A DNA stretch of 64,000 nt from Phocaeicola oris (GTDB lineage: Bacteria; Bacteroidota; Bacteroidia; Bacteroidales; Bacteroidaceae): assembly GCF_021295095.1 (NCBI RefSeq), contig NZ_JAJLQX010000009.1:1-64000 (forward strand). Reading direction: 5' to 3'. Each line of letters opens with the position of its first letter. Position 1 is the stretch's first letter. Shown in pieces: positions 1 through 64,000 of the stretch. A program made the translations under genes and the position numbers. A model generated the notes under the pieces. It saw nothing but the letters and a program-made list of their open reading frames with translations, did not search any database and was not told where the DNA came from.

Positions 1-733
1 GCACGGCGGTGAGGGCATGGCGGAACGTCAGGTTGGTAGTGGGAGCCGATCCCCACTCGGCATAGTGCACCTCGCCCGAGCAGGCAGTCATCAGGTCTTT
101 CTGATTCTTCACGTCAGGCTCCACCTCAAAGTTCACGTAGGGTGTGGAAGTATGACTCTGAGGCGAGAGCGTGAGCTTGGTGTAGTCGGCGGTCACTTGC
201 GGTGCCACGGCGAAGAACTTGCCGTAGCGTTTTCCCCACGACCATTGTTTGGGCGTGGAGAGCTCGCCGTTGGAGTCGGTTTCCTCATTGTAGAACCACG
301 GCGTGGTCTCGAGGTTGCCCGAGGCAGTGCCACGATAACCGATGGAACTGAAATTTCCCAACGTGGCAGTGGTGGTGATGTTGGCACGGGTCTGTGCCTT
401 ACCGTTTGTCCGGGTGGAGGGCACGCCTGCCACAGTGGTCTCGATGAGACAGGCATCGTCGGCTCCCGCTACGGAGAGCTTCCGCGAGGTGAGGTCTTCG
501 GGCGTGAGATTCTGTACGACCAGTCTCTCGGCAAAGGCGGCGCGGGTAACGGCACCGTCGGGAGAGGTGGCGTTGTTTGCTTTGTCCCGTACGTCGCTCA
601 CGTTAAAGGTTACGGCAACACCTTTGTCGCCGTCGGTCTGACGACCCTTCCCGAGATCATCGTTGGCACACGAGGTCAGCATGCCCAATGAGGTTAGCAT
701 ACCCGACCATAAAAGTAATTTCGTTAATTTCAT
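1..733 (-). CDS. Fimbrillin-family (Mfa-like) lipoprotein, 3' end beyond window
   Basis: The frame runs open from an ATG at 733 to the left edge, giving the first 244 residues. The N-terminus is a lipoprotein signal ending in the lipobox LTSC, with Cys23 as the likely lipidated residue. Motifs such as RKLSVAGADDACLIETTVAG, FSSIGYRGTASGN and LMTACSGEVHYAE recur nearly unchanged in the complete 886-aa gene at 45413-48073, so the two are paralogues in direct orientation about 47 kb apart. The family forms secreted, lipidated surface or fimbrial subunits in Bacteroidales. GC content and third-position GC are visibly higher than in the housekeeping genes nearby. A 51-codon gene lies 95 bp upstream on the same strand. 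The antisense frame over 17-691 is a by-product of this GC-rich coding. Confidence 0.85.
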   Translation of the reverse strand, partial: MKLTKLLLWSGMLTSLGMLTSCANDDLGKGRQTDGDKGVAVTFNVSDVRDKANNATSPDGAVTRAAFAERLVVQNLTPEDLTSRKLSVAGADDACLIETTVAGVPSTRTNGKAQTRANITTTATLGNFSSIGYRGTASGNLETTPWFYNEETDSNGELSTPKQWSWGKRYGKFFAVAPQVTADYTKLTLSPQSHTSTPYVNFEVEPDVKNQKDLMTACSGEVHYAEWGSAPTTNLTFRHALTAV

Positions 734-828
734 TGTCTTGTTTCTTTTTAAATGGTCATAAAACTTAAAATTGATTCGCGGACTCTTTCCATCCGTTCCC
801 GCAGGTTGAAGCGCTTGGCGCCACAGGG

Positions 829-984
829 TTAATCGGGGTCTTCAGTAGGATCTTCCACAATGACACTGCCGCCGCCCCCTCCTCCGGGATACACGCCGGC
901 ACTGCCTGCCATCATGACTACCGTTTCCATGTCCATGGTCAGGACCTCACAAGAGGGTTTTACATAATTCATTTCTTTTTTCAT
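829..984 (-). CDS. Gly-rich microprotein, 51 aa, upstream of the fimbrillin gene
   Basis: This is a short frame of 51 codons from ATG 984, or 47 from the in-frame ATG at 972. It reads MKKEMNYVKPSCEVLTMDME, then TVVMMAGSAGVYP, six glycines, SVIV and an acidic tail EDPTEDPD. The layout (basic start, K-P-x-x-E-V segment, Met/Ala-Gly-Ser stretch, Gly run, acidic end) matches a kind of tiny unannotated protein I associate with Bacteroidales surface-protein loci; no function is known to me. It has no typical signal peptide. It probably shares a transcript with the fimbrillin gene 95 bp downstream. The duplicated leader at 48 kb lacks this gene, so it is specific to this copy. A spurious frame is possible but unlikely given the start context and composition. 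Confidence 0.6.
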   Translation of the reverse strand: MKKEMNYVKPSCEVLTMDMETVVMMAGSAGVYPGGGGGGSVIVEDPTEDPD

Positions 985-1101
985 TTCTTTTTCATTTAAC
1001 TTGTTTGATAGAATGATTTTATATTCCTAAATGTTCTGTTTTAGCAACGTAAAAACGGTCTTATTTCGCGGTATTGTGCCGTGAAGAAAACACATAAAAA
1101 A

Positions 1102-1135
1102 AGGCAAAGGACATCCTCTTGGAATGCCTTTGCCT
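1102..1135 (-). terminator. Attenuator-like hairpin in fimbrillin leader, copy 1
   Basis: AGGCAAAGG (1102-1110) pairs with CCTTTGCCT (1127-1135), and inner ATCC/GGAAT pairing lengthens the stem. Read on the minus strand it is followed by a run of seven or more T, the form of an intrinsic terminator, yet it stands upstream of the fimbrillin genes. It may end a short upstream transcript or attenuate the operon. The same structure is kept at 48193-48226. Confidence 0.6.
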
Positions 1136-1206
1136 GCTATGTTTGTGGCACGCTTACGCGCGCGTACGAAAAGACGAAAAAATGTGTCTAAGTATGAGCG
1201 ATTAGA

Positions 1207-1246
<40 letters not shown>

Positions 1247-1248
1247 GC

Positions 1249-1275
1249 AAATTATTTGTAACGGCCAAATAATTT
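1249..1275. repeat. Inverted repeat beside the GT tract, copy 1
   Basis: AAATTATTTG (1249-1258) and CAAATAATTT (1266-1275) are perfect inverted arms around a 7-nt centre. In copy 2 (48336-48362) the arms are 11 bp around 5 nt. It could be an operator, a cruciform or a recombinase site. Confidence 0.75.
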
Positions 1276-1278
1276 AAC

Positions 1279-1750
1279 AAGTTTTTGCAGGAAAAACTAT
1301 CGTTTCCCTGTGTTGTGCAAATACCTTTATAATATAGGTGGAAATGCGGTGGATGACTATATTTCCCTAACGTGTTCAAAATCCCTTGATTTAGATTTCG
1401 GAGGCAAAGCTAAGGATTAAGTTTAATTTATGCAAGGAAAAGAACAGAATTTTATCGAATTCACGTAAATTTATCGTTTTCAGTGAAAAACACACCTTAG
1501 GTTCTTCAGGTGAACCTTGAACCTTGCGATATTGATTTAAATTATCATCAAAAGACCGGGAAAAGTGATGTGTATGAATAGCCCCGCCCCACACGGGTAG
1601 TCAGGCAAATACTTCCGATGAATACAAGAACCCAACCGTATTTTCGAACCTTCATTCTTATTCTTTTCATTCTTATCTTTTTGTTAGCTTTTCCAAGACT
1701 AAAGAAATATTTATTCATCCTTTCCACTAAATAAGTACAAAAAAGAAATT
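1279..1750. other. Gene-free stretch between fimbrillin leader and nitrilase operon
   Basis: It holds the weaker part of the duplicated leader (to about 1475), a small inverted repeat AGGTTC...GAACCT (1499-1517), one degenerate unit of the ATGAGTT repeat family (1568-1589, preceded by AAAGTGAT as in the intact arrays), and T-rich sequence. I see no convincing gene. Confidence 0.5.
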
Positions 1751-1758
1751 TAACTTTG
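1751..1758 (+). promoter_or_regulatory. -7 box for the aryl-acid operon
   Basis: TAACTTTG fits the Bacteroidetes -7 consensus TAnnTTTG, 54 bp before the nitrilase start. The -33 element is not obvious. Confidence 0.45.
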
Positions 1759-1812
1759 CCATTTTAATATAAATCTGTATATTCGCACCACTGTAAAATT
1801 AATTCATACGTT

Positions 1813-2574
1813 ATGCAGATATCCCTTATACAATTAAATATCGTTTGGGCACAGCCTTCGGACAATATAAAAAAGGCCGATACCCTGATCGATTCCCTTC
1901 CGGAGACTGATTTGATAATCCTTCCCGAAATGTTCTCTACCGGATTCATCACGCTACCAAACGGGATTGCTGAGCGTGAGGATTGCGAAACTTTACGCTG
2001 GATGGTACAGAAAGCAAAGGAACGAAACGCTGCCATTGCAGGAAGCATCGCCATAGAAAGTAAAGGACATTTCTATAACCGTTTATACTTTGTGGAACCG
2101 GATGGAAAAATAACGCATTACGATAAACGTCACCTCTTCTCGTACAGTGGAGAAGATAAGTCGTTCACTCCCGGCAACAAGCGGGTTATAGTAACTTTCC
2201 GTGGTGTACGAATACTCCTTCAGATATGCTATGACCTGCGATTCCCCGTATTTAGTCGGAACAAAGGAGATTACGACATGATGCTCTACGTCGCCAGCTG
2301 GCCTACGTCGAGAGTAAAACAATGGTTGGCTCTGCTACGTGCCCGTGCCATAGAGAATCAATGCTACGTGGCTGCCGTCGACCGTGTTGGAAAAGATCCG
2401 TCGTGTGAATATTGTGGTGGCACTCTCCTACTCGATCCTTTTGGAGAAACCATAACGGAATGCCCTATGAACGCAGAAACGACAGCGACAGGAAAAATCG
2501 ATTTAGATACATTGAATGCTTACCACAAGCGATTTCCTGCCATAAACGATGCCGATAAATTTACAATAGAATAA
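1813..2574 (+). CDS. Nitrilase-superfamily omega-amidase-like hydrolase
   Basis: This 253-aa carbon-nitrogen hydrolase has the family Glu-Lys-Cys triad at E39 (LPEMFSTGF), K105 (HYDKRHLF) and C139 (ICYDLRFP). Size and the ICYDLRFPV context fit the YafV/omega-amidase branch, which hydrolyses alpha-keto acid amides such as alpha-ketoglutaramate that arise when a transaminase uses glutamine. It is first in the operon 20 bp before iorA, with an aminotransferase three genes on, which suits clearing the amide by-product of glutamine-dependent transamination. Amide hydrolysis of an aryl substrate is an alternative. Cytosolic; no signal peptide. The start has a suitably placed upstream -7 box. Confidence 0.85.
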   Translation: MQISLIQLNIVWAQPSDNIKKADTLIDSLPETDLIILPEMFSTGFITLPNGIAEREDCETLRWMVQKAKERNAAIAGSIAIESKGHFYNRLYFVEPDGKITHYDKRHLFSYSGEDKSFTPGNKRVIVTFRGVRILLQICYDLRFPVFSRNKGDYDMMLYVASWPTSRVKQWLALLRARAIENQCYVAAVDRVGKDPSCEYCGGTLLLDPFGETITECPMNAETTATGKIDLDTLNAYHKRFPAINDADKFTIE

Positions 2575-2593
2575 TAACTAACTAATAATAAAA

Positions 2594-4198
2594 ATGAAAG
2601 ACAAGAAACTCTTACTCGGCGATGAAGCGATTGCCATTGGAGCACTTCATGCGGGATTGTCGGGAGTATACGCTTATCCGGGAACCCCGTCGACCGAGAT
2701 AACGGAATTTATTCAAAATCATCCGTTATCGAAAGAACGAAATATTCACAGTCGTTGGTGTACGAACGAGAAAACTGCCATGGAAGCAGCTTTAGGCATG
2801 TCGTATGCCGGTAAGCGGGCACTGGTATGTATGAAGCATGTGGGAATGAATGTATGTGCCGATGCCTTTGTCAACTCTGCCATCACCGGCGTAAATGGTG
2901 GTTTGGTAGTATTGGTTGCCGACGACCCCAGCATGCACTCGTCTCAGAATGAACAAGATTCCCGTTTCTATGGGAAGTTCGCCATGATTCCTATCTTTGA
3001 GCCTACCAATCAGCAGGAATGTTACGACATTATGAACATCGCTTTTCAAACCAGTGAGGCTCTGAAATTACCAGTTTTGCTCAGGATAGTGACCCGTTTA
3101 GCCCATTCACGTGCAGACGTCACGGTAGAACAAGAAGCCGCTCCGATGAACACGCTAAACCCTGATAACGATAAGCATTGGGTTTTGCTTCCTGCCATAG
3201 CACGTAAGCAGTATTTAGTACTTATCAGTAAGCAAGACCATATAAGAAAGATAGCTGAGGAATCTCCATTCAATCGGTTTGAGAAACTCAATGGCAAAGG
3301 AATGGGTATCATAGCCTGCGGAATAGGTTACAACTATGTGAAAGAATGTGATCCGGAAGGTGTATCTGCCATATTGAAAGTATCGCAATATCCGTTACCT
3401 GAAAAGCAAATCAAACAACTGGCAGCTATCAGCGATAAGGTTCTTATCGTAGAAGACGGACAGCCGTTTGTAGAGGAACAAATAAAAGCTATTCTCGGAC
3501 CGGACTATCCTATTGTCGGACGTTTGACAGGTGACCTCCCCCGTACCGGAGAATTAAATCCTGACAATGTTGCCAAAGCCTTGGGAAAAGCATTTGAGAC
3601 CGCTTATAATGACGTTCACGAAGTAGTAGGTCGTCCGCCTGCCCTTTGTCAGGGATGTGGTCATCGTGACGTATATAAGGCACTAAACGAAGTAGCTGCA
3701 GAGTACCCTGACGCTCGTATCTTCGGAGATATCGGCTGCTATACCCTTGGAGCCCTCCCTCCTTTCCAGTCGATAGCCAGTTGTGTGGACATGGGAGCTT
3801 CCATCACCATGGCAAAAGGAGCTGCCGATGCAGGTCTTTATCCTGCCATCGCCATTATCGGAGACTCTACCTTTACCCATTCCGGTATGACCGGTCTGCT
3901 GGACGCAGTGAATGAAAACGCGAATATCACCGTTGTCATCTCCGATAACCTGACGACTGCCATGACCGGAGGACAAGATTCAGCCGGAACAAATAAATTC
4001 GAAGCTATCTGTATAGGTCTGGGTGTTCCTAAAGAGCACGTGCGAGTGGTCGTTCCACTACAGAAGAATATGCCGGAGATTATCAATATACTTCGGGAGG
4101 AGATTAATTACAAAGGTGTGTCAGTCATTATCCCTCGTCGGGAATGTATGCAGACCTTAGGACGAAAACTTCGTAAAGCTAAAGCACAACAGAAATGA
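2594..4198 (+). CDS. iorA: Indolepyruvate:ferredoxin oxidoreductase, alpha subunit
   Basis: This is the TPP-dependent large subunit (534 aa) that, with IorB, oxidatively decarboxylates indole-, phenyl- and hydroxyphenyl-pyruvate to aryl-acetyl-CoA with reduction of ferredoxin, and can run in reverse. The N-terminal pyrimidine-binding domain carries YPGTPSTEITEF; the C-terminal TPP domain carries CQGCGHRDVY near residue 352, GDIGCYTLG and the GDSTF...SDN diphosphate site. The protein ends with RRECMQTLGRKLRKAKAQQK, where longer archaeal IorA proteins continue into a two-[4Fe-4S] ferredoxin domain that is absent here. I believe the short form is usual in Bacteroidales. Its last four bases overlap the iorB start (ATGA). 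Confidence 0.93.
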   Translation: MKDKKLLLGDEAIAIGALHAGLSGVYAYPGTPSTEITEFIQNHPLSKERNIHSRWCTNEKTAMEAALGMSYAGKRALVCMKHVGMNVCADAFVNSAITGVNGGLVVLVADDPSMHSSQNEQDSRFYGKFAMIPIFEPTNQQECYDIMNIAFQTSEALKLPVLLRIVTRLAHSRADVTVEQEAAPMNTLNPDNDKHWVLLPAIARKQYLVLISKQDHIRKIAEESPFNRFEKLNGKGMGIIACGIGYNYVKECDPEGVSAILKVSQYPLPEKQIKQLAAISDKVLIVEDGQPFVEEQIKAILGPDYPIVGRLTGDLPRTGELNPDNVAKALGKAFETAYNDVHEVVGRPPALCQGCGHRDVYKALNEVAAEYPDARIFGDIGCYTLGALPPFQSIASCVDMGASITMAKGAADAGLYPAIAIIGDSTFTHSGMTGLLDAVNENANITVVISDNLTTAMTGGQDSAGTNKFEAICIGLGVPKEHVRVVVPLQKNMPEIINILREEINYKGVSVIIPRRECMQTLGRKLRKAKAQQK

Positions 4199-4779
4199 AA
4201 AAGAACATTATATTATCGGGTGTCGGAGGTCAAGGGATCCTCTCCATCGCTACAGTGATAGGTGAAGCCGCTACAGAAGCTAACCTATATTTGAAACAAG
4301 CCGAAGTGCATGGAATGAGCCAGCGAGGAGGTGACGTGCAAAGCAACCTCCGCCTGAGTACGGAAGAAATTTATAGTGATTTGATCGCGAAAGGCAAAGC
4401 AGATATTATTATCGCCATGGAGCCGATGGAAGCATTACGCTATGTCCCCTATTTAGAGAAAGACGGATGGATCATTACTTCATCGGAACCACTCATTAAC
4501 ATTCCTAACTATCCTAACGTGGACAATGTTATCAACGAATTGAAACAAATGCCTCATGTCAAGATGCTTAAGATTGAAGCTCTGGCTAAAGAGAACTTTA
4601 TCCCCAAGAGCGCAAACATGATTCTGTTGGGAATGGCAGCCAACTGCATTGACATCCTCTCACCGGAAGATCTCCGTAATGCTATCGGAAAGATATTTGC
4701 TGCCAAAGGAGAAAAGGTGGTGGAAGACAATTATAAAGCCTTCGATTTGGGCTTACAATATAGCTTACAATATAAATAG
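4195..4779 (+). CDS. iorB: Indolepyruvate:ferredoxin oxidoreductase, beta subunit
   Basis: This is the small gamma-domain subunit (194 aa) of the aryl-pyruvate ferredoxin oxidoreductase. It begins with the glycine-rich GVGGQGILS and has the typical HGMSQRGGDVQSNLR segment that contacts CoA and the alpha subunit. Translational coupling to iorA through the ATGA overlap supports a stoichiometric complex. An aminotransferase gene follows after 11 bp. Confidence 0.93.
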   Translation: MKKNIILSGVGGQGILSIATVIGEAATEANLYLKQAEVHGMSQRGGDVQSNLRLSTEEIYSDLIAKGKADIIIAMEPMEALRYVPYLEKDGWIITSSEPLINIPNYPNVDNVINELKQMPHVKMLKIEALAKENFIPKSANMILLGMAANCIDILSPEDLRNAIGKIFAAKGEKVVEDNYKAFDLGLQYSLQYK

Positions 4780-4790
4780 AACTCTCAGAC

Positions 4791-6104
4791 ATGACGATAT
4801 TTAGTAAAGAATTAGTAGAAGAAGCCTGTCAGAAACAACATGTGACCGACCTCTCGCATGCCACTATCGGAGAAGTGCTGCTGGTAGCACAATATTTAGA
4901 GAATAAGACCGGCATTCCGTTCATTCGCATGGATCAAGGTTCTCCCGGTCTGCCGGCAAACAAATATGGCATTGAAGCAGAGAAGGCTGCGCTCGATCGT
5001 GGTGTAGGCTCACAATATCCGGCCGCTGCCGGCGTCAAAGAGCTGAAAGAGGCTGCGCATGAGTTTATAAAAGCCTTTATCAATGTCGATATTTCTGCCC
5101 GTTCATGCATCCCTACTACAGGTTCCGTGGCAGGTTCGTTTGGTTCATTCATCGCTTGTACACAGCGTATTCCCGGAAAGGACAAGGTACTCTTCATCGA
5201 TCCGGGATTCCCCATTCAAAAGTCGCAGTTACGCATTTTAGGTATCCGGTGGAAAGAGTTCGACATCTATCCTTACCGTGGAGAGAAGTTGCGTGCCAAG
5301 CTCGAAGAAGAACTTAAAAACGGTGATATAGCTGCCATCGTTTACTCCAATCCGAACAATCCTGCATGGATCTGTTTGGAGGAAAGTGAACTGAACATCA
5401 TCGGTGAACTGGCTACCAAGTATGATGCCATCGTTATGGAAGACCTTGCCTACTTCTGCATGGACTACCGCAAAGACCTTGGACATCCATATCAGCCGCC
5501 ATACGTTCCTACTGTTGCCCGCTACACCGACAACTATATTCTGATGCTTTCTTCATCAAAGATATTCAGCTATGCCGGTCAGCGAATGGCATTGGTATGT
5601 GTCAACGATAAACTCTTCGACAAACAGTATCCCGCTCTGGCAGAACGTTACCACGATGCCGGAGTATTCGGATCCACCTTTATCGCCGAGATTCTGTATA
5701 TGATTACCAGCGGATGCACCGCTTCTACCCAATATGGCTATGCCGAAATGCTGAAACTATCGTATGAAGGAAAGATAAACTTTGTAGAAGACACCCGTGA
5801 ATATGAACGCAGGGCAAACAAGATGAAGAAGATTTTCTGTGACAACGGATTCAACGTAGTATACGATTATGATGTAACAGCTCCCGTAGGCGACGGATTC
5901 TTCTTTACCTTGGGCTATGGCGACATGACCGGTGAAGAACTCTTGGTCGAGCTGATGTATTATGGCGTAAGCAGTATCTCTCTTTCCACTACCGGAAGTA
6001 ATCAGAGAGGTGTCAGAGCTTGTACCAGCCGTATGCGCGATGAGCTCTACCCTGTACTTCAGAATCGAATGAAGATGTTCCATGAAGATCATTCTAAAAG
6101 ATAA
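4791..6104 (+). CDS. PLP-dependent class I/II aminotransferase
   Basis: This is a fold-type I aminotransferase of 437 aa. The PLP lysine is probably K257 in SSSKIFSYAGQRMA; SNPNNP (186-191) and ED (217-218) supply the usual cofactor contacts. Its place between iorAB and two aryl-CoA ligase genes suggests interconversion of aromatic amino acids and their 2-oxo acids, so IorAB would act on its product or provide its substrate. The specific substrate cannot be read from sequence. The extended N-terminal segment (MDQGSPGLPANKYGIEAEK) and long C-terminal part resemble a Bacteroidetes subgroup often annotated only as aminotransferase class I/II. Confidence 0.88.
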   Translation: MTIFSKELVEEACQKQHVTDLSHATIGEVLLVAQYLENKTGIPFIRMDQGSPGLPANKYGIEAEKAALDRGVGSQYPAAAGVKELKEAAHEFIKAFINVDISARSCIPTTGSVAGSFGSFIACTQRIPGKDKVLFIDPGFPIQKSQLRILGIRWKEFDIYPYRGEKLRAKLEEELKNGDIAAIVYSNPNNPAWICLEESELNIIGELATKYDAIVMEDLAYFCMDYRKDLGHPYQPPYVPTVARYTDNYILMLSSSKIFSYAGQRMALVCVNDKLFDKQYPALAERYHDAGVFGSTFIAEILYMITSGCTASTQYGYAEMLKLSYEGKINFVEDTREYERRANKMKKIFCDNGFNVVYDYDVTAPVGDGFFFTLGYGDMTGEELLVELMYYGVSSISLSTTGSNQRGVRACTSRMRDELYPVLQNRMKMFHEDHSKR

Positions 6105-6135
6105 AATCAATTAAACAATACAATATTTGATACCA

Positions 6136-7446
6136 ATGATTTGGAATGAGAATAAAGAGTGTATGAGCCGTGATGAAATGAGTGCTCTTCAAGGGAAACG
6201 GCTCCATAAGATAGTGAATTATGTTTATCATAACGTACCGTTCTATCGCAGGAAACTGCAGGAAATGGATATAACTCCCAATGGTATTCAAACGATAGAG
6301 GACATTTCCCAATTGCCTTTCACCACCAAGCAAGACTTGCGTGACAACTATCCTTTCAATATGCAAGCTGCTCCTGCCGAGGAAATTGTTCGTATCCATG
6401 CTTCCACCGGAACTACCGGTAACCCTACCATCGTAGGCTATACACGTAAGGATATTGAAATCTGGAGCGAGTGCATGACTCGTTGTCTCACAGCCTATGG
6501 AGTAACTCGTAAAGATATCTTCTCTGTAGCTTATGGCTACGGACTGTTCACCGGCGGGCTGGGTGCTCATTATGGTGTGGAAAACTTGGGAGCTTCTGTA
6601 GTTCCCACCTCTACCGGCAATACCGAGAAGCATGTGCGCCTTATCCGCGACTTGGGAATAACAGGCATCGCATGTACGCCTTCGTATGCCCTCTATCTGG
6701 CTGAAACGATGGACAAGATGGGCATTAACCGTGATCAGATTAAATTACGTATCGGCGCTTTCGGCGCTGAACCTTGGACAGAGAATATGCGCAACGAAAT
6801 AGAGAATCGCTTGGGACTGAAAGCATTTAATCTGTATGGATTGAGCGAAATCATGGGACCGTGTGTCAGCTACGAATGTGAGATGCAAAATGGCTCACAT
6901 ATCAATGAGGATCATTTCTATCCCGAGATTATCGACCCGAATACCATGGAAAAGTTACCTAACGGACAGTTGGGGGAACTGGTATTCACTACCCTTACCA
7001 AAGAAGGTATGCCCTTACTTCGTTACCGTACTAAAGATTTGTCTTCACTGCTGGATGGCGAGTGCGAATGTGGACGTACTAATGTTCGGATGGGACGTAT
7101 TATGGGGCGTTCGGATGATATGCTCATTATTCGTGGTATCAATATCTTCCCATCGCAAGTAGAGAGCGTTATCCTCAGCATGAAAGAATTTGCTCCGCGA
7201 TACCTGCTTGTTGTCGACAGAGTGAACAACCTTGACACTCTGCTTGTTCAAGTAGAGCTCCGACAGGAATACTTCACTAATGACTTTGACCGTCTGGCCC
7301 CATTGGAGGCTATACAAAAGAAGTTGGCTGATAAACTGAAAAGTGTACTCAGCATTAGCGCAAAAATACAACTGAAAGCTCCCGGAACCATAGAACGCAG
7401 TCAGGGAAAGAGCCAATTCGTAGTGGATAAGAGAAAGTTAAACTAA
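6136..7446 (+). CDS. paaK: Phenylacetate-CoA ligase family protein, first copy
   Basis: This is an ATP-dependent aryl-acid:CoA ligase (adenylate-forming, AMP release) of 436 aa. It shows the P-loop-like HASTGTTGNPT, the A5-type YGLSEIMGP, LRYRTKDL, the hinge GRSDDMLIIRGINIFPSQVE and a C-terminal lysine in the ERSQGKSQFVVDKRK context. I place the start at ATG 6136; a TTG at 6127 would add three residues. With the downstream paralogue it can activate phenylacetate, indoleacetate or hydroxyphenylacetate, or run in reverse to make ATP from the aryl-acetyl-CoA formed by IorAB. Two adjacent copies suggest different side-chain preferences or a heteromer. Confidence 0.9.
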   Translation: MIWNENKECMSRDEMSALQGKRLHKIVNYVYHNVPFYRRKLQEMDITPNGIQTIEDISQLPFTTKQDLRDNYPFNMQAAPAEEIVRIHASTGTTGNPTIVGYTRKDIEIWSECMTRCLTAYGVTRKDIFSVAYGYGLFTGGLGAHYGVENLGASVVPTSTGNTEKHVRLIRDLGITGIACTPSYALYLAETMDKMGINRDQIKLRIGAFGAEPWTENMRNEIENRLGLKAFNLYGLSEIMGPCVSYECEMQNGSHINEDHFYPEIIDPNTMEKLPNGQLGELVFTTLTKEGMPLLRYRTKDLSSLLDGECECGRTNVRMGRIMGRSDDMLIIRGINIFPSQVESVILSMKEFAPRYLLVVDRVNNLDTLLVQVELRQEYFTNDFDRLAPLEAIQKKLADKLKSVLSISAKIQLKAPGTIERSQGKSQFVVDKRKLN

Positions 7447-7460
7447 TAAACAGAACAACA

Positions 7461-8777
7461 ATGACTAACTATAGCGAATTTTTCAATCCCGAAAAGGAAA
7501 TGATGTCCCGTCAACAGATTGAAGATCTACAGTTGGAACGTCTCAAACAGACGTTGCATAACTGCATGAACTCCTCTTTCTATAAGAAACGATTTGATGA
7601 CATCGGTTTGAGCCCCGAAGATATTAAGACGCTCGATGACTTACGAAAGATTCCATTCACTACCAAACAGGATTTACGTGACACCTATCCGTTTGGTATC
7701 GCCAGTGTGTCGCTACGCGATTGTATCCGTCTGCATTCTTCAAGTGGAACAACAGGTAACCCTACGGTTATCCTACATACCAAAAAAGATTTAGAAGAAT
7801 GGGCGAATGCTGTAGCCCGCTGCCTATGGATGGTAGGGGCCCGTCCTGAAGATGTCTTTCAGAATACTTCCGGCTACGGAATGTTCACAGGCGGATTGGG
7901 GTTTCAGTATGGAGCAGAACGTCTGGGGATGCTTACCGTTCCTGCTGCTGCCGGAAACTCGCGAAGACAGATTAAATTCATCACCGACTTTGGTACTACA
8001 GTAGTACATGCCATTCCCAGCTACGCTACTCGTCTGTACGAAGTGATGCAAGATGAAGGAATCGACCCATATAAAGACACCAAACTGCGTATTTTAGCTA
8101 TCGGAGCAGAGCCCCACAGTGAGGAACAACGAAAACGCATAGAAGAAATGCTTGGAGTAAAAGCATATAACTCGTTCGGAATGTCCGAGATGTGTGGCCC
8201 GGGTGTGGCATTCGAATGTAAGGAACAAAACGGAATGCATATTTGGGAAGATTATTACATCGTCGAGATAGTCAACCCCGACACACTGGAACCTGTACCC
8301 GACGGAGAAATAGGCGAAATGGTGCTCACTACCATTAACCGTGAAGCCATGCCATTACTACGCTACCGTACCCGCGACCTTACCCGTATCATTCCCGGAG
8401 AATGTCCATGCGGACGTCATCATAAACGAATCGATAGAATGAAAGGCCGGTCAGATGATATGATTGTGCTTCGCGGAGTTAACATCTTCCCTATTCAGAT
8501 AGAACAAGTACTAATGAAATTTAAAGAACTGGGGAGCAACTACCTCATTACGTTACAGACAGACGAAGTGAACGATTCTATGACTGTGGAAGTAGAATTG
8601 GGCAAACTCTTTACCGATGATTATACCCGCTTGCAGAAACTCACGAAAGAGATTACCAGTCAGCTACATGATGAAATTCTTCTCATTCCACACGTCAAGC
8701 TGGTTGCTCCGGGCAGTCTTCCTAAAACCGATGGAAAAGCTGTCAGAGTAAAAGATTTAAGAAAACATTTTTGCTAA
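7461..8777 (+). CDS. paaK: Phenylacetate-CoA ligase family protein, second copy
   Basis: This 438-aa paralogue of the preceding gene lies 14 bp downstream. It keeps all adenylate-forming motifs: HSSSGTTGNPT, GMSEMCGPGV, LRYRTRDL, GRSDDMIVLRGVNIFPIQIE and a C-terminal PKTDGKAVRV lysine. The N-terminal halves of the two proteins align closely (for example TKQDLRDxYPF), while the substrate-pocket region after the P-loop differs more, which is consistent with duplication and then divergence in acid specificity. The next gene encodes a tandem-ACT protein. Confidence 0.9.
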   Translation: MTNYSEFFNPEKEMMSRQQIEDLQLERLKQTLHNCMNSSFYKKRFDDIGLSPEDIKTLDDLRKIPFTTKQDLRDTYPFGIASVSLRDCIRLHSSSGTTGNPTVILHTKKDLEEWANAVARCLWMVGARPEDVFQNTSGYGMFTGGLGFQYGAERLGMLTVPAAAGNSRRQIKFITDFGTTVVHAIPSYATRLYEVMQDEGIDPYKDTKLRILAIGAEPHSEEQRKRIEEMLGVKAYNSFGMSEMCGPGVAFECKEQNGMHIWEDYYIVEIVNPDTLEPVPDGEIGEMVLTTINREAMPLLRYRTRDLTRIIPGECPCGRHHKRIDRMKGRSDDMIVLRGVNIFPIQIEQVLMKFKELGSNYLITLQTDEVNDSMTVEVELGKLFTDDYTRLQKLTKEITSQLHDEILLIPHVKLVAPGSLPKTDGKAVRVKDLRKHFC

Positions 8778-8802
8778 AGAATAACATTTAATACGTACCA
8801 AT

Positions 8803-9234
8803 ATGACCGTAAATCAATTATCCGTTTTTATAGAGAACAAATCAGGTACACTGTCAAAAGTGCTCGATCTGTTTAAGGAGGCTCACATTCAAATGATTGC
8901 CGCAAACATTGCCGATACCATCGATTATGGTATCTTCCGAATTATATGCAGTGAACCGTCGCGTGCCTATAAAGTGATGAAAGAAGCGGGTGTAGCCGTA
9001 ACCATGTCCGATGTATTTGCCATCGAACTTGATAATCAACCGGGGAAAGCAGCCGATGCCATCTCCATCTTCGCTCACGAGAATATAGAGATTACCTACC
9101 TGTATTCTTTCTTACTGGATGGAAAAGGTATCCTTATCTTCCGTACTGACAACTTCGACCGTGCTTGTGAGATTATCGAGCTGAATAATCTGAAAGTGAT
9201 TACAGAAGACGATCTGCTCAATTTAGCTAAATAA
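8803..9234 (+). CDS. Tandem ACT-domain regulatory protein
   Basis: This 143-aa protein consists only of two ACT domains (about residues 1-70 and 71-143; the first begins MTVNQLSVFIENKSGTLSKV, the second at AIELDNQPGKAADA). ACT pairs bind amino acids and serve as allosteric sensors. Stand-alone ACT proteins at the end of ior/paaK operons probably sense an aromatic amino acid and tune one of the operon's enzymes, but no DNA-binding domain is present. It is the last gene of the operon. Confidence 0.85.
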   Translation: MTVNQLSVFIENKSGTLSKVLDLFKEAHIQMIAANIADTIDYGIFRIICSEPSRAYKVMKEAGVAVTMSDVFAIELDNQPGKAADAISIFAHENIEITYLYSFLLDGKGILIFRTDNFDRACEIIELNNLKVITEDDLLNLAK

Positions 9235-9276
9235 TCATGACGCCCTATCTCCATAACCATGACATGGGAAAGAGTG

Positions 9277-9386
9277 ATGCGTATGAGTTGATCGATTCAT
9301 GTGTATGAGTTTGGCAAATAATATGTATGAGTCAGGTGATTTATATAGATAAAACATCTGACTCATACATATAAAACATGCACATA
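9277..9386 (+). repeat. 22-bp-period array, ATGAGTT family, five units
   Basis: Five consecutive 22-bp units start at 9277, 9299, 9321, 9343 and 9365. The first three contain RTATGAGTY; the last two are degenerate and partly complementary to unit 3. The array is preceded by AGAGTGAT, a flank also seen at 48 and 63.9 kb. It lies between the convergent aryl-acid and cyd operons. Confidence 0.85.
9321..9372. terminator. Long hairpin formed by array units
   Basis: ATATGTATGAGTCAG (9321-9335) pairs perfectly with CTGACTCATACATAT (9358-9372), and GTG/CAT adds three more pairs counting one G-T. It sits between convergent operons and could terminate from both sides, although neither flank has a good T-run. 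Confidence 0.45.
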
Positions 9387-9389
9387 ACA

Positions 9390-10535
9390 CTAATAACCTT
9401 CTTCGTTCTTAATCTCATCAATCGTTATCTGCTTCTTATTTAAAGCACGCCAAGCATATATAATATAGGCAAGAACAAACGGGATAAGAAAAGAAACATA
9501 CGTCATCGTACGGAGTGTAAACTCACTGGAGCAGCTATTTGATAACGTTAACGAGCTTTGCATGTCGGCCGTTGAAGGATAATAAGAGGTATGGTTATAA
9601 CCAACTAAGAAAAACAAGGATAAAACCACCAAAACAGTCCCTATGCCCGAAAACCATATTCCATATTTATATGATTTACTGAAAAATGTTTTTAGTATTC
9701 CCATCAACACCCCTACCACACCGATTAGAAATAAAATCAAGACAACAGGCATAGCAAGGAAATTATGCAGATACTTCAATGGTTCCATATAAATAGAGCC
9801 ATCATTGTTTACAGCAAATCCATCGGCTGTTAAAATATATCCTACGAAAGCTAAAAAGAAAACTAAAAAAGGAACGGTATCAACAAGTAATTGATGACGA
9901 CATCGAGCATTCAAAACATCATTCCTTATATTATTAATAAAGTACAGATTACCCAACAATCGAGCCAAAAAGAACACCGCAAAGCCCAAAATCAAATTCC
10001 ATGGATTCAGCAAAGCATCCAATCCATGCGATCCGTTTGCCCATGCACTGACTACAGGCATTGATTCTGCTCCGATATTACCTTTATCAATAATAAAATT
10101 AGAGCCTGTAAAGAATGTCGCTACCGCAGCACCCAATAACAACGGGCTGACAATTCCGTTTATAATCAGAAACCACTGATAGGTCTTCTTGCCTAATACG
10201 TTTCCTATTTTCGATTGAAACTCATAAGATACAGCCTGAAGCACAAAAGTAAACAGAATGATCATCCACAACCAATACGCACCACCAAAACTGGTACTAT
10301 AAAACAGTGGGAAAGAAGCAAAAAAGCCTCCTCCAAAAGTAACTAATGTAGTGAATGTAAACTCCCATTTCCTTCCTGTGGAATTCACCATTAAAGATCG
10401 TTCCTCCTCTGTTTTTCCTAAAGTGAATAGAAGGGAATTACCTCCTTGAACAAATAAAAGAAAAACCAACAGGGCACCCAATAAAGATATCAGGAACCAC
10501 CAATATTGCTGTAAGAATTCGTATGTCATATTCAT
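9390..10535 (-). CDS. cydB: Cytochrome bd ubiquinol oxidase subunit II
   Basis: Subunit II (381 aa) of the membrane quinol:O2 oxidoreductase carries many hydrophobic segments, beginning with WWFLISLLGALLVFLLFVQGG and continuing through GGGFFASFPLFYSTSFGG. It stabilises haem binding by CydA, helps conduct protons and lets the anaerobe scavenge oxygen and conserve energy. It follows cydA by 9 bp. Codon 3 is an alternative start (MTYEF). Confidence 0.93.
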   Translation of the reverse strand: MNMTYEFLQQYWWFLISLLGALLVFLLFVQGGNSLLFTLGKTEEERSLMVNSTGRKWEFTFTTLVTFGGGFFASFPLFYSTSFGGAYWLWMIILFTFVLQAVSYEFQSKIGNVLGKKTYQWFLIINGIVSPLLLGAAVATFFTGSNFIIDKGNIGAESMPVVSAWANGSHGLDALLNPWNLILGFAVFFLARLLGNLYFINNIRNDVLNARCRHQLLVDTVPFLVFFLAFVGYILTADGFAVNNDGSIYMEPLKYLHNFLAMPVVLILFLIGVVGVLMGILKTFFSKSYKYGIWFSGIGTVLVVLSLFFLVGYNHTSYYPSTADMQSSLTLSNSCSSEFTLRTMTYVSFLIPFVLAYIIYAWRALNKKQITIDEIKNEEGY

Positions 10536-10544
10536 AGTATTATA

Positions 10545-12062
10545 TTATTCCTTAATCATTTTTGTATTCTCTTCGACAGACGGACCTGCCTTAATCGCTT
10601 TAATCATAATACAAATTTCCGCAACCAGCATAATAGTAAAAAGAATTAAGAAGATAAAGAATGTCAGCTGCACCGAACCTGTTTGTAATTTACTGATAGC
10701 CGCGTTCAAGGGTAACATATCCTGAATAGCCCAAGGCTGCCGTCCCACCTCCGCGACTATCCAGCCGGATTGAGCAGCAATATATCCTAATGGTATAGTC
10801 CAAAATGCCACTTTTTGTAACCAGGTCTTATTCTCCAACTTTTCCTTATATTGATACCAACAAATCAGTAAGAACAATAAGATGAAAAAACCGCCCAATC
10901 CAACCATTACACGGAACGACCAGAAAGTAATGGCAACAGGTGGAATTAAATAATTCGTGTCTTTAATATAGCCATAGCCAAAATAAGGCATATTTTCTTC
11001 CAGCATCTTCAAACTTTCCATCTTTAAGGCATCATCTTTTTCTGCAATCGCTTTACGATAATTGCCCAATGAAGCAATCGCGACTTTTCCACGGCGTATC
11101 TTTTCCTCTGCCGACGGATAGACTTTTCCATCCGGTGTTTGATAACCATCAATAATATCGTTGATGCCGGGGACAAAACCATTGAAGTCGTGAGTAGCTA
11201 AGAATGAAAGCACCTTTGGAAATTTCAAATCACCGACAACGGTAAAAGGAACACCGGTTCCTCCATGAAGAAGTCCTTCAGCCGCAGCCATCTTCATCGG
11301 TTGAAGCTTTGCAACCTGAACACCGGAAATATCTCCGGTTAACGCAATAATGATTGAAGAAACGAGTCCAAATAAAGCTCCTACTTTAATACTGGACAAA
11401 GCAAAATTTACATGGCGTTTTTTAATCAGATACCAACAACTAACCCCTACCACAAAGATAGCTCCGAGAACCCAGCCACTCATCACTGTATGGAAAAACT
11501 TTGCTACCGCCATAGGAGAAAAAGCCACAGCAATAAAATCATTCATCTCATTTCTTACTGTGTCAGGATTAAAATGCATACCTACAGGATACTGCATCCA
11601 TGAATTTGCAACCAGAATCCACCAAGCAGAAATGGTCGCGCCAATGCCTGTCAACCATGTAGATGCCAAATGGAACTTTTTACTTACCTTCTTCCATCCA
11701 AAAAACATCACCGCAACGAAAGTCGATTCCATAAAAAAAGCCAAGATACCTTCAATTGCCAACGGAGCGCCAAAGATATCTCCCACAAACATGGAATAAT
11801 TGCTCCAATTGGTACCAAACTCAAATTCAAGAATCAAGCCGGTAGCAACACCAACGGCAAAATTGATTCCAAATAGCTTTTGCCAAAATTGGGCAATTCC
11901 TTTCCATCTTGGAAGACCTGTTTTTACATACATAGTCTCCATTATGCCCATAATCATAGCTAATCCTAATGTTAAAGGAACAAATAGCCAGTGATACATG
12001 GCTGTTAACGCAAATTGGGCACGCGACCAATCAATTAGTGAAGTGTCAATAGATCCAATCAT
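10545..12062 (-). CDS. cydA: Cytochrome bd ubiquinol oxidase subunit I
   Basis: This catalytic subunit has 505 aa. The haem ligands are recognisable: H24 (MYHWLFVPLT) and H191 (FFHTVMSGW), with M386 (SFRVMVGLG) for the low-spin haem. Proton-path acids E104 and E112 are in AIEGILAFFMEST. The quinol loop has K257 and E262 in QPMKMAAAEG, and GRQPW is at 440-444. An additional hydrophilic stretch at about 300-365 follows the quinol loop. It oxidises menaquinol or ubiquinol and reduces O2 to water in the inner membrane. It lies between a DUF4492 gene and cydB, all on one strand. Confidence 0.95.
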   Translation of the reverse strand: MIGSIDTSLIDWSRAQFALTAMYHWLFVPLTLGLAMIMGIMETMYVKTGLPRWKGIAQFWQKLFGINFAVGVATGLILEFEFGTNWSNYSMFVGDIFGAPLAIEGILAFFMESTFVAVMFFGWKKVSKKFHLASTWLTGIGATISAWWILVANSWMQYPVGMHFNPDTVRNEMNDFIAVAFSPMAVAKFFHTVMSGWVLGAIFVVGVSCWYLIKKRHVNFALSSIKVGALFGLVSSIIIALTGDISGVQVAKLQPMKMAAAEGLLHGGTGVPFTVVGDLKFPKVLSFLATHDFNGFVPGINDIIDGYQTPDGKVYPSAEEKIRRGKVAIASLGNYRKAIAEKDDALKMESLKMLEENMPYFGYGYIKDTNYLIPPVAITFWSFRVMVGLGGFFILLFLLICWYQYKEKLENKTWLQKVAFWTIPLGYIAAQSGWIVAEVGRQPWAIQDMLPLNAAISKLQTGSVQLTFFIFLILFTIMLVAEICIMIKAIKAGPSVEENTKMIKE

Positions 12063-12100
12063 AACCTTATTAAATTTGTATTAGTAGTATATATTAGAAT

Positions 12101-12328
12101 TTAAGGAGCAACTCTGTTAAGTAATTCTTCACTAACGTATTCCGATTTTTGCTCCGGGTTCTTCCCTTTTAAGAAATTGGGAAAGAAAAAAAGCTTCAAC
12201 ACAAAAAATATGACAAACAATTTTATGAAAATAATAAGCCAAAGAGTTTTGCCTATCGTCATCTGACGAAAACCATCCAAATAAAATTTTAATATTCTGA
12301 CAAATACCGATGTGTGATTCTTTTGCAT
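12101..12328 (-). CDS. DUF4492 small membrane protein of the cyd operon
   Basis: A small protein of 75 aa (80 from the upstream ATG at 12343) has a basic N-terminus (FYLDGFRQMTIGKTLW) and one transmembrane helix (LIIFIKLFVIFFVLKLFFFP). DUF4492 genes precede cydAB in many Bacteroidetes; it may be an assembly or accessory subunit comparable in role to CydX, though unrelated in sequence. I chose ATG 12328 because the -7 box at 12349-12356 is only 5 bp from the ATG at 12343, which would leave no leader. Confidence 0.75.
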   Translation of the reverse strand: MQKNHTSVFVRILKFYLDGFRQMTIGKTLWLIIFIKLFVIFFVLKLFFFPNFLKGKNPEQKSEYVSEELLNRVAP

Positions 12329-12348
12329 AAATTTAAATGTCATTTTTG

Positions 12349-12381
12349 CAAATATAAGTACAATTTTGTAACGATTCCAAA
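12349..12381 (-). promoter_or_regulatory. Promoter of the cyd operon
   Basis: On the minus strand, TTTG (12378-12381) and TATATTTG (12349-12356) are separated by 21 bp, matching the Bacteroidetes -33/-7 consensus. The predicted start falls at about 12342-12346. Confidence 0.7.
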
Positions 12382-12570
12382 TTTTGAAATGTTTTTCTTG
12401 GAATATTTTATATAATAGCTTCTTCGCTTTTCCTACATTTTACTTAATTATTAATCTTTGAGATATTATTTTATTATCATTTTAAATAGTATAAAACACA
12501 TCATTATTAACATTAAGGACTTGAGAATATCACTAATTAGTCGATAATATTCTCCATCATGTCGATTTTA

Positions 12571-12602
12571 TTTGAACAAATATAAAGCTGACCATACATT
12601 TG
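12571..12602 (+). promoter_or_regulatory. Promoter of the efflux operon
   Basis: TTTG (12571-12574) and TACATTTG (12595-12602) are separated by 20 bp, a good Bacteroidetes -33/-7 pair just upstream of the tolC-like start at 12627. It diverges from the cyd promoter across about 190 bp of AT-rich DNA. Confidence 0.7.
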
Positions 12603-12626
12603 TATCAAAATTTAAATTTATGAAAC

Positions 12627-13994
12627 ATGAAAGCAAAAGGATTATATGCAACAATGATATTATTGATAACTACAAGTTATGCAATAGCGCAAACGAATAG
12701 CACAAACTCTCTTCGTGAGAAATCGTGGACATTACAAGATTGCATTAACTACGCATTAGAACAAAACATTCAATTACGTCAAAGCAAGATTTCTTTGGCT
12801 GAAAGCGAAGTAAACGTTAAACAAACAAAAGCAGCCCTCTTCCCTTCTCTTTCGTTTGCTACAGGACATAATGTGACAAACCGTCCTTATCAACAAAACA
12901 GCAATACAGTTAATGGAACGGAAATTATTGCCAGTGATAGCAAAACTACCTATTCTGGGAGTTACGGGTTGTCTGCAAGCGTGACTCTTTGGAATGGCAA
13001 TAAAAACATGAATAACATTAAACAACAGAAATTGAATAATCAAATTGCAGACTTAACTGTTCAGGAAACAGAAAATTCTCTACAGCAACAAATTACACAA
13101 CTCTTTATTCAGATATTATATGCTAACGAGTCCGTAAAAATCAACAAAAATACAGTTGAAACAAGTCAAGCTACTTATAATCGTGGTAAAGAGCTTTTTA
13201 ACGAAGGAAGTCTTTCAAAAGCCGATTTAGCCCAGCTTGAAGCCCAAGTAAGTAATGACCAATATTCGGTAGTTACTTCTGAAAGTACACTTCGGAACTA
13301 TAAATTACAATTAAAACAATTGCTTGAGTTAGAAGGTACAAACGAAATGGATCTGGTATTACCGGAAATAAGTAATGATGAGATTCTGAAATTATTACCG
13401 GCTCAAGAGGATATTTATCAGCAAGCTTTAACTTTCCGACCGGAGATTCAAAGCAGTAAACTGAGCATAGAGAATTCTAAATTAAATATCTCTATCGCAA
13501 AAGCAGGCTATTGGCCTACACTTAGTTTAAACGCATCCTCGGGCAGCACAACGAACAGTTCAAGCAATTACAACTGGGGAACTCAAATGAAAAATGGATG
13601 GAACAATATGATTGGATTGAGTTTAAGCTTCCCTATCTTCGACAACAGAACAAATAAAAGTAATATGGAAAAAGCACGCTTAGCTTATGATAGTAGTCAA
13701 TTAGACCTGATTAATAAACAGAAAGAATTATATCAGACTATAGAAGGACTTTATCTTGACGCAAAGAATGCCCAAGAACAATATAAGGCTGCGGAAAGTA
13801 ATACAAAAAGCTATCAGACAAGTTATGACATGGTCAGCGAACAATTTAATTTAGGGATGAAGAATACAGTTGAGCTTCTTACCGAAAAAAACAATTTACT
13901 GAATGCACAACAGCAACGTGTCCAAGCTAAATATATGGCTCTGCTAAATAGAACTTTACTCGATTTCTATGCTGAAGGCAAAATCAAGATATAA
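12627..13994 (+). CDS. TolC-family outer-membrane efflux protein
   Basis: This 455-aa outer membrane factor has a cleavable signal peptide (about residues 1-22, ending SYAIAQ) and the two-fold repeated coiled-coil/strand pattern of TolC proteins: WTLQDCINYALEQNIQLRQSKISL near the start of the first repeat and FRPEIQSSKLSIENSKLNISIAKAGYWPTLSLN in the second. It forms the exit duct for the MacA/MacB-type pump encoded next (39 bp gap). A strong promoter precedes it. Confidence 0.92.
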   Translation: MKAKGLYATMILLITTSYAIAQTNSTNSLREKSWTLQDCINYALEQNIQLRQSKISLAESEVNVKQTKAALFPSLSFATGHNVTNRPYQQNSNTVNGTEIIASDSKTTYSGSYGLSASVTLWNGNKNMNNIKQQKLNNQIADLTVQETENSLQQQITQLFIQILYANESVKINKNTVETSQATYNRGKELFNEGSLSKADLAQLEAQVSNDQYSVVTSESTLRNYKLQLKQLLELEGTNEMDLVLPEISNDEILKLLPAQEDIYQQALTFRPEIQSSKLSIENSKLNISIAKAGYWPTLSLNASSGSTTNSSSNYNWGTQMKNGWNNMIGLSLSFPIFDNRTNKSNMEKARLAYDSSQLDLINKQKELYQTIEGLYLDAKNAQEQYKAAESNTKSYQTSYDMVSEQFNLGMKNTVELLTEKNNLLNAQQQRVQAKYMALLNRTLLDFYAEGKIKI

Positions 13995-14033
13995 TGAACA
14001 ATTCAAATACGTGAAATAATAAAAACAAATAAA

Positions 14034-15320
14034 ATGAAAAACAAGAAATTAATTTATGGAATTATTATAGCTATAATTATAATCATAGCTTGTATATGTT
14101 TATTCGGTGGAAAGAAAAGTGTAGGAACTATCAGCTTCGCCACTGAAAAAACAAATAGAGGTAATATCAGCAATTTTATAACAGCAACAGGAACCATCGA
14201 GCCTGTTACTGAAGTTGAAGTAGGTACTCAGGTTTCAGGTATTATTGATAAAATTTATGTAGACTACAACTCTATTGTTAAGAAAGGTGAGTTAATAGCA
14301 GAAATGGATAAAGTAACTCTACAAAGCGAATTGCAGTCTGCTAAAGCAAGCTATGATGGTGCTAAAGCTGATTTTGACTATCAAAAGAAACTATATGACC
14401 GAAACACTCGATTGCATGACAAACAATTGATAAGTGAGACCGACTATGAAAGTTCTCAATACAATTATGAGTTGGCAAAAAGCCAGTTTGAATCCAGTCG
14501 TGCTGCATTAGCTAAAGCTCAGCGTAACTTATCGTATGCAACCATTACCTCTCCTATCGATGGTATCGTAACGAGTAAATCTGTCGAGGAAGGTCAGACT
14601 GTTGCTTCCGGATTTGAAACACCAACCTTGTTTACTATTGCAGCCGACTTAACAAAGATGCGTGTCATTGCCGATGTTGATGAAGCAGATATAGCTAATG
14701 TCAAGGAAGGCGCAAAGGTTAATTTTACCGTTGATGCCTATCCCGATGATATATTCGAAGGAACCGTTCAGCAAGTTCGTTTGGGCAGTACAAACAGTTC
14801 AAGCAGTTCATCATCATCTTCATCTTCCGGCAGTAGTTCTACTGTCGTAACCTATGAAGTTGTCATCACTGCCGATAATTCTGAAATGAAACTGAAACCG
14901 CGTTTGACGGCCAATGCAACCATCTATACTCTGAATAAAGACAATGTTTTGAGAGTTCCAACTAAAGCCTTACGCTTCACTCCGAATAAAAATATTGTCA
15001 AAGGTTATAACATTAAGGATGTAAATGCAGCACACAAAGTTTGGACACTTGATGGAAAGACACTTACTGCTCATGCTGTGCAAATTGGAACAACTGATGG
15101 AACTAATACAGAGATTCTAAACGGCATGGATGAAAACACACCGGTTGTTACCGAAATCAAAATTAATCAAACAGAGGAAATGGCCAAGAAAGATGACTCT
15201 GAACGCAGTCCATTCCAAATGGGGCCTCCGGATAGAAACAAAAAGAAGAATGGCGCAACCGGCAACGATAGTACCAATGAAACAAACAGAAATGTTGACA
15301 ATAATCAAAGAGCAAAATAA
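14034..15320 (+). CDS. MacA-like periplasmic adaptor (HlyD/RND family)
   Basis: This 428-aa membrane fusion protein is anchored by one N-terminal helix (about residues 5-25). The lipoyl/barrel part includes TGTIEPVTEVEVGTQVSGII, followed by a coiled-coil hairpin (about 80-165) and ATITSPIDGIVTSKSVEEGQ. A poly-serine stretch (about residues 249-265, eleven Ser in one run) interrupts the beta-barrel region, and the C-terminal tail is Lys/Asn-rich. It links the ABC transporter to the TolC-like duct. Its stop overlaps the next start (TAATG at 15318-15322), so the ATPase is translationally coupled. Confidence 0.9.
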   Translation: MKNKKLIYGIIIAIIIIIACICLFGGKKSVGTISFATEKTNRGNISNFITATGTIEPVTEVEVGTQVSGIIDKIYVDYNSIVKKGELIAEMDKVTLQSELQSAKASYDGAKADFDYQKKLYDRNTRLHDKQLISETDYESSQYNYELAKSQFESSRAALAKAQRNLSYATITSPIDGIVTSKSVEEGQTVASGFETPTLFTIAADLTKMRVIADVDEADIANVKEGAKVNFTVDAYPDDIFEGTVQQVRLGSTNSSSSSSSSSSSGSSSTVVTYEVVITADNSEMKLKPRLTANATIYTLNKDNVLRVPTKALRFTPNKNIVKGYNIKDVNAAHKVWTLDGKTLTAHAVQIGTTDGTNTEILNGMDENTPVVTEIKINQTEEMAKKDDSERSPFQMGPPDRNKKKNGATGNDSTNETNRNVDNNQRAK

Positions 15321-16063
15321 TGAAAAAGATTATTGAATTAAAAGATATTCGAAGGAATTTCATAGTGGGAGATGAAACGGTTCATGCGCTGCGTGGAATC
15401 ACATTTACAATAGAAGAAGGTGAATTCGTCACGATCATGGGTACATCAGGATCAGGAAAATCAACCTTACTGAATACTTTAGGTTGCTTGGATACTCCTT
15501 CAGGCGGTGAATATTTTCTTGATGGAGTATCAGTCAAAGCCATGAGGAAGAATCAGCGCGCTGTTCTCCGAAATAGAAAAATAGGATTTGTATTTCAAAA
15601 TTATAATCTTCTTGCTAAAACCACTGCCGTTGAAAATGTTGAACTGCCATTAATGTACAATGACGAAGTGTCTGCAGCAGAAAGAAAAAAAAGAGCAATT
15701 AATGCTTTAATAGCTGTAGGGCTTGGCGACCGATTGGATCATAAATCCAATCAGATGTCCGGAGGACAAATGCAACGTGTTGCTATCGCCCGCGCTTTAG
15801 TGAACAATCCTGCTGTTATTTTAGCTGATGAAGCTACCGGTAACTTGGATACGAGAACAAGTTTTGAAATTCTGGTTTTATTCCAAAAATTGCACGATGA
15901 AGGTAGAACAATTATCTTTGTAACTCATAATCCGGAAATCGCGAAATACAGCAGCCGTAATATTCGCCTTCGTGATGGTCGGGTTATTGAAGATATAAAA
16001 AACGAAAAAATTATGTCAGCTGCAGATACACTGGCAAAGTTACCTGTTAACCAAGATGATTGA
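15320..16063 (+). CDS. MacB-type ABC transporter ATPase (LolD/MacB family)
   Basis: This is an ATP-binding subunit of 247 aa with Walker A GTSGSGKST (41-49), the signature MSGGQMQRVAIARAL, Walker B VILADEATGNLDT and the H-loop FVTHNPE. In E. coli MacB the ATPase and permease are fused; here they are two genes, as often in Bacteroidetes. It powers substrate extrusion (macrolide, peptide or lipoprotein-like substrates in the family) through the adaptor and duct encoded upstream. Confidence 0.92.
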   Translation: MKKIIELKDIRRNFIVGDETVHALRGITFTIEEGEFVTIMGTSGSGKSTLLNTLGCLDTPSGGEYFLDGVSVKAMRKNQRAVLRNRKIGFVFQNYNLLAKTTAVENVELPLMYNDEVSAAERKKRAINALIAVGLGDRLDHKSNQMSGGQMQRVAIARALVNNPAVILADEATGNLDTRTSFEILVLFQKLHDEGRTIIFVTHNPEIAKYSSRNIRLRDGRVIEDIKNEKIMSAADTLAKLPVNQDD

Positions 16064-16081
16064 TATATAAAATTGAAAAAT

Positions 16082-17299
16082 ATGAATATAGGCAATTTAT
16101 TTAAGATAGCTCTTAAAGCCATTGCAGCTAACAAGATGCGTTCTTTTCTGACAGCGCTTGGTATTATTATTGGTGTAGCATCTGTTATCGCAATGTTAGC
16201 TATCGGACAAGGTTCTAAAAAAAGTATTCAAGCCCAAATATCAGAAATGGGTTCTAATATGATTATGATTCATCCGGGAGCTGATATGCGTGGTGGCGTT
16301 CGTCAAGATCCAACAGCCATGCAAACGCTCAAACTGGAGAATTATCAAAAGCTAAGAGAAGAATGCACTTATCTGGCGGCAATTACTCCGCAGGTTTCTT
16401 CTTCTGGACAATTAATTGCCGGAGGAAATAACTATCCTTCTTCTGTTACCGGTATTGCTCAAGACTATCTAACCATCCGTCAGTTAAAAGTAAAGGATGG
16501 AGAAATGTTTTCTGACAATGATATCCGCACAGCTGCTAAGCTCTGTGTAATAGGCAAGACAATCGTAGATAATCTGTTTCCGAGTGAGGAACCCATAGGA
16601 AAAATTATCCGAGTTAATCAGGTACCATTCAAAGTAATCGGTGTTTTGGAATCGAAAGGATATAACTCCATGGGGCAAGACCAAGACGATGTTGTGTTAG
16701 CTCCTTATACAACAGTTATGAAACGTTTGTTAGCACAAACATATTTAAGTGGTATATTTGCATCTGCCATTACTGAAGACATGACAGAAAACGCTGTGAG
16801 TGAAATAACAACTATACTCCGTCGTGAACATAAATTGAAAACAACAGATGATGACGACTTTACAATTCGCACCCAACAGGAATTAAGTAGCATGATGAAT
16901 ACCACCACCGATTTGATGACTACTCTGTTAGCATGTATTGCAGGAATCTCTCTGTTAGTTGGTGGCATAGGAATTATGAATATTATGTATGTAAGTGTAA
17001 CAGAACGAACTCGCGAAATTGGTCTTCGTATGTCCGTTGGCGCACGTGGCATGGATATTCTTTCTCAATTCTTGATTGAAGCCGTGGTCATCAGTATTAC
17101 CGGCGGCTTAATTGGAGTACTCATAGGTTGTGGAGCCAGCTATATGATTAAAGCCGTTGCTCATTGGCCGGTATACATCCAACCATGGAGCGTATTACTT
17201 TCTTTCTTGGTTTGTACATTAACCGGTGTGTTTTTTGGCTGGTATCCGGCAAAAAAAGCTGCTGCTTTAGATCCCATTGAAGCTTTACGATATGAATAA
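16082..17299 (+). CDS. MacB-type ABC transporter permease (FtsX family)
   Basis: This 405-aa permease has an N-terminal transmembrane helix (MRSFLTALGIIIGVASVIAMLAIG in two overlapping parts), a large periplasmic domain of the MacB-PCD type (about 50-275) and three C-terminal helices, ending with the FtsX-typical RTREIGLRMSVGAR coupling helix and FFGWYPAKKAAALDPIEALRYE. I take the start as ATG 16082; an upstream TTG at 16073 would add three residues. It completes the tripartite pump, and the genes of a two-component system follow directly. Confidence 0.92.
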   Translation: MNIGNLFKIALKAIAANKMRSFLTALGIIIGVASVIAMLAIGQGSKKSIQAQISEMGSNMIMIHPGADMRGGVRQDPTAMQTLKLENYQKLREECTYLAAITPQVSSSGQLIAGGNNYPSSVTGIAQDYLTIRQLKVKDGEMFSDNDIRTAAKLCVIGKTIVDNLFPSEEPIGKIIRVNQVPFKVIGVLESKGYNSMGQDQDDVVLAPYTTVMKRLLAQTYLSGIFASAITEDMTENAVSEITTILRREHKLKTTDDDDFTIRTQQELSSMMNTTTDLMTTLLACIAGISLLVGGIGIMNIMYVSVTERTREIGLRMSVGARGMDILSQFLIEAVVISITGGLIGVLIGCGASYMIKAVAHWPVYIQPWSVLLSFLVCTLTGVFFGWYPAKKAAALDPIEALRYE

Positions 17300-17314
17300 T
17301 AAAAAATAAATACT

Positions 17315-18349
17315 ATGAATATATCTGTCAAACAAAAGCCTCTCGAAATATTCATACATGTCATTGTCTGGATATTAGTATTCGGTTTCCCCACGGTTTT
17401 TATAGATCGTGGAAGTAACTTCTCCTGGATCAAGTTCTTCACTCACAGTATCTTCACGGTAGGATATTTCATCGTTTTTTATATAAACTACCTTTATTTT
17501 ATTCCCAAACTATTATTAAAGGATAGAATAAGTTACTTCTTGATACTCAACACTATCTTGATTATTGTCGCTACGTTATCCGTCCATTTCTTTTGGAATC
17601 AATACACAACTCCACCGCCCGGAAGATTTATGGGACCTCCACCATACTATTTTTACCTTCGTGATTTTATCATGATGGTATTTGTAGTAGGATTGAGTGT
17701 GGCAGTCCGTTTAAGCATGAGATGGAGAATATTAAATGAACGGCTAATTGTTAGTGAGAAACAAAAAACAGACGCAGAACTAAAGAATTTAAAGAATCAG
17801 TTGAACCCGCATTTTCTACTGAATACACTGAACAACATCTATGCGCTTACGACTTTCAATACCGAAAAGGCACAGAATGCCATTATGGAACTGAGTCACC
17901 TGCTCCGATATATGCTCTATGAGAACCAAACCGATGTGGTGCCCTTACAAAAGGAGTTCAGCTTCATAAAAGATTATATATCGCTCATGCGTATCCGATT
18001 AACCGATGATATAAATGTAGAGATGAATTTAGCTGAAGAGCCGGGTAGTAACATATTCATTGCGCCATTCCTCTTCATTTCACTCATAGAAAATGCATTC
18101 AAACATGGGGTCAGTCCTACCGAGAAAAGTTTTATCACTATTTCCATTCTTGGAAAAACAAATAGTAAAGTAGAATGCCACATCAGGAACAGTAATTACC
18201 CAAAGTCCGGATCCGATAAAAGCGGTAGCGGTGTCGGTTTGGAACAAGTTCAGAAACGACTCGATTTAATGTATCATAACCGATACCTATGGGAGAAAGA
18301 AATTAAAGACGATGTTTATTCCTCCACTTTAATTATCTTCACAAAATAA
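17315..18349 (+). CDS. LytS/YehU-type sensor histidine kinase
   Basis: This 344-aa kinase has four predicted membrane helices within the first 135 residues, little extracytoplasmic sequence, and a PF06580-type His kinase domain with the phospho-acceptor H166 in NQLNPHFLLNTLNNIY, plus a C-terminal ATPase domain (FLFISLIENAFKHG, GVGLEQVQKRL). It lies 15 bp behind the efflux permease and 22 bp before its partner regulator, so the system probably senses the pump's substrate or envelope stress and controls this operon. Confidence 0.9.
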   Translation: MNISVKQKPLEIFIHVIVWILVFGFPTVFIDRGSNFSWIKFFTHSIFTVGYFIVFYINYLYFIPKLLLKDRISYFLILNTILIIVATLSVHFFWNQYTTPPPGRFMGPPPYYFYLRDFIMMVFVVGLSVAVRLSMRWRILNERLIVSEKQKTDAELKNLKNQLNPHFLLNTLNNIYALTTFNTEKAQNAIMELSHLLRYMLYENQTDVVPLQKEFSFIKDYISLMRIRLTDDINVEMNLAEEPGSNIFIAPFLFISLIENAFKHGVSPTEKSFITISILGKTNSKVECHIRNSNYPKSGSDKSGSGVGLEQVQKRLDLMYHNRYLWEKEIKDDVYSSTLIIFTK

Positions 18350-18371
18350 AAACATTAAACACATAAAATAT

Positions 18372-19127
18372 ATGGTACTGAATTGTATAATCGTTGATGA
18401 TGAACCATTAGCTTTACAGCTTCTTGAAACGTATGTCAACAAAACTCCTTTTCTTAATCTTGTCGGCACATTCAGCAATGCCGTAAAAGCCATGAATAAG
18501 TTGAATACGCTGTCTAAAGTCGATTTACTGTTCCTTGATATTCAGATGCCCGAACTTAGTGGTTTAGAATTCTCTAAGATGATATCACCCCAAACACGTA
18601 TCATCTTCACCACTGCCTTCAGTCAATACGCAATCGATAGTTATAAAGTAAATGCGTTAGATTACCTGCTAAAACCGTTCAGTTATGCCGATTTCCTAAA
18701 CGCATGCAATAAAGCCGTACAGTGGTTCGAAATAAAACAACGTGCCGAAGGAAAAGATGGATCCACTCCTGCCGAGTCTGTTGCCAGCCAACAGAATAAC
18801 AGCAAAGACTTCATCTATGTAAAAAGTGACTATAAACTGATACAGATACCCCTTAAATCTATTCTATACATAGAAGGATTAAAGGACTATGTGAAAATTC
18901 ATATAGAAAACCAAGACAGACCGATTCTTTCCATGATTACATTAAAATCATTAGAAGAAAAACTACCTTCTATGTTGTTCATCCGGGTTCATCGTTCATT
19001 TATTGTTCAAAAAGCTAAAATTAAAATGATCGATCATGGACGTATCGTCTTCGGCAAGGAATACATCCCCGTCTCAGACAGCTATAAGGATGCCCTTCAA
19101 AAATACTTGGACAGTAAAACCATATAA
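18372..19127 (+). CDS. LytTR-family response regulator
   Basis: This 251-aa regulator has a receiver domain with the acidic pocket D9/D10, phospho-acceptor D56 (LLFLDIQMP) and switch lysine in DYLLKPFSY. A linker follows at about 125-145, then a C-terminal LytTR DNA-binding domain (FIYVKSDYKLIQIPLKSILY, MLFIRVHRSFIVQ). LytTR proteins bind imperfect direct repeats about 21 bp apart (two helical turns). It pairs with the LytS-type kinase upstream and is the last gene of the operon. Confidence 0.92.
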   Translation: MVLNCIIVDDEPLALQLLETYVNKTPFLNLVGTFSNAVKAMNKLNTLSKVDLLFLDIQMPELSGLEFSKMISPQTRIIFTTAFSQYAIDSYKVNALDYLLKPFSYADFLNACNKAVQWFEIKQRAEGKDGSTPAESVASQQNNSKDFIYVKSDYKLIQIPLKSILYIEGLKDYVKIHIENQDRPILSMITLKSLEEKLPSMLFIRVHRSFIVQKAKIKMIDHGRIVFGKEYIPVSDSYKDALQKYLDSKTI

Positions 19128-19155
19128 GTTGTCCATTTCCAATATTTGAAACCTA

Positions 19156-19188
19156 AATAGGGGTACCTCTTGCGAAGCACCCCCTATT
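19156..19188. terminator. Hairpin between convergent operons
   Basis: AATAGGGG (19156-19163) pairs with CCCCTATT (19181-19188), with further partial pairing inside. It lies between the response regulator (plus) and the TSCPD gene (minus). The T-run is poor on both strands. Confidence 0.5.
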
Positions 19189-19205
19189 CTATCTGAAATA
19201 AGAAT

Positions 19206-19460
19206 TTATCCCTGAAGTTCTTTTATTTGCTTTAAAGCCTGACAAAGTTGGTCAGGACAGGATGTGGCTTTATATCCGCAACGGATTCCTTCCAATCGGT
19301 CAATCACATCATCTATCTTCATTCCCTTAATAAGCTTGGATATACCTTGAAGGTTACCATTGCAACCTCCTACAAAACTCACATCATTGATAATACCTTC
19401 TTCTACATCAAGGTTTATTAACTGACTACAAGTTCCTTGCGCTTGATAAGTATACCTCAT
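19206..19460 (-). CDS. TSCPD-domain protein (four-Cys family)
   Basis: This 84-aa protein begins MRYTYQAQGTCS and contains CNGNLQGISKLIKGM and CGYKATSCPDQLCQALK. Cysteines 11, 33, 61, 68 and 73 suggest metal binding. The TSCPD domain is also found at the C-terminus of some ribonucleotide reductases, but the role of the stand-alone form is unknown. It lies 2 bp after yebC on the same strand and is probably co-transcribed. Confidence 0.85.
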   Translation of the reverse strand: MRYTYQAQGTCSQLINLDVEEGIINDVSFVGGCNGNLQGISKLIKGMKIDDVIDRLEGIRCGYKATSCPDQLCQALKQIKELQG

Positions 19461-19462
19461 TT

Positions 19463-20206
19463 TTATTCTTCAGCTGATTCCTCGGCCGGTTTCATGTTCG
19501 TAAATACATTTTGAACATCATCAAACTCTTCCAAACGTTCAACCATCTTATCTATAGTTTCACGCTCCTCAGGAGTAACTTCTTTCAAATCATTAGGAAT
19601 ATAAGTAAAATCACCACCGACATCTTCAAAACCTTTTTCTTCCAAATAGCCCTGAATAGCAGCATAACTCTTCGGATCACCGTAGATGGTAATGGTCCCT
19701 TCTTCTTCATCTTCATCAAATTCGTCATCTACTCCGTAGTCTATCAAATCAAGGATTATATCATCCATGCTGACATCCTCTTTCTTTTTAAAAGTGAAAA
19801 TACATTTATGGTCGAAAAGGAAAGCCAATGAACCCATTGTGCCCAAGTTTCCTCCAAATTTGTTGAAGACAGAGCGTACATCTGCAACAGTTCGAGTCGC
19901 GTTGTCGGTAAGTGTATCAACAAATATTGCCACCCCATGAGGTCCATAGCCTTCATAAGTCATACTTTTGTATTCCGACTGATCCTTACCTAACGCATTT
20001 TTTATGGCACGATCAATATTATCCTTCGGCATGTTCTCACGCTTACAAGTCGCAATAATACTACGTAATGTAGGATTATTCTCAGGTTCCGGACCACCGG
20101 CTTTCACAGCAATAGCTATTTGTTTACCTAATTTTGTAAATGTACGAGCCATGTGACCCCATCTTTTAAGCTTGGTAGCTTTTCTATATTCAAACGCTCT
20201 TCCCAT
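19463..20206 (-). CDS. yebC: YebC/PmpR-family protein
   Basis: This 247-aa protein starts with the Bacteroidetes-type extension MGRAFEYRKATKLKRWGHMA before the standard ARTFTKLGKQIAIAVKAGG. Typical three-domain motifs include CKRENMPKDNIDRAIKNA and YEGYGPHGVAIFVD. YebC proteins are described as transcriptional regulators and, more recently, as translation factors that relieve ribosome stalling on proline-rich stretches. It follows pheT by 32 bp. Confidence 0.93.
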   Translation of the reverse strand: MGRAFEYRKATKLKRWGHMARTFTKLGKQIAIAVKAGGPEPENNPTLRSIIATCKRENMPKDNIDRAIKNALGKDQSEYKSMTYEGYGPHGVAIFVDTLTDNATRTVADVRSVFNKFGGNLGTMGSLAFLFDHKCIFTFKKKEDVSMDDIILDLIDYGVDDEFDEDEEEGTITIYGDPKSYAAIQGYLEEKGFEDVGGDFTYIPNDLKEVTPEERETIDKMVERLEEFDDVQNVFTNMKPAEESAEE

Positions 20207-20238
20207 CGGATTAAATTTTATGATTGTTTATTTAATAT

Positions 20239-22701
20239 TTATCTTAATGTTGCTTCCAATTGTTTCTTCAAATTGTCTACAATCTTTTGCATCACTTTAT
20301 CAATGACTTTGTCATTTAATGTCGCATTCTCATCTTGCAACCAGAAACTGACAGCATAGCTCTTCTTTCCCGGAAGCAGATTCTTACCCTCATAAACATC
20401 AAAGAGCTCAATCTCCTTCAATAACTTATGATCTGCCTGATATGCAACACGTTCAATATCCGCAAACTGAACATCCTTATTAATCAGCAGAGCTAAATCA
20501 CGTTTAACTGCCGGGAACTTCTGCAACTCCTTAAACTCCACCTTCGCGTTCTTTATAGCATATAAAGTATGAGTCCAATTAATATCACCGTAAAAAACAT
20601 CATTGTCAACATCAAACTTCTTCTGAATATCTTTGCTTACAATACCGAACTCTGCAAGTAAGTTTCCATTACGTTGCTTAATGGCTAATCCGGTAGCATA
20701 AATGTCATTAGTAGATTCCTCAAACACTACATTGCCAAAGTTTACACCAAGCATGGTAAAAATGTTCATGATATATGCCTTCAACTCGTACACGCTCATT
20801 GTCTCATCCGGATGTGCCCAAGAATTGCTGACACGTTTACCGGTCAACCAAAGTCCCAAATGATATTCTTCAGTATATGAAGAAAGAGTTTCTGCAGGAT
20901 TATGTTTTGACTTATCAAAGCTATAGCAATTGCCAAACTCGAAGAATTTTAAATCCGGATTTTTATGATTGGCATTACGAACAACACTTTCCATACCTCC
21001 AAACAATAACGTCTCACGCATCACATTCAAGTCGGCACTCAACGGGTTCATCACCTTAACCAAATGTTCCGGAGAGAATGTTTTCAGATTCTCATAATAA
21101 ACTGCGCCCGTCAATGAATTATTTAGAATTTCATTGAAACCGCAACCGATAAGTCTTTCCGATACAATATTTTGTAACCTTTGCGATTTATCTTCTTCTC
21201 CTTCAATACTCAAACACATCTTCATGGACGCAGGGAGCTCCACATTATTATATCCGTATATACGAAGAATATCTTCAACAACATCGCACTCACGCTGAAC
21301 ATCTACACGATAAGCAGGAACCAGAAGCTTCATATCCTCATCATTCTCCTCCAGAATCTTCATTTCCAAACTCTTGACGATACTCTTTATTGTCTCATTA
21401 GAAATCTCTTTTCCAATTAAAGACTTTGCTCTCTTAAAATTAAAGTCAACTATAAAATCATTAATTGGCTTTGGATAACTGTCAGTAATCTCCATAGAGA
21501 TTGTTCCACCGGCCAACTCCTTTACCAGTAAAGCAGCAGCTTTCAAGGCATAGATGTTTCCGTTAGGGTCTACGCCACGCTCAAATCGGAAAGAAGAATC
21601 CGTGCTAAGGCCATGACGACGAGCTGTTTTACGTATCCATGTCGGATGAAAATAGGCAGACTCAAGGAACACATCTTTTGTTGTTTCTGTTGTTCCGGAA
21701 TCCAGACCGCCAAATACTCCACCGATACACATCGGCTCTTCTGCATTACAAATCATCAGATCTTTATCTGACAGTGTACGCTCAATGCCGTCTAATGTGA
21801 TAAACTTAGTTCCGTTATCAACGGTACGCACAACAATTTTACCACCTTTAATCTTTTCGACATCAAAACAATGCATCGGTTGACCGTAAGCATAAAGAAT
21901 ATAATTTGTAATATCTACTATATTATTAATAGGACGCAAGCCAATAGTCTCTAATTTTGCTTTCAACCAATCCGGACTCTCTTTAACAGTTACTCCCTTA
22001 ACAGTCACACCGGAATAACGCGGACACGCATCTGTATTCAACACTTCCAAGCTAATCGGCAAGTCATGATTATCTATCTTAAACGCGTCAACCGACGGCT
22101 TATGAAGTGAAGTCTTATACCCATTCTGAACCAACCATGCATACAAGTCTCTCGCAACACCGTAATGTGAGCAAGCGTCAGCACGGTTTGGCGTAATGTC
22201 TATCTCGATAACATAATCGCTTTCCACATGGTAGTAATCTTTTGCAGGTGTTCCTACGACAGCATCTTCAGGAAGAACAATGATACCCGAATGATCTGTT
22301 CCAATTCCAATCTCATCTTCCGCACAAATCATACCGATCGACTCAACGCCACGCAACTTTGCTTTTTTAATGGTAATGCATTCATCGCCATCATAAAGTT
22401 TTGTTCCGAGTGTGGCAACAACAACTTTCTGTCCCGCAGCTACATTCGGTGCGCCACAAACTATTTGAACAGGTTCACCATTCCCCAAATCAACTGTTGT
22501 GACATGCATGTGATCTGAATTCGGATGTGGCTCGCAAGTAAGAACCTTAGCAATGACCAAACCTTCCAAACCACCTTTTATAGATTGAACTTCTTCAACA
22601 GCGTCAACCTCCAGACCAACAGATGTAAGAACATCTGCCACTTCCTTCGGTGACAAGTCAAAGTCAACATATTCTTTAAGCCATTTGTAAGAGATATTCA
22701 T
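20239..22701 (-). CDS. pheT: Phenylalanyl-tRNA synthetase beta chain
   Basis: This is a full-length PheT of 820 aa: an N-terminal tRNA-binding (EMAP) domain at about 40-150 (VIAKVLTCEPHPNSDHMHV), the B3/B4 editing domain (about 210-390), the B5 domain, a catalytic-like core and the C-terminal ferredoxin-fold anticodon-binding domain (FPAVKRDLALLI; final 95 residues). It forms the alpha2-beta2 enzyme with PheS, which is not in this window. A -7 box is at 22737-22744. Confidence 0.96.
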   Translation of the reverse strand: MNISYKWLKEYVDFDLSPKEVADVLTSVGLEVDAVEEVQSIKGGLEGLVIAKVLTCEPHPNSDHMHVTTVDLGNGEPVQIVCGAPNVAAGQKVVVATLGTKLYDGDECITIKKAKLRGVESIGMICAEDEIGIGTDHSGIIVLPEDAVVGTPAKDYYHVESDYVIEIDITPNRADACSHYGVARDLYAWLVQNGYKTSLHKPSVDAFKIDNHDLPISLEVLNTDACPRYSGVTVKGVTVKESPDWLKAKLETIGLRPINNIVDITNYILYAYGQPMHCFDVEKIKGGKIVVRTVDNGTKFITLDGIERTLSDKDLMICNAEEPMCIGGVFGGLDSGTTETTKDVFLESAYFHPTWIRKTARRHGLSTDSSFRFERGVDPNGNIYALKAAALLVKELAGGTISMEITDSYPKPINDFIVDFNFKRAKSLIGKEISNETIKSIVKSLEMKILEENDEDMKLLVPAYRVDVQRECDVVEDILRIYGYNNVELPASMKMCLSIEGEEDKSQRLQNIVSERLIGCGFNEILNNSLTGAVYYENLKTFSPEHLVKVMNPLSADLNVMRETLLFGGMESVVRNANHKNPDLKFFEFGNCYSFDKSKHNPAETLSSYTEEYHLGLWLTGKRVSNSWAHPDETMSVYELKAYIMNIFTMLGVNFGNVVFEESTNDIYATGLAIKQRNGNLLAEFGIVSKDIQKKFDVDNDVFYGDINWTHTLYAIKNAKVEFKELQKFPAVKRDLALLINKDVQFADIERVAYQADHKLLKEIELFDVYEGKNLLPGKKSYAVSFWLQDENATLNDKVIDKVMQKIVDNLKKQLEATLR

Positions 22702-22736
22702 ATATACTTTATTTTTTATTTTTCAATTTTGACTTG

Positions 22737-22744
22737 CAAAGTTA
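22737..22744 (-). promoter_or_regulatory. -7 box upstream of pheT
   Basis: On the minus strand TAACTTTG fits TAnnTTTG, 36 bp before the pheT ATG. No clear -33. Confidence 0.45.
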
Positions 22745-22815
22745 ATTGTTTTTTTCTTTTAACCACACGATTTATCCTAAAAACACAAGGTAAATAAGGG
22801 GTAAGACGCATTCTA

Positions 22816-24396
22816 TCAGAACGGAGGCTGATTATCGGAAGAAAGAGCGTCAAACGGATCGTTCGAGGGAACGTCGGGAGGCGGTGGAACATTTCCATTA
22901 CCATTGGAAGGACTATTCATTTTCGAACCAACCGTCTTATAAACACCATCCGGCTCCGGTCCCGGAATTATCATTTCATCTTCCGGATTCTGAAAACGAG
23001 CATACTCACTACGGAAGCGAAGCAGCACATCGCCAACAGCACCATTTCGATGCTTAGCAATAATAATTTCAGCCATACCATGTAAATCACGACCATTACC
23101 ATCTTCATATATCTTATAATATTCCGGACGATGTATAAAACAAACAATATCGGCATCTTGCTCAATGGCTCCTGATTCACGTAAGTCGCTCAATTGCGGA
23201 CGCTTTGCCTCAGAGCCTTTAACATTAGCATCGGCAACACGAGTCTCAACTGCACGATTTAACTGACTCAATGCAATGATTGGAATATTCAACTCCTTTG
23301 CCAATCCCTTTAACGAACGGGAAATAGTACTTACCTCCTCCTGACGGCTGCCAAAACTCATTCCACTGGCATTCATCAATTGAAGATAATCGATAAAGAT
23401 AATCTTTATTCCGTGTTCACGAACCAGACGACGAGCCTTGGTTCGCAACTCGAAGATAGACAAAGAAGGTGTATCATCTACATACAATGGGGCGTCATAT
23501 AACGAATTAATTTTGTAATCTAACTGTTGCCACTCGTACGGTTCCAACTGACCGTTCTTTATCTTATCGCCTGTAATCTCACACACATTTACAATTAATC
23601 GGTTAACTAACTGCACATTGCTCATTTCCAATGAAAACATGGCACAAGGTATGCGTTGATCAACAGCCATGTTTTTCGCCATCGAAAGAACAAAAGATGT
23701 TTTACCCATAGCCGGACGAGCCGCGACAATAATCAGATCTGAGTTCTGCCAACCGGAAGTGATTTTATCCAAACCATTAAACCCACTGGCAAGTCCACTT
23801 ATACCATCGGTTCTGGCTGCAGCTTTTTGAAGCATAGAATACGCTTCCCTGATAACCGGATTAATCTGCGTATAATCTTTCTTCAAATTCTGTTGTGAAA
23901 TCTCAAACAACTTACCTTCGGCATCCTGCATCAAGTCTTCCACATCCTCGGTTTCATCAAAAGCTTTCGTCTGAATATAGCTTGTGAAAGTAATCAACTG
24001 ACGTGCCAGATATTTCTGAGCAATGATTTTTGAGTGATATTCCACATGAGCTGCCGAAGCGACTTTCATACTTAACTGAGTAATATAGAAAGGACCTCCG
24101 GCATCTTCCAAATCACCCGTCTTTTCCAACTGATTCTTTACAGTCAGAATGTCAATAGGCTTCTGCTCCATAGCTAATGAAGCGATGGCCTGATATATCA
24201 ATTGATGACGATGCTCATAAAACGATTCCGGACGGAGGATTTCACTGACCTCCGCAAAAGCTTCATGATCGACCATCAAAGCTCCCAGTACAGCCTCTTC
24301 CAAATCGGTTGCTTGTGGCTGAAGATGTCCGTATTCATCCACTTGAACAGTCTTCGGAGTCTTTGACGATTTATTTGATCTTTTTTGTTCTGGCAT
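22816..24396 (-). CDS. dnaB: Replicative DNA helicase
   Basis: This hexameric replication-fork helicase has 526 aa: an N-terminal primase-interacting domain (DLEEAVLGALMVDHEAF) and a RecA-like motor with Walker A ARPAMGKTSF, Walker B IIFIDYLQLM and the DLRESGAIEQDADIV arginine-finger region. The C-terminal tail is rich in Pro, Gly and Asn. I place the start at ATG 24396; the upstream TTG at 24420 overlaps the -7 box and so cannot be translated from that promoter. pheT lies downstream on the same strand. Confidence 0.95.
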   Translation of the reverse strand: MPEQKRSNKSSKTPKTVQVDEYGHLQPQATDLEEAVLGALMVDHEAFAEVSEILRPESFYEHRHQLIYQAIASLAMEQKPIDILTVKNQLEKTGDLEDAGGPFYITQLSMKVASAAHVEYHSKIIAQKYLARQLITFTSYIQTKAFDETEDVEDLMQDAEGKLFEISQQNLKKDYTQINPVIREAYSMLQKAAARTDGISGLASGFNGLDKITSGWQNSDLIIVAARPAMGKTSFVLSMAKNMAVDQRIPCAMFSLEMSNVQLVNRLIVNVCEITGDKIKNGQLEPYEWQQLDYKINSLYDAPLYVDDTPSLSIFELRTKARRLVREHGIKIIFIDYLQLMNASGMSFGSRQEEVSTISRSLKGLAKELNIPIIALSQLNRAVETRVADANVKGSEAKRPQLSDLRESGAIEQDADIVCFIHRPEYYKIYEDGNGRDLHGMAEIIIAKHRNGAVGDVLLRFRSEYARFQNPEDEMIIPGPEPDGVYKTVGSKMNSPSNGNGNVPPPPDVPSNDPFDALSSDNQPPF

Positions 24397-24417
24397 GATA
24401 TGCTGTTTAAATGAAGA

Positions 24418-24425
24418 CAAATATA
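24418..24425 (-). promoter_or_regulatory. -7 box upstream of dnaB
   Basis: TATATTTG on the minus strand lies 21 bp before ATG 24396 and decides the dnaB start. It diverges from the ispE box at 24479-24486. Confidence 0.5.
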
Positions 24426-24478
24426 AAACTTTTTAGCGAGATTAGCGCACGAAACGAAGGTCTTTAAGAATTAATACA

Positions 24479-24486
24479 TATATTTG
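24479..24486 (+). promoter_or_regulatory. -7 box upstream of ispE
   Basis: TATATTTG fits TAnnTTTG, 39 bp before the ispE ATG; the -33 element is weak. Confidence 0.45.
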
Positions 24487-24525
24487 TATCGTAATCTAAT
24501 CTATTAAACCCAAAGTATCTATATT

Positions 24526-25356
24526 ATGCTTACTTTTCCGAACGCGAAAATTAACTTGGGACTCTTTGTCACTGAAAAGCGTCCTGATGGTTATCACAAC
24601 CTTGAAACCGTTTTCTATCCCATTCCCTTGCAAGACGCGCTGGAAATCAACCCATCAAAAAAGAATGAAGTGCCTTACACACTCCATCTGCGCGGAACAG
24701 CTATTGAGGGAAATCCGGACGATAACTTGGTTATCAAAGCATTAAAACTGATAAAAAAAGATTATCCACAAATACCAAGTGTAGACATTCATTTATATAA
24801 GCATATCCCCTGCGGTGCCGGATTAGGTGGAGGTTCTTCGGATGCCGCTTTTATGATTAAAATGCTCAACGAACGGTTTAATTTGAATATTCCGACTGAA
24901 AAGATGGAGGAATATGCTGCCACTCTGGGTGCTGACTGTGCGTTCTTTATTCAAGACCAACCTGTTCTGGCCACGGGAATAGGAAATATTTTTGAACCAA
25001 TTGATTTATCGCTGAAAGATTTCTATCTGATACTGGTAAAACCTAACGACTTTGTTTCTACAAAAGAAGCTTATGTGCACGTAAATCCAAAGAAACCACA
25101 GATTTCTTTAAAAGATATTATAAAGATGCCTGTACAAGAATGGAAAAATTATATGAAAAACGACTTTGAGGAATCTGTTTTCCTTAATTACCCGAACATG
25201 TTGGCCATCAAAGACAGAATGTATGATTTAGGCGCAACTTATGCCGCTATGTCCGGCTCTGGCTCTTCTGTCTACGGCCTTTTCAGGCAAAAAGTTGAAT
25301 TTGTAGATGAAAAATTCGGAGGTTGTTTTGTCCGTCAACGGGAACTGCTGATATAA
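24526..25356 (+). CDS. ispE: 4-diphosphocytidyl-2-C-methyl-D-erythritol kinase
   Basis: This is a GHMP kinase of 276 aa in the non-mevalonate isoprenoid pathway. It phosphorylates the 2-hydroxyl of CDP-ME with ATP. The sequence shows K8 ([10 protein letters not shown]) and D138 (GADCAFF) as the catalytic pair, the ATP-binding glycine loop [15 protein letters not shown] (95-109) and the third GHMP motif [12 protein letters not shown]. Single gene, divergent from dnaB. Confidence 0.95.
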
Positions 25357-25496
25357 TTTCTTTTAATTATTATAATTCAATCCGATATTCATATACTAAT
25401 CATAAAAGCATAATAAACGGCAAGTCAAACCTAAATCAATCGACTACGTTTAATCTATCTAATTCATTGATATAAAGGCAACGATGTCATTCATAT

Positions 25497-25518
25497 ATAA
25501 GCATGAGTTAAGTAATTC
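25497..25518 (+). repeat. Single ATGAGTT-family unit
   Basis: One 22-bp unit reads ATAAGCATGAGTT followed by nine bases ending ATTC. It resembles the units at 33 and 39 kb and stands about 36 bp before a different 22-bp array. Confidence 0.6.
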
Positions 25519-25554
25519 ATCTTCATTATTAAAAAAATAACGCGTAACATCTTA

Positions 25555-25642
25555 TCGTCTCACTATTGTGATACATTTGTTTCACTTCTGTGAGGCGGTT
25601 GTTTCACTTCTGTGAGACGATTGTTTCACTTCTGTGAAACGA
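25555..25642. repeat. 22-bp-period array, TTTCAC/GTGAAA family, four units
   Basis: Four 22-bp units start at 25555 (degenerate), 25577, 25599 and 25621. The consensus is TTGTTTCACTTCTGTGA followed by RRCGR. Each unit has a small inverted repeat TCAC-TTCT-GTGA, and the array ends are also mutually inverted (TTATCGTCTCAC against GTGAAACGATAA). Confidence 0.9.
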
Positions 25643-25901
25643 TAAAATTATCAAAGGAAAAAACCTTAAACTTTCTTATTACGGCTCCAGTTTGAATATA
25701 CAATAAAACTAAATTGTATCAAAAAAATAATCCCACGATTCGCATCACAGGATTATCACAACACAAACACAAAATAAAACACGACAAAACTACTCTGCTT
25801 CCTGTCGAGGTTTGGGAGCCTCACTTACTACCTCTCTCCATTCACATGGAAAGAGAAGTTTCAGGTCGCATGTTTCTTATATTATTATATTAATTTCTAT
25901 C

Positions 25902-26933
25902 TTATTGAATTCCTCTCTCTCGTAATTTCACCTGCCAATTCCAAGCAGAACGAAGTGTATCTTCAATAGTTGTATCAGCTTTCCAGCCCAATACTTTATT
26001 AGCCTTAGTCGGATCTGCCCAAACCTGAACAATATCTCCGGCACGACGACCGGCAATTTTATGAGGAACTTTAACCCCCGTAGCAGTTTCAAACTTATTA
26101 ATAAGCTCAAAAACGGAAAGTCCTCGCCCTGTGCCTAAATTGAAGACCTCAACAGGTTCCAATTGCTTATCGCCTAAAATACGATTCATAGCACAAACGT
26201 GAGCCTTTGCCAAGTCAACAACATAAATATAATCACGTATGCAAGAACCATCGGGAGTAGGATAATCATCACCAAATACACTCAACTCCTTACGTATCCC
26301 AATAGCTGTTTGAGTAAGATATGGCAATATGTTCTGCGGAACACCATTCGGCAATTCTCCGATTAAACCGGTAGGATGAGCGCCAATAGGGTTAAAGTAA
26401 CGCAAAAGAATAGCCTTAATCGGAGAACCGGAAGCAACCGTATCATGAATAATTTCTTCATTAATCTGCTTAGTGTTTCCATAAGGTGATTCAGCTTTCT
26501 TTATTGGAGCTTCTTCTGTCACAGGCAACTTGTCGGGCTGACCGTATACAGTACATGAAGAAGAGAATATCAAGCCCTTTACATTATACTTTGGCATTAA
26601 CTCAAGTAAGTTAATCAAAGAAACAATATTATTACGATAATACTTTAAAGGTTTCTGAACAGACTCTCCTACAGCCTTACTGGCCGCAAAGTGAATGATG
26701 CCTTCTATTTTATATTTAGCAAATACTTTCTCCACTGCAGCAAAGTCCAAACAGTCTACCTGCTCAAAGTCAGGACGAATACCTGTAATCTTTTCAATAT
26801 TATCTACGGTATCTGCGTTAGAATTCGAAAGATTATCAATAATTACTACGTCATAGCCACTCTCCTGCAATTCAACTACAGTATGTGAGCCTATGAATCC
26901 GGTACCACCTGTTACTAATATTCTTTTTTTCAT
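25902..26933 (-). CDS. galE: UDP-glucose 4-epimerase
   Basis: This short-chain dehydrogenase/reductase of 343 aa has an NAD-binding GGTGFIGSH at the N-terminus, SSSCTVYG, the catalytic Tyr-Lys pair in SPYGNTKQINEE, LLRYFNPIGAHPTG and the C-terminal substrate segment (GWKADTTIEDTLRSAWNW). It interconverts UDP-glucose and UDP-galactose, feeding galactose use and surface polysaccharide synthesis. Single gene; its -7 box is at 26979-26986. Confidence 0.95.
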   Translation of the reverse strand: MKKRILVTGGTGFIGSHTVVELQESGYDVVIIDNLSNSNADTVDNIEKITGIRPDFEQVDCLDFAAVEKVFAKYKIEGIIHFAASKAVGESVQKPLKYYRNNIVSLINLLELMPKYNVKGLIFSSSCTVYGQPDKLPVTEEAPIKKAESPYGNTKQINEEIIHDTVASGSPIKAILLRYFNPIGAHPTGLIGELPNGVPQNILPYLTQTAIGIRKELSVFGDDYPTPDGSCIRDYIYVVDLAKAHVCAMNRILGDKQLEPVEVFNLGTGRGLSVFELINKFETATGVKVPHKIAGRRAGDIVQVWADPTKANKVLGWKADTTIEDTLRSAWNWQVKLRERGIQ

Positions 26934-26978
26934 TTTAATAACGATATATTATATCAGTCTGCTTTGCTCTTTGCGACA

Positions 26979-26986
26979 CAAATATA
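26979..26986 (-). promoter_or_regulatory. -7 box upstream of galE
   Basis: TATATTTG on the minus strand, 45 bp before the galE ATG. Confidence 0.45.
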
Positions 26987-27029
26987 AACATTTAAAATTA
27001 AAAACCATGGTTTTTGCAAATTTATTTAT

Positions 27030-27065
27030 AAAAAAGTCTGAAGCGAGTTAACTCCAGACTTTTTT
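27030..27065. terminator. Intrinsic terminator of the rnf operon
   Basis: AAAAAAGTCTG (27030-27040) pairs with CAGACTTTTTT (27055-27065) around a loop that contains the palindrome GAGTTAACTC. Both strands end in a T-run. It follows rnfA closely on the minus strand. Confidence 0.9.
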
Positions 27066-27079
27066 GTATATTCATCCTA

Positions 27080-27703
27080 TTAATTCAAACCGAATAAAAT
27101 AGCCAATCCTTTATCTACTCCAGAGAATCCCATGAATGCCATAGCCATTAATCCTGCTGTAATCAAGGCAATAGACATGCCTTGCATTCCTTTTGGAATA
27201 TTTACCAATGTGAGTTGTTCGCGGATAGCGGCAAACAGAATCAAAGCCAAACCATAGCCGATAGCTGTTGAAATAGCGTATACGACACCTGTCAGCAAGT
27301 TATGTTCCATTCCTTGCGCATTGAATGTTCCATTAGCAACCAAAATAGCAACACCAAGGATACAGCAATTGGTAGTAATCAAAGGAAGATATACTCCCAA
27401 TGCTTGATAAAGAGAAGGAGAAACCTTTTTAAGGACTATTTCTACCATTTGAACCAAAGAAGCAATCACAAGAATGAATGCAATAGTCTGCAAATAAACT
27501 AAATCAAAAGGAACGAGCACATACTTCTGTAAAAGATAAGTCACAATGGTAGAGAGTGTCAGTACAAAGACAACAGCTGCCGACATTCCCACAGCAGTAT
27601 CAACCTTCTTTGATACTCCTAAGAACGGACAAATACCTAAGAATTGTGAAAGCACGATATTGTTTACAAATATCGCCGTAATAAATATTAATATGTATGC
27701 CAT
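27080..27703 (-). CDS. rnfA: Rnf complex subunit RnfA
   Basis: This is an integral membrane subunit of the Rnf complex (207 aa) with about six hydrophobic helices, including FLGICPFLGVSKKVDTAVGM and ITTNCCILGVAILVANG. RnfA and RnfE are inverted-topology homologues that share a membrane iron-sulfur site between conserved cysteines in these loops. It is the last gene of rseC-rnfBCDGEA, followed by an intrinsic terminator. Confidence 0.95.
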   Translation of the reverse strand: MAYILIFITAIFVNNIVLSQFLGICPFLGVSKKVDTAVGMSAAVVFVLTLSTIVTYLLQKYVLVPFDLVYLQTIAFILVIASLVQMVEIVLKKVSPSLYQALGVYLPLITTNCCILGVAILVANGTFNAQGMEHNLLTGVVYAISTAIGYGLALILFAAIREQLTLVNIPKGMQGMSIALITAGLMAMAFMGFSGVDKGLAILFGLN

Positions 27704-27729
27704 ATCTATCTTACTTTAAAAGTTCAGGC

Positions 27730-28314
27730 TTATGCCTTTCTAATCTTATTTACAATAGCGATAAGGTATCCTAAAGCGATGAATGCTCCGGGAGCCAATA
27801 CAAACACCAACATTCCGTAATTCTCAGGGAAGATAGTAATATCAAATATCTTACCGGTTCCGAGGAACTCACGGATAGCGCCTAAAAGTGTCAAAGCGAA
27901 TGTGAATCCAAGCCCGATTCCCAAGCCATCAAAGAAAGATGGAACAGGTCCATGCTTTGACGCAAAGGCCTCAGCACGTCCCAGCAGAATACAGTTTACA
28001 ACAATCAATGGAATAAAAATACCCAATGTCTTGTATAAACCGGGAACATAAGCCTGCATGAACATCTGAAGCAAAGTAACTAAGGTTGCGATGACAACAA
28101 CGTAAGCAGGAATACGAACCATATCCGGAATCAAATTCTTCAACGCAGAAATCAACACATTTGAGAAAATGAGAACAAACATAGTAGCGATACCCATTCC
28201 CAACCCATTAATCGCCGAAGAAGTAGTTCCTAATGTAGGACACATTCCCAAAAGAAGAACAAATATAGGATTCTCATTGATGAGTCCGTTCAAAAATACT
28301 TTTATGTTATTCAT
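27730..28314 (-). CDS. rnfE: Rnf complex subunit RnfE
   Basis: This integral membrane subunit (194 aa) is homologous to RnfA, with LLLGMCPTLGTTSSAINGLG and LIVVNCILLGRAEAFAS holding the conserved Cys residues. It helps carry electrons across the membrane between the ferredoxin side and the flavin subunits. It lies 14 bp after rnfG and 26 bp before rnfA. Confidence 0.95.
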   Translation of the reverse strand: MNNIKVFLNGLINENPIFVLLLGMCPTLGTTSSAINGLGMGIATMFVLIFSNVLISALKNLIPDMVRIPAYVVVIATLVTLLQMFMQAYVPGLYKTLGIFIPLIVVNCILLGRAEAFASKHGPVPSFFDGLGIGLGFTFALTLLGAIREFLGTGKIFDITIFPENYGMLVFVLAPGAFIALGYLIAIVNKIRKA

Positions 28315-28328
28315 AAGTCTGCTCCTCC

Positions 28329-28952
28329 TTAATTAATAGTTTGAACTTTGGGCAACTCAGCCTGATTCGTTGCGCCGCTTATACCATCATTCTTATTACT
28401 AAAAATAGCATACGCATTATTGACCGCTTTCAGAAAAGCACGCGATGTAATGGTTGAAGCTGTAATAGCGTCGACATTACCGCCATCCTTGGAAACAGTC
28501 AGTTCCTTCTCTCCCGGATTCATTCCGATAATACTGCCCTTTCCATCTTTTTTGAACCAAGTATCAGCTTTAGAGCCTAAGCCCGGAGTTTCACTGGTTT
28601 CCATAATGGAATAATTTAAAATATTTCCTTCCTTATCGAATCCGACGAGTACTCTCAGTTCGCCTCCGAATCCGTTAGCAGCCGTCTCAATAGCGGCACC
28701 CACCTTCTCTTCGCCTTTAATAGCAGGATAAACTGTATATTTAGCACCATCTACCTCAAACTTTTGAGGTTCGGCAGCAATAGCTCCTTCCGGAAGGACT
28801 TGCTTCAATGCTTCGTTAAGTGCTTTCTGATTAGCTTCTGCAATCGGACCTTTAGTTAATTGGTTCACATACGCCAACATAGCAGTTACAATAGCTGCAA
28901 TCAAGGTCAGCGAAAGGATCATATTTATTAATGATGATTCTAATTTTTTCAT
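28329..28952 (-). CDS. rnfG: Rnf complex subunit RnfG
   Basis: This 207-aa single-span subunit has an N-terminal helix (LINMILSLTLIAAIVTAMLAYV) and an extracytoplasmic FMN-binding domain. The covalent flavin site is the Thr in the DAITASTITSRAF segment. The start is ATG 28952, whose A overlaps the rnfD stop as ATGA (28949-28952); an upstream in-frame ATG at 28988 lies inside rnfD and is unlikely. Confidence 0.94.
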   Translation of the reverse strand: MKKLESSLINMILSLTLIAAIVTAMLAYVNQLTKGPIAEANQKALNEALKQVLPEGAIAAEPQKFEVDGAKYTVYPAIKGEEKVGAAIETAANGFGGELRVLVGFDKEGNILNYSIMETSETPGLGSKADTWFKKDGKGSIIGMNPGEKELTVSKDGGNVDAITASTITSRAFLKAVNNAYAIFSNKNDGISGATNQAELPKVQTIN

Positions 28953-29959
28953 TTTTTTACTACCTCCCCAAAACGTTTTGGTTTGCAATATGTATTAATC
29001 AACGGAGTAAATACGTTCATAATAAGTATTGCGAATGACATACCTTCAGGATATGAACCGAAAAGACGAATCAAAAAAGTCAAGAAACCTATTCCGATAC
29101 CATAGATTACCATTCCTTTGTGTGTCATAGGTGAAGTGACATAATCGGTTGCCATAAAGATTGCGCCTAACATTAAACCACCGGTAAACAAATGATACCA
29201 AGGAGCAGCATAAGTGGCAGAATCGTAAAGGTTCATCAAGCCTGAGAAAACAAATACCGTAGCAATAATAGATACAGGAATATGCCAACTAATGATTTTC
29301 TTCCACAGCAGGAACGCAAAACCTATCAATAGAGCAATAGCTGAGATTTCACCTAACGAACCGGCCCCTAATTGACTCTCTCCCGACAAGCCAAAAAGCA
29401 AACCGAAAGCATCAGGCAATTCTTTTAACATTGATGGGTCATGATTGGTGATAGCTGCTTTCATCAAAGCTAAAGGCGTAGCTCCTGTTACTGCATCCGC
29501 AAATGAAAACCACTGACCAGGCTGTGGCCAACTGGTCATCTGTACAGGGAAAGATATCAATAAAAACACACGGCCAACCAATGCCGGGTTTAAAGGGTTA
29601 CATCCCAAACCGCCAAAAGTCATCTTACCAATGCCAATAGCAACCAAAGCTCCGATGATGATAATCCAAATCGGAAGATTCGATGGTAAGTTGAATGCTA
29701 ACAGAACGCCTGTTAAAATAGCAGATCCATCGGTAATTGTTGTATGTTCTCTTTTTAAAATGTACTTCGTTATAGCCCACTCAAAGAACACACAGGCTGC
29801 TACCGAAGTTAACATAACTATCAACGCGCTCAAACCAAAAACAAAAAGTGATACCAGAAAAGCCGGAATCAGAGCGATGAGTACACCATACATATTTTTC
29901 TGTATGGAATCACCGCTATGGACATGAGGCGATAAAGATAAAGTTAATTTATTTGCCAT
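28949..29959 (-). CDS. rnfD: Rnf complex subunit RnfD
   Basis: This 336-aa multi-helix subunit carries a covalent FMN on the Thr of the ADAVTGATPLAL motif. Other family motifs are SPHVHSGDSIQKNMYGV near the N-terminus, FGGLGCNPLNPALVGRVFL, and MATDYVTSPMTHKG. It is one of the two flavin-bearing membrane subunits thought to drive ion translocation. It is coupled to rnfC (7 bp gap) and rnfG (4-bp overlap). Confidence 0.95.
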   Translation of the reverse strand: MANKLTLSLSPHVHSGDSIQKNMYGVLIALIPAFLVSLFVFGLSALIVMLTSVAACVFFEWAITKYILKREHTTITDGSAILTGVLLAFNLPSNLPIWIIIIGALVAIGIGKMTFGGLGCNPLNPALVGRVFLLISFPVQMTSWPQPGQWFSFADAVTGATPLALMKAAITNHDPSMLKELPDAFGLLFGLSGESQLGAGSLGEISAIALLIGFAFLLWKKIISWHIPVSIIATVFVFSGLMNLYDSATYAAPWYHLFTGGLMLGAIFMATDYVTSPMTHKGMVIYGIGIGFLTFLIRLFGSYPEGMSFAILIMNVFTPLINTYCKPKRFGEVVKK

Positions 29960-29966
29960 ATCTCAT

Positions 29967-31304
29967 TTACTTTTTAGCATTACGGGCACGAATGATACCA
30001 CCAACAGTAGTCTTACCCAAACGGATATAATCCAATAGATAACGGTGAGACGGACATGTATACTGACATGAACCGCATTCGATACAATACATTACACATT
30101 CTTTTTCAACTCTCTCCCAATCTTTATTGGCCGACAAAGTCGCCAACAAATATGGTTCAAGTCCCATAGGACAAACAGAAACACATTTCGCGCAACGGAT
30201 ACAGGGTTGCTCCTCTTTGCGTTTAGATTCTTTCTCAGGCATCAGCAAAATACCTGAACTTCCTTTGGTAACAGGTACATTGACAGTAACCACAGCTTTG
30301 CCCATCATCGGACCACCGCTGATTACCTTACCGGTATCTTCAGGTACACCACCGGCCGCTTCAATCAACAGATTCATTGGTGTACCTATACGAGTAAGGA
30401 AGTTGGACGGATTAGCTACCGACTTGCCGGTAACAGTCACCACTCGTTCAAACAAAGGTTTGTTCTTCTGTACAGCTTCATACACAGCAAATGCAGTTCC
30501 TACATTCTGAATAATAGCACCTACACTAACAGGTAATGCAGGAGGAGCAGGAACCTGACGATTGATGACCGCGTCAATTAACTGCTTTTCACCACCTTGC
30601 GGATACTTAACCTGCAAAGGAATAATCTCTATGCCTGCATATTCTTTCGACTTATCTGTCAACAACTCGATAGCGTCGGGCTTATTTGCTTCAATAGCAA
30701 TATATCCTTTATTTACTTTAGCAGCCTTCATCAAAATAGCCAGACCGACCAGAATCTCATCAGGCTTCTCTAACATAAGACGATGGTCAGCTGTCAGATA
30801 AGGTTCACACTCAACTCCATTAATAATAACGCACTCCGGTTTTAATCCCGGAGGAGGCATTAACTTTACATGTGTTGGAAAAGTAGCACCACCCATACCA
30901 ACTATGCCTGCTGCTTTAATCTTATTAACAATCTCTTCCGGTGCAAGGTTGCACTCTTTCACAAGGGTTGCCGTTCTATCAATTGACTCTTCCCATTCAT
31001 CACCTTCCACGTCAATAAAAATGGCCGGTTTAGGATAACCGCTGGCATCAGGAACAGCGTCAATTTTCTTCACTGTTCCGGAGACAGAAGAGAAGATATC
31101 AGCCGATACAAAGCCACCTGCTTCAGCAATCTTTGTGCCAACTTTCACCTTTGCCCCTCTATCAACAATAGCTTTTGCAGGAGCACCGATATGCTGTGAC
31201 AAAGGAATGATGACTTGTTTAGGAAGGGCAAGCTCAACAATTGCTTTGTCTGCCGACAATTTATTTGCTGCTGGATGAACTCCACCAATTTTAAATGTCC
31301 TCAC
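29967..31304 (-). CDS. rnfC: Rnf complex subunit RnfC
   Basis: This 445-aa peripheral subunit contains the NADH/FMN-binding Complex-I 51-kDa-like domain (GIVGMGGATFPTHVKL; PYLTADHRLMLE) and two [4Fe-4S] motifs near the C-terminus: CIRCAKCVSVCP and CIECGSCQYTCP. It is the NAD(H)-reactive site of Rnf. Confidence 0.95.
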   Translation of the reverse strand: MRTFKIGGVHPAANKLSADKAIVELALPKQVIIPLSQHIGAPAKAIVDRGAKVKVGTKIAEAGGFVSADIFSSVSGTVKKIDAVPDASGYPKPAIFIDVEGDEWEESIDRTATLVKECNLAPEEIVNKIKAAGIVGMGGATFPTHVKLMPPPGLKPECVIINGVECEPYLTADHRLMLEKPDEILVGLAILMKAAKVNKGYIAIEANKPDAIELLTDKSKEYAGIEIIPLQVKYPQGGEKQLIDAVINRQVPAPPALPVSVGAIIQNVGTAFAVYEAVQKNKPLFERVVTVTGKSVANPSNFLTRIGTPMNLLIEAAGGVPEDTGKVISGGPMMGKAVVTVNVPVTKGSSGILLMPEKESKRKEEQPCIRCAKCVSVCPMGLEPYLLATLSANKDWERVEKECVMYCIECGSCQYTCPSHRYLLDYIRLGKTTVGGIIRARNAKK

Positions 31305-31341
31305 TTTGAATATCTTTAGTTGTTAGTTATTTATTTTATTA

Positions 31342-32340
31342 TTAAGCCTCTGTTACTGATTCCGATTTAGCCTCTACAGGCTTCTTTATCGGTTCAGCAA
31401 TCGTCTTTTCCTCAACAGATTGAGTAGCTACGGCTTTCGATACAACAGAAGCAGGCCGTTCTGTATTAGCGGCAACCTTTGTCGCTTCAGGTTCAACTGC
31501 TGGTTTCGGCTTACGAGGCGGGAAGTTAACCGCATGAATCGTATGCTTGGGACAAACTTCTTCACACTTTCTGCACATCTTACACTTCTCGGCATCAATA
31601 TAAGAAACATTATTCTCTATAACGATAGCCCCAAAGTTGCAAACTTTTTCACATTTGCCACAAGCGATACATCCTACTGCGCATGCTTTGTTTGTTACAG
31701 CGCCCTTATCATGGTTAACACATTCCACAATCATACGGCGTCCCTTTGGTCCCTTCTTTCTGATTTCAATGATATTTCGCGGACAAGCTTTGGCACATGC
31801 TCCACAAGCCACACATTTATCCTCAGAAACTTCAGGCAAACCTGTCTCCGGATTCATGTGGATGGCATCAAACTTACAAGCAGCCACACAGTCGCCACAC
31901 CCAAGACAACCATACGTACAAGCAGTCTCACCTCCTGACGTTGCATGGGCAATGGCACACGAACGAACACCGTCATATTTTGCAATACGAGGGCGATTCT
32001 CACAACTTCCATTACAACGAACAACAGCAATTCGTGGTTCTACGACTTCAGCTTGCAAACCAAGGATAGAAGCAACTTTTTCCATCACAGGAGCTCCGCC
32101 AACCGTACAAAGCTTGCCTTCCAAAGAACCTGATTCGGCAGCTTGCACACAGGCTTTAGCAAAGCCTGAACATCCCGGATAACCACAACCGCCACAATTA
32201 GCCTGAGGAAGTACAGCTGATACTTGACTAATCTTTGGATCTTCATACACAGCAAATTTCTTGGAAGCAACATACAGAATGATAGCAGAAATCAGTCCTA
32301 TAGCTCCTAACGAAATCACTGCAATAAGAATTACATTCAT
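31342..32340 (-). CDS. rnfB: Rnf complex subunit RnfB with four ferredoxin motifs
   Basis: This 332-aa ferredoxin-interacting subunit has an N-terminal membrane anchor, the CGGCGYPGC cluster motif, then four CxxCxxCxxxC motifs: CLGCGDCVAAC, CVACGACAKAC, CIACGKCEKVC and CKMCRKCEEVC. Proteobacterial RnfB has two; the larger number resembles clostridial-type RnfB and would extend the electron wire from ferredoxin. The C-terminal 60 residues are a low-complexity Pro/Lys/Val/Glu tail without cysteines. It fits ferredoxin from IorAB as one electron source. Confidence 0.94.
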   Translation of the reverse strand: MNVILIAVISLGAIGLISAIILYVASKKFAVYEDPKISQVSAVLPQANCGGCGYPGCSGFAKACVQAAESGSLEGKLCTVGGAPVMEKVASILGLQAEVVEPRIAVVRCNGSCENRPRIAKYDGVRSCAIAHATSGGETACTYGCLGCGDCVAACKFDAIHMNPETGLPEVSEDKCVACGACAKACPRNIIEIRKKGPKGRRMIVECVNHDKGAVTNKACAVGCIACGKCEKVCNFGAIVIENNVSYIDAEKCKMCRKCEEVCPKHTIHAVNFPPRKPKPAVEPEATKVAANTERPASVVSKAVATQSVEEKTIAEPIKKPVEAKSESVTEA

Positions 32341-32360
32341 AAGTTTTAGTTAGTTATTTA

Positions 32361-32783
32361 TTAATTATTTATTGGTTTCAACGTAAAAAAGAATCGTTTA
32401 CTCAATTTTTTCTTAAAAAAAGATAAGGCTATATAATAAGGTATTAAAGACAGCAATGCAATAAGAGCGGAAATTCCTTCATTCTCTGTAACAGATATCA
32501 TTATAAATAGAACTATCATCATAACTAAAAAAGGCAGACCGAAGCCTAACAGTACAGCCTGCATTCCCATTCTTGTAGTCCCATATAAAGACACTTGCTC
32601 TCCCGGGAAAAATTCATTCGCATTTTCATCATACACATCAATAAGTTTCTCTTTACTCTCAGCCGCTTTGCAAAGATTAACAGCTTTACAGGCTGCACAA
32701 GCCGAAGCCTGAACAATCTTAACTCGAATATGAGTCCCGTTGACTGATTCAATGATGCCACTATGCTTAATAATATCTTCCAT
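32361..32783 (-). CDS. rseC: RseC/MucC-like protein heading the rnf operon
   Basis: This 140-aa protein has an N-terminal Cys-bearing segment (VQASACAACKAVNLCKAAESK) and two transmembrane helices (LLGFGLPFLVMMIVLFIMI; ISALIALLSLIPYYIAL). RseC-family proteins are linked to Rnf in several lineages and in E. coli belong to the SoxR-reducing system. It lies 20 bp upstream of rnfB and is first in the operon. Confidence 0.85.
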   Translation of the reverse strand: MEDIIKHSGIIESVNGTHIRVKIVQASACAACKAVNLCKAAESKEKLIDVYDENANEFFPGEQVSLYGTTRMGMQAVLLGFGLPFLVMMIVLFIMISVTENEGISALIALLSLIPYYIALSFFKKKLSKRFFFTLKPINN

Positions 32784-32811
32784 TTTGCAAACTCCACTTT
32801 ACAAACTTGCG

Positions 32812-32819
32812 CAAAATTA
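32812..32819 (-). promoter_or_regulatory. -7 box of the rseC-rnf operon
   Basis: TAATTTTG on the minus strand fits TAnnTTTG, 29 bp before the rseC ATG. Confidence 0.5.
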
Positions 32820-32972
32820 ATACATAAATCCTAATAAATGAAACTATATAAGAATTATTTTAATATTAATTTCACCGTAATTTCAAGACAGAAATTTAAT
32901 GTATAGCCTAAGAGTCGACAGCATATTCTTTGTCTCCATATAACGTCCGTTCAGCGAATATAAATCATGCGA

Positions 32973-33014
32973 GCCGTGTATCTGTCTGAAAAGATGCAAT
33001 GATACACGGCTTTT
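32973..33014 (+). terminator. Hairpin of dispersed element copy A
   Basis: GCCGTGTATC (32973-32982) pairs with GATACACGGC (33001-33010), followed on the plus strand by TTTT. Nothing obvious needs terminating in that direction here. Confidence 0.5.
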
Positions 33015-33030
33015 CTGAACCCAACCTTAT

Positions 33031-33118
33031 CGGCTACTGTTCCGATACGCATAAATCATTCAACTCATGCTGATCAATCTCTCAACTCATACGCATGAGT
33101 TAAACAGTTCATGCGGTT
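33031..33118 (-). repeat. 22-bp-period array, ATGAGTT family, four units (inverted)
   Basis: On the minus strand four exact 22-bp steps begin at 33118, 33096, 33074 and 33052. The cores are CGCATGAACTG, GCGTATGAGTTG, AGCATGAGTTG and GCGTATCGG. Within the array GTTTAACTCATGCGTATGAG is itself partly palindromic. Confidence 0.9.
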
Positions 33119-33380
33119 CGCCTTTTCACAACCTCTTAATGACCAATTAAATTCACATGATAGGTTCGCAGATTCATAGGTTCATCAAGGCTAATTTTTT
33201 AAACAACCTATTTTGCTTATTTAATATAAGAAATTGATTTATAGAATAACAAGAAGAAACTCGTATGTATATTTCACTTAAAAGATGTATTCTTCAAATA
33301 TTATTCGTAATATTGCACTTGTCTGTTGATAGTTTTAATCGGATATTTATATTTTTTCAATTCACATTAATATAGCATGT

Positions 33381-34133
33381 ATGAAAAAAACATATCAAAT
33401 AGAAATCTGCGCTAATTCTGCCTTAAGTTGTATAAACGCACAAGAGGCAGGAGCCAATCGTGTGGAACTTTGCGCAGGAATGCCCGAAGGAGGTACAACT
33501 CCATCATACGGAGAAATAGTGACAGCCCGCTCTCTTTTGAATAAGACTAAATTACACGTTATTATTCGACCACGTGGAGGTGATTTTCTCTATTCAAACT
33601 TAGAATTATCTATTATGCAACATGACATTCAATTAGCTAAACAGATTGGTGTGGATGGTGTCGTATTCGGTTGTTTGGATAAACAAGGTAATGTGGACAT
33701 GAAAGCAATGGAAGTTTTAATGAAAGAAGCCGAAGGACTGAATGTTACTTTTCATCGTGCTTTTGACATGTGCAAAGATTATAAAAAAGCATTGGAGGAT
33801 ATCATCTCCATAGGATGTACTCGAATCCTCACCTCCGGACAAAGCATGAATGCGGAATCGGGGATTCCTGTATTAAAAGAATTAGTGCAATTGTCAGCAG
33901 ACAGAATAATCATCATGCCGGGATGCGGCATCCATTCTAACAATATCAAAAAGATAGCTTTGGAAACAGGGGCTACGGAATTCCATTTCTCCGGTCGCAT
34001 TCAAATGGAGAGTGAAATGAAATTCCGTAATCCTCATGTCTCTATGGGAGGTACTGTGCATATTGACGAATATATGCAAGATGTAACCGGCAAAGAAGTA
34101 GTTCTATCTACTATCCATGCCCTTAAATGTTAA
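33381..34133 (+). CDS. cutC: CutC-family protein
   Basis: This 250-aa TIM-barrel protein of the CutC family starts IEICANSALSCINAQEAGANRVELC, continues with GGTTPSYG and VIIRPRGGDFLYSN, and has TFHRAFDMCKD, RILTSGQ and IMPGCGI. It was long linked to copper homeostasis on the basis of E. coli genetics, but the direct role is disputed and the catalytic function uncertain. Single gene; it converges with the transglutaminase-like gene with 2 bp between stops. Confidence 0.93.
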   Translation: MKKTYQIEICANSALSCINAQEAGANRVELCAGMPEGGTTPSYGEIVTARSLLNKTKLHVIIRPRGGDFLYSNLELSIMQHDIQLAKQIGVDGVVFGCLDKQGNVDMKAMEVLMKEAEGLNVTFHRAFDMCKDYKKALEDIISIGCTRILTSGQSMNAESGIPVLKELVQLSADRIIIMPGCGIHSNNIKKIALETGATEFHFSGRIQMESEMKFRNPHVSMGGTVHIDEYMQDVTGKEVVLSTIHALKC

Positions 34134-34135
34134 GG

Positions 34136-36796
34136 TTACAACTTATGGATAACACTCATCAGTTGCTCTCCTAACCCGATAGTGTAACCTTGCGAAACAA
34201 AGACAACCCTGTTAAAGGTATCAGCTATAATAAATATAGGAAGCGAATGGCTTGTTATTAACTTCATTTCATCCAAAATTTGTTTTTGGATAGTTCCATC
34301 TATGTCTATACCATAATCTATGGTAGAAGGCAGATTTCCAAAATCAGACGCCTTAAACTTATTAGCTTGCTCCTTGCTCGGGAATAGAAGAACTAATTTC
34401 TTTCCCCACTTTTCAAAATCCGTTGATAAAGCGGCAATATCACGTAAAGCATGATTCGTCGGTTCTTGCCCTACTCCTAATATTCCAATGACAAAGTATC
34501 CACGACCGGTAGTAGAAAGTATAGATTTCTTTTCTCCGTCTAATGTTTTATAGATGGATTCAGAATTAAAACTACCTATTACTTTTACATCATCTTTAGC
34601 CTCACGGATAACCAACTCTGTACGAGTCTGCTCTTTCGGTTTAACCGTAAAAAACGATGAATGAGAGAGAACGGTTCCATTAGCCAAACGTGTTCCGCTA
34701 ACAATCAGATATTCTCCGGGGTCAAGTGATGTACCATGCTTCAACAAGTTATCGAAAGTTGCCCCTTCGCCCATATCAACATCTCCTTCGTCATAGTTAA
34801 GCAATTGTAAAGAGCCTTTATCCGTCAGTTTTGAGATGGTAAAATGATGATAATATTTCGGATTATTTAAATACGATATAGGTTTATAATCCGCTACCAC
34901 CATCCCTGTTTCCGATTGGATCGGATCATTTTGTTCAAAGCTAACATCTATTGCCTTATCCTCGGCTATGAATTGCACCTTTCCGGTCACCTGATCAATA
35001 CGTGCCGGTATGCCCATTGAACGTGCTAACGCCACAAAAAAGATATCACGACTGTGTTTATCCGCAACTCGTGATTTCCACACTCCAACCGGAGAGATGG
35101 GAGCTCCGCCCAAATTACAATCAACATCGACCTTTATATTTTCCTTCACCCACTCAACCAATTTAAAAGGATCGGCTAAATAGTTTTTCTGGTCACTTTC
35201 CGATATTTGCTTATCAAAGAAAGTTTGGTATGGAGTAAGCAATTCATTGCTAATACGTGGATTACGAACAAATCGTTTAAAATAATCTGCATTATGAATT
35301 CTATAATGCGACTGCATGTGATCAACAAGTACATCGAGTTTTACATCACGTAAATCTTTTTGTGACAATTGCTTAAGCAAATCTATTCCTCCTTTCTTCG
35401 ATTTCTCAGAATGAAGCTTCTGCATAAAAGTCATCAAAGTTTCATAATTTCCTCTTGAAGCAATCAATATTCGAGCTACTTCATCTTCATCAAGTCCGTT
35501 TTTCTTAGCAAATTCACGTGCTGATTCTTCATTCACAAATGTTGCTATATAAGCATTACGTATAGAGTCTTCATAAGCAAAACGTTTATCATTCTCCAAA
35601 CGTTGGGCTTCTGTTACTTCGGGCATACGTGTGTTTTGAATAGGAGGATTCATATCGAAGTCAAAGGAAATCGCCCCCACTTCTCCAACTTGCTTATCCA
35701 ATGTAATGGAGGTGGACTCTTCTTTTCCAAAAGAGATCTTTTTATATCCAAATTTCCCATCTTTTGATGCCCAAACAAGCATATCTCCCAATCCCGATGT
35801 CAAATACGATTTTCCTTCCTCATCGGTCATCTTTGTAGCAACGGAATAAAACTCGGCATAATTATAAAGCTTATACTCGACAGTAGCACCGGAGACAGGT
35901 TTCCCGCTTTTATCAAGAACATTCACTTCCACTTTTGCCGTTGGTGCATAATTGTCTATCACATTTATCTCCGTATATCTCGGAGTTACCTTCATTACTT
36001 CTTCCGGTCCATTGTAACGACCAAAAACTTTAGTATGCATCAGCATTCCACGAGATGCCGGTTCATTGAACCAAGCCAAGTTCAAGACCGGTTCAGGTTC
36101 ACACGCTCCAAGAAACATCCATTTTCCATCTACCCATGCTTCAACCCATGCGTGATTATCATCTGTATGAGCCCAACGCGGCGTATATACCTGACGTGCA
36201 GGAATACATACGGAACGAAGTGCCGCAACAGTGAAAGTAGATTCCTCACCACAACGTCCGTATGCTGTTTTCACCGTAGCTAAAGGTGAACTTGTTCGAG
36301 AATCAGAAGGCCTATAATTTGCTTTCTCATGGCACCAATGATTAACCTCCAAAACAGCATCATATAAAGACATTTCTTTTACTCTGTCTTTTAGCTCTTC
36401 ATAAAATATCTTCCTTGAGTCATCTAAATTCTCATTATTTACACGAATAGGCAAAACAAAATGTCTGAATTCACGTTCCGGTATATTCTTTCCCCATGGC
36501 ATATCTTCTTTTGCTTTAAAAGAAGCATCAATATTCTCAAGAAAGTAATCCCCATTATGATCTACTATGTCGCCAAGCGGCATATAGGCATATAGAAAAG
36601 TCAAGGCTTCTTTTTCTTTTCTATTCAACTTCTGTTCAAAGATCTGAAATAATTTAGCATCCAACTTAGCTCTACGATCTTCAAAATCTTTTTGAACAGA
36701 TTCTCTCTCTTGCCCATCGCTTATGAAGTGTTTCGAACAAGAAGTCAATGAGCATAAAAACACAGAAACAACTAAAAATAATATTTTTGTTCTCAT
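34136..36796 (-). CDS. Large transglutaminase-like lipoprotein with thioredoxin-like C-terminus
   Basis: This 886-aa predicted lipoprotein has the signal MRTKILFLVVSVFLCSLTSC with lipobox LTSC. A transglutaminase-like domain lies at about 160-260, with the nucleophile in YGRCGEESTFTVAALRS and His in DDNHAWVEAWVDGKW. A second, degenerate copy of that fold follows at about 560-640 (SPVGVWKSRVADKHSRD and MGIPARIDQVTGKVQ), and between them sits a carboxypeptidase-regulatory-like Ig domain (KVEVNVLDKSGKPVSGATV). The last 130 residues look like a thioredoxin/TlpA fold without CxxC. Substrate unknown; peptide or glycoprotein processing at the cell surface is possible. I prefer ATG 36796; an upstream ATG at 36805 is possible. 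It follows lepA by 37 bp. Confidence 0.8.
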   Translation of the reverse strand: MRTKILFLVVSVFLCSLTSCSKHFISDGQERESVQKDFEDRRAKLDAKLFQIFEQKLNRKEKEALTFLYAYMPLGDIVDHNGDYFLENIDASFKAKEDMPWGKNIPEREFRHFVLPIRVNNENLDDSRKIFYEELKDRVKEMSLYDAVLEVNHWCHEKANYRPSDSRTSSPLATVKTAYGRCGEESTFTVAALRSVCIPARQVYTPRWAHTDDNHAWVEAWVDGKWMFLGACEPEPVLNLAWFNEPASRGMLMHTKVFGRYNGPEEVMKVTPRYTEINVIDNYAPTAKVEVNVLDKSGKPVSGATVEYKLYNYAEFYSVATKMTDEEGKSYLTSGLGDMLVWASKDGKFGYKKISFGKEESTSITLDKQVGEVGAISFDFDMNPPIQNTRMPEVTEAQRLENDKRFAYEDSIRNAYIATFVNEESAREFAKKNGLDEDEVARILIASRGNYETLMTFMQKLHSEKSKKGGIDLLKQLSQKDLRDVKLDVLVDHMQSHYRIHNADYFKRFVRNPRISNELLTPYQTFFDKQISESDQKNYLADPFKLVEWVKENIKVDVDCNLGGAPISPVGVWKSRVADKHSRDIFFVALARSMGIPARIDQVTGKVQFIAEDKAIDVSFEQNDPIQSETGMVVADYKPISYLNNPKYYHHFTISKLTDKGSLQLLNYDEGDVDMGEGATFDNLLKHGTSLDPGEYLIVSGTRLANGTVLSHSSFFTVKPKEQTRTELVIREAKDDVKVIGSFNSESIYKTLDGEKKSILSTTGRGYFVIGILGVGQEPTNHALRDIAALSTDFEKWGKKLVLLFPSKEQANKFKASDFGNLPSTIDYGIDIDGTIQKQILDEMKLITSHSLPIFIIADTFNRVVFVSQGYTIGLGEQLMSVIHKL

Positions 36797-36833
36797 GGCA
36801 ATCATATTATATATAACCGTTACTTTTAAATCA

Positions 36834-38615
36834 TTAATCCAATTTCAAAACAGCTAAAAAAGCTTTTTGTGGCACTTGCACGTTACCCACTTGCTTCATT
36901 CGCTTTTTACCACGCTTCTGTTTCTCTAACAACTTTCGTTTACGACTGACATCTCCACCATAGCACTTGGCAGTAACATCTTTCCGCACTTGTTTTATCG
37001 TCTCACGCGCAATAATTTTCCCACCTATTGCTGCTTGAATAGCTATATCAAATTGCTGACGTGGTATCAAATCTTTTAACTTCTCACACATCTTTCTCCC
37101 TAAATCATACGCATTGTCAACATGAGTCAAGGTTGAAAGAGCATCAACAGGTTCACCGTTTAAAAGAATATCTAACTTACATAACTTAGATATATGGAAA
37201 CCATTCTGATGATAGTCGAAAGAAGCATAACCTTTTGAGATACTCTTCAATTTATCATAAAAATCAATCACTATCTCAGCTAAAGGCATATTATAAAGAA
37301 TCTCAACTCTATCACCGGAAACATAAGTTTGCTTAATCAATTCACCACGTTTACCCAAACAGAGCGTCATAATCGGGCCAATATACTTTGTAGATGTTAT
37401 GATAGAAGCTTCAATATAAGGCTCCTCTATATGGTCTATTAAAGTGGGGTCAGGCATACCTGCCGGATTATGAACTTCCACCATCAGCCCCTGCTTATCG
37501 TATATTCTGTAAGATACGTTTGGCACAGTGGTGATTACATCCATATTAAACTCTCTGTCCAGACGTTCCTGAATAATCTCCATATGAAGCAAACCCAAGA
37601 ATCCACAGCGGAAACCAAATCCTAAAGCAACTGAAGACTCGGGCTGAAATGTTAAAGAAGCATCATTTAATTGCAACTTCTCCAAAGATGCACGAAGATT
37701 TTCATAATCTTCGGGGTCTATAGGGTAAACTCCCGCAAATACCATTGGCTTTACTTCCTCAAAACCTGCAATTGCCTCTTTACAAGGATATCCTACTTGA
37801 GTAATAGTATCTCCCACTCTAACTTCTGTTGCCGTTTTTATACCGGAAATTATATAGCCAACCTCGCCGGTATGTAATTCTTTTCGTGGTATCAAATCCA
37901 TTTTCAACACACCAACTTCATCGGCGTCATATTCCATTCCTGTATTAAAGAATTTCACCCTATCACCCTGATGAATAACTCCATTTTCAATTTTAAAATA
38001 CGCTATTATACCACGAAACGAATTAAATACAGAATCGAATATCAACGCTTGCAATGGAGCTTTGTCATCGCCAACAGGACAAAGGATACGCTCAACAATT
38101 GCATTTAAAATGTTCTCAACACCTAAACCGGTTTTTCCGGAAGCACGTATAATATCCTTTCTATCACACCCTATCAATTCTACAATTTCATCCTCTACTT
38201 CATCCGGCATAGCATTGTCCATATCGCACTTGTTAATGATCGGAATAATTTCCAAATCATGCTCTATGGCCATATAAAGATTAGAAATAGTCTGAGCTTG
38301 CACTCCTTGCGTTGCATCTACCAGCAATAAAGCTCCCTCACAAGCTGCAATGGAACGAGAAACTTCGTATGAGAAATCGACATGTCCCGGAGTATCTATC
38401 AAATTAAGAATGTAATTCTGTCCATTATAATTATATTCCATCTGAATAACATGACTTTTAATAGTTATGCCCCGTTCTCGTTCCAAATCCATATTGTCAA
38501 GCATCTGCCCTTCAGTAATCTTTATTGTATTGGTATACTCCAATAACCGATCGGCTAACGTTGACTTTCCATGATCTATATGAGCTATAATGCAGAAATT
38601 GCGAATATTTTCCAT
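36834..38615 (-). CDS. lepA: Elongation factor 4 (LepA)
   Basis: This ribosome-associated GTPase has 593 aa from ATG 38615. A longer frame to 38678 would add 21 residues, but would lie over the -7 box at 38636-38643 and departs from the family start [25 protein letters not shown]. It has the G1 [10 protein letters not shown]3 DTPGHVDF and G4 NKCDMD motifs, EF-G-like domains, and the LepA-specific C-terminal domain ([20 protein letters not shown] region). It back-translocates or unsticks ribosomes under stress. Confidence 0.96.
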
Positions 38616-38635
38616 TGTTATTGAATTGTTTAGCG

Positions 38636-38643
38636 CAAAGATA
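38636..38643 (-). promoter_or_regulatory. -7 box upstream of lepA
   Basis: TATCTTTG on the minus strand, 20 bp before ATG 38615; it supports that start. Confidence 0.5.
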
Positions 38644-38647
38644 TAAA

Positions 38648-38686
38648 AAAATGCGTTGACAACAATTAGATGTGCCAACGCATTTT
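38648..38686 (-). terminator. Terminator behind the winged-helix gene
   Basis: AAAATGCGTTG (38648-38658) pairs with CAACGCATTTT (38676-38686); on the minus strand a seven-T run follows. It separates the winged-helix gene from lepA. Confidence 0.85.
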
Positions 38687-38707
38687 ATTAGAGATCAATA
38701 AAATTCC

Positions 38708-38911
38708 TTAAGCCAATTTGACAAAAATATCACCTTCCTCTTCAGAAGTTTCAAGTTTGCCTTCTCTTAGCAACCAACCCATACCAAGATACAAATCCTT
38801 TTCTGAACGAAGACCTGTAGCTTTTTTAAGTTGTTTCAGTGTTAAACCTTCTGTTCCATTCAGCGCGTTCCAGATTGTTCCTGCCAACGCGCCAGCTTTT
38901 TCTGTTAACAT
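38708..38911 (-). CDS. Small winged-helix protein (DUF2582 type)
   Basis: This 67-aa protein is a single winged helix-turn-helix domain: AGTIWNALNGTEGLTLKQLKK, then ATGLRSEKDLYLGMGWLLRE and a short wing KLETSEEEGDIFVKLA. It matches the small DUF2582 winged-helix proteins common in Bacteroidales. Function unknown; DNA binding is inferred from the fold. A -7 box (38978-38985) and an inverted repeat ATTCAC-GAAACT-GTGAAT (38944-38961) lie upstream, so autoregulation is possible. Confidence 0.8.
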   Translation of the reverse strand: MLTEKAGALAGTIWNALNGTEGLTLKQLKKATGLRSEKDLYLGMGWLLREGKLETSEEEGDIFVKLA

Positions 38912-38943
38912 TTTCTTCTTGCTTTAAATTAAAATTACTACAC

Positions 38944-38961
38944 ATTCACGAAACTGTGAAT
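38944..38961. promoter_or_regulatory. Possible operator upstream of winged-helix gene
   Basis: ATTCAC (38944-38949) and GTGAAT (38956-38961) form an 18-bp dyad between the -7 box (TATCTTTG, minus strand, 38978-38985) and the ATG at 38911. Confidence 0.4.
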
Positions 38962-38985
38962 ATTCATCATGTCGGTGCAAAGATA

Positions 38986-39269
38986 AACAATATTATGTTA
39001 TACAGCATAATATTATAAAAGAAAATTTTCGTAAGTATTAAAAAATATAAAATTATACAACTTCTATAACAGACATGAAATAAATAAGATACCTATAAAT
39101 AGGATGGTTTCGTGGGTAATACCGTTTCACCTTTGTTTAATAGAAACTTATTCTATGCAAGTTCAAGGAATATACACATGGGTGTTTCTTCTATTCTGTT
39201 ATATTTATTATTGTTACAACTATTTACTTTAATATATAGAAGTTTCCATTTTGAACAATAAACCATAGT
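38986..39269. other. AT-rich intergenic DNA
   Basis: No gene or strong structure seen; the dispersed element copy B starts at 39270. Confidence 0.5.
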
Positions 39270-39334
39270 GAACCGATGAGCCCGCGAACCTATTATGTGA
39301 ATTTGATTTGTCATCAAGAGATTGTACAAAGGTG

Positions 39335-39466
39335 AACCGTATGAACTGTTCAACTCATGCGGATGAGTTGTTCGATTGATGCGGATGAGTTGATCGATTC
39401 ATCCGCATGAGTTGAGCAAATGATACGCATCACTTTGCCGGTTTATGCGTATCAAAACAGTAGCTG
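39335..39466 (+). repeat. 22-bp-period array, ATGAGTT family, six units
   Basis: Six exact 22-bp steps begin at 39335, 39357, 39379, 39401, 39423 and 39445. The best units read ATGCGGATGAGTTG followed by eight bases such as ATCGATTC. Units 1, 5 and 6 are degenerate and correspond one-to-one with the outer units of copy A. Confidence 0.93.
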
Positions 39467-39480
39467 ATATGGTTGGTTTC

Positions 39481-39525
39481 AAAAAAAGACGTGTATCACT
39501 ACATCTTTTCAGGCGGATACACGGC
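39481..39525 (-). terminator. Terminator of the DUF5686-rarA-dehydrogenase operon
   Basis: GACGTGTATC (39488-39497) pairs with GATACACGGC (39516-39525; one mismatch), followed on the minus strand by seven T. It is part of element copy B and lies 33 bp past the dehydrogenase stop. Confidence 0.8.
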
Positions 39526-39558
39526 TTGTATTATTTAATTTCATTGAACGCACGTTCT

Positions 39559-40515
39559 TTATTCTGCTACATTATTAATAATATGATGGTTCAAATAACT
39601 CTTTAAATTCTCTATTGCTATCTCCATTAAACGAACGCGGGCTTCGTTTGTTGCCCAAGCTATATGCGGAGTAATAAAACAATTTCTTGCTGCCAACAAC
39701 GGATTATCGTCTTTTGGAGGCTCCTGTGACAAAACATCTATTCCGGCAGCAGCAATAATTCCATGATTTAACGCATCAGCCAAATCTTGCTCGTTAACCA
39801 AAGGTCCACGCCCCGTATTAATCAGTATGGCAGTAGATTTCATCAACGAAAGACGGTGAGCATTCACAAGCTCCTTGGTTTCAGGTTTCAACGGACAATT
39901 CAAACTAATTATATCACACGTTCTAAACAAATCATCCATATCCAACTTTTTTATACCTTCCGGCAATTTATCCTGAGGTTTGGATGTATAAGCATAAACT
40001 TCCATATTAAAAGCCAATGCGATCTTTGCTGTAGCTGAGCCTGTATGTCCTAAACCTACTATTCCCATCTTCTTTCCCGATAATTCCACCAAATTTGTAT
40101 TCCAATAAACAAAATCCGGACATTTAACCCATTTCCCATTTCTATTCTCATGAGCATAATGTCCCACTCTGTTTGTTATATTAAGAATATGAGCAAACAC
40201 CATCTGAGCAACAGAGTCCGTACTGTAAGCCGGAATATTGGTTACTATAATATGATGTTTCTTGGCAGCGTCAATATCAACAACATTATAACCTGTAGCC
40301 AAGACACCAATATATTTCAACCTTGGCAGTTTCTCCATATCAGCAGCAGTAATGATAGTCTTATTTGTAATCAAAACTTCCGCGTCTTTTGATCTCTGCA
40401 GTATTTCTGAAGGTGCCGTACGATCATAAACCGTTAATTCACCTAATTTGCTCATTTCATCCCAAGATAAATCTCCGGGATTTAATCCATAACCGTCTAA
40501 AACTACAATTTTCAT
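39559..40515 (-). CDS. D-2-hydroxyacid dehydrogenase
   Basis: This NAD-dependent oxidoreductase of 318 aa belongs to the D-isomer-specific 2-hydroxyacid dehydrogenase family. It has the Rossmann motif GLGHTG (154-159) and the catalytic set R236 (NTGRGPLVNE), E265 (VLSQEPP) and H284 (ITPHIAWAT). It probably reduces glyoxylate, hydroxypyruvate or a similar 2-oxo acid; HprA/GyaR-type enzymes are closest in appearance. It follows rarA by 17 bp as the last gene of the operon. Confidence 0.88.
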   Translation of the reverse strand: MKIVVLDGYGLNPGDLSWDEMSKLGELTVYDRTAPSEILQRSKDAEVLITNKTIITAADMEKLPRLKYIGVLATGYNVVDIDAAKKHHIIVTNIPAYSTDSVAQMVFAHILNITNRVGHYAHENRNGKWVKCPDFVYWNTNLVELSGKKMGIVGLGHTGSATAKIALAFNMEVYAYTSKPQDKLPEGIKKLDMDDLFRTCDIISLNCPLKPETKELVNAHRLSLMKSTAILINTGRGPLVNEQDLADALNHGIIAAAGIDVLSQEPPKDDNPLLAARNCFITPHIAWATNEARVRLMEIAIENLKSYLNHHIINNVAE

Positions 40516-40532
40516 ATTATAAATAATGTATC

Positions 40533-41810
40533 CTATTTATTATATCTATTCCCCCAACATTTTATCATCTGTTCCTTAAGTTTATTCTCTTGACCATTCT
40601 CCTGCGCAATCCAGAACCGTTTATCTTTCACTTCATCCGGTAGATACTGCTGATTAACAAAATGCCCGTCAAAATCATGGGCATATTTATAATCCTTACC
40701 ATATCCCAACTGTGTCATCAACTTTGTCGGAGCATTACGCAGATGCAGTGGGACAGGAAGATTTCCTGTTTCTTCAACCGTCTGTAAAGCTGAATTAATA
40801 CCCATATAAGCCGAATTGCTCTTCGGGCTGGATGCCAGATAGACTGTAGCTTCTGCAAGAGGAATTCTTCCTTCCGGCCAACCTATCTTCATCACTGCGT
40901 CAAAAGCTGCATTCGCTAACAGAAGGGCATTCGGATTTGCCAAACCAATATCTTCTGATGCCGAAATAACCAAACGACGTGCAATAAAAGCAGGATCCTC
41001 ACCCCCGTCAATCATTCTTGCCAGCCAATATAAAGCAGCGTCAGGATCACTGCCACGAATAGATTTAATGAACGCGGAAATAATATCATAATGCATCTCC
41101 CCGTCCTTATCATAAGCTAAAGGATTTTGTTGAAGACGTTCTGAAACTTTCTTATCAGTAATCTCTATCGTATCAGCATCGCCCTCTGCTTCCACTATTA
41201 ACTCCAGAATATTTAAGAGTTTCCGGGCATCCCCACCAGAATATCTTAATATTGCCGTCGTTTCCTTCAAATCTATATGCTTTGCCCGCAAAATAAAATC
41301 CTTAGTTATCGCATTATTCAAAAGCTCCAACAAATCTTCTTTTTCCAAAGACTTAAGCACATAAACCTGACAACGCGAAAGCAAAGGTTGAATAACTTCA
41401 AAAGAAGGATTCTCCGTTGTTGCGCCAATCAAAGTAATAGTCCCGGTTTCAACAGCACTCAATAAAGAATCTTGCTGCGACTTACTAAAACGATGAATCT
41501 CATCAATAAAAAGGATAGGACTGGTTTGGGAGAAAAACTGATTCTTTTTAGCTTTATCAATCACCTCTCGTACATCTTTAACGCCGGAAGTAACAGCGCT
41601 TAAAGTATAAAAAGGAGTTTCCAATTTGTTAGCAATAATCTTTGCCAACGTTGTCTTTCCTACTCCGGGAGGTCCCCATAAAATAAAAGAAGAGATATGT
41701 CCACTATCAATCATTTTACGCAAAACAGCTCCCTGACCGACCAAATGTTTTTGTCCGATATAATCATCAAGCGTCTTTGGACGCATTCGCTCTGCTAAAG
41801 GTTCTGCCAT
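40533..41810 (-). CDS. rarA: Replication-associated recombination protein A
   Basis: This AAA+ ATPase of 425 aa (MgsA/RarA) has Walker A GPPGVGKT (46-53), Walker B FIDEIHRF, sensor 1 GATTENPS and the tetramerisation region GSDPDAALYWLARMIDGGEDP. It acts at stalled replication forks and interacts with SSB and clamp-loader components. Unusually for this phylum it has a near-perfect Shine-Dalgarno site (AGGAGG at 41817-41822 on the minus strand, 6 bp from ATG). Cotranscribed with the DUF5686 gene upstream. Confidence 0.94.
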   Translation of the reverse strand: MAEPLAERMRPKTLDDYIGQKHLVGQGAVLRKMIDSGHISSFILWGPPGVGKTTLAKIIANKLETPFYTLSAVTSGVKDVREVIDKAKKNQFFSQTSPILFIDEIHRFSKSQQDSLLSAVETGTITLIGATTENPSFEVIQPLLSRCQVYVLKSLEKEDLLELLNNAITKDFILRAKHIDLKETTAILRYSGGDARKLLNILELIVEAEGDADTIEITDKKVSERLQQNPLAYDKDGEMHYDIISAFIKSIRGSDPDAALYWLARMIDGGEDPAFIARRLVISASEDIGLANPNALLLANAAFDAVMKIGWPEGRIPLAEATVYLASSPKSNSAYMGINSALQTVEETGNLPVPLHLRNAPTKLMTQLGYGKDYKYAHDFDGHFVNQQYLPDEVKDKRFWIAQENGQENKLKEQMIKCWGNRYNK

Positions 41811-41816
41811 CTCATA

Positions 41817-41822
41817 CCTCCT
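41817..41822 (-). promoter_or_regulatory. Strong Shine-Dalgarno site for rarA
   Basis: AGGAGG with a 6-nt spacer lies in the 13-bp gap after the DUF5686 stop. Most genes here lack such a site. Confidence 0.7.
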
Positions 41823-41823
41823 C

Positions 41824-44397
41824 TTAAAACGACATCATCACCATAAAACGGAAACCCCACTTATTAATATCCGGATTATCCAAATAATTCAAGCGACGAA
41901 CATATTCAACATGTACTAATTTAAAGATATTGTGAATACCAACAGAGAACTCCATATATGGCTTATGTGGATCCATTACAAAACTGGTTGTTTTTCCATC
42001 TCGTGTTGGGAAAAGAAACAAATCAGGATCCTGACTCTTATTTGGATTATTTTTATCCGTCAATGTTCCATAAAGCATTTTAAAGCCTATAATTTCACGC
42101 CATTTTAATTTCTTCAGCAAGGGAATACGATTAAAAATCTTTCCATTCATATCCCACGATATATCCAATGACGCATAACGATCGTTCAGGAATTCCAAAT
42201 TATTTATCAAATTAAATGTTTCTCGCTGAAGAATATAAGAAGTATTGGCTGCCGGCATAATCAGCAATGGGAACGGAACTTTATTCCACTCTGCGCCTCC
42301 TTTAACAAATGCATCAATCTTCCCCCATGATGAAAACCAAAAACGTTTATAAATTCCAATCTCCGACATATTATATTTATAATCTCCTCCCACTCCCTTT
42401 AACCCCATCGTATGAGAAAGTGTAAATACCGGAGCATCAAACGATATAGGCAACCGACGTTGTTTGGTATTAACATAAGTCTCACCTTGAGCATAACGAA
42501 ACATAACAGAAACTTCAGAAGTATGCATCTTCGGAACGATTGTTCCCAATCCATCGTTTTTAATATAAACCAAAGAACCTGTAGGCTCGTCACTACTATG
42601 TTTAATTTCCAGCTGAGTTTTCAGTCCAAAATAAGTCTCATATTCATATTTTAAAGAGAGTTTACGCACATAATTCATCTGATCAACCTTTGTTGTTCTG
42701 AAAGACGTAAACACATTATCTTTATCTGTCTTAAGGAATTTATCTGTAGGAGCCATTACATCATATTGGTAGTTCAATGCAATAGAATGTTTTGGAAATT
42801 CTCTGGGTAGGTATTCGCACTTATTAAAAGAATATTCTATTTCTCCCATATATTTTGAACGTTTATCTTTAAAACCGTATGCATAATAGCCCTTAAAGAA
42901 CAAATGAGGATTCAAATTGGCTGTAGACTGCGCACTGAAACGAAGCCGAAGTCCATCCACAAAATTTTGTGATATCATCGTATTCACCGGACCGATATCC
43001 ACCTTACTGGGATGTTCTTTAGATCCTGTCTCAACAAAATTCTCTATTAAAGCCTTTAAACCAAAAATAACGTACTTAAAGCTTGGAATTTGTTCCAGTC
43101 GCTTAACAAGCAAATCCATCTGACTTTCCGACTCTGAAAGTTGAACCTGACGGTATCTGTTCCAGAATTCATCACTCCGCATCATCGCGTCTGCCTCTTT
43201 AATCACATCTCCTTTTAATTTAAACAGTTTGTTAGGCAAAGGATCGAAAGCAAAGTCATCGTATCGCGTCATTCTTCGGACTTGAAAACTTTGAGAAGAC
43301 TTAATAAGACTCAATTCTACAATCATATCATCCTTAATAAGAACACGATCACCATTAGGAAGAGAATCGAACTCCTGAATAATATTCATGGAATTAACAA
43401 AATTAACTCCCGACTTCTTCGGAAAATTCATCAAACATCGTTTAACAGAATAAGAGGAATCTGCCAATACATATAAGTGACCGCTAAAGCCAAAATCTTG
43501 AGAGTTATTAGGAACAAACGTTAAATGAAAGCACTTTACACTATCCACTTTTATCGTATCCATAATATAATACTTATAGAACGATATGGCATTTTTACTT
43601 GAAATCGGACTAATAAACGGATACTGTAACAAACGTATATCATCCTGATAAATATCTACATCGGTAAACACATCTTTCAACGCAGTATTAAGCATATCAC
43701 CCGTTGCAAACAAGTCGTTTATGCCATTTGAGGAGATTCCCTTAATTAATGTCTTCTCCGATTTCGGATCTTTCCGGTAAATTTTCTGAGATACCGTTTC
43801 GTCAACAGAAAGAGGCAAGATAAACTTTCCCGTCTCATTACAAAGTTCAACCTGATCCTTTAGAAAAGGCATTTTCTTCATCACACCCGTCTCTAACATC
43901 TTAGGGGTAACATCATTTAAAGACAAGGTAATTTTTTGATACTTATTATATTGATAATAATCATTATTAGACAATATGTTTACTTTCTTACCGGCAATAA
44001 CCTTCTTCATCATCTCAACCGCAGGGTTGTTTTTACGTTTATACCTTTCACGCTTAGGTTTTATGACAACTTCTTCAAGCATTATATCATTTGGGACAAG
44101 AAGAATATCCATATTTTTAGTCACACCCGGAATTATATTTACTGTCTTTGTAATATAACCCACCGCGGAAAAGGTTAGTTGATTCCATCCTTTCCTTGTT
44201 TCTACCGTATATCGGCCGTCAATATCAGTAATACTCCCTACACCCTTACCTTCATAAAATACAGCAATGTATGCCAAAGTTTCATTGGTTGTAGAATCAC
44301 GAACAACGCCATGAATATTTTGTGCCTTTAACGAAAATGTAAAACACGTTAGGAATAAAACAAATAATATATTGAATTTAATAACAAAATTCCCCAT
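41824..44397 (-). CDS. DUF5686 outer-membrane protein with carboxypeptidase-like domain
   Basis: This 857-aa protein has an N-terminal signal peptide (FVLFLTCFTFSLKAQ), then a carboxypeptidase-regulatory-like Ig domain (NIHGVVRDSTTNETLAYIAV to about residue 110), a middle DUF5686 domain, and a C-terminal half with alternating strands ending in aromatic F (RRLNYLDNPDINKWGFRFMVMMSF), which suggests an outer-membrane beta-barrel. No TonB box or plug is seen. Function unknown. It starts the DUF5686-rarA-dehydrogenase operon; a -7 box is at 44429-44436. Confidence 0.82.
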   Translation of the reverse strand: MGNFVIKFNILFVLFLTCFTFSLKAQNIHGVVRDSTTNETLAYIAVFYEGKGVGSITDIDGRYTVETRKGWNQLTFSAVGYITKTVNIIPGVTKNMDILLVPNDIMLEEVVIKPKRERYKRKNNPAVEMMKKVIAGKKVNILSNNDYYQYNKYQKITLSLNDVTPKMLETGVMKKMPFLKDQVELCNETGKFILPLSVDETVSQKIYRKDPKSEKTLIKGISSNGINDLFATGDMLNTALKDVFTDVDIYQDDIRLLQYPFISPISSKNAISFYKYYIMDTIKVDSVKCFHLTFVPNNSQDFGFSGHLYVLADSSYSVKRCLMNFPKKSGVNFVNSMNIIQEFDSLPNGDRVLIKDDMIVELSLIKSSQSFQVRRMTRYDDFAFDPLPNKLFKLKGDVIKEADAMMRSDEFWNRYRQVQLSESESQMDLLVKRLEQIPSFKYVIFGLKALIENFVETGSKEHPSKVDIGPVNTMISQNFVDGLRLRFSAQSTANLNPHLFFKGYYAYGFKDKRSKYMGEIEYSFNKCEYLPREFPKHSIALNYQYDVMAPTDKFLKTDKDNVFTSFRTTKVDQMNYVRKLSLKYEYETYFGLKTQLEIKHSSDEPTGSLVYIKNDGLGTIVPKMHTSEVSVMFRYAQGETYVNTKQRRLPISFDAPVFTLSHTMGLKGVGGDYKYNMSEIGIYKRFWFSSWGKIDAFVKGGAEWNKVPFPLLIMPAANTSYILQRETFNLINNLEFLNDRYASLDISWDMNGKIFNRIPLLKKLKWREIIGFKMLYGTLTDKNNPNKSQDPDLFLFPTRDGKTTSFVMDPHKPYMEFSVGIHNIFKLVHVEYVRRLNYLDNPDINKWGFRFMVMMSF

Positions 44398-44428
44398 TAA
44401 TTATCAGCAAACTAACTTATTCAGAATG

Positions 44429-44436
44429 CAAATTTA
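44429..44436 (-). promoter_or_regulatory. -7 box upstream of DUF5686 gene
   Basis: TAAATTTG on the minus strand, 32 bp before the ATG. Confidence 0.45.
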
Positions 44437-44930
44437 CAACGATGGATTGAAATAAATAGCTAATAAACCTAATAAAATGACAAATCTTCTTTTTTAGAGC
44501 CTATTATATTCTTAATTAATCATATCAAGATATAAAAATCAAGAGAGAGATCTCTGTAAAAAAAGACCTCTCTCTGAGTTTCAACAGGTATTAGTTTTTA
44601 AGGTAAAAAGATTGTTCTTAGGATAACATCACAAAGATGAACCCTTTTTAAATAATAACAAAATAAAAAAGCATGTTGTAAGACATAATCTTTATGTTTT
44701 ATCTACAATACTTTTATATACTTTTATATACTTTTCTAAAAGTCGCTCTCCTTGTTTCTGAAGACAAATATAAATAATATTAACGTGTGTTCGACATAAA
44801 AACCCAAAAAGAGGATGTACGTTCCATTAAAATTGTAGTGCGCGCCGTTGTTGATGCGGTACAACAGAATGGTTCAATTTTTACAGCCATAGTTTTTAAT
44901 GTTTAAAGGATTAGTATTGTTGAAAATATG
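44437..44930. other. Gene-free AT-rich stretch
   Basis: It contains a dyad AGAGAGAGATCTC... near 44542 paired with GACCTCTCTCT near 44565 (possible hairpin GAGAGAGATCT/AGACCTCTCTC) and a direct repeat ATACTTTTATAT near 44708-44733. No gene seen. Confidence 0.4.
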
Positions 44931-45395
44931 CTTTGCAACGTCTGCAAAGTGTCCGATAAACTCAAAAGTAGGCTTTGCAACGTCTGCAAAGCCTACTTTT
45001 CACTCGTTTGAGTGTTATGTCATTTGACAAAGCTTATTTTTGACTCGTTTGGAAACTTTGTCAACGTGACAAACCGCACTTTCCATCCGTTTGAACGGTT
45101 TGCACGGCTGACAAGAGCTATTTTTTCACGGGGCGGACTGCTGTCGGAGTTCCCGACAACGCTTTTTTTCCGTAAAAGTGCTTGCGGGAAGCCCGACAGC
45201 AGTTATTTCTTCGTAAAAGCACCGTCGGGAAGTTCCGACAGTGCATTTTTTCTCGTAAAAGAGGTTTCGGGAATCCCGATAGTGCTTTTTTCTTCGTAAG
45301 AACACCATCGGAAGTCCCGACAACGCATTTTCTCTCATAAAAGAGGTTTCGGGAATCCCGATAACGCATTTTCTCTCATAAAAGCACTGTCGAGC
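44931..45395. repeat. 41-bp-period palindromic array, about 11 units
   Basis: Each unit is a palindrome of about 18-20 bp plus a T-rich arm. The first five cores are of the TTTGTCAACGTGACAAA type (44931, 44973, then steps of 41), with arms such as ACTTTTCACTCGTTTG. From 45139 the cores become GTCGGGAATCCCGAC types (45139, 45179, 45220, 45262, 45303, 45344, part at 45385), with arms TTTTTTCYYCGTAAAAG. The period is 40-42 bp throughout. It ends 18 bp before the stop of the 886-aa fimbrillin gene. Confidence 0.9.
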
Positions 45396-45412
45396 GGAAT
45401 CAACGATGCTTC

Positions 45413-48073
45413 CTATTCTTCCTTCACGGGGCGGACGGCAAACCCGATCGAACGGCGAAAGGTGTATTTCGGGTTCACGATGTCCGAGTGGAAGTACATG
45501 CAGCAACCATAGTACCTGCCGGCCGGTACGGCCGACCAGTAGAAACCACCGCCCACCCCGCCAACCAGCGATCCTGTGTGGTAGTAGCGATAACCCGAAA
45601 GGGGGAAATATATGGTGGCATCAGGAGAAGTGATCTTATTGTTGAAGTGCCAACCATCGTCCCAAGCACCGTTGACATTCATAGGTCCGTCGTTCTGTCC
45701 ATCCGTTGTGAAACCGGTGAAGGCGTTCGAGGTGGGCAGGTGAAAACCGGCTGGACATGGATCGTAGATGGTCTTGACCATGGTATTTTCATTATAGCCG
45801 GTAGTAGTGTTATCCATCGACCAGAGGTTCTCGTAAGTGTACCCCGTAGGAAGCGCAGCAGACCAAGTGCTACCCCAAGTGTAGAAAGTCTCGGGATGCC
45901 GGATACCGTTTTGAATGGACATATTGTCACCACCGTTCGGAGTGAATGTACCGTCTGCAATGTTATCTGTACCCGGCATGGCATCTTTGCGCCCCCATTG
46001 GTAGAGCGTTGAAGAGATTAGCTTGACGCTGCCTGTATTTTGTTTGATGTCGATATAAGCTATCTGCTTCGTGCCGCCGTTGGCGATGGTCTGTTCCACC
46101 TTCAAACGGACCACACGGGGCTTATCGGAGGTTGATCCATCCCATTTGCGATAGGCGAAACCGAGTGTCTGCTTGGTAAACTTGTAAACCTTGTTCTGAT
46201 AGTTGGTACAGGGGATGGTATTCAGTACATCATCGTGGTCGAACCACAGATGCCACGACCATACCACCACATCACCCTTGGTTACGGCGATGACGGCGTT
46301 GCCGTTCTTGATTTTGTCGGCGGGAACATGGAACTGCACAAACTTCCGGTCGGAGGAAAGGGAAAGGCTCGATGCTTCGACGATACCGCTCTGGTCAGTC
46401 CAAACGATTTTGGCTCCGTCGGGAATGTTCGATCCACCGTTAGTCTGCGTAATCCACGGGCTATCGATATTGACGCCATTGTGATCTTTGAAGTTTTGTA
46501 GAATATACTCACAGCTGTTCGATGTTTTATAAGCACTCGGATTACCGCTGCCATCCTTGATGGCGTTGCCGTAAACTAACGGAATACGATAGTAGCCCGG
46601 AGCGGAGATGAGGTAGCTGTTGGCGGTGTTCTGCACTTCGTCACCACCCGTGGCGTTAGACAGATTGTAGTAGCTGCCGGGAGTACCCTTGGTTGGTGCG
46701 TCTTGCAATACCTTGTTGTAAGCGGCAAGGAGGTCAACGATATTTGTCTCGAGGGTGGCAGTACCTTCTTCGCCATACGTTCCGCCGACACTTTTTTCTA
46801 TGCTCAAGGCGGTGAGCCATGCCGGCTTGGTGGTGGATTCCGTGCCGAAGGTCGTACCGCCGTCGGTGCTCACCTGATAGCTCACCACTTTCCATGGCAC
46901 AGGCTGCTGCGTGTGGGTAGTGGGATCCTCACGGTAGCTTTGTACGGTGTAGTTAACCGGCTGGGGTACGTAATCCACGACGGCGGGGCTGGTTACGTGG
47001 AGCTGATAATCCCAGTCGGAGGTGTCCTGCGAAAGGGCGTAAGTTTTGGTGGTACCGGGCTTCCATGTACCGGAGAGGTTGGCGGTGATGGGCGTGCTGC
47101 CGTCGGCGAAGTGAATCTTCACGCTCACGCCATCGAGCGACTGCGGTATCATGTAGAAGACATAATTGTCGTTATCCTTGCCCATGATGATGTTATTCAC
47201 CGCCTCCGAAGTACTCACGCTGATACCATCCAACGTAAAGGTCTGCGGATCGCTCAGTTCGCTCCATGTACCCGTGCCGACAGCGTCGGTGGGCAGCGTG
47301 TAACGTCCCTTGCTTTTGGCATTGATGATTTCCACCTTGCTGATGGTTTTGTTCCACGAGAGGTTCTGTCCCACCTTGAAGCGCACGGCGGTGAGGGCAT
47401 AATGAAAGCAAAGGTTGGTTTCGGGAGCGGTTCCCTGCTCGGCATAGTGTACCTCGCCCGAGCAGGCGGTCATCAGGTCTTTCTGGTTCTTCACGTCAGG
47501 CTCCACCTCGAAATCCACGTATGGCGTGCCCGAATGGTCGGCAGGCGAAAGTTTGAGCTTGTTGTCGGAGCCTGTAATCCGTGGCGCAACAGCAAAGAAC
47601 TTACCATAGGGCTTTTCCCACGACCACAGTATGGGATTGACAAGGATACCGTCGGGGGTAGTGTCCTCATTGTAGAACCACACCGTTGTGCCGAGATTGC
47701 CCGTCGCCGTGCCACGGTAACCGATGGAGCTGAAATGGTCGAGCGTGGTGGCTCGGGTCTGTGCCTTATCGTTTATCCGCACGGGATGGATGCCTGCCAC
47801 AGTGGTTTCGATGAGGCAGGCATCGTTGGCTCCCGCTACAGAGAGTTTCTGCGAGGTGAGGTCTTCGAGCGTGAGGGACTGCACGGCAAGTCCCTCACCA
47901 AAGGCGGCGTTGTCTTGAGCTTCGCGCTGCGCGTTGCTCACGTGGAAGATTACGGCAACACCCTTATCATCACCGCTCTGGCGACCATCAGCGGGGTCGT
48001 CGCTGGTACATGAGATTAGCATGATCAATGAGGTTAGCATACTCGAAAATAACAAAATCTTTGTTGTTTTCAT
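45413..48073 (-). CDS. Fimbrillin-family lipoprotein with FISUMP-like C-terminal domain
   Basis: This 886-aa surface lipoprotein has a signal peptide with lipobox IMLISC (Cys22). The N-terminal half (to about 370) is of the Mfa-like fimbrillin type and matches the partial gene at 1-733; Ig-like middle segments follow (YRIPLVYGNAIKDGSGNPS, VIAVTKGDVVVWSWHLW). The C-terminal 180 residues resemble the FISUMP/DUF1566 domain: LYQWGRKDAMPG, YDPCPAGFHLPT, FPLSGYR, GGGFYWSAVP and the final RRSIGFAVRPVKEE. It is likely exposed and structural or adhesive. GC and codon use stand out from its neighbours. Long antisense frames (for example 46703-48013) are composition artefacts. Confidence 0.88.
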   Translation of the reverse strand: MKTTKILLFSSMLTSLIMLISCTSDDPADGRQSGDDKGVAVIFHVSNAQREAQDNAAFGEGLAVQSLTLEDLTSQKLSVAGANDACLIETTVAGIHPVRINDKAQTRATTLDHFSSIGYRGTATGNLGTTVWFYNEDTTPDGILVNPILWSWEKPYGKFFAVAPRITGSDNKLKLSPADHSGTPYVDFEVEPDVKNQKDLMTACSGEVHYAEQGTAPETNLCFHYALTAVRFKVGQNLSWNKTISKVEIINAKSKGRYTLPTDAVGTGTWSELSDPQTFTLDGISVSTSEAVNNIIMGKDNDNYVFYMIPQSLDGVSVKIHFADGSTPITANLSGTWKPGTTKTYALSQDTSDWDYQLHVTSPAVVDYVPQPVNYTVQSYREDPTTHTQQPVPWKVVSYQVSTDGGTTFGTESTTKPAWLTALSIEKSVGGTYGEEGTATLETNIVDLLAAYNKVLQDAPTKGTPGSYYNLSNATGGDEVQNTANSYLISAPGYYRIPLVYGNAIKDGSGNPSAYKTSNSCEYILQNFKDHNGVNIDSPWITQTNGGSNIPDGAKIVWTDQSGIVEASSLSLSSDRKFVQFHVPADKIKNGNAVIAVTKGDVVVWSWHLWFDHDDVLNTIPCTNYQNKVYKFTKQTLGFAYRKWDGSTSDKPRVVRLKVEQTIANGGTKQIAYIDIKQNTGSVKLISSTLYQWGRKDAMPGTDNIADGTFTPNGGDNMSIQNGIRHPETFYTWGSTWSAALPTGYTYENLWSMDNTTTGYNENTMVKTIYDPCPAGFHLPTSNAFTGFTTDGQNDGPMNVNGAWDDGWHFNNKITSPDATIYFPLSGYRYYHTGSLVGGVGGGFYWSAVPAGRYYGCCMYFHSDIVNPKYTFRRSIGFAVRPVKEE

Positions 48074-48192
48074 TGTTTCATTTCTTTTTTGCTTGTTTAA
48101 TGTTATTATTTTATTTCCTGAATGTTCTGTTTTAACACAATAAAAATGCTCTTATTTCGCGGTATTGTGTCGTGAAGAAAACACATAAAAAA

Positions 48193-48226
48193 AGGCAAAG
48201 GACATCCTTTTGGAATGCCTTTGCCT
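48193..48226 (-). terminator. Attenuator-like hairpin in fimbrillin leader, copy 2
   Basis: AGGCAAAGG (48193-48201) pairs with CCTTTGCCT (48218-48226), with a T-run on the minus strand; the loop differs from copy 1 by one base (CTTTTG against CTCTTG). Confidence 0.6.
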
Positions 48227-48297
48227 GCTATGTTTGTGGCACGCTTACGCGCGCGTATAAAAAGACGGAAAAATGTGCCTAAGTATGGGCGGTTAGA

Positions 48298-48333
<36 letters not shown>

Positions 48334-48335
48334 GC

Positions 48336-48362
48336 AAATTATTTGGAACGGCCAAATAATTT
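48336..48362. repeat. Inverted repeat 11-5-11, copy 2
   Basis: AAATTATTTGG (48336-48346), AACGG centre, CCAAATAATTT (48352-48362): perfect 11-bp arms beside the GT tract. Confidence 0.8.
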
Positions 48363-48365
48363 GTC

Positions 48366-48647
48366 TTAAAATTCACGTTATGATTAAAATAGTTTCGCAC
48401 TTTACACATTTATATAATAGGATGTAAATCACCACGTTGATGATTTCGGTGGTAAAAATAAATATAAAGTTTGAATTGGGCAAAGAAAAACAGAATTTTT
48501 TCGAATTCACATAAATTTATTCAAAAAAAGATAAATCTTTTCAATAAATAAATTTTGATTGTTCAATATAGAATCTCCATTAACCAATCAACAGCCAAAC
48601 ATTAAAAAGATAAAATACTAAACAGACACAGACAAACGAGTAAAGTG
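48366..48647. other. AT-rich intergenic DNA
   Basis: It continues the weak leader similarity (shared CGAATTCACATAAATTTAT). No gene seen. Confidence 0.4.
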
Positions 48648-48713
48648 ATACGAATGAGTTGAACGATTCATGCGGATGAGTTTACCAACTTATCAGTATC
48701 TATTTAAAATTTT
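48648..48713 (+). repeat. 22-bp-period array, ATGAGTT family, three units
   Basis: Units start at 48648, 48670 and 48692 (last degenerate), preceded by AAAGTG as at 63.97 kb. The array lies 33 bp upstream of the glnS -7 box. Confidence 0.85.
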
Positions 48714-48745
48714 AATTATATAAGGTATAAACCAAAATTTATCCG

Positions 48746-48753
48746 TAATTTTG
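48746..48753 (+). promoter_or_regulatory. -7 box upstream of glnS
   Basis: TAATTTTG, 33 bp before the glnS ATG. Confidence 0.45.
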
Positions 48754-48786
48754 CAAACTAACAGAAAACGATAAATCATAGAAGAT

Positions 48787-50517
48787 ATGAACACTACAGA
48801 AAATACCGAAAAGAAAAATCTGAATTTTATAGAACAAGCAGTTGAAAAAGATATAACAGAAGGGAAAAACGGAGGAAGAGTTCAAACTCGTTTTCCACCG
48901 GAACCTAACGGTTATCTCCACATCGGTCATGCTAAAGCTATTTGTCTGGATTTCGGTATAGCAAAAAAATATGACGGTGTATGCAATCTCCGCTTCGATG
49001 ATACCAATCCAACGAAAGAAGACATGGAATATGTCGACGCAATTAAAGAAGATATAGAATGGTTAGGATTTAAGTGGGAACACGAATATTACGCTTCTGA
49101 TTATTTTCAGGAGTTATGGGATTTTGCTATCCGTTTAATAAAACAGGGCAAAGCATACATTGATGAGCAGACATCCGAACAGATTGCAAAGCAAAAAGGA
49201 ACACCTACCCAACCGGGTACAAACAGTCCTTATCGAGACCGTCCTATTGAAGAGAGTCTGAAACTTTTCCAAATGATGAATGCCGGTGAAATAGAAGAAG
49301 GAAAGATGGTTCTCCGTGCCAAGATTGATATGAAAAGTCCGGATATGCAGTTCCGCGACCCTATTATATATAGAGTCATCAAAACTCCTCATCATCGAAC
49401 CGGCGACAAATGGAAAGCTTATCCTATGTACGATTTTGCACATGGACAGAGCGACTATTTTGAAGGGGTAACACATTCGCTTTGCACTTTAGAATTCGTT
49501 CCTCACCGTCCGCTCTATAATTTATTTGTCGACTGGGTAAAAAATGAAAAAGATTTGGATGACAATCGTCCGCATCAGTATGAATTCAATAAATTGAACC
49601 TGAATTACACCTTGATGAGTAAGCGTAATTTGCTCATTTTAGTCAAAGAACATTTAGTTAATGGCTGGGACGATCCCCGAATGCCGACCATTTGCGCATT
49701 CCGTCGTCGTGGATATTCTCCGGAATCCATCCGGAAATTTATTGATAAAATTGGTTATACCACCTATGATGCCCTAAACGACTTTGCCCTTTTGGAGAGT
49801 GTTGTTCGCGATGACCTCAATACTCGTGCTACCAGAGTATCTGCCGTATTACATCCTATAAAACTTGTCATTACTAATTACCCTGAAGGACAAGTTGAAG
49901 AAATGGAAGCTGTCAATAATCCGGAAGATCCTCATGCCGGTTCACATACTATTGCCTTTGCTCGCGAAATATGGATTGAGCAAGACGACTTTATGGAAGT
50001 TGCTCCCAAAAAATATTTTCGTATGACTCCCGGACAGGAAGTTCGATTAAAAAATGCATACATTGTTAAATGTACAGGCTGTAAAAAAGATGAGCAAGGC
50101 CGCATTATTGAAGTATATGCCGAATACGATCCGGATTCAAAATCGGGTATGCCGGGGAGTAATCGCCGAGTAAAAGGGACACTTCATTGGGTAAGTTGCA
50201 ACCATTGTCTGCGTGCAGAAGTTCGGCTGTACGACCGCTTATGGAATGTAGAAAATCCACGTGATGAAATGGAAGTTATCAAAGAAAAACAAGGCTGTGA
50301 TTCTTTGGAAGCAATGAAACAAATGATTAATCCGGACTCTTTACATACACTCTCCAATTGCTATGTAGAGACTTTCCTTAAGAATGCTAAGCCTTTGGAT
50401 TATCTACAATTCCAGCGCATTGGATATTTTAATGTTGATAAAGATTCTACTCCGGATCATTTAATCTTCAACAGAACCGTTTCTTTGAAAGATACCTGGA
50501 ATAAAATTAATAAATAG
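48787..50517 (+). CDS. glnS: Glutaminyl-tRNA synthetase
   Basis: This class I aminoacyl-tRNA synthetase has 576 aa, with RFPPEPNGYLHIGHAK (HIGH at 45-48), the VLRAKIDM segment, a KMSKS equivalent YTLMSKRNLL and the two C-terminal anticodon-binding beta-barrels. It charges tRNA-Gln with glutamine directly. An insertion with CTGCKKDEQ and VSCNHCLRAEVRLYDRLW in the C-terminal barrel carries paired cysteines. A TPR gene follows 3 bp downstream. Confidence 0.95.
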   Translation: MNTTENTEKKNLNFIEQAVEKDITEGKNGGRVQTRFPPEPNGYLHIGHAKAICLDFGIAKKYDGVCNLRFDDTNPTKEDMEYVDAIKEDIEWLGFKWEHEYYASDYFQELWDFAIRLIKQGKAYIDEQTSEQIAKQKGTPTQPGTNSPYRDRPIEESLKLFQMMNAGEIEEGKMVLRAKIDMKSPDMQFRDPIIYRVIKTPHHRTGDKWKAYPMYDFAHGQSDYFEGVTHSLCTLEFVPHRPLYNLFVDWVKNEKDLDDNRPHQYEFNKLNLNYTLMSKRNLLILVKEHLVNGWDDPRMPTICAFRRRGYSPESIRKFIDKIGYTTYDALNDFALLESVVRDDLNTRATRVSAVLHPIKLVITNYPEGQVEEMEAVNNPEDPHAGSHTIAFAREIWIEQDDFMEVAPKKYFRMTPGQEVRLKNAYIVKCTGCKKDEQGRIIEVYAEYDPDSKSGMPGSNRRVKGTLHWVSCNHCLRAEVRLYDRLWNVENPRDEMEVIKEKQGCDSLEAMKQMINPDSLHTLSNCYVETFLKNAKPLDYLQFQRIGYFNVDKDSTPDHLIFNRTVSLKDTWNKINK

Positions 50518-50520
50518 CAA

Positions 50521-52020
50521 ATGAATTACGATACTTCGTCACAATTTGAAAATAAAGAATTTAAAGAAATCTTAAACACTTATGAAGAAAGTGTAAGAAA
50601 CAAATCATCAGTCTATTTAGATGCTGATAAATTTATCGACATTGCACAGTATTATATAGAGAATAACAGAGATGAAGAAGCCCAACAAGCGTATGATATG
50701 GGATTAAGTATTCATCCAAATGACACTGATATACTTGTCTATAAAACTTATAACACCATCCAAAACGGCGATTTAGAGAAAGCATATCAAATATACGATC
50801 TTATTGAAGATAAGGATAATCGGGATGTGAAAAACCTGAAAGCTTTACTCTTGATAGTAGAAAATCGATTGGAAGAAGGAGATCGAATCTTTGAGGAAAT
50901 AGCAAAAGAAGATAATTACTCTGTTGATACATTAACCGAAATTCTGGCTAACTATATAGACTTTGGGATAGAAGACTTAGCCTCCAAATGGTTGAGCTTT
51001 ATCCGTGAAAAAGGTTACGACTATACTAAAAACGAACGTTTGACAGAAGTACTAAGTAATTACTATTTAACATTCGATGATTATGATCAAGCCATTCCCT
51101 TATTAAAAAAGCTGATAGATAAACATCCATATACCATTAATTACTGGATAGAATTAGCCAATTGCTATGTCAAAGAAAGCAGATTCGCCGAAGCCGATGA
51201 AGCCTTAGATTACGCTCTGGCCATCAATGATAAAGAACCTTCTGTTTTAGAACTAAAAGGTGGATGTAGCTTTGAGAAAAATGATTATCAGAAAGCAGAA
51301 GAATACTATCTCCGATTAGAGAAAATAGACTCCAATAAACCAAAAGTATGGTATTACCTTGCCAAGGTCTATTCAAATATGGGGCGAAAAGACAAAACGA
51401 TAGAATACAGCTTCAAGATTGTCGATAGCCGAGATGCCAGTGATTACATCCGTTCGCTGGCATATCATGATTTGGCTAACCTTTTTGGATATGCCCACCG
51501 CTTTAAAAAAGGTTTGGATTTCATTGAAAAAGCTATAAAACTGAACAAAGACAATCCGGCTTTTTATGTTACAAAAGGTTGCCTGCAAATTCTTAGAAAA
51601 GAAAAAGAGCAAGGTAGGGAATCGTTTATAAAAGCTATACACACCATTCATAAAGGCAATAAAGAAGAAGAATTCTCTATATGGATGATGATAGCTACTT
51701 CATTCTTTGACACTGGTATGTACAAGGATGCCATAAAGATTTTTGAAAAAATAGAAAAGAAATATGCTGATAAGAATCAGCATTGTTACCTATTCCTTGC
51801 ATATTGCAACTACCGGATAAAAAATTTTTTGAATTGTACGCATTATCTCGCTCTACTAAAAAATGCAGAGCCTCAACTTTATGATCAACTGGGAACGGAC
51901 AATGATCCTATTGGTGATCCTAACTTTTCGGAATCTGTTTCAAGTATTAAGCGGGATGTGGCATTAGGTAAAATTGATTTATCAACATTTGAAGATATGA
52001 ATAATTTATGGAATCTGTAG
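50521..52020 (+). CDS. Tetratricopeptide-repeat protein
   Basis: This 499-aa helical protein consists almost entirely of TPR-like 34-residue repeats (for example EEAQQAYDMGLSIHPNDTDI, PKVWYYLAKVYSNMGRKDKT, FKKGLDFIEKAIKLNKDNPA). No signal peptide or catalytic motif is visible; it is probably a cytosolic scaffold. The C-terminus is acidic (GTDNDPIGDPNFSESV). It overlaps the dedA start by 13 bp and follows glnS closely, so the three genes are probably one transcript. Specific partner unknown. Confidence 0.85.
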   Translation: MNYDTSSQFENKEFKEILNTYEESVRNKSSVYLDADKFIDIAQYYIENNRDEEAQQAYDMGLSIHPNDTDILVYKTYNTIQNGDLEKAYQIYDLIEDKDNRDVKNLKALLLIVENRLEEGDRIFEEIAKEDNYSVDTLTEILANYIDFGIEDLASKWLSFIREKGYDYTKNERLTEVLSNYYLTFDDYDQAIPLLKKLIDKHPYTINYWIELANCYVKESRFAEADEALDYALAINDKEPSVLELKGGCSFEKNDYQKAEEYYLRLEKIDSNKPKVWYYLAKVYSNMGRKDKTIEYSFKIVDSRDASDYIRSLAYHDLANLFGYAHRFKKGLDFIEKAIKLNKDNPAFYVTKGCLQILRKEKEQGRESFIKAIHTIHKGNKEEEFSIWMMIATSFFDTGMYKDAIKIFEKIEKKYADKNQHCYLFLAYCNYRIKNFLNCTHYLALLKNAEPQLYDQLGTDNDPIGDPNFSESVSSIKRDVALGKIDLSTFEDMNNLWNL

Positions 52021-52631
52021 CTTTTATACAATGGTGTATGGAGCATCTCAATTATTGGACCATCACATTACTAATGGCAATTGAGAGTTCGTTCATCCCT
52101 TTTCCTTCCGAGGTTGTTATACCTCCTGCTGCCTATAAAGCAGCTACCGGCGGAGAATTAAATACTTTTCTAATCATAATATCGGGTACTTTGGGAGCTG
52201 CTATTGGTGCATTAATCAACTATTCCCTTGCATATTTCTTAGGACGTCCTATCATTTACAAATTTGCGAATAGTCGATTAGGCCATATATGCTTAATTGA
52301 CGAACAAAAAGTTCAGAAAGCAGAAAACTATTTCGATGAACATGGCGCTTTATCCACTTTCGTTGGCAGATTAATCCCGGCTATTCGACAACTTATTTCC
52401 ATTCCGGCAGGCTTAGCAAAGATGAAACTTTCAAAGTTTTTGCTCTATACTATTCTCGGTGCCGGTATTTGGAATTCTATTCTTGCCGGAATCGGTTATT
52501 ACTTAGAATCTGTTGTCCCCGAAAACCAATTGTTGGAAACAGTTACAAAATACAGCCATCAAATAGGATATTGCTTCATCGCAATAGGAATAGGAATTGT
52601 ATTATACCTTATATATAAAGGAAGAAAATAG
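52008..52631 (+). CDS. DedA-family membrane protein
   Basis: This 207-aa inner-membrane protein of the DedA/SNARE-associated family has ESSFIPFPSEVVIPPAAY and FVGRLIPAIRQLISIPAGLAKM, the signature with F-x-G-R and P-x-x-R. Members are required for envelope integrity, and some recycle undecaprenyl phosphate or phosphatidylethanolamine across the membrane. It is the last gene of the glnS operon, followed by a bidirectional terminator. Confidence 0.92.
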   Translation: MESVAFIQWCMEHLNYWTITLLMAIESSFIPFPSEVVIPPAAYKAATGGELNTFLIIISGTLGAAIGALINYSLAYFLGRPIIYKFANSRLGHICLIDEQKVQKAENYFDEHGALSTFVGRLIPAIRQLISIPAGLAKMKLSKFLLYTILGAGIWNSILAGIGYYLESVVPENQLLETVTKYSHQIGYCFIAIGIGIVLYLIYKGRK

Positions 52632-52635
52632 AAAA

Positions 52636-52670
52636 GAGGCTGCCAAAATTTAGCAGCCTCCTATTTTTAT
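52636..52670. terminator. Bidirectional terminator between dedA and the guanylyltransferase gene
   Basis: GAGGCTGC (52636-52643) pairs with GCAGCCTC (52653-52660); both strands continue into T-rich runs (TATTTTTAT on plus, TTTTCTATTTTC on minus). Confidence 0.9.
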
Positions 52671-53731
52671 TCAGTAGAAAAATCTTTTATACGTTGCTCC
52701 TCTGTCAATCGGCAAATAAGTAACTCTCCATTTTTCTCGGCAATAATGTACCCTTCTAATCCTTGAACAACTACCTTTTTCTCCTCGGTCGCATGAATAA
52801 CACAGTTTCGTGTTTCATATAATTTGATGTTCGGTCCTATAGAAGTATTGTTATGCGCGTCTCTCGAAGTATTTTCGTGCAAAGATCCCCATGTACCTAA
52901 ATCACTCCAACCAAAATCGGCAGGATAAACAAATATTTCATCCGCCTTTTCCATCACAGCATAATCGATGGATATATTCTCGCACATTGGAAACATTTCA
53001 TTTATTTTTTTTTGTTCCTCTGATGTAAAATAATAAGGAGTCAAGGATTCAAATACTTTTGCTATGGCAGGCTCATACACTCGAATAGCATTTACAACCG
53101 TATGTACATTCCATATAAAGATGCCTGAATTCCAAAAATAATTATCTTTAGAGATATATCGCTGAGCTGTAGCTTCATCTGGTTTTTCTTTAAATGAATC
53201 CACTCTATACACTTCGCTATTAACCGGAGACGCATAAGTCAAATCAGCTTCTATATATCCGTAACCGGTTTCCGGACGAGTCGGCTTCATTCCTAACGTA
53301 ACGATAGCATCAGAATTTTCAGTAAAATCTAAAGCACCGGTTATTACACGCTGAAATTCAATTGTATTTAATACAATATGATCACTTGGAGAAACAACAA
53401 TATTTGCTTCCGGATTGACTTTCTTTATTTTCCAACTGGCATACGCGATACATGGAGCTGTATTTCTACGACATGGCTCACAGAGTATATGGTTTTCTTC
53501 CATCCAAGGTAACTGACTTTTCACAGTCTCTTTGTATTTTGCAGAAGTAACGATCCAAATGTTTTCATGTGGACAAATTTTATCAAAGCGATCAACAGTC
53601 ATTTGCAACAGTGTCCTTCCACAGCCCAATATATCAATAAACTGCTTTGGAAAATCCGGAGTACTCATAGGCCAGAATCGGCTACCAATACCTCCTGCCA
53701 TGATAACTAAGTGATTGTTAGATAAACTCAT
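52667..53731 (-). CDS. Mannose-1-phosphate guanylyltransferase
   Basis: This 354-aa nucleotidyltransferase makes GDP-mannose from GTP and mannose-1-phosphate. It has the pyrophosphorylase signature GGIGSRFWPMSTPDFPKQF, VSPSDHI, TRPETGYGYIE and FKEKPDEATA, plus a short C-terminal half-helix for effector binding. It lacks the phosphomannose isomerase domain of bifunctional ManC/AlgA. GDP-mannose feeds capsule or glycoprotein synthesis; a glycosyltransferase gene lies 237 bp upstream on the same strand. The -7 box is at 53755-53762. Confidence 0.93.
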   Translation of the reverse strand: MSLSNNHLVIMAGGIGSRFWPMSTPDFPKQFIDILGCGRTLLQMTVDRFDKICPHENIWIVTSAKYKETVKSQLPWMEENHILCEPCRRNTAPCIAYASWKIKKVNPEANIVVSPSDHIVLNTIEFQRVITGALDFTENSDAIVTLGMKPTRPETGYGYIEADLTYASPVNSEVYRVDSFKEKPDEATAQRYISKDNYFWNSGIFIWNVHTVVNAIRVYEPAIAKVFESLTPYYFTSEEQKKINEMFPMCENISIDYAVMEKADEIFVYPADFGWSDLGTWGSLHENTSRDAHNNTSIGPNIKLYETRNCVIHATEEKKVVVQGLEGYIIAEKNGELLICRLTEEQRIKDFSTE

Positions 53732-53754
53732 ATTCTATATAATTTGCAATGTTG

Positions 53755-53762
53755 CAAAGATA
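53755..53762 (-). promoter_or_regulatory. -7 box upstream of the guanylyltransferase gene
   Basis: TATCTTTG on the minus strand, 23 bp before the ATG. Confidence 0.5.
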
Positions 53763-53968
53763 CACAAAGTTCTTATATAAACTAAATAAAAACATACAAA
53801 CTAAAAAATTGCTGTATACCACAAAATTAATTGGAAACGAGAAATGCTCCCATAGAAAGCGGCATAACTTATATATCTAAAACTTTTACATGCTAACCAA
53901 TAATTTTATATTTTAATAATATCAAAACAATCATAACATACTACACTATGAAACTACATACATAGAAA

Positions 53969-54895
53969 TTACTTATTAAACCAAAGGCGAAGTAAAGTAG
54001 TTCCTTTAATATAACGCAGATATCTGGACTTAAAACATAACCAGGTAACACGAATTTTATTCGTAAACGAAATATTCTTAACCGATCGGAAAACCTTATT
54101 TAAAGTAATAGAAGCATACTTTCGGATATGAGGATAGAGATAAGGAAAACGACCGGCGTACGCAAACAGTTCATCAAGTACCGTGAAATAGCAACGAATA
54201 TTGTACATTAATCGCTTTTCCGGAATCATAAACTCTTTAACGATACGGTGCATTACCAAACTGCGCTTAATACATCCGACACGGTCGGACTGAATAAACA
54301 ACAACGCGGTAAACAATTCATCGTCATGAACAATACCCGGATAAAAACGGCAACCGGTTTCTTGAAGTGTCGTTCGTTTAATGAATAATAGCCATGGAAC
54401 AGGCCGATAGGTACCGCTGTCAAGCATATTGTCGAATAAAGATAACCCTTTGTATACTTCTATATCATTATATGGATCTGTACGATGATAATAGTTCAAC
54501 TGTTTGTCAGTCCCTTTTTCGGAAACAACATCCCCGTCAAAGAAAGCAAAATTCAATTGTTGCTTCTTTGTAAAGCGATAAGCATTCTCCAACGCTTCGG
54601 GTTTCAATTCATCGGTACAATTCATAAAATAAACAAACTCTCCTGTAGCATGTTCCATTCCTAAATTCCGCGCGTCAGGTCGTCCTTTATGTGTTTGACT
54701 ATACAACTGGATCCGTTCGTCTTCCGATACCAATCGCTCTAAATTTGTAAGACTTTCATCCGAAGAACCATCATTGATAAGAATAATTTCTATTTCCTTT
54801 AACGATTGACCGGTAACTGATCTTACTGCAGCCTCAACATACGGAGCTGCATTATAAACGGTTATAATTATAGATACTTTCGGATAATCTGTCAT
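53969..54895 (-). CDS. Family 2 glycosyltransferase
   Basis: This is a GT-A fold enzyme of 308 aa with the GT2 start VSIIITVYNAAPYVEAAVRSV, ILINDGSSDES, the RPDARNLGMEHA substrate-binding segment and an acidic FFDGDVV. The C-terminal region (about 200-308) is basic and helical with no clear membrane span. It adds a sugar to a surface glycan; donor and acceptor are not deducible. It stands alone with its own -7 box rather than inside a polysaccharide cluster. Confidence 0.88.
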   Translation of the reverse strand: MTDYPKVSIIITVYNAAPYVEAAVRSVTGQSLKEIEIILINDGSSDESLTNLERLVSEDERIQLYSQTHKGRPDARNLGMEHATGEFVYFMNCTDELKPEALENAYRFTKKQQLNFAFFDGDVVSEKGTDKQLNYYHRTDPYNDIEVYKGLSLFDNMLDSGTYRPVPWLLFIKRTTLQETGCRFYPGIVHDDELFTALLFIQSDRVGCIKRSLVMHRIVKEFMIPEKRLMYNIRCYFTVLDELFAYAGRFPYLYPHIRKYASITLNKVFRSVKNISFTNKIRVTWLCFKSRYLRYIKGTTLLRLWFNK

Positions 54896-54926
54896 ATTCT
54901 ATTCCTTTGTCGACAACGTAATTGCC

Positions 54927-54934
54927 CAAAGATA
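54927..54934 (-). promoter_or_regulatory. -7 box upstream of glycosyltransferase
   Basis: TATCTTTG on the minus strand, 31 bp before the ATG. Confidence 0.45.
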
Positions 54935-55048
54935 GAAAAAAGGAATGAATTTATCGTCCAAACGACTGATTTTATTTCTATACTTCATTATTAATAATGA
55001 TCAAAACAGAATTCTATCGCCTATAAATATGATTTCAAAAAATAATCC

Positions 55049-55056
55049 TACATTTG
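55049..55056 (+). promoter_or_regulatory. -7 box upstream of Dcu transporter
   Basis: TACATTTG, 26 bp before the ATG. Confidence 0.5.
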
Positions 55057-55082
55057 TAAGTTAAGAAAATATCATAACTATT

Positions 55083-56381
55083 ATGATGGTTATACAACTT
55101 CTGATTGTACTACTGGCATTATATGTAGGCTCCCGATATGGTAGCTTAGCACTTGGAGCTATTTCCGGAATCGGACTTGCCATTCTTGTTTTTTGCTTCG
55201 GACTTAAGCCGGGAGTTCCTCCTACCGATGTAATTTACATTATCATTGCTGCAGTAACATGCGCAGGAGTGATGCAGGCATCAGGTGGCATGAACTGGCT
55301 TATTCAAATAGCCGAGCGGCTGCTTCGCAAACATCCCGAAAGAATTACATTTTACGCTCCCCTTTGTACATTCTTCCTGACAGTTTTAGTAGGAACGGGG
55401 CATGTAGTATATACACTGATGCCTATTATATGTGATATAGCACTCAAGAAAGGCATTCGTCCAGAGCGCCCTTGTGCAATTGCTTCCGTTGCATCGCAAG
55501 TTGGCATTACCAGTTCACCTATTGCTGCTGCAGTTGTTGCTTTCACTACCATCTCAGCACAAAACGGATTCAACATTTCTATACCACAAGTATTGTTAGT
55601 TACTATTCCTGCCAGTATTATTGGAATACTTTGCGCATCTGCTTGTTCGTATAAAAGAGGTAAAGATTTGGATAAGGATCCGGATTTTCAAAAACGCTGT
55701 GCTAATCCCGAGACCTATAAATATATGTACGACAACACAGCGACAGTTCTTGACAAAAAGATTTCCGCGGACTCCAAACATGCCGTATATATTTTCTTCA
55801 CAGCCATAGCACTTATTGTAATGTTCGCATTCTCGCATATAGATATAAAGATGAACATCGTTATACAAATCATAATGCTTGCCACTGCCGCGTTAATGAT
55901 TATTTTCTGCAAGGCCGACCCCAAAAAAGCAGTTGCCGGTTCTGTTTGGCAAAGCGGAATGGTTGCTGTGGTGGCTATATACGGAATTGCGTGGATGGCC
56001 GATACTTACTTTTCAAATTATCTTACTGAAATGCAAACTTCGCTTGGAGATATTGTCGCGAAATATAAATGGTCTATTGCTTTTGTTTTCTTTCTGGTCT
56101 CCATCTTAATAAATTCACAAGGTGCCGTAGTGGTTTCCATGCTTCCTCTTGCCTATTCGTTAGGTATACCTGGACCGGTACTACTGGGAGTGCTCCCAAG
56201 TGTATACGGATATTTCTTTATTCCAAACTACCCTTCGGACATCGCAACAGTGAACTTCGACCGCTCCGGAACAACAAAAATAGGGAAATATTTACTAAAC
56301 CACAGTTTTATGATGCCCGGATTGATAAGCGTAGGCGTCACAACTGTGGTCTGTTACATTCTTTCAATGATAATCTACTAA
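55083..56381 (+). CDS. Anaerobic C4-dicarboxylate transporter (DcuA/DcuB family)
   Basis: This 432-aa inner-membrane carrier has about ten to twelve hydrophobic segments, with family motifs GSRYGSLALGAISGIGLAIL, LCTFFLTVLVGTGHVVYTLMP, SVASQVGITSSPIAAAVVAF and FIPNYPSDIATVNFDRSGTT. Dcu proteins exchange fumarate, malate or aspartate for succinate during fumarate respiration, the main anaerobic pathway in Bacteroidales. It stops 4 bp from the SQR-like gene on the opposite strand. Confidence 0.93.
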   Translation: MMVIQLLIVLLALYVGSRYGSLALGAISGIGLAILVFCFGLKPGVPPTDVIYIIIAAVTCAGVMQASGGMNWLIQIAERLLRKHPERITFYAPLCTFFLTVLVGTGHVVYTLMPIICDIALKKGIRPERPCAIASVASQVGITSSPIAAAVVAFTTISAQNGFNISIPQVLLVTIPASIIGILCASACSYKRGKDLDKDPDFQKRCANPETYKYMYDNTATVLDKKISADSKHAVYIFFTAIALIVMFAFSHIDIKMNIVIQIIMLATAALMIIFCKADPKKAVAGSVWQSGMVAVVAIYGIAWMADTYFSNYLTEMQTSLGDIVAKYKWSIAFVFFLVSILINSQGAVVVSMLPLAYSLGIPGPVLLGVLPSVYGYFFIPNYPSDIATVNFDRSGTTKIGKYLLNHSFMMPGLISVGVTTVVCYILSMIIY

Positions 56382-56385
56382 CCAA

Positions 56386-57756
56386 TTAAGCTATTCCGTT
56401 CAGCATACCATAGAAGAACATTGGCTTGAGAAGATAAACCTTCAGGATCCATGCAGCCCATTGCTCATGCGACATATCAAGTAATGAGAACGGGAAAGAA
56501 ATTTCCTCTTTTTTCTCATAGTTAAATTCACAAAGTAGTACGTGCCCATAATCGGTAACGATAGGACAAGCAGCATATCCGTCATAAATTTCTTTCGGCT
56601 CCTTTCCTTCCATCAAGGAAATCAGATTCTTCGCGGCAATAGGAACCTGCTTCCGAACAGCAGCAGAAGTCTTACTTGTAGGTATTCCGGCTACATCGCC
56701 CAAAGAAACGATATTGGGATAAGTCTTATGAACCAGCGTACCTTTATCAACCATCACCCAAGCACCAGAAGCCAGCTTACCTTCAGTCCAGCCCAAGCCT
56801 GCCTCGCGGACAAAATCGGGAGCCGACATAGGAGGAACGAAATGGAGAAAGTCGTAATCCTCTACAAACGGAGTAATAACAGTTTCATCACCCACCTGTT
56901 CATGACGCTCCATATACACTTTCTTCGCCTGAGTATCAACACCTTTTACCCAGACATTATAATTAATAGGAATATTCCGCTCGTTATAAATTTCGAGTAA
57001 GCGAGGTGTATAATAAGGTATATCATATAACTCCTTTGAATGAGTATAGTAGCTCAACTGCACATTTTGACGAGTACCATGTTTGCGAGTATAATGTTCG
57101 GTGAGTAAACAAATCTTCTTCGGGGCACCTCCGCATTTATGTTTGGTATATGTATCCGTATAAACTCCTTTTCCACCGGTTTCCGAAAATTTCCGCAACG
57201 CTTTCCAAGTTTTCTGAGCACCCTCAAAATCATAGATACAATTAGCATTGCCTTCACCCAATGTCTTTTGGGTAATTCCCTCAACACCTTCCCAATTAAT
57301 TTGGATTCCCGGGCAAAGTACCATAAAATCATAAGAGATGACACCGCTTAATTTTGTAGTTACCTTATTATGATCGGGATCAATGGCAACCACCGAATCT
57401 TTTATCCATTTTATATCGCTGGGCATACAGTCTTCCTGCTTTTTCCAAACATCATCCGGCTGATAAACACCCGAGGCAATCAACGTAAATCCCGGCTGAT
57501 AATATTGACGGTCAGCCGGATCAATCAACGTAATATCCGGATTGTTTAACCAACGTTTCAGACGGGCTGCCATACTAATTCCGGCTGCGCCACCACCAAC
57601 AATGACAATTTTCCCTTTTGCGTTACTTGCCGCGTAAGTTGAAGAAACACCCGCCGTAGTTAGAATTCCGGCAGCAGAAAGTATCTTAAGGAACTGACGA
57701 CGGTCAATATCCTTTGAATTTATTAAGCGGAGAATCTCCGCGATATCATTTCTCAT
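56386..57756 (-). CDS. Tat-exported sulfide:quinone oxidoreductase-like flavoprotein
   Basis: This 456-aa FAD-dependent disulfide-type oxidoreductase has a twin-arginine signal (DRRQFLKILSAAG, residues 18-30, cleavage near SSTYAAS). FAD motifs are IVIVGGGAAGIS (50-61) and GDVAGIPTSKT (353-363). Two cysteines fit the SQR pair: C208 in KCGGAPKKI and C397 in AACPIVTDYGHVLLCEF, as in type II (mitochondrial-like) SQR. It would oxidise sulfide or persulfide outside the inner membrane and reduce quinone. Other substrates are possible. Confidence 0.82.
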   Translation of the reverse strand: MRNDIAEILRLINSKDIDRRQFLKILSAAGILTTAGVSSTYAASNAKGKIVIVGGGAAGISMAARLKRWLNNPDITLIDPADRQYYQPGFTLIASGVYQPDDVWKKQEDCMPSDIKWIKDSVVAIDPDHNKVTTKLSGVISYDFMVLCPGIQINWEGVEGITQKTLGEGNANCIYDFEGAQKTWKALRKFSETGGKGVYTDTYTKHKCGGAPKKICLLTEHYTRKHGTRQNVQLSYYTHSKELYDIPYYTPRLLEIYNERNIPINYNVWVKGVDTQAKKVYMERHEQVGDETVITPFVEDYDFLHFVPPMSAPDFVREAGLGWTEGKLASGAWVMVDKGTLVHKTYPNIVSLGDVAGIPTSKTSAAVRKQVPIAAKNLISLMEGKEPKEIYDGYAACPIVTDYGHVLLCEFNYEKKEEISFPFSLLDMSHEQWAAWILKVYLLKPMFFYGMLNGIA

Positions 57757-57983
57757 GAGTTATTATAACTATAGTAATTTATTTTGTTTGACAGCTACAT
57801 ATTCAATCGTTTACATAAGAACTCTTTTATTATGAACCTACATAAAACATTATATGAGCATCTTTTTTATAGTTCGCAAAAATAATCAATACTTTTGAAT
57901 CCTAAAAATAATATTAAATTATAGATTGTTCAATAAGAAAATTACCTAACTTTAGCCAAATAATCAAATTGTTATACCTCTAT

Positions 57984-58769
57984 ATGAAAAGAAACATTTT
58001 AATCAGTCTTTTGATCTGCCTGTTTTTGGGAATGAACGTCTTTGCCCAAAGCATAAATCCGAACAACGATAGTTTAAAAGGCAAAAAAGTTTTGTATATA
58101 TACGGCGGTTGGGAGGGGCATGAACCTGTTCAATGTAAAAATCTGCTTATCCCTTGGCTAAAATCGGAAGGTGCTGAAGTGATCCTATCGGATAGCTTGG
58201 GAATTTATACCAATGAACAGATAATGAATAGTATAGACTTGATTATCCAATCATGGACTATGGGGAGTCTTCGTGCTGAGGAAGAAGCCGGACTGACCAA
58301 AGCCGTTAAAAACGGAGTCGGACTTGCAGGATGGCATGGCGGATTATGCGATTCATTCCGTGGAAGCACCGAATATCAGTTTATGACCGGCGGACAATGG
58401 GTTCAACATCCGGGCGGCGTAATCGATTACGATGTAAATATACGCGACCATCAAGATACCGTTACCAAAGGGCTTAAAGACTTTCATATACATTCGGAAC
58501 AATATTATGTATTGGTTGATCCAAATGTAAAAGTATTAGCTACAACCACATGCCGTGGAGATAAAATCAGTTGGATAGAGGGTTGCGTGATGCCTGTCGT
58601 TTGGAAAAAGAGCTATGGAAAAGGACGTATATTTTATTCTTCTTTGGCTCACGTAGCAAAAGATTTTGAAACACCGGAAGTTCTTGAAATCATGAAACGC
58701 GGTATCCGATGGGCAGCACAAAGCAAATATGAGAAAACCGAATCGTTAATTCACCCGATGTATAAGTAA
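57984..58769 (+). CDS. ThuA-like secreted protein
   Basis: This 261-aa protein has a signal peptide (MKRNILISLLICLFLGMNVFAQS) and a ThuA/glutamine-amidotransferase-like fold: KVLYIYGGWEGHEPVQCKN, GVGLAGWHGGLCDSF, FHIHSEQYYVLVDP and MPVVWKKSYGKGRIFYSSLAH. ThuA-like domains act in sugar catabolism (trehalose utilisation in rhizobia), and secreted forms are common with Bacteroidetes carbohydrate enzymes. Start ATG 57984; a TTG at 57969 would add five residues. It lies upstream of the rhamnose operon, but a repeat array and separate promoter lie between them. Confidence 0.85.
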   Translation: MKRNILISLLICLFLGMNVFAQSINPNNDSLKGKKVLYIYGGWEGHEPVQCKNLLIPWLKSEGAEVILSDSLGIYTNEQIMNSIDLIIQSWTMGSLRAEEEAGLTKAVKNGVGLAGWHGGLCDSFRGSTEYQFMTGGQWVQHPGGVIDYDVNIRDHQDTVTKGLKDFHIHSEQYYVLVDPNVKVLATTTCRGDKISWIEGCVMPVVWKKSYGKGRIFYSSLAHVAKDFETPEVLEIMKRGIRWAAQSKYEKTESLIHPMYK

Positions 58770-59149
58770 TTACTAAGACAATTAATAAAATAATAAGACT
58801 TATTATTTGCTTTACAAAGAAAACAAAGTTTACCACCATTCGTGAGAGACACTTTCCACCACTCGTGAGAGATGTTTGCCACCTATGGTGGTAAAGGTTT
58901 GTCACCACTTGTGACAAGCTTAGTTTATCAATTAAAATTCATACTTGACGGATATCTCTATCGTAAATGTTTCGAATAAATGTGCCGGATGTCAGATATC
59001 ATTTCATGAATCTTCTCTCTTTAACACGAGACTTCCTGTTCAAGTGTTCTAAAGTAATAGAATGAAAAAATGTTTTAGAAAATGATATTATCTTCTTTCA
59101 ATTACACAAAAATTAATTCATTTTAATCTTCCCAAAAAGAATAAAACAT
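58770..59149. other. Intergenic region between thuA-like gene and rhaB
   Basis: It contains a 22-24-bp-period array (58829-58919) and AT-rich DNA leading to the rhaB -7 box. I see no AraC-type operator that I can name. Confidence 0.5.
58829..58919. repeat. 22-24-bp-period array, CCACC/GTG family, four units
   Basis: Units start at 58829 (24 bp), 58853 (22), 58875 (23) and 58898 (22). Each begins TTT and contains a dyad: CCACCANTCGTG, CCACCTATGGTGG or TCACCACTTGTGA. Unit 3 is a full 13-bp palindrome. Confidence 0.85.
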
Positions 59150-59157
59150 TAAATTTG
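59150..59157 (+). promoter_or_regulatory. -7 box of the rhamnose operon
   Basis: TAAATTTG, 29 bp before the rhaB ATG; the -33 element is not clear, as expected for an activator-dependent promoter. Confidence 0.5.
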
Positions 59158-59186
59158 TACGGATAAACTGAAATAACATTGAAATC

Positions 59187-60665
59187 ATGAAAGACGCATA
59201 CTTCTTTGCTGTCGACTTAGGCGCAACCAGTGGCAGAACAATTATCGGCCATCTATTTAATAATCAACTTGAATTAAAGCAACTCACGCGTTTTCCAAAT
59301 AAGATTATTGAGATTAAAGGTCATTTTTACTGGGACATTTATGCCCTATACAATGAAATAATTAACGGACTGAAAATCGCGGCCGAACAAAATATTCCAA
59401 TCCAATCTATCGGTATTGATACATGGGGAGTTGACTTCGTTTTCTTTGGAAAAGATGGTGATATACTTCGTGCGCCTTATTCTTATAGAGATAATCATAC
59501 CGTAGGTGCTCCGGAAGAATTCTTTAAAATAACGCCTCGCGAAAAAGTCTACGGAGTCACAGGTATTCAAATAATGAACTTTAATTCTTTATATCAACTA
59601 TATACATTACGTAAGAATCACTGCTCTGCTCTGAACGCAGCTGATAAAATCTTATTTATGCCGGATGCTCTTGGCTATTTGTTAACCGGAAAGATGGTAA
59701 CGGAATATACCATTGCGTCTACATCACAAATGCTTGATCCAAGAACAAAGCAATTGAATAAAGAATTGATGGAAGCCGCCGGAGTTAAACCTGAACAGTT
59801 CGCTCCTATTACTTTTCCCGGAGAACAACTTGGGACTATCTCCGAAGAGATTCAAGCAATGACCGGACTTGGTCCCGTTCCTGTTATTGTGATTGCCGGA
59901 CATGACACAGGATCTGCCGTTGCCTCAGTTCCCGCAGAAAATGAACGCTTCGCGTATTTAAGCTCAGGAACATGGAGCTTAATGGGAATCGAAACAAAAA
60001 ATGCTATTATCAATAATGAAAGTTTTGAAAAGAATTTCACAAACGAAGGCGGAATTGAAGGTACTACCCGTTTCTTAAAAAACATTTGTGGCCTTTGGAT
60101 CATTGAACGCTGCAAGAAAGAATTAAAAACATTACCTGCTTACTCGTATGACGAATTGAATAAAATAGCTATTAAAGCTCCTGCATTCCGTACATTATTT
60201 AATCCGGATTCTCCTTGTTTCGCAAATCCAAGCTCTATGACCGAATCCATTAAAAATTATTGCAAAGTTACTAATCAACCTATTCCAGAAACAGATGGAG
60301 AATGGGTTCGCTGTATATTTGAAAGCTTAGCCTTACGATACAGACAAGTATTTGCTGATCTGCAAAAAATGGCTCCGTTCACAATTGAAGTATTACACAT
60401 CATCGGTGGTGGTTCTAAAAATGAATTACTTGATCAGTTCACATGTAACTCTTTGGGTATTCCTGTTGTCGCCGGTCCTACTGAAGGTACAGCAATTGGA
60501 AACATTATGATGCAAGCGAAAGCTTCAGGTTTGGTAAATACTATTGAGGAAATGCGCAAACTAATCAGAGCGTCTATAGAAACTGTCGAATACTTTCCAA
60601 AAGATAATGACATTTGGGAAGAAGGTTACAAGAAGTATCTCTCTGTTTATCGTACTGACATATAA
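59187..60665 (+). CDS. rhaB: L-rhamnulokinase
   Basis: This 492-aa FGGY-family kinase phosphorylates L-rhamnulose with ATP. It has DLGATSGRTIIG at the N-terminus, GIDTWGVDFVFF, the catalytic region VIAGHDTGSAVASVP, YLSSGTWSLMGIE and the C-terminal HIIGGGSKNELLDQFTCNSLG nucleotide-binding motif. First gene of rhaB-rhaA-rhaT-rhaD; the gap to rhaA is 34 bp. Confidence 0.95.
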   Translation: MKDAYFFAVDLGATSGRTIIGHLFNNQLELKQLTRFPNKIIEIKGHFYWDIYALYNEIINGLKIAAEQNIPIQSIGIDTWGVDFVFFGKDGDILRAPYSYRDNHTVGAPEEFFKITPREKVYGVTGIQIMNFNSLYQLYTLRKNHCSALNAADKILFMPDALGYLLTGKMVTEYTIASTSQMLDPRTKQLNKELMEAAGVKPEQFAPITFPGEQLGTISEEIQAMTGLGPVPVIVIAGHDTGSAVASVPAENERFAYLSSGTWSLMGIETKNAIINNESFEKNFTNEGGIEGTTRFLKNICGLWIIERCKKELKTLPAYSYDELNKIAIKAPAFRTLFNPDSPCFANPSSMTESIKNYCKVTNQPIPETDGEWVRCIFESLALRYRQVFADLQKMAPFTIEVLHIIGGGSKNELLDQFTCNSLGIPVVAGPTEGTAIGNIMMQAKASGLVNTIEEMRKLIRASIETVEYFPKDNDIWEEGYKKYLSVYRTDI

Positions 60666-60699
60666 AGAATTAATTAACTTAATAAATTTAATAAATATC

Positions 60700-61953
60700 A
60701 TGAAAGAAGAACTCATAAAGAAAGCGTATGAAATAGCAAAAGAACGCTATGCCACGATTGGTGTTGATACTGATAAAGCTATCGAAATATTAGAAAAAAC
60801 TCCTATCTCTCTGCATTGCTGGCAAGCTGACGATGTTGTTGGCTTTGAGCGTAATGAAGCACTCTCAGGTGGTATCCAAACAACAGGTAATTATCCGGGA
60901 AGAGCCCGCAACATAGATGAAGTTCGTCAAGATATCAAAGAAGTTAAATCTTTGTTAGCCGGTACGTTCCGTTTGAACTTACATGAGACCTATGGCGAAT
61001 TTGATGGAAAATTCGTCGACCGTGACGAAGTTGAAGTTAAACACTTTCAGGGATGGATGGATTGGGCAAAAGATAATGGATTGAAATTAGATTTCAACTC
61101 AACAAGTTTCTCACACCCGAAAAGTGGTTATCTGACATTGTCTAATCCGGATAAAAGCATTCGTGATTTCTGGATTGAGCATACAAAACGTTGCCGACAT
61201 ATTGCAGACGCAATGGGTAAAGCCCAAAAAGATCCATGCATCATGAATATCTGGATCCACGATGGTTTGAAAGATCTGACTGTCGAGCGCAAACGCTATC
61301 GTGACATCTTAAAAGAATCTCTCGACGATATACTCTCGGAAAAACTTCCACACATGAAACCTTGCTTGGAAGCTAAGTTATTCGGTATCGGCATGGAAAG
61401 CTACACGGTTGGCTCGCATGACTTCTACGCAGGTTACTGCGCTAAGAACAATGTAATGTACACGCTGGATACCGGTCACTATGAACAAACCGAAAATGTG
61501 AGTGATATGGTCGCTTCGTTATTAGTATTCGTCCCTGAATTAATGCTTCATGTCAGTCGTCCTGTTCGTTGGGATTCAGACCATGTAACAATTATGAACG
61601 ATCAGACTCTTGACCTATTTAAAGAATTAGTTCGTGCCAATGCTTTGAATCGTGCCCATATAGGTTTGGATTATTTCGACGCGTCTATCAACCGTATCGG
61701 TGCTTATATCATTGGAACTCGCGCGACTCAAAAGTGTTTGCTTTCCGCTTTATTGGAACCGTTAAAGACTTTGCGTAAATATGAGGATAAAGGACAGTGG
61801 TTTGAGCGTTTAGCTTTACTTGAAGAAGCTAAAACTCTCCCATTCGGTGCCGTATACGACTACTTCAACTTGAAGAATGACGTTCCTGTTGGTGAAGAAT
61901 TTATTCCATCCATTGAGGAATATGAAAAGAATGTTACTTCCAAACGTGGTTAA
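60700..61953 (+). CDS. rhaA: L-rhamnose isomerase
   Basis: This 417-aa metal-dependent TIM-barrel isomerase converts L-rhamnose to L-rhamnulose. Family motifs are SLHCWQADDVVGFE, GGIQTTGNYPGRARN, FNSTSFSHPKSG, NIWIHDGLKD, GSHDFYAGY and LDTGHYEQTENV, supplying the Mn/Zn ligands. Start ATG 60700; an in-frame ATG at 60607 lies inside rhaB and is rejected. The orthologue is called rhaI in some Bacteroides annotation. Confidence 0.95.
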   Translation: MKEELIKKAYEIAKERYATIGVDTDKAIEILEKTPISLHCWQADDVVGFERNEALSGGIQTTGNYPGRARNIDEVRQDIKEVKSLLAGTFRLNLHETYGEFDGKFVDRDEVEVKHFQGWMDWAKDNGLKLDFNSTSFSHPKSGYLTLSNPDKSIRDFWIEHTKRCRHIADAMGKAQKDPCIMNIWIHDGLKDLTVERKRYRDILKESLDDILSEKLPHMKPCLEAKLFGIGMESYTVGSHDFYAGYCAKNNVMYTLDTGHYEQTENVSDMVASLLVFVPELMLHVSRPVRWDSDHVTIMNDQTLDLFKELVRANALNRAHIGLDYFDASINRIGAYIIGTRATQKCLLSALLEPLKTLRKYEDKGQWFERLALLEEAKTLPFGAVYDYFNLKNDVPVGEEFIPSIEEYEKNVTSKRG

Positions 61954-61964
61954 TCAGTTGACCG

Positions 61965-62975
61965 ATGGAAATTATAATAGGATTAATCATCATTGCAATA
62001 GGAGCGTTCTGTCAGTCGAGCAGTTACGTTCCAATCAACAAAATAAAAAATTGGAGTTGGGAAAGCTACTGGATTGTTCAGGGCATCTTTGCCTGGTTAG
62101 TATTCCCCTTTTTAGGAGCATTATTAGCTGTACCTTCAGAACATTCTTTATTCGAAATATATGCCGCTAATCCAACAGCCACTCTTTGGGCTGTCTTCTT
62201 TGGCATTCTTTGGGGAGTAGGCGGGCTGACATTTGGTCTGTCTATGAGATACTTAGGCGTAGCTCTCGGACAATCAATCGCGCTTGGAACTTGTGCCGGA
62301 TTAGGAACTATCCTCACACCGGTCTTTACCGGTAAGACCGGCGATTTAACAACTCCGGTCATAGTTGGTGTGGTGGTTACTTTAATCGGTATTGGGATTA
62401 TTGGTTATGCAGGAAGCCTGAAGTCGGCAAAACTAAGTGACGAAGAAAAGAAAAAAGCTGTAAAAGACTTCAACTTTCCTAAAGGCATATTGGTTGCTCT
62501 TCTTGCCGGCTTCATGAGTGCTTGTTTCAGTATCGGCCTTGGTTTTGGTGAGCCATTGCATTTCGCAGAAAGTAAAGATATATTCAAAACATTGCCCGCA
62601 ACATTCATGGTTACATTAGGAGGTTTCATTACCAATGCCATATACTGCTTTTACCAAAACTCAAAGAACCATACTTGGGATGATTACGGCAAGACATCTT
62701 TATATGTCAATAACCTTCTGTTCTGTGCATTAGCCGGCATTCTCTGGTACAGTCAATTCTTCGGCCTAAGCTTAGGTAAAGGATTTTTAGCTTCATCCGC
62801 CGTATTGATGACCTTCTCATGGTGTATACTGATGGCACTGAACGTAACATTTAGCAATGTTTGGGGAATTATTTTGAAAGAATGGAAAGGCTGTGATAAG
62901 AAGACTATTATTTGGTTAATCATTGGATTAATAATACTGATTATCTCGTCGTTCCTTCCACAATTATTAAAATAA
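61965..62975 (+). CDS. rhaT: L-rhamnose/proton symporter
   Basis: This 336-aa ten-helix transporter of the drug/metabolite superfamily (RhaT) starts IGLIIIAIGAFCQSSSYVPINKIKNWSWESYW and includes GGLTFGLSMRYLGVALGQS, AGFMSACFSIGLGFGEPL and FSNVWGIILKEWKG. It imports free L-rhamnose across the inner membrane with a proton. It follows rhaA by 11 bp. Confidence 0.95.
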   Translation: MEIIIGLIIIAIGAFCQSSSYVPINKIKNWSWESYWIVQGIFAWLVFPFLGALLAVPSEHSLFEIYAANPTATLWAVFFGILWGVGGLTFGLSMRYLGVALGQSIALGTCAGLGTILTPVFTGKTGDLTTPVIVGVVVTLIGIGIIGYAGSLKSAKLSDEEKKKAVKDFNFPKGILVALLAGFMSACFSIGLGFGEPLHFAESKDIFKTLPATFMVTLGGFITNAIYCFYQNSKNHTWDDYGKTSLYVNNLLFCALAGILWYSQFFGLSLGKGFLASSAVLMTFSWCILMALNVTFSNVWGIILKEWKGCDKKTIIWLIIGLIILIISSFLPQLLK

Positions 62976-62999
62976 GATAAGATACGTAATTGATTAACA

Positions 63000-63809
63000 A
63001 TGGAATCTATTTTAAAAAACAGACCGACGCTCACTATAGAAATAAATAAAGTTGCCGAAGTCGCCGGTTATCTCTGGCAAAACGGATGGGCAGAAAGAAA
63101 CGGAGGAAATATCACCGTTAACATTACAAATATAATGGATGACGCTATCAAAGCATTGCCGGCTATTAGTGAAGTAAAACCTATTGGCATTACATTGCAA
63201 CATTTGAAAAATACTTATTTCTATTGTAAAGGAACAGGAAAACGCATGCGTGACCTGGCCCGCCAACCTATGGAAAACGGTTCTGTTATCAAAATACTTG
63301 ACGACTGTGCTCACTATGTAATCATAGCTGATAATCCTGTTAATCCCACAAGTGAGTTACCTTCGCATTTGGCTGTTCATAACCATTTAATAGAAATAGG
63401 CTCACCGTATAAAGCTACGGTCCATACCCATCCTATTGAATTGGTGGCCATGAGTCATAACAAAAAGTTCTTGCAAAAAGACGTTCTGACTAATATACTT
63501 TGGAGCATGATTCCGGAAACCAAAGCTTTTTGTCCACTTGGATTAGGGATAGTTCCTTACGAGTTGCCCGGCTCTTCAAAGTTGGCTGAAGAAACATTAA
63601 AACAGTTGGAAGAATACGATGTGGTGCTTTGGGAAAAACATGGCGTATTCGCCAAAGGTTTGGATGTAATGGACGCTTTCGATCAGATTGATGTACTCTC
63701 AAAGAGTGCTAAAATTTATTTGGATGCCAAATGTATGGGATTTGAACCTGATGGAATGACTGAAGAACAAATGAAAGAAATGAGCATCGCGTTCCATTTG
63801 CCCAAATAA
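63000..63809 (+). CDS. rhaD: L-rhamnulose-1-phosphate aldolase
   Basis: This class II zinc aldolase (269 aa) cleaves L-rhamnulose 1-phosphate to dihydroxyacetone phosphate and L-lactaldehyde. It has GWAERNGGNIT, the zinc ligands in ATVHTHPIELVAMSH and LWEKHGVFAKG, and a Glu in the GNIT/SELPSHLAVH surroundings typical of the family. Last gene of the operon; a terminator follows. Lactaldehyde reductase/dehydrogenase and the RhaR regulator are not in this window. Confidence 0.95.
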   Translation: MESILKNRPTLTIEINKVAEVAGYLWQNGWAERNGGNITVNITNIMDDAIKALPAISEVKPIGITLQHLKNTYFYCKGTGKRMRDLARQPMENGSVIKILDDCAHYVIIADNPVNPTSELPSHLAVHNHLIEIGSPYKATVHTHPIELVAMSHNKKFLQKDVLTNILWSMIPETKAFCPLGLGIVPYELPGSSKLAEETLKQLEEYDVVLWEKHGVFAKGLDVMDAFDQIDVLSKSAKIYLDAKCMGFEPDGMTEEQMKEMSIAFHLPK

Positions 63810-63828
63810 ACAAAAACTTTTTTATATT

Positions 63829-63867
63829 AGAGGATGTGCCATTTTTTAGACACATCCTCTTCTTCTT
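63829..63867 (+). terminator. Terminator of the rhamnose operon
   Basis: AGAGGATGTG (63829-63838) pairs with CACATCCTCT (63851-63860), followed by TCTTCTT. Confidence 0.8.
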
Positions 63868-63975
63868 ATACCATAATATGACGTATCGATAATGGTGCTT
63901 GATACCACAGAATAAACCAAAATGGGAGCTCATAATATACAGTTGTCAATCCAATACGTATGAACATAGAAAGTG

Positions 63976-64000
63976 ATACGGATGAGTTGTCAGGTTCATG
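63976..64000 (+). repeat. Start of another ATGAGTT-family 22-bp array
   Basis: One full unit (63976-63997) and the first three bases (ATG) of a second run to the window edge. It is preceded by AAAGTG as at 48.65 kb. Confidence 0.75.

What the first reader, a model, noticed from the sequence alone, without database searches (positions are those of the whole stretch)
39335..39466. A dispersed family of intergenic arrays with an exact 22-bp period and an ATGAGTT core
Seen: multi-unit arrays at 9277-9386, 33031-33118 (inverted), 39335-39466 and 48648-48713, an array start at 63976-64000, and single units at 25497-25518 and 1568-1589. Consensus is ATRCGKATGAGTTG plus eight looser bases ending ATTC. 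Steps are exactly 22 bp even where the sequence has drifted, and three loci share the upstream flank AGTGAT. 22 bp is not a multiple of three, so this is not coding; there are no spacers, so it is not CRISPR. Inference: selection or the growth mechanism keeps the length, near two helical turns. That would suit cooperative binding of a protein on one DNA face, a processed RNA, or a slippage/recombination process with fixed register.
Basis: partly seen in the sequence, partly recalled or inferred. Interest (0 to 1): 0.75.

Follow-up and report, generated by a model that had tools for sequence, protein, structure and literature searches.

The report
Mobile 22-bp palindrome arrays between genes
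Short DNA units of exactly 22 letters are stacked head to tail between this bacterium's genes; a good part of them sit inside small jumping elements that gain or lose one whole unit at a time, and related species have arrays with the same spacing but mostly different letters.

Summary
The arrays are real: GNATGAGTTG occurs 489 times in the 2.98-Mb genome, against 17 for the reversed pattern, and 62 of 63 neighbour steps keep the 22-bp register. The unit is an imperfect palindrome. A second 22-bp family (TTTCAC-N4-GTGA) is also abundant. About a third of the arrays carry recognisable ends of one MITE family with IS982-type inverted repeats. Four copies, 97.5-99.3% identical, hold 3, 4, 4 and 5 units (404, 425, 426, 448 bp), so arrays change by whole units. 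The plan (leader, minisatellite, tail) is that of the Porphyromonas gingivalis MITE BrickBuilt; unit and ends differ.

The new part is comparative. In stretches from other species of the genus, family and, weakly, order, 22 bp is the commonest period of noncoding tandem arrays (19 of 32 of period 17-30), with other unit sequences; other orders show no excess (1 of 7). At the orthologous locus one sister has a different 22-bp array. I favour phased palindromic protein-binding sites carried by MITEs. What fixes 22 bp is unresolved; RNA hairpins or a copying mechanism remain open.

The parts
39250..39556 (+). Composite dispersed element holding the main array; a 71% identical inverted copy lies at 32942-33203
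   Evidence: Self-match; right terminal repeat ACGTGCGTTCAATGAA at 39540-39555 (-), 3 mismatches to the MITE repeat; no left repeat within 4 mismatches
39337..39450 (+). Family A array, five units in one 22-bp register (first unit inverted, last degenerate)
33047..33116 (-). Family A array, three units, mixed orientation
   Evidence: inside the inverted copy of the 39250-39556 element; terminal-repeat-like ACGTCCGTTCAGCGAA at 32943, 4 mismatches
9277..9348 (+). Family A array, three units, the last two degenerate, running into a longer inverted repeat (TATGAGTCAG...CTGACTCATA)
48648..48697 (+). Family A array, two units after AAAGTGATACG
63970..64000 (+). Start of a family A array of about six units running to about 64098 of the contig; right terminal repeat (2 mismatches) at about 64204-64219, outside the window
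25497..25524 (+). Single degenerate family A unit
   Evidence: 14 of 18 consensus positions
25577..25643 (+). Family B array, 22-bp period, unit TTGTTTCACTTCTGTGAGACGA
1451..1466 (-). MITE-type terminal repeat ACGTGAATTCGATAAA (3 mismatches), near the weak unit claimed at 1568

Best explanation
The arrays are minisatellites of 22-bp imperfect palindromes. In this genome many of them form the core of a non-autonomous transposable element (MITE) of IS982 type, built as terminal repeat, leader, 22-bp array, tail, terminal repeat. Shown: the shared terminal repeats, a leader end that resembles the right end of an IS982-type insertion sequence, 7-bp target duplications in young copies, and unit number changing by whole 22-bp units between near-identical copies. 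Inferred: an IS982-type transposase supplied in trans spreads the element, and slippage or unequal exchange changes unit number. Also inferred, and less sure (about 0.45 on its own): the unit length is held because each unit is a palindromic binding site for a dimeric DNA-binding protein, and 22 bp puts successive sites on one face of the helix. The confidence given is for the carrier and its whole-unit growth.
For: Terminal repeats within 3 mismatches flank at least one side of 16 of 45 arrays examined and both sides of 8, against 0 for the reversed motif and for six shuffled motifs (at 5 mismatches the controls also ring, so 3 was used). Eight of the 45 came through a query that itself runs into such an element; without them it is 12 of 37 and 5 of 37. 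Full elements L013, L019, L177, L178 are 97.5-99.3% identical, 426, 425, 448 and 404 bp, with 4, 4, 5 and 3 units. Seven-bp target duplications, read by eye, are exact in 3 of 10 two-ended elements, 6 of 7 bp in 3, unclear in 4 (one of the ten, L010, is 154 bp and holds no array). A protein fragment beside the same terminal repeat matches the NCBIfam IS982 transposase model (28.9 bits, under the full-length cut-off of 130); close copies (82-88%) lie at two more places, and a named relative is annotated IS982. A 1,025-bp relative on a Prevotella nigrescens replicon has the repeat at both ends (2 and 0 mismatches) and a right end resembling the MITE leader; no gene is annotated over it. Ten of 26 exact copies of the repeat lie within 400 bp of a known contig end, as expected of a multicopy insertion sequence. 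Binding-site part: at one locus orthologous in three species, comparing G206 with G217, half-sites are 31 of 32 identical, the inner N4 8 of 16, linkers 33 of 42.
Against: Most arrays (29 of 45) show no terminal repeat within 3 mismatches, so either old copies have decayed or arrays also spread another way. In sister G201 five loci of another 22-bp family carry no such repeat within 4 mismatches in the DNA read; two of them, both at contig ends, share 250 bp at 96%, so they may be one repeat. The half-site conservation is partly ascertained: without the two end dyads by which these loci were found it is 15 of 16 vs 5 of 8. No binding protein was identified. The strand with ATGAGTT folds more stably as RNA than its complement, which the protein model does not predict. 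No intact copy of the transposase belonging to these ends was seen in the assembly (a 309-aa frame at C13 is only 40% identical).
Confidence: 0.72

Rival explanations
1. The arrays act as RNA: transcripts of the ATGAGTT strand form rows of hairpins, and two turns of A-form duplex (about 11 bp per turn, recalled) set the 22-nt period.
For: The ATGAGTT strand folds more stably than its complement in 21 of 24 oriented arrays after dinucleotide-shuffle correction (mean z -5.1 vs -3.0, Wilcoxon p 3.7e-5; four arrays of balanced orientation dropped). The window's main array matches its own reverse complement at 74%. [quoted passage not shown]
Against: Paired positions show no compensatory excess: in family A, Watson-Crick at the most variable stem pair is 37 vs 70 expected; in the genus B elements outer N4 pairs are independent (p 0.68). 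Those expectations mix both reading directions, so they show directional units rather than avoidance. No Rfam match to any array in the four sources searched. Orientation to neighbouring genes is mixed.
Confidence: 0.2
2. Nothing selects 22 bp for function; a copying mechanism (hairpin-primed slippage or an enzyme that duplicates a fixed length) makes 22-bp palindromic arrays again and again.
For: Families that look unrelated, in one genome and in different species, have 22 bp. Recent copies differ by whole units.
Against: Slippage usually gives many periods (recalled); here 21 and 23 are rarer, though they do occur in sisters. Four-unit B elements stand at an orthologous place in three species with conserved half-sites.
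Confidence: 0.25
3. Classical REP elements moved by a REP-associated tyrosine transposase.
For: Dispersed, intergenic, palindromic repeats with species-specific sequence.
Against: No Y1_Tnp (PF01797) match in this 95% complete genome, while 8 of the 21 genomes searched have one. IS982-type (DDE-type) MITE ends instead.
Confidence: 0.02

Closest known systems
BrickBuilt MITE of Porphyromonas gingivalis (Klein et al. 2015, PMC4596501)
   Same: Intergenic MITE with leader, spacer-free tandem array and tail, terminal inverted repeats, stem-loop potential, unit number varying between strains at one locus
   Different: Unit is 23 nt with another sequence; ends GAGACCTTTGCA; 19 copies in strain ATCC 33277, versus several hundred units in at least two families here
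MITE239, MITE700 and ISPg3 of P. gingivalis (PMC4596501 Table 2)
   Same: The first 12 bases of the MITE239 terminal repeat, ACGTGAGTTCGA, equal the first 12 of the repeat found here
   Different: That paper lists ISPg3 under IS5 and saw no minisatellite in the MITE239 and MITE700 types; the transposase fragment beside the repeat here matches IS982
IS982 family (PMC7335449, passages; IS1187 of Bacteroides fragilis has 7-bp direct repeats)
   Same: Ends begin with AC, a relative of about 1 kb, 7-bp target duplication
   Different: The MITE lacks the transposase and carries 22-bp arrays; the word MITE does not occur in that paper's text
22-, 23- and 41-nt tandem repeats reported for P. gingivalis W83 (cited in PMC4596501)
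   Same: The same period classes occur here and in sisters
   Different: PMC4596501 says the locations of these repeats were not identified in that report; I saw no sequence of the 22-nt ones, so homology was not tested

Membership tests
BrickBuilt MITE | 23-nt unit AGAYCATARTATCCTCTCRTRTG | tested here: not met
   Period is 22 and the unit TNCGNATGAGTTGNNCNNTTNA is unrelated by eye
BrickBuilt MITE | Terminal repeats GAGACCTTTGCA | tested here: not met
   Ends are ACGTGAGTTCGACGAA
BrickBuilt MITE | Leader, spacer-free tandem array, tail, intergenic | tested here: met
   27 of 28 clusters with two or more cores lie between ORFs or at the edge of a fetched stretch, one lies inside an ORF call
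MITE derived from an IS982-type insertion sequence | Terminal inverted repeats shared with an insertion sequence in the same genome | tested here: met
   the same repeat borders transposase fragments
MITE derived from an IS982-type insertion sequence | Target-site duplication | tested here: met
   7 bp, exact in 3 of 10 two-ended elements, near in 3, unclear in 4
MITE derived from an IS982-type insertion sequence | IS982 transposase able to move it | tested here: inconclusive
   A fragment matches NF033520 below its full-length cut-off; no intact copy with these ends seen, perhaps lost at contig breaks
REP/BIME with RAYT | REP-associated tyrosine transposase in the genome | tested here: not met
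   PF01797: no match in own genome
CRISPR | Repeats separated by unique spacers | tested here: not met
   Units abut

The most novel reading that the evidence does not exclude
In this bacterial order the conserved trait is the geometry, not the sequence: palindromic arrays with a 22-bp period and two dyads 11 bp apart recur in many species with different units. That would imply a conserved protein or copying machine that reads or builds spacing while its target sequence turns over between species.
Probability: 0.3. Interest if true: 0.85.

Novelty: new variant of a known kind. Interest (0 to 1): 0.6.

Why it matters
If the period is conserved while the sequence is not, the usual search for conserved motifs would miss a whole class of bacterial intergenic repeats. 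It also gives a direct test: the same locus in two sister species holds two different arrays of the same period, so one can ask whether one protein or one growth process handles both. The MITE copies that differ by single units could serve as length markers for strain typing and as a bench system for how bacterial minisatellites grow.

Tried and rejected
Porphyromonas BrickBuilt identity: rejected by unit and ends. RAYT/REP: rejected, no Y1 transposase found in the genome. Known RNA family: no Rfam match at gathering score in the window, L013, L018 and L019 except a tRNA in L019. Spread of unit A in phages: the two-unit pattern has no exact match in IMG/VR, and one B-type MITE (from L019) has no match in plasmid or phage records. 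Unit A elsewhere: one exact hit among 84,980 species genomes, a Dehalococcoidia contig, taken as chance (the tool says records of the window's own or a very near genome may be left out). Gene-end preference: B arrays are in 5 of 25 convergent, 5 of 71 codirectional and 2 of 41 divergent gaps (A: 8, 14, 6), too few to conclude. A test for avoidance of perfect palindromes was set aside because mixing reading directions lowers the apparent pairing. Orthologous gaps in 11 of the 60 relatives were read for empty sites, but flanks are too diverged to align: nine hold gene-like sequence of similar length (468-530 bp; not tested as genes), G244 a 152-bp gap, G201 its own 22-bp array. A pattern for a G240 family found only its one locus. 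Paper searches on novelty: (86 was on IS982); in their listings I saw no report of a conserved 22-bp period with differing units, but most subscription journals are missing from the library. Papers: PMC4596501 abstract, passages, section 7 part 1 of 2 and section 8; PMC5771137, PMC3733652, PMC9426551, PMC10969869 and PMC7335449 passages only; the rest listings only.

Full report
OBSERVATION. The window is the first 64 kb of a 111-kb contig (C50) of a 2.98-Mb, 50-contig genome. The core GNATGAGTTG occurs 257 + 232 times in it, against 7 + 10 for the reversed pattern; the two-unit pattern occurs 183 times, against 0. In 443,066 bases read here (the window plus 20 stretches chosen because they hold hits, so the density is not a random sample), 60 clusters of core sites give 63 neighbour steps. 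Sixty-two fit one 22-bp register, counting inverted neighbours; one does not.

UNIT. Family A is TNCGNATGAGTTGNNCNNTTNA. It is an imperfect palindrome: with a 22-bp period one mirror axis implies a second 11 bp away, and the array alternates 11-bp half-sites. Dyad symmetry exceeds unit-shuffled controls (p<=0.05) in 21 of 23 noncoding A arrays and in 10 of 13 other noncoding 22-bp arrays of this genome. Family B, GTTTCAC-N4-GTGA, has 213 core hits against 1 for the reversed pattern, and all 33 steps in the 12 sampled gaps that hold it are exactly 22. A further unit, CACGTGCGTGGTACATGTGCGT, occurs once in the sample (L010). Units of A and B can lie side by side in one element and one 22-bp register (L168, L019).

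THE MOBILE ELEMENT. Aligning the neighbourhoods of nine A arrays showed leader and tail modules shared by about half of them, ending in terminal inverted repeats ACGTGAGTTCGACGAA. Within 3 mismatches the repeat lies on at least one side of 16 of 45 arrays and on both sides of 8; reversed and six shuffled motifs give 0. At 4 mismatches shuffled motifs ring on one side of up to 2 arrays and at 5 of up to 8, so I used 3. Eight of the 45 were brought in by a query that runs into such an element; without them the counts are 12 of 37 and 5 of 37. Seven of the 16 are A arrays and nine are B arrays, so both families ride in one MITE family. The window array at 39337 has a right repeat at 39540 (3 mismatches), and the one at 63976 has one just outside, at about 64204. 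Ten elements have both ends (one of them, 154 bp, without array): 7-bp flanking duplications, read by eye in AT-rich flanks, are exact in 3, 6 of 7 in 3, unclear in 4. Four of the ten, L013, L019, L177 and L178, are 97.5-99.3% identical and hold 4, 4, 5 and 3 B units, with lengths 426, 425, 448 and 404 bp. This is direct evidence that unit number changes by whole 22-bp units in young copies.

SOURCE OF MOBILITY. Beside the same terminal repeat lies a fragment of a transposase that matches the IS982 model over 62 residues (E 7.8e-7, 28.9 bits, below the full-length cut-off of 130); two more places match it at 82-88% and a third, at a contig end, at 79% over 34 residues. Many weaker hits of that search are to the array part of the query. 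Ten of 26 exact repeats lie within 400 bp of a known contig end, so full copies of a multicopy insertion sequence were probably lost in assembly; this is inference. On a Prevotella nigrescens replicon (NZ_CP082843.1) a 1,025-bp relative carries the repeat at both ends, and its right end continues TTCAGAACAAAGCAAGCTGTGTATC, close to the MITE leader TTCAAAATAATGTAAGCCGCGTATC; no gene is annotated over it. Mobilisation by this transposase in trans was not tested.

OTHER SPECIES. Unit A appears confined to this species: the two-unit pattern is absent from 200 other genomes of the family, 59 others of the order sample and 59 of the phylum sample, and the core in 60 other genomes of the genus is at 10-74 copies. 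Family B is less confined: 41 of 61 genomes of the genus have its core, mostly a few copies, up to 17 in G248 and 16 in G206, against 213 here. The period is wider still. In noncoding DNA from stretches of other species, among lags 15-60, lag 22 is equal first with 23 in the genus (ratio 1.93 to the median, robust z 5.7), first in other genera of the family (2.77, z 10.0), second in other families of the order (1.56, z 3.3) and unremarkable in other orders of the phylum (1.05, z 0.3) (40, 20, 20 and 24 stretches, mostly 20 kb, some much shorter contigs). The stretches were taken at arbitrary places, often contig starts, except one G201 stretch known to hold an array, which counts under period 44 and not among the 19. 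Among noncoding arrays of period 17-30, 22 bp makes up 8 of 16, 8 of 12, 3 of 4 and 1 of 7 in those four groups; 19 of 32 for the first three, from 15 stretches (binomial p 2e-14 against a uniform choice of 14 periods, a crude null). Unit sequences differ by eye: CAATTTTAATTCTCTGCGCAGA in G201, ACGTGTGAGCTCACACATACAT in G080, ACGAACGTTCGACCTAGGTCGC in another genus; a few are shared between species, such as a 23-bp unit in G216 and G168. Dyad symmetry is significant in 5 of 11 noncoding arrays of the genus, 2 of 8 in the family and 0 of 3 in the order, so palindromy is supported for part of the genus and not shown beyond. The G201 unit has 12 hits at five loci, every step 22 within arrays, and none in the other 60 genomes. 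One of those loci is the gap orthologous to the window's main array. In sister G245 a 22-bp palindromic array lies about 500 bp from an IS982-type left end, and in G227 weak 22-bp palindromes, not called by the repeat finder, follow a truncated transposase. The G201 loci show no such end within 4 mismatches; two of them, at contig ends, share 250 bp at 96%.

MECHANISM. For binding sites: family B occurs as four units in exact register in several sisters. At one locus orthologous in three species, G206 against G217, half-sites are 31 of 32 identical, the inner N4 8 of 16, linkers 33 of 42, flanks 232 of 268. The two end dyads were used to find these loci; the two inner ones alone give 15 of 16 and 5 of 8. 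For RNA: the ATGAGTT strand folds better than its complement (21 of 24), but no compensatory pairing is seen. For pure copying mechanics: whole-unit changes and several different 22-bp families. I put most weight on MITE-borne phased binding sites, and hold the reason for 22 bp open.

VERDICT. The carrier is a new variant of a known kind, a BrickBuilt-like MITE with a minisatellite core. The recurrence of the period with different units across species was not seen in the listings of paper searches, and is the part worth following.

Noticed in passing
window 45144-45384: A tandem array of 41/82-bp period; 41-bp arrays also occur in L020 (3912-4136), in sister G201 (L042, L044) and in another family of the order (L113). 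P. gingivalis MITE464/PgRS also has a 41-nt unit (PMC4596501). Period 41 may be a second shared class.
   Followed up: partly
window 58828-58883: A 23-bp array, GTTTACCACCACTCGTGAGAGAC, with inverted CCACC/GGTGG parts nearby; 23-bp arrays also occur in sisters (L045, L058, L094, L095).
   Followed up: no
L020 end and L023 start (contigs C4 and C6): Two contigs end beside A arrays in the same sequence on opposite strands (around CTAGACACTTTTTTGCTACATTAGCT), perhaps ends of another multicopy insertion sequence placed next to arrays.
   Followed up: no
L021 15705-16740: An IS4-type transposase frame (NF033592 match below its cut-off) seems to interrupt a copy of the IS982-type element.
   Followed up: no
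window 1208-1244 and 48299-48331: Two long TG dinucleotide runs (18.5 and 16.5 copies) that could vary by slippage.
   Followed up: no
G206, G217 and G218 (L151, L157, L156): The B element stands at the same place beside the same flanking sequence in three species, inside a longer imperfect inverted repeat.
   Followed up: partly
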